Positions 1 to 5,608 of a DNA stretch of 5,608 nucleotides are shown here, in pieces. The translations under genes were made by a program, and so were the position numbers. Numbering within the stretch: the stretch's first letter is position 1; the number at the start of each line of letters is the position of its first letter. The stretch is from Candidatus Fermentibacterales bacterium (GTDB taxonomy: Bacteria; Fermentibacterota; Fermentibacteria; Fermentibacterales; JAFGKQ01), in the NCBI GenBank assembly GCA_016928495.1, contig JAFGKQ010000091.1, forward strand, positions 1 through 5,608, written 5' to 3'. The notes under the pieces were generated by a model, which was given only the letters and a program-made list of their open reading frames with translations, was not told where the DNA came from and did not search any database.

Positions 1-809
1 CCTCCGAGCAGATCCTGCGGGTGGGAGCGCCCCAGCCCGAAGTCGCCCGGAGTCATCCAGAAGCTCCGGACGCTGCCCCGGTCGAGCTTCGATACCCGCG
101 TCCTGCCGGTCACCGTCATCTCGTCGTACCCCCCCTCGCCATGGACGACGAGGGCGCCCCTGCAACCGAGACCCGAGAGAGCCTCGGCGAGCGTCTCCGT
201 GAGATCGCCACTACAGACCCCCAGGAGCTGGGCATCCGCCCCCGCGGGGTTGCAGAGGGGACCGAGAAGGTTGAACATCGTGCGTTGTCCCAGCTCCCTC
301 CTCGGGCCGCTGACATGCCGCATGGATCCGTGCAGGGCGGGAGCGTACAGGAAGCCTATGCCGATGTCCTCGATGCAACCGCCTATCTCCTCCGGCGTCA
401 TCGTAAGCCGCACACCGAGCGCTTCCATCAGGTCCGCGCTCCCGCAGCCGCTGGAGACGGCCCTGTTGCCGTGCTTCGCCACGGGAACGCCGGCCCCCGC
501 CACGACGAGAGCGGCTAGCGTCGAGAAGTTGAAGCTACGGGTCATGTCCCCCCCGGTGCCGCAGGTATCGACCAGTCGCGAGCAGCGCCTGCCTCTCCGG
601 ACGGGGACCTTCGAGCACCTCTCCCGCATGACCCTTGCCGCCGCTACCAGCTCGCTCACGGTCTCCCGCTTGCAGCGCATGGCCATGAGAAAGCCCGCTA
701 TCTGCGCGTCGGTCGCGCTTCCCTCCGTCATCTCCCTGAACGCGGCCTCCACAACGGCCCCGGGCAGCTCCCTGCCTTCGACCGCCTCTGCTATGGCCTC
801 GCGGATCAC
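1..809 (-). CDS. trpD: Anthranilate phosphoribosyltransferase, C-terminus cut by window edge
   Basis: TrpD transfers the phosphoribosyl group of PRPP to anthranilate, the second step of tryptophan synthesis from chorismate, in the cytoplasm. I translated the minus strand from GTG at 809 and obtained 269 uninterrupted residues. The family usually has about 340, so roughly the last 70 are missing. Visible family motifs are the PRPP-binding DTCGTGGD loop (residues 81-88), SFNFST (92-97, usually TFNIST-like), KHGNRAVSS (112-120) with GSADLMEALG after it, MRHV...RRELG...FNLLGPLCNPAGA in the middle, and a late VVHGEGGYDEMT segment whose Asp-Glu pair normally binds magnesium. The start is well supported. 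The GTG overlaps the trpE stop codon as GTGA, and GGAGGT (820-815) lies 5 bases before it, so translation is probably coupled to trpE. The Cys pair around residue 122 replaces the more usual Lys-Ser of this loop but does not alter the core motif. Confidence 0.96.
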   Translation of the reverse strand, partial: MIREAIAEAVEGRELPGAVVEAAFREMTEGSATDAQIAGFLMAMRCKRETVSELVAAARVMRERCSKVPVRRGRRCSRLVDTCGTGGDMTRSFNFSTLAALVVAGAGVPVAKHGNRAVSSGCGSADLMEALGVRLTMTPEEIGGCIEDIGIGFLYAPALHGSMRHVSGPRRELGQRTMFNLLGPLCNPAGADAQLLGVCSGDLTETLAEALSGLGCRGALVVHGEGGYDEMTVTGRTRVSKLDRGSVRSFWMTPGDFGLGRSHPQDLLG

Positions 810-2242
810 GGCAGACCTCCGTTCGTGCCGCTCAGGGCGTTCAGGCTCTGGGCGGCCTTGTTCTCGAGCTCCCTGTACTCGTGTGCCCCGACGGAGTCGG
901 CGACTATGCCGGCACCGACCCGTATGCTGAATCTCTGCCCGCAGAACTCGATGATCCTGATCGCGATGCAGGTATCCAGAAGCTGACCCGGCCCGAAGTA
1001 GCCGACGGCGCCCCCGTAGGGGCCCCTGGGCGTGGCTTCCAGGCCGTCGATCACCTGCATGGCCCTGAGCTTGGGAGCGCCCGACACCGTGCCGGCTGGG
1101 AAACCGGCGATGAAGGCATCGATCACATCAGCGTCCGGGCGTAGCCTCCCTCTGGCCTCCGAGACGATGTGCATCACGTGGCTGAAGCGCTCCACCGCCA
1201 TGTAGGGGCTGACGGCGACTGAGCCGAACTCGCAGACCTTCCCGATGTCGTTCCTGGCGAGGTCCACCAGCATGACGTGCTCGGCCCGCTCCTTGGGGGA
1301 GGAGATCAGCTCCTGCTCGAGAGAACGATCCCGCTCCGGATCGGATGATCTGCCTCGAGTCCCGGCTATCGGCCTGATGACGGCCTCGCCCGAGCGCTCG
1401 ACCCTGACGAGGGTCTCGGGAGAGGAGCCGAGGAGCTGCCGGCCGCCCTGCTCCAGAAAGAACATGTAGGGGGATGGGCTGAACACGCGGAGCCTCCTGT
1501 AGGCATCGATGGGCCGCATCGTGGTGGTTCCACCGAAGCTTGCGGACAGGACCACCTGGAAGATGTCGCCATCCCGGATGAGCTTCCCGGCCTCTTCCAC
1601 GGAGGCCAGGAACGCCTGCCTGTCCGGGGGGGTCAGACCGGTTGGACCGGTCGAGGCGATCTCACCGACGCACAGGGGCCGCGCCAGACGGGCTTCCATC
1701 CGCTCCAGGCGCTCGAGTGCCCCCGCCCTGTCGCCGCCGATAGCGACCAGAGTCATGATCCTCTGCCGGTGATCGAACACGACGTAGCAGGACGAGAGGG
1801 CGAGGCGCGCAGTCGGAGGGGAGTCCGGAAGCCCTCCCGGCAGCTCCTCGATCAGCCTCACGCAATCCCAGCCCACGTAACCCATCAGGGAGCCGACACA
1901 GGGCAGGTCGGGCAGGTCCCTGCACCCGACGGCCGCCATCAGACCGCGGAGCACGGGGAAGAAGGCCGAGGGGGAGCGGTCCGGCTCCGGAAGGCCTCTT
2001 GACGCGCTCCCGGAGAGAGACACCCCCTTGCCCGAGAGGGTCAGGGTGATCAGCGGGTCGAACGCCACGATCGAGTACCGCCCACCCGACTCACCCTTCT
2101 CCACGCTCTCCAGGAGGAAGGAGTCGGGCATCCCCTCGCAGAGCTTGAGGTAGGCGGATACCGGAGTGTCCGTGTCGGACAGCCTTCTCGTGACTGCCGA
2201 CGTGAAGACGATCGTTCGCTCTGCAACGGCAGCATCAGTCAC
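806..2242 (-). CDS. trpE: Anthranilate synthase component I
   Basis: TrpE converts chorismate to anthranilate using ammonia supplied by a glutaminase partner (TrpG). It is the first committed step of tryptophan synthesis. Numbered from the GTG at 2242, the protein has 478 residues, normal for the family. Near the N-terminus LLES (43-46) matches the segment that forms the tryptophan feedback site. The chorismate-binding domain carries RPIAGTRGR, ERAEH...DLARND, HIVS (358-361), GTVSGAPK (384-391), GPYGGAVGY (407-415) and GAGIVADS (443-450). These favour TrpE over PabB, and the trp leader and trpD neighbour agree. An in-frame ATG at 2257 exists but has no ribosome site before it. The GGAGGT that would serve the gene (2255-2250) lies inside that extension, 7 bases before GTG 2242, so I chose the GTG. 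Expression is probably controlled by the leader attenuator directly upstream. The gene ends in a 4-base overlap with trpD, with no trpG between. Confidence 0.96.
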   Translation of the reverse strand: MTDAAVAERTIVFTSAVTRRLSDTDTPVSAYLKLCEGMPDSFLLESVEKGESGGRYSIVAFDPLITLTLSGKGVSLSGSASRGLPEPDRSPSAFFPVLRGLMAAVGCRDLPDLPCVGSLMGYVGWDCVRLIEELPGGLPDSPPTARLALSSCYVVFDHRQRIMTLVAIGGDRAGALERLERMEARLARPLCVGEIASTGPTGLTPPDRQAFLASVEEAGKLIRDGDIFQVVLSASFGGTTTMRPIDAYRRLRVFSPSPYMFFLEQGGRQLLGSSPETLVRVERSGEAVIRPIAGTRGRSSDPERDRSLEQELISSPKERAEHVMLVDLARNDIGKVCEFGSVAVSPYMAVERFSHVMHIVSEARGRLRPDADVIDAFIAGFPAGTVSGAPKLRAMQVIDGLEATPRGPYGGAVGYFGPGQLLDTCIAIRIIEFCGQRFSIRVGAGIVADSVGAHEYRELENKAAQSLNALSGTNGGLP

Positions 2243-2249
2243 TGGAACA

Positions 2250-2255
2250 ACCTCC
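2250..2255 (-). promoter_or_regulatory. Ribosome binding site deciding the trpE start
   Basis: On the minus strand GGAGGT occupies 2255-2250 and is followed by 7 bases and then GTG at 2242. The upstream in-frame ATG (2257) overlaps this SD sequence and has only the terminator U-tract and TCGCGTTC before it. The GTG is therefore the better start. Confidence 0.8.
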
Positions 2256-2264
2256 ATGAACGCG

Positions 2265-2293
2265 AAAAGCCCACCGTCATGTCGACGGTGGGC
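2265..2293 (-). terminator. Intrinsic terminator hairpin of the trp attenuator (regions 3:4)
   Basis: On the minus strand GCCCACCGTC (2293-2284) and GACGGTGGGC (2278-2269) form a perfect 10-bp stem around the 5-base loop GACAT. TTTT follows (2268-2265). The U-run is short, but the stem is strong and sits 10 bases before the trpE SD sequence, where a terminator makes sense only as a conditional one. The 5' arm can instead pair with a segment inside the leader peptide gene, giving the antiterminator. Confidence 0.85.
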
Positions 2294-2395
2294 ATCACCA
2301 GCCCCGGGGGGCTTCTCTCAGCTCACTGCTCTAGGATCCACCCCTCCCGCCGACGTTGCGATGGGCGTACCACCAGTAATAGCGGAAGTCGGAGG
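2281..2395 (-). promoter_or_regulatory. trp attenuator: competing leader RNA pairings (regions 1-3)
   Basis: Pairings were worked out by eye on the minus strand. Region 2 is GTCGGCGG (2354-2347), inside the leader reading frame, 16 bases after the Trp codons. It can pair without interruption (one G-U) with CCGTCGAC (2288-2281), which overlaps the 5' arm and loop of the terminator; this is the antiterminator. Region 2 can also pair with CCTCCGAC (2395-2388), seven of eight positions, leaving the Trp codons in the loop; this is the 1:2 hairpin. A ribosome stalled at the Trp codons would cover region 1 and free region 2. A ribosome reaching the stop codon would cover region 2 and let the terminator fold. 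This order matches the classic enterobacterial trp attenuator. No folding energies were computed. Confidence 0.75.
2299..2313 (-). other. Small GC-rich hairpin between attenuator regions 2 and 3
   Basis: On the minus strand AGCCCC and GGGGCT form a near-continuous inverted repeat (2313-2300), giving about 5 bp with a 4-base loop. It lies between the leader stop codon and the terminator arm, so it would fall within the loop of the antiterminator. It could be a pause site or simply compact that loop. The hairpin is visible; the role is inference. Confidence 0.4.
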
Positions 2396-2453
2396 CGTGA
2401 CCGGAGGACGTGCGCATTCCCGCCGGTGCGGCGGAAGCCGCGGAACCCGGCAT
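2331..2453 (-). CDS. trpL: trp operon leader peptide with tandem Trp codons
   Basis: This short minus-strand frame ends at TAG 2333-2331. It contains TGG TGG (2375-2370) inside the cluster F-R-Y-Y-W-W-Y. Its role would be to sense charged tRNA-Trp during transcription of the trp leader, not to make a functional product. The frame opens at ATG 2480, giving 49 residues, with further in-frame ATGs at 2471, 2453 and 2417. I chose 2453 (40 residues) because GGAG (2465-2462) lies 8 bases before it. ATG 2480 lies only about 3 bases after the predicted transcript start and could work only as a leaderless start. ATG 2417 has no properly spaced SD and would give 28 residues. The stop lies about 40 bases before the terminator hairpin and just past the region 2 segment, as expected for an attenuator peptide. 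Confidence 0.82.
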   Translation of the reverse strand: MPGSAASAAPAGMRTSSGHASDFRYYWWYAHRNVGGRGGS

Positions 2454-2489
2454 GAAGAAGTCTCCGGTCATGGTGCGCATAGTGGCGGC

Positions 2490-2518
2490 TTTATAGGAGA
2501 GCCGCAGAGGGTTGTCAA
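2490..2518 (-). promoter_or_regulatory. Sigma70-type promoter of the trp operon
   Basis: On the minus strand the -35 box TTGACA (2518-2513) is a perfect match to consensus. A 17-base spacer follows, then TATAAA (2495-2490), one base from TATAAT. The predicted transcript start is the A near 2483, leaving a leader of about 240 nt before trpE. The position upstream of the Trp-rich leader frame supports the call. Confidence 0.85.
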
Positions 2519-2546
2519 GCCGGCCGGATGATGGCTTCCGGCTCCG

Positions 2547-2561
2547 CCCTCGATTCGAGGG
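2547..2561. repeat. Palindrome between divergent promoters, possible operator
   Basis: CCCTCGA (2547-2553) and TCGAGGG (2555-2561) form a perfect 7-bp inverted repeat around a single central T. It lies about 30 bp upstream of the trp -35 box and at the -35 position expected for the plus-strand exonuclease promoter. No U-run follows on either strand, so a protein-binding site is more likely than a terminator. No regulator gene is visible to pair with it. Confidence 0.4.
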
Positions 2562-2578
2562 GGGCTTTCGCGTATAGT
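2550..2578 (+). promoter_or_regulatory. Possible promoter of the exonuclease III operon
   Basis: TATAGT (2573-2578) is a good -10 candidate about 38 bases before the TTG start. At a 17-base spacing the -35 position reads TCGATT (2550-2555), only three of six consensus bases and inside the CCCTCGA palindrome. The weak -35 suggests a poor or activator-dependent promoter, or a different one altogether. Confidence 0.4.
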
Positions 2579-2615
2579 CTCAACCTGTCGTGACGGGAGA
2601 GGAGAGGTAGCCGGA

Positions 2616-3407
2616 TTGACCGTCAGGATCGCGACGTGGAACGTCAACTCCATCAGGGCCCGCATGGACTCCGTCACCAGGTGGATGGAGGAGAACTCGC
2701 CGGACGTCATGTGTCTTCAGGAGCTGAAGGTAGAGGAAGAGGCCTTCCCCGGGGATGTCTTCGAGGGCATGGGTTACGCCGTGGCCCTCAACGCCCAGAA
2801 GACCTGGAACGGGGTGGCCACCATGTCCAGGCACCCCCTGGAAGAGGTGAGGCGCGGATTCAGCAGCGGCTTCCTCGGCGAGCAGAAGAGGCTCCTCACG
2901 GTGAGGACAGCCGGCATCACGGTCGCGAACGCCTACGTTCCGCAGGGGGGCGATCCCTCCCTGCCGAGGTTCCGGGACAAGCTCGGCTTCCTCGAGGAGC
3001 TTTCCACGGAGTTCGGCGGCTTCGTCGACTCCGGCAAGCCACTGCTTCTCGCCGGGGACATGAACGTGGCGCCCGGGGACGACGATGTGTTCGACCCGGT
3101 CGAGCTGTCCGGCCTGGTGGGGTTCCACCCGGAGGAGAGGAAGAGGATCCGCGCCCTCATGGAAAGAGGCTTCGTGGACCTGCTGAGGACTTTCAGGCCG
3201 TCGGGCAAGGTATACTCCTGGTGGGACTACAGGGGGGCGGCCTTCAGGAGGGACAGGGGCATGAGGCTCGACCTGATGCTGGCGAGCGGGCCCCTCGCGG
3301 CCAAGGCCCTGGACTGCGCCGTGGACCCCGCCCCCAGGAAGTGGACGAAGCCGTCGGACCATGTCCCCGTTCTCGCCACCTTCGACCTGTCGAGGAGGGA
3401 AGACTGA
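2616..3407 (+). CDS. xth: Exodeoxyribonuclease III family AP endonuclease
   Basis: Enzymes of this endonuclease/exonuclease/phosphatase fold cut DNA at abasic sites and remove 3' blocking groups in base excision repair, using a divalent metal. The 263 residues match the usual length (E. coli Xth has 268). Visible motifs in order are TWNVNSIRAR (7-16), CLQELK with metal-binding Glu36 (33-38), NGVATMSRHP (65-74), the catalytic Tyr region NAYVPQGG (105-112), AGDMNVAP with Asp148 and Asn150 (146-153), YSWWDYRG (200-207), RLDLML (217-222) and the terminal PSDHVPV with the conserved Asp248-His249 pair (246-252). Nothing essential is missing. The start is TTG, chosen because GAGAGGT (2602-2608) sits 7 bases before it and the conserved N-terminal motif begins almost at once. 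The stop overlaps the next start by one base, so this gene heads a plus-strand operon. Whether it is the Xth or ExoA subtype cannot be settled by eye. Confidence 0.95.
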   Translation: MTVRIATWNVNSIRARMDSVTRWMEENSPDVMCLQELKVEEEAFPGDVFEGMGYAVALNAQKTWNGVATMSRHPLEEVRRGFSSGFLGEQKRLLTVRTAGITVANAYVPQGGDPSLPRFRDKLGFLEELSTEFGGFVDSGKPLLLAGDMNVAPGDDDVFDPVELSGLVGFHPEERKRIRALMERGFVDLLRTFRPSGKVYSWWDYRGAAFRRDRGMRLDLMLASGPLAAKALDCAVDPAPRKWTKPSDHVPVLATFDLSRRED

Positions 3408-4426
3408 TGTTGGAGAATCGCTGGCAGTGTCTTCTGATGCTATGCGCCGTCCTGCTGATCGCGGGCGCCTTCCGGAGCGCCCCGGCCCAGGACAGGGAAG
3501 CGCCCCACGTCCAGGTCCACGAGTGGGGGGTGCTGACCTACGGCACGGACTGCACGCCCGACCTGCTGTCGGCCCCGAGCTCTCCCTACGCCACGGTAAG
3601 CCCGTTCGATGACGGCGAGATCGTAGTGCGGGCGCCCGTGGTCTACTTCCATGGCCCCGAGTTCACCGGCGCACTCACGGTGGAATCCGGGCTCGGCCGC
3701 ATAATCGATAGCAGGCCCCGTCCTGACTACCTGTCCTCGGACAGGAGGAAGGCGGAGTGGAGGGATCTGGCGTGCGACTTCAGCGTCTCGAGGTGGGCGC
3801 TGGAGCGCGACGCCCGCGAGATACCGCTAACGGAGCTCGACGACCTCACCCTCTACATGGGCTTCTGGAGGCAGGTCGAGAGCGCCGTCATCCGCAGGGG
3901 AGAGGACTTCGAGGACCGCTTCGTGTACTACGAGATAGGGCTGGATCAGCTCCCCCTCACGACACCCCTGATCCACAGCCGGGGAGGGTCCGTCCTCATC
4001 CCGGACGACTTCGACGGGGAGATGCTGGTCTTCCGGCTGACCGACCAGGGCACGGACATCTGCCTGATCGAGGATGCCGCTGATGCGACCGCCTCTCCCG
4101 AGGACTGGGGTTTCCACTATCCCGGGGACGACGAGGTTATCGACGTGCTCCAGAGATGGGCGGTCGACGGGCTGCTGCCGGAGGAGGTGCTGGCGCTCTG
4201 GGCCACCTGGCGCGGCTACCTCCTGGGGGGCGAGAACTTCGGCAGGGCGGCCGGCTCAGCCGTGGTGCTGTACAGGCTGCCGGAGGAGACCGTGGAGGAA
4301 ACCTGCAGCCTGGTCCTGGAGACCGATGAGGGCTACCCGGTCGACTACTGCAGGTTCATCCTCGGCGCAATGGAGGTTCCCCTGGTCGGCCCCATGTTCC
4401 TCTACGAGGGCGAGGGCTCCCGCTAG
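3407..4426 (+). CDS. Secreted protein of unknown function with HEWG motif
   Basis: The 339-residue product begins with a clear Sec signal peptide: a short charged N-terminus with Arg5, a hydrophobic stretch at 8-22, and an A-P-A cleavage site at 25-27. There is no lipobox cysteine, so it is probably exported as a soluble periplasmic or extracellular protein. The mature part starts with VHEWGVLTYG (37-46), followed by APVVYFHG (76-83), EWRDL (117-121), EDRFVYYEIG (169-178), VVLYRLP (286-292) and a CRFILGAMEVPL ending (315-326). I recall this order (HEWGTFT-like start, PVIYFY-like strand, KFLFYRG-like strand, late LYxLP) from uncharacterised secreted proteins of Planctomycetes, Acidobacteria and myxobacteria; that is memory, not a search. 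No catalytic function is assigned. The mature chain has several cysteines. The ATG overlaps the exonuclease stop in TGATG and has AGGAGG (3393-3398) 8 bases upstream. The same frame stays open backwards to 2636, but that stretch is a shadow of the exonuclease gene. Confidence 0.85.
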   Translation: MLENRWQCLLMLCAVLLIAGAFRSAPAQDREAPHVQVHEWGVLTYGTDCTPDLLSAPSSPYATVSPFDDGEIVVRAPVVYFHGPEFTGALTVESGLGRIIDSRPRPDYLSSDRRKAEWRDLACDFSVSRWALERDAREIPLTELDDLTLYMGFWRQVESAVIRRGEDFEDRFVYYEIGLDQLPLTTPLIHSRGGSVLIPDDFDGEMLVFRLTDQGTDICLIEDAADATASPEDWGFHYPGDDEVIDVLQRWAVDGLLPEEVLALWATWRGYLLGGENFGRAAGSAVVLYRLPEETVEETCSLVLETDEGYPVDYCRFILGAMEVPLVGPMFLYEGEGSR

Positions 4427-4455
4427 CCGGGGGCCGGCAGCGTCCCTGGTCTGAC

Positions 4456-4460
4456 GGAGG
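4456..4460 (+). promoter_or_regulatory. Ribosome binding site pointing to a CTG start
   Basis: GGAGG at 4456-4460 is followed by CATAG and then CTG at 4466, a spacing of 5 bases. No ATG, GTG or TTG lies at a usable distance in the transporter frame. The first ATG (4541) is 80 bases away and has no SD sequence close to it. Confidence 0.7.
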
Positions 4461-4465
4461 CATAG

Positions 4466-5389
4466 CTGGGCTTCCTGCTGCTGGCCATACTCTGCAGCAC
4501 CGCGATCGCCCTTACCTTCAAGTACAGCGAGTCGCGGGACATGAACAGGTACGCCATCACGACGATGAACTACCTGATGGCGACCAGCATAGGCGTGGCG
4601 CTACTCCTGTCCACATGGTGGCCGAGCCACTCTTTCGACGTGAGCTTCGAGGCATTCTCCGCCGAGCTGCGGCCGGTGATCCTGGAAGGCCGGGGCAGCT
4701 TCTCCTGGCAGTCCAGCTTCGTCTGGGCGCTTGCGGTCGGGGTGCCGGCGGGGGTCTTCTACTTCCTGGGCTTCATCTACCTCCAGAGAAGCGTCAGGGA
4801 GAACGGGGTCGGCGTCACGGGCAGCGTGGCCAAGCTCGGCATCCTGGTCCCCATGACCCTGTCCATTGTCTTCTGGAGAGAGCTTCCTACACCCGTCCAG
4901 TGGGCGGGAATCGGCCTCGCGATGATGGCCATACTCGTCGCCACGTTGCCGGAGAAGGGCGGCGGGGGCTCCTGGCTCGGCAGGTCGCTGGTCCTCCTGT
5001 TCCTGACCTGCGGGACTGCCGAGTTCACCAACAAGCTGTTCCAGCGCTACGCGGAGGTCGGGTTCAGGAGCCTGTTCCTGGTGGCGGTGTTCGGAACGGC
5101 CCTCATCGTGAGCGCCGAGAACCTGAGGAGAATGCGGATCAGGCTCACTCTCAGGGACAGCCTGACCGGGCTCTGGGTAGGCATACCCAACCTGTTCGCC
5201 TCCTGGTTCCTCATACTCGCCCTGAGCAGGCTCAACACCTCGGTGGTGTTCACCCTCTACAGCGCCGGGAGCGTGGTGCTGATAACCCTGGGAGGGGTGC
5301 TGCTCTTCGGCGAGCAGCTCAGGAAGCGCGAGCTTGCCGCGATCTGCATGACCGTGGCAGCACTGCTGCTGATCAACGTTCTCGGGTAG
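4466..5389 (+). CDS. EamA/DMT-family ten-helix membrane transporter
   Basis: The protein resembles the drug/metabolite transporter superfamily of inner-membrane carriers. Ten hydrophobic helices can be read at about residues 2-18, 29-49, 85-106, 115-136, 143-161, 170-191, 201-217, 231-253, 257-280 and 287-307. They form two five-helix halves, each ending in the familiar pattern of a helix, a short acidic turn (FWRE at 136-139, FGEQ at 281-284) and a last helix. The substrate cannot be told. The first ATG (4541) would remove the first helix and leave nine. The frame is open back to a TAG at 4463, and CTG 4466 immediately follows it with GGAGG 5 bases upstream. I therefore place the start at CTG, giving 307 residues, normal for the family. 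The gene lies 39 bases after the secreted-protein gene with no visible terminator, so it is probably in the same operon. The start codon is less certain than the family. Confidence 0.85.
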   Translation: MGFLLLAILCSTAIALTFKYSESRDMNRYAITTMNYLMATSIGVALLLSTWWPSHSFDVSFEAFSAELRPVILEGRGSFSWQSSFVWALAVGVPAGVFYFLGFIYLQRSVRENGVGVTGSVAKLGILVPMTLSIVFWRELPTPVQWAGIGLAMMAILVATLPEKGGGGSWLGRSLVLLFLTCGTAEFTNKLFQRYAEVGFRSLFLVAVFGTALIVSAENLRRMRIRLTLRDSLTGLWVGIPNLFASWFLILALSRLNTSVVFTLYSAGSVVLITLGGVLLFGEQLRKRELAAICMTVAALLLINVLG

Positions 5390-5430
5390 CTGGAAGAGGC
5401 AAGCCGGCGCCTATGCTGCCCGGAGCCTGG

Positions 5431-5477
5431 GGACGGTGCGTATCCCCTGTCGGAAAACAGTGCGTGTCCCCTGTCGG
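5431..5477. repeat. Two 18-bp direct repeats of a GGGGAC...TCCCC type element
   Basis: GTGCGTATCCCCTGTCGG (5436-5453) and GTGCGTGTCCCCTGTCGG (5460-5477) differ at one base and are spaced with a 24-base period. The first copy is preceded by GGGGACG, so GGGGA and TCCCC can pair as a small hairpin around the GTGCG core. The region between CTGT and ACAG (about 5447-5460) can also pair. This resembles short REP-like intergenic elements that I recall from several high-GC environmental genomes, sometimes near REP-associated transposases. No such transposase is in the window. Confidence 0.6.
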
Positions 5478-5478
5478 G

Positions 5479-5608
5479 TTATCGCCAGAAGCGGCGGATC
5501 TCCGACATGTCCTCGGACAGGACGGGCACCGAGTCGAAGTCCCTCCAGTGGTCGGGAATCAGCTCGAAGTAGGGGGGCTGCAGGAAGCGCCTTCCGAAGA
5601 GGATCAGG
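5479..5608 (-). CDS. C-terminal fragment of an unrecognised protein
   Basis: Reading the minus strand from the right edge gives 42 residues ending at TAA (5481-5479). Almost every third codon position is G or C, as in the neighbouring genes, which argues for a real coding end. The fragment starts FGRRFLQPPYFELIPDHW a few residues in and ends EIRRFWR. It is rich in aromatic and charged residues and has no membrane segment. I do not recognise the family. The gene converges on the transporter gene, and its stop lies one base from the direct repeats, so the repeats sit in its 3' end region. Confidence 0.6.
   Translation of the reverse strand, partial: LILFGRRFLQPPYFELIPDHWRDFDSVPVLSEDMSEIRRFWR

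Follow-up and report, generated by a model that had tools for sequence, protein, structure and literature searches.

A predicted ribosome-mediated transcription attenuator upstream of trpE in a member of the Fermentibacterota, with comparable leaders in a second phylum of uncultured bacteria

How transcription of tryptophan biosynthesis genes may be controlled in an uncultured bacterium is the question raised by the 360 bases separating trpE from the divergent gene xthA in a genome of the Fermentibacterota. The window, i.e., the whole stretch of DNA that was analysed (5,608 nucleotides), corresponds to one complete contig, C178, in a metagenome-assembled genome of 2.31 Mb whose completeness is 81%. 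An earlier note, made from the letters of this DNA, had claimed in that interval a complete attenuator outside the usual model organisms, which is a fair description of a metagenome-assembled genome belonging to a phylum of which 42 genomes were examined. The mechanism of the Escherichia coli trp attenuator has been described (PMC7298713, PMC1183508), and Naville and Gautheret (2010) gave leader-peptide attenuators as known only in the Proteobacteria and the Actinobacteria, with the Firmicutes added (PMC2965389). As judged from sequence and folding models, the trpE-trpD operon is very probably controlled here by a ribosome-mediated transcription attenuator.

All the attenuator parts sit on the minus strand within the 360 bases (Table 1), and the genes under the predicted control are those of tryptophan biosynthesis, trpE and trpD lying immediately downstream. 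The start of trpE is probably GTG 2242, behind the Shine-Dalgarno sequence GGAGG (2255-2251), rather than the automatically assigned ATG 2257, which overlaps that sequence; GTG 2242 agrees with the MTEI start in a relative of the same phylum, namely G041. Mis-binning of the contig was considered, and its membership in the genome bin is plausible since relatives of xthA, none of them close (46-58% identical), occur in most genera of the phylum. Of note, the contig also encodes at 3407-4426 (plus strand) a probable secreted protein of 339 aa, for which Pfam and NCBIfam gave no match.

Table 1. Coordinates of the features at the trpE locus (window positions) and of the candidate his attenuators (positions within each locus)
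Feature	Position	Strand	Description
Sigma-70-type promoter	2490..2518	-	TTGACA (2518-2513), 17-nt spacer, TATAAA (2495-2490); sequence inspection
trpL leader frame	2331..2480	-	MRTMTGDFFMPGSAASAAPAGMRTSSGHASDFRYYWWYAHRNVGGRGGS, then stop; 49 aa, ATG 2480 to TAG 2331
Tandem Trp control codons	2370..2375	-	TGG TGG, motif RYYWW; from sequence, same motif at G041 trpE
1:2 hairpin	2344..2388	-	2388-2381 with 2351-2344, 8 pairs; pair probability ~0.8 in nascent RNA
2:3 antiterminator	2281..2354	-	2354-2347 with 2288-2281; 8 uninterrupted pairs, one G-U
3:4 intrinsic terminator	2265..2293	-	2293-2284 with 2278-2269; perfect 10-bp stem, loop of 5 nt
trpE, anthranilate synthase component I	806..2257	-	TIGR00564 (440.9 bits); Anth_synt_I_N and Chorismate_bind
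trpD, anthranilate phosphoribosyltransferase	3..809	-	TIGR01245 (314 bits, above cut-off); truncated by contig end
xthA	2616-3407	+	Divergent from trpE/trpD
Candidate his attenuator	L099 (G000:C182, 6172-9711) 1233-1394		His-rich frame and G+C-rich hairpin upstream of hisG
Candidate his attenuator	L098 (G041:C64, 9891-13415) 1324-1410		His-rich frame and G+C-rich hairpin upstream of hisG

The consensus promoter claimed by the earlier note is found by inspection where it had been placed, a consensus promoter scan leaving it uncalled solely for want of the final T in TATAAA. From the position of this promoter, the transcription start (+1) is predicted near 2483, and the leader frame with TGG TGG, present as had been described, opens at ATG 2480, i.e., about 3 nt further on. 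Since the first in-frame ATG follows the predicted +1 by about 3 nt in G041 as well, the data suggest that the leader gene is leaderless. The position of its start is uncertain, an alternative ATG at 2453, preceded by GGAG and yielding a peptide of 40 aa, competing with ATG 2480.

Downstream of the promoter, all the parts follow in order, with the spacing that had been claimed as suited to stalling control, and masking the ribosome footprint switches the folds. The proposed 1:2 pairing is present, the helix listed in Table 1 being the best one and the one that retains segment 2 when no ribosome is there, and its inner hairpin (2375-2370 with 2364-2359) includes the Trp codons. Segment 2, GTCGGCGG (2354-2347), lies inside the leader frame, whose stop codon comes 13 nt past its end, and pairs with CCGTCGAC (2288-2281) to form the 2:3 antiterminator, the eight uninterrupted pairs of which are borne out; this duplex is stronger than in shuffled sequences (p=0.013). 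For the perfect 10-bp 3:4 terminator, said to stand just before the trpE ribosome site, the stem is exact (-20.4 kcal/mol), and 2:3 and 3:4 are mutually exclusive, with 2288-2284 common to both. Directly 3' of the stem, UUUU (2268-2265) is followed by CGCG (sequence after the hairpin: TTTTCGCG); because the U tract is short, i.e., UUUUCGCG only, termination in vivo may be weak, and a consensus terminator scan requiring five T in eight leaves the hairpin uncalled.

Chance was gauged by dinucleotide shuffles of 2489-2258 together with a pattern search over the 42 genomes. A perfect 10-bp hairpin before TTTT arose in 0/20,000 shuffles; short frames containing TGG TGG were present in 212/20,000. 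That such a frame, taken alone, turns up in about 1% of shuffles, as well as the poor U tract, would suit a terminator or processing site that lies between divergent genes and is not regulated, with the TGG TGG frame present by chance; this, however, leaves aside that the antiterminator is complementary to the terminator arm and that the hairpin is located downstream of a trp promoter, just before the trpE ribosome site.

The competition between 2:3 and 3:4, on which the earlier note had made its claim depend, was calculated by folding in two situations, namely a nascent RNA ending at 2279, where segment 4 is absent, and an RNA with the full segment 4, a stalled ribosome being mimicked by masking its footprint with the A site at one or the other Trp codon. 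In the nascent RNA, the probability of 2:3 is 0.98 with the Trp codons masked, 0.24 with the ribosome absent, and 0.003 with the ribosome at the stop codon, and 2:3 is the minimum-energy fold of the nascent RNA 3' of a ribosome stalled at Trp. As such, the position of the ribosome determines in silico which hairpin forms. Once segment 4 is complete, 3:4 has a probability of at least 0.99 in every ribosome state; at equilibrium 2:3 loses to 3:4 and prevails only before segment 4 is transcribed, from which it follows that it can act only as a kinetic antiterminator, in keeping with what switches of this class demand. When the RNA starts at 2375, the fold of lowest energy is an extended antiterminator in which 2366-2359 is also paired to segment 4; it was rejected because 2366-2359 would be hidden beneath a ribosome halted at the Trp codons.

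In its parts, their order, their conservation and their folding in each state, the locus has the make-up of an attenuator, for which we infer the transcription start, leader translation, stalling, termination and response to tryptophan along the following lines. RNA polymerase would start near 2483, with a ribosome translating the leader behind it. When Trp-tRNA is ample, the ribosome would clear both Trp codons and arrive at the stop codon (2333-2331), where it would cover much of segment 2, since this codon lies 13 nt after it; 3:4 would then form and transcription would end before trpE. When Trp-tRNA is scarce, the ribosome would stall at 2375-2370, covering segment 1, and the freed segment 2 would pair with segment 3 ahead of the synthesis of segment 4, the polymerase continuing into trpE. 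With no ribosome, 1:2 would form, leaving 3:4 to terminate.

Among the 42 genomes of the phylum, 24 of which are at least 90% complete, trpE is present in two, one of these being 95% complete. Most of the phylum seems unable to make tryptophan via TrpE, which is what makes a retained and regulated trp operon notable. The second trpE, that of G041, encodes a protein 51% identical to the TrpE of the window, in an operon running trpE-trpD-trpC-trpF-trpB up to the contig end. The trpB fragment at that end (C38) is 95.8% identical to the trpB at the end of C43, beside trpG, and these represent either two trpB copies or a single operon split by assembly. Upstream of the G041 trpE, a promoter (TTGACG-17-TATAAC) stands at a distance from the leader ATG similar to that in the window, and the leader, MERIKSTNPFCSGRCQSAGSVDVRSCSTVFAYYRYYWWHTPEKAVVRQL, counts 49 codons with WW at 37-38 (36-37 in the window leader). 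The 1:2 stem has 8 bp and, as in the window, encloses an inner hairpin that carries the Trp codons, the 2:3 antiterminator is a perfect 8 bp (GGCGGTGG with CCACCGCC), and the 3:4 terminator, of 11 bp, is followed by six T, i.e., a longer U tract than in the window; folding is state-dependent as for the window. The relative checked for tandem Trp codons and for the hairpin, whose lack the earlier note would have held against it, hence possesses both.

The motif CGNTAYTAYTGGTGG has exactly two occurrences in the 42 genomes, both upstream of trpE (window and G041), and its backward control pattern has five, at scattered places. It is this absence of the leader motif elsewhere, and the recurrence of motif, length and helices at the sole other trpE of the phylum, that further count against an unregulated terminator, an explanation we deem highly improbable. 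The codons of RYYWW differ synonymously, CGC TAT TAC TGG TGG in one leader and CGG TAC TAT TGG TGG in the other, which favours selection on the peptide or on the codons. In the alignment that the earlier note had called for, the Trp codons are conserved, and covariation, readable from the two same-phylum sequences only, consists of one clearly compensated pair in 3:4 (T-A in the window, C-G in G041). Both 2:3 and 3:4 are out of register between the two sequences, and 2:3 lacks column-wise covariation because its helices are offset by about 3 nt.

T-boxes control some trp operons in Gram-positive bacteria, and a highly structured leader of about 220 nt would not look out of place as a Trp T-box or as another tRNA- or metabolite-sensing riboswitch, for which translation is not needed. 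The conserved features are nonetheless in-frame codons, RYYWW with synonymous differences between genomes, and Rfam gave no match above chance in the window, T-box models included, nor any up to E=5 for Trp_leader (RF00513); the Rfam scan of eight relatives' loci likewise gave nothing above chance. A sensor of this type is, in our estimation, extremely improbable. Unlikely, too, is joint aromatic sensing, where stalling at the conserved Tyr-Tyr adds to Trp-Trp stalling: YY immediately precedes WW in both same-phylum leaders, G041 having YYRYYWW, and segment 1 would also be masked by a ribosome halted on the Tyr codons, but the operon does not produce Tyr and most leaders of the second phylum, considered below, are Trp runs without YY. 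Stalling at the tandem Trp codons remains the preferred reading.

Beyond trpE, hisG in both trpE-bearing genomes is preceded by His-rich short frames (LRHLFHAHHHVRTGG...; MPRTGMARPVLWHHHRHVHPS...), each frame being followed by a G+C-rich hairpin with a T run immediately ahead of the gene. Since hisG of both genomes has such a leader and terminator, leader-peptide attenuation seems to be used more generally by this lineage. A survey of 80 trpE loci spread over many phyla turned up clear Trp-rich leaders accompanied by terminators in several records of deltaproteobacteria as well as in L070, whose phylum, the second one considered here, takes its name from one Candidatus Krumholzibacteriota record. 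In half of the trpE loci fetched from this phylum (15/30), trpE is preceded by a terminator and by a leader in which Trp codons cluster. Over 17 loci, the duplex between the stretch following the Trp codons and the terminator 5' arm beats shuffles (Fisher p 6e-6; 2e-6 minus two near-duplicates), values that serve as a guide and not as a blind test because loci and terminators were chosen by eye from the survey. Antiterminator complementarity is strong at L100 (GCGGATAG with CTATCCGC, extended) and at L121; at L102, L104, L106 and L112 the 2:3 duplex is no better than shuffles. Within the series L100-L126, from the phylum of L070, Trp-rich leader peptides (e.g., RYWWSWRDLPCG, SSWWWWRVPADGG, GYWWRWWTWRPDG) lie about 150-300 nt before trpE, and the terminator 5' arm contains (C)CATCCG or CTATCCG, the Trp codons being followed by a complementary CGGAT(A/G)G. 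These trp leaders could form a new Rfam family.

That trp and his attenuation, with long and possibly leaderless leaders, is general and hitherto undescribed in this phylum and in the Krumholzibacteriota is advanced tentatively, at a little under even confidence; in the open literature searched, the coverage of which is incomplete, there is no description of attenuation in either phylum. With the present case and its relatives, two phyla of uncultured bacteria would be added to the range of leader-peptide attenuators. Such elements escape Rfam and consensus terminator scans, the leader genes remain unannotated, and the approach gives a practical route to recognising amino-acid-controlled operons in metagenome-assembled genomes. 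For the specialist, the interest lies in the distribution and in the long, possibly leaderless leaders.

Respective to known systems, the trp attenuators predicted in the phylum of L070 resemble the present one in having a Trp-rich leader, an antiterminator and a terminator before trpE, but differ in the leader peptide motif and, for many of them, in the CGGAT(A/G)G antiterminator strand, the TrpE proteins being 42-49% identical over full-length matches. The attenuators of Corynebacterium and Streptomyces (PMC1262725) likewise have, ahead of a trp operon, a leader peptide in which UGG is doubled or tripled and a G+C-rich antiterminator and terminator, although the phylum differs and the likeness drawn here is one of layout. 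In Sinorhizobium meliloti, rnTrpL (PMC7298713) precedes trpE as an RNA that contains Trp codons and a terminator, and the leader frame is, as predicted here, at or near the transcript 5' end; the peptide peTrpL is, however, of 14 aa, the 5' end in the present case is predicted from the promoter, and the present RNA is not known to act in trans. With the E. coli trp attenuator (trpL; Rfam Trp_leader RF00513), the locus shares the order of the parts, tandem Trp codons, helices 1:2, 2:3 and 3:4 that exclude one another and trpE as first gene, while its leader is longer (40-49 aa versus 14), segment 2 falls within the leader frame with the stop about 13 nt later, and the U tract is short. The switch mechanism is that of the textbook, the novelty lying in its place of occurrence and in the long, possibly leaderless leaders.
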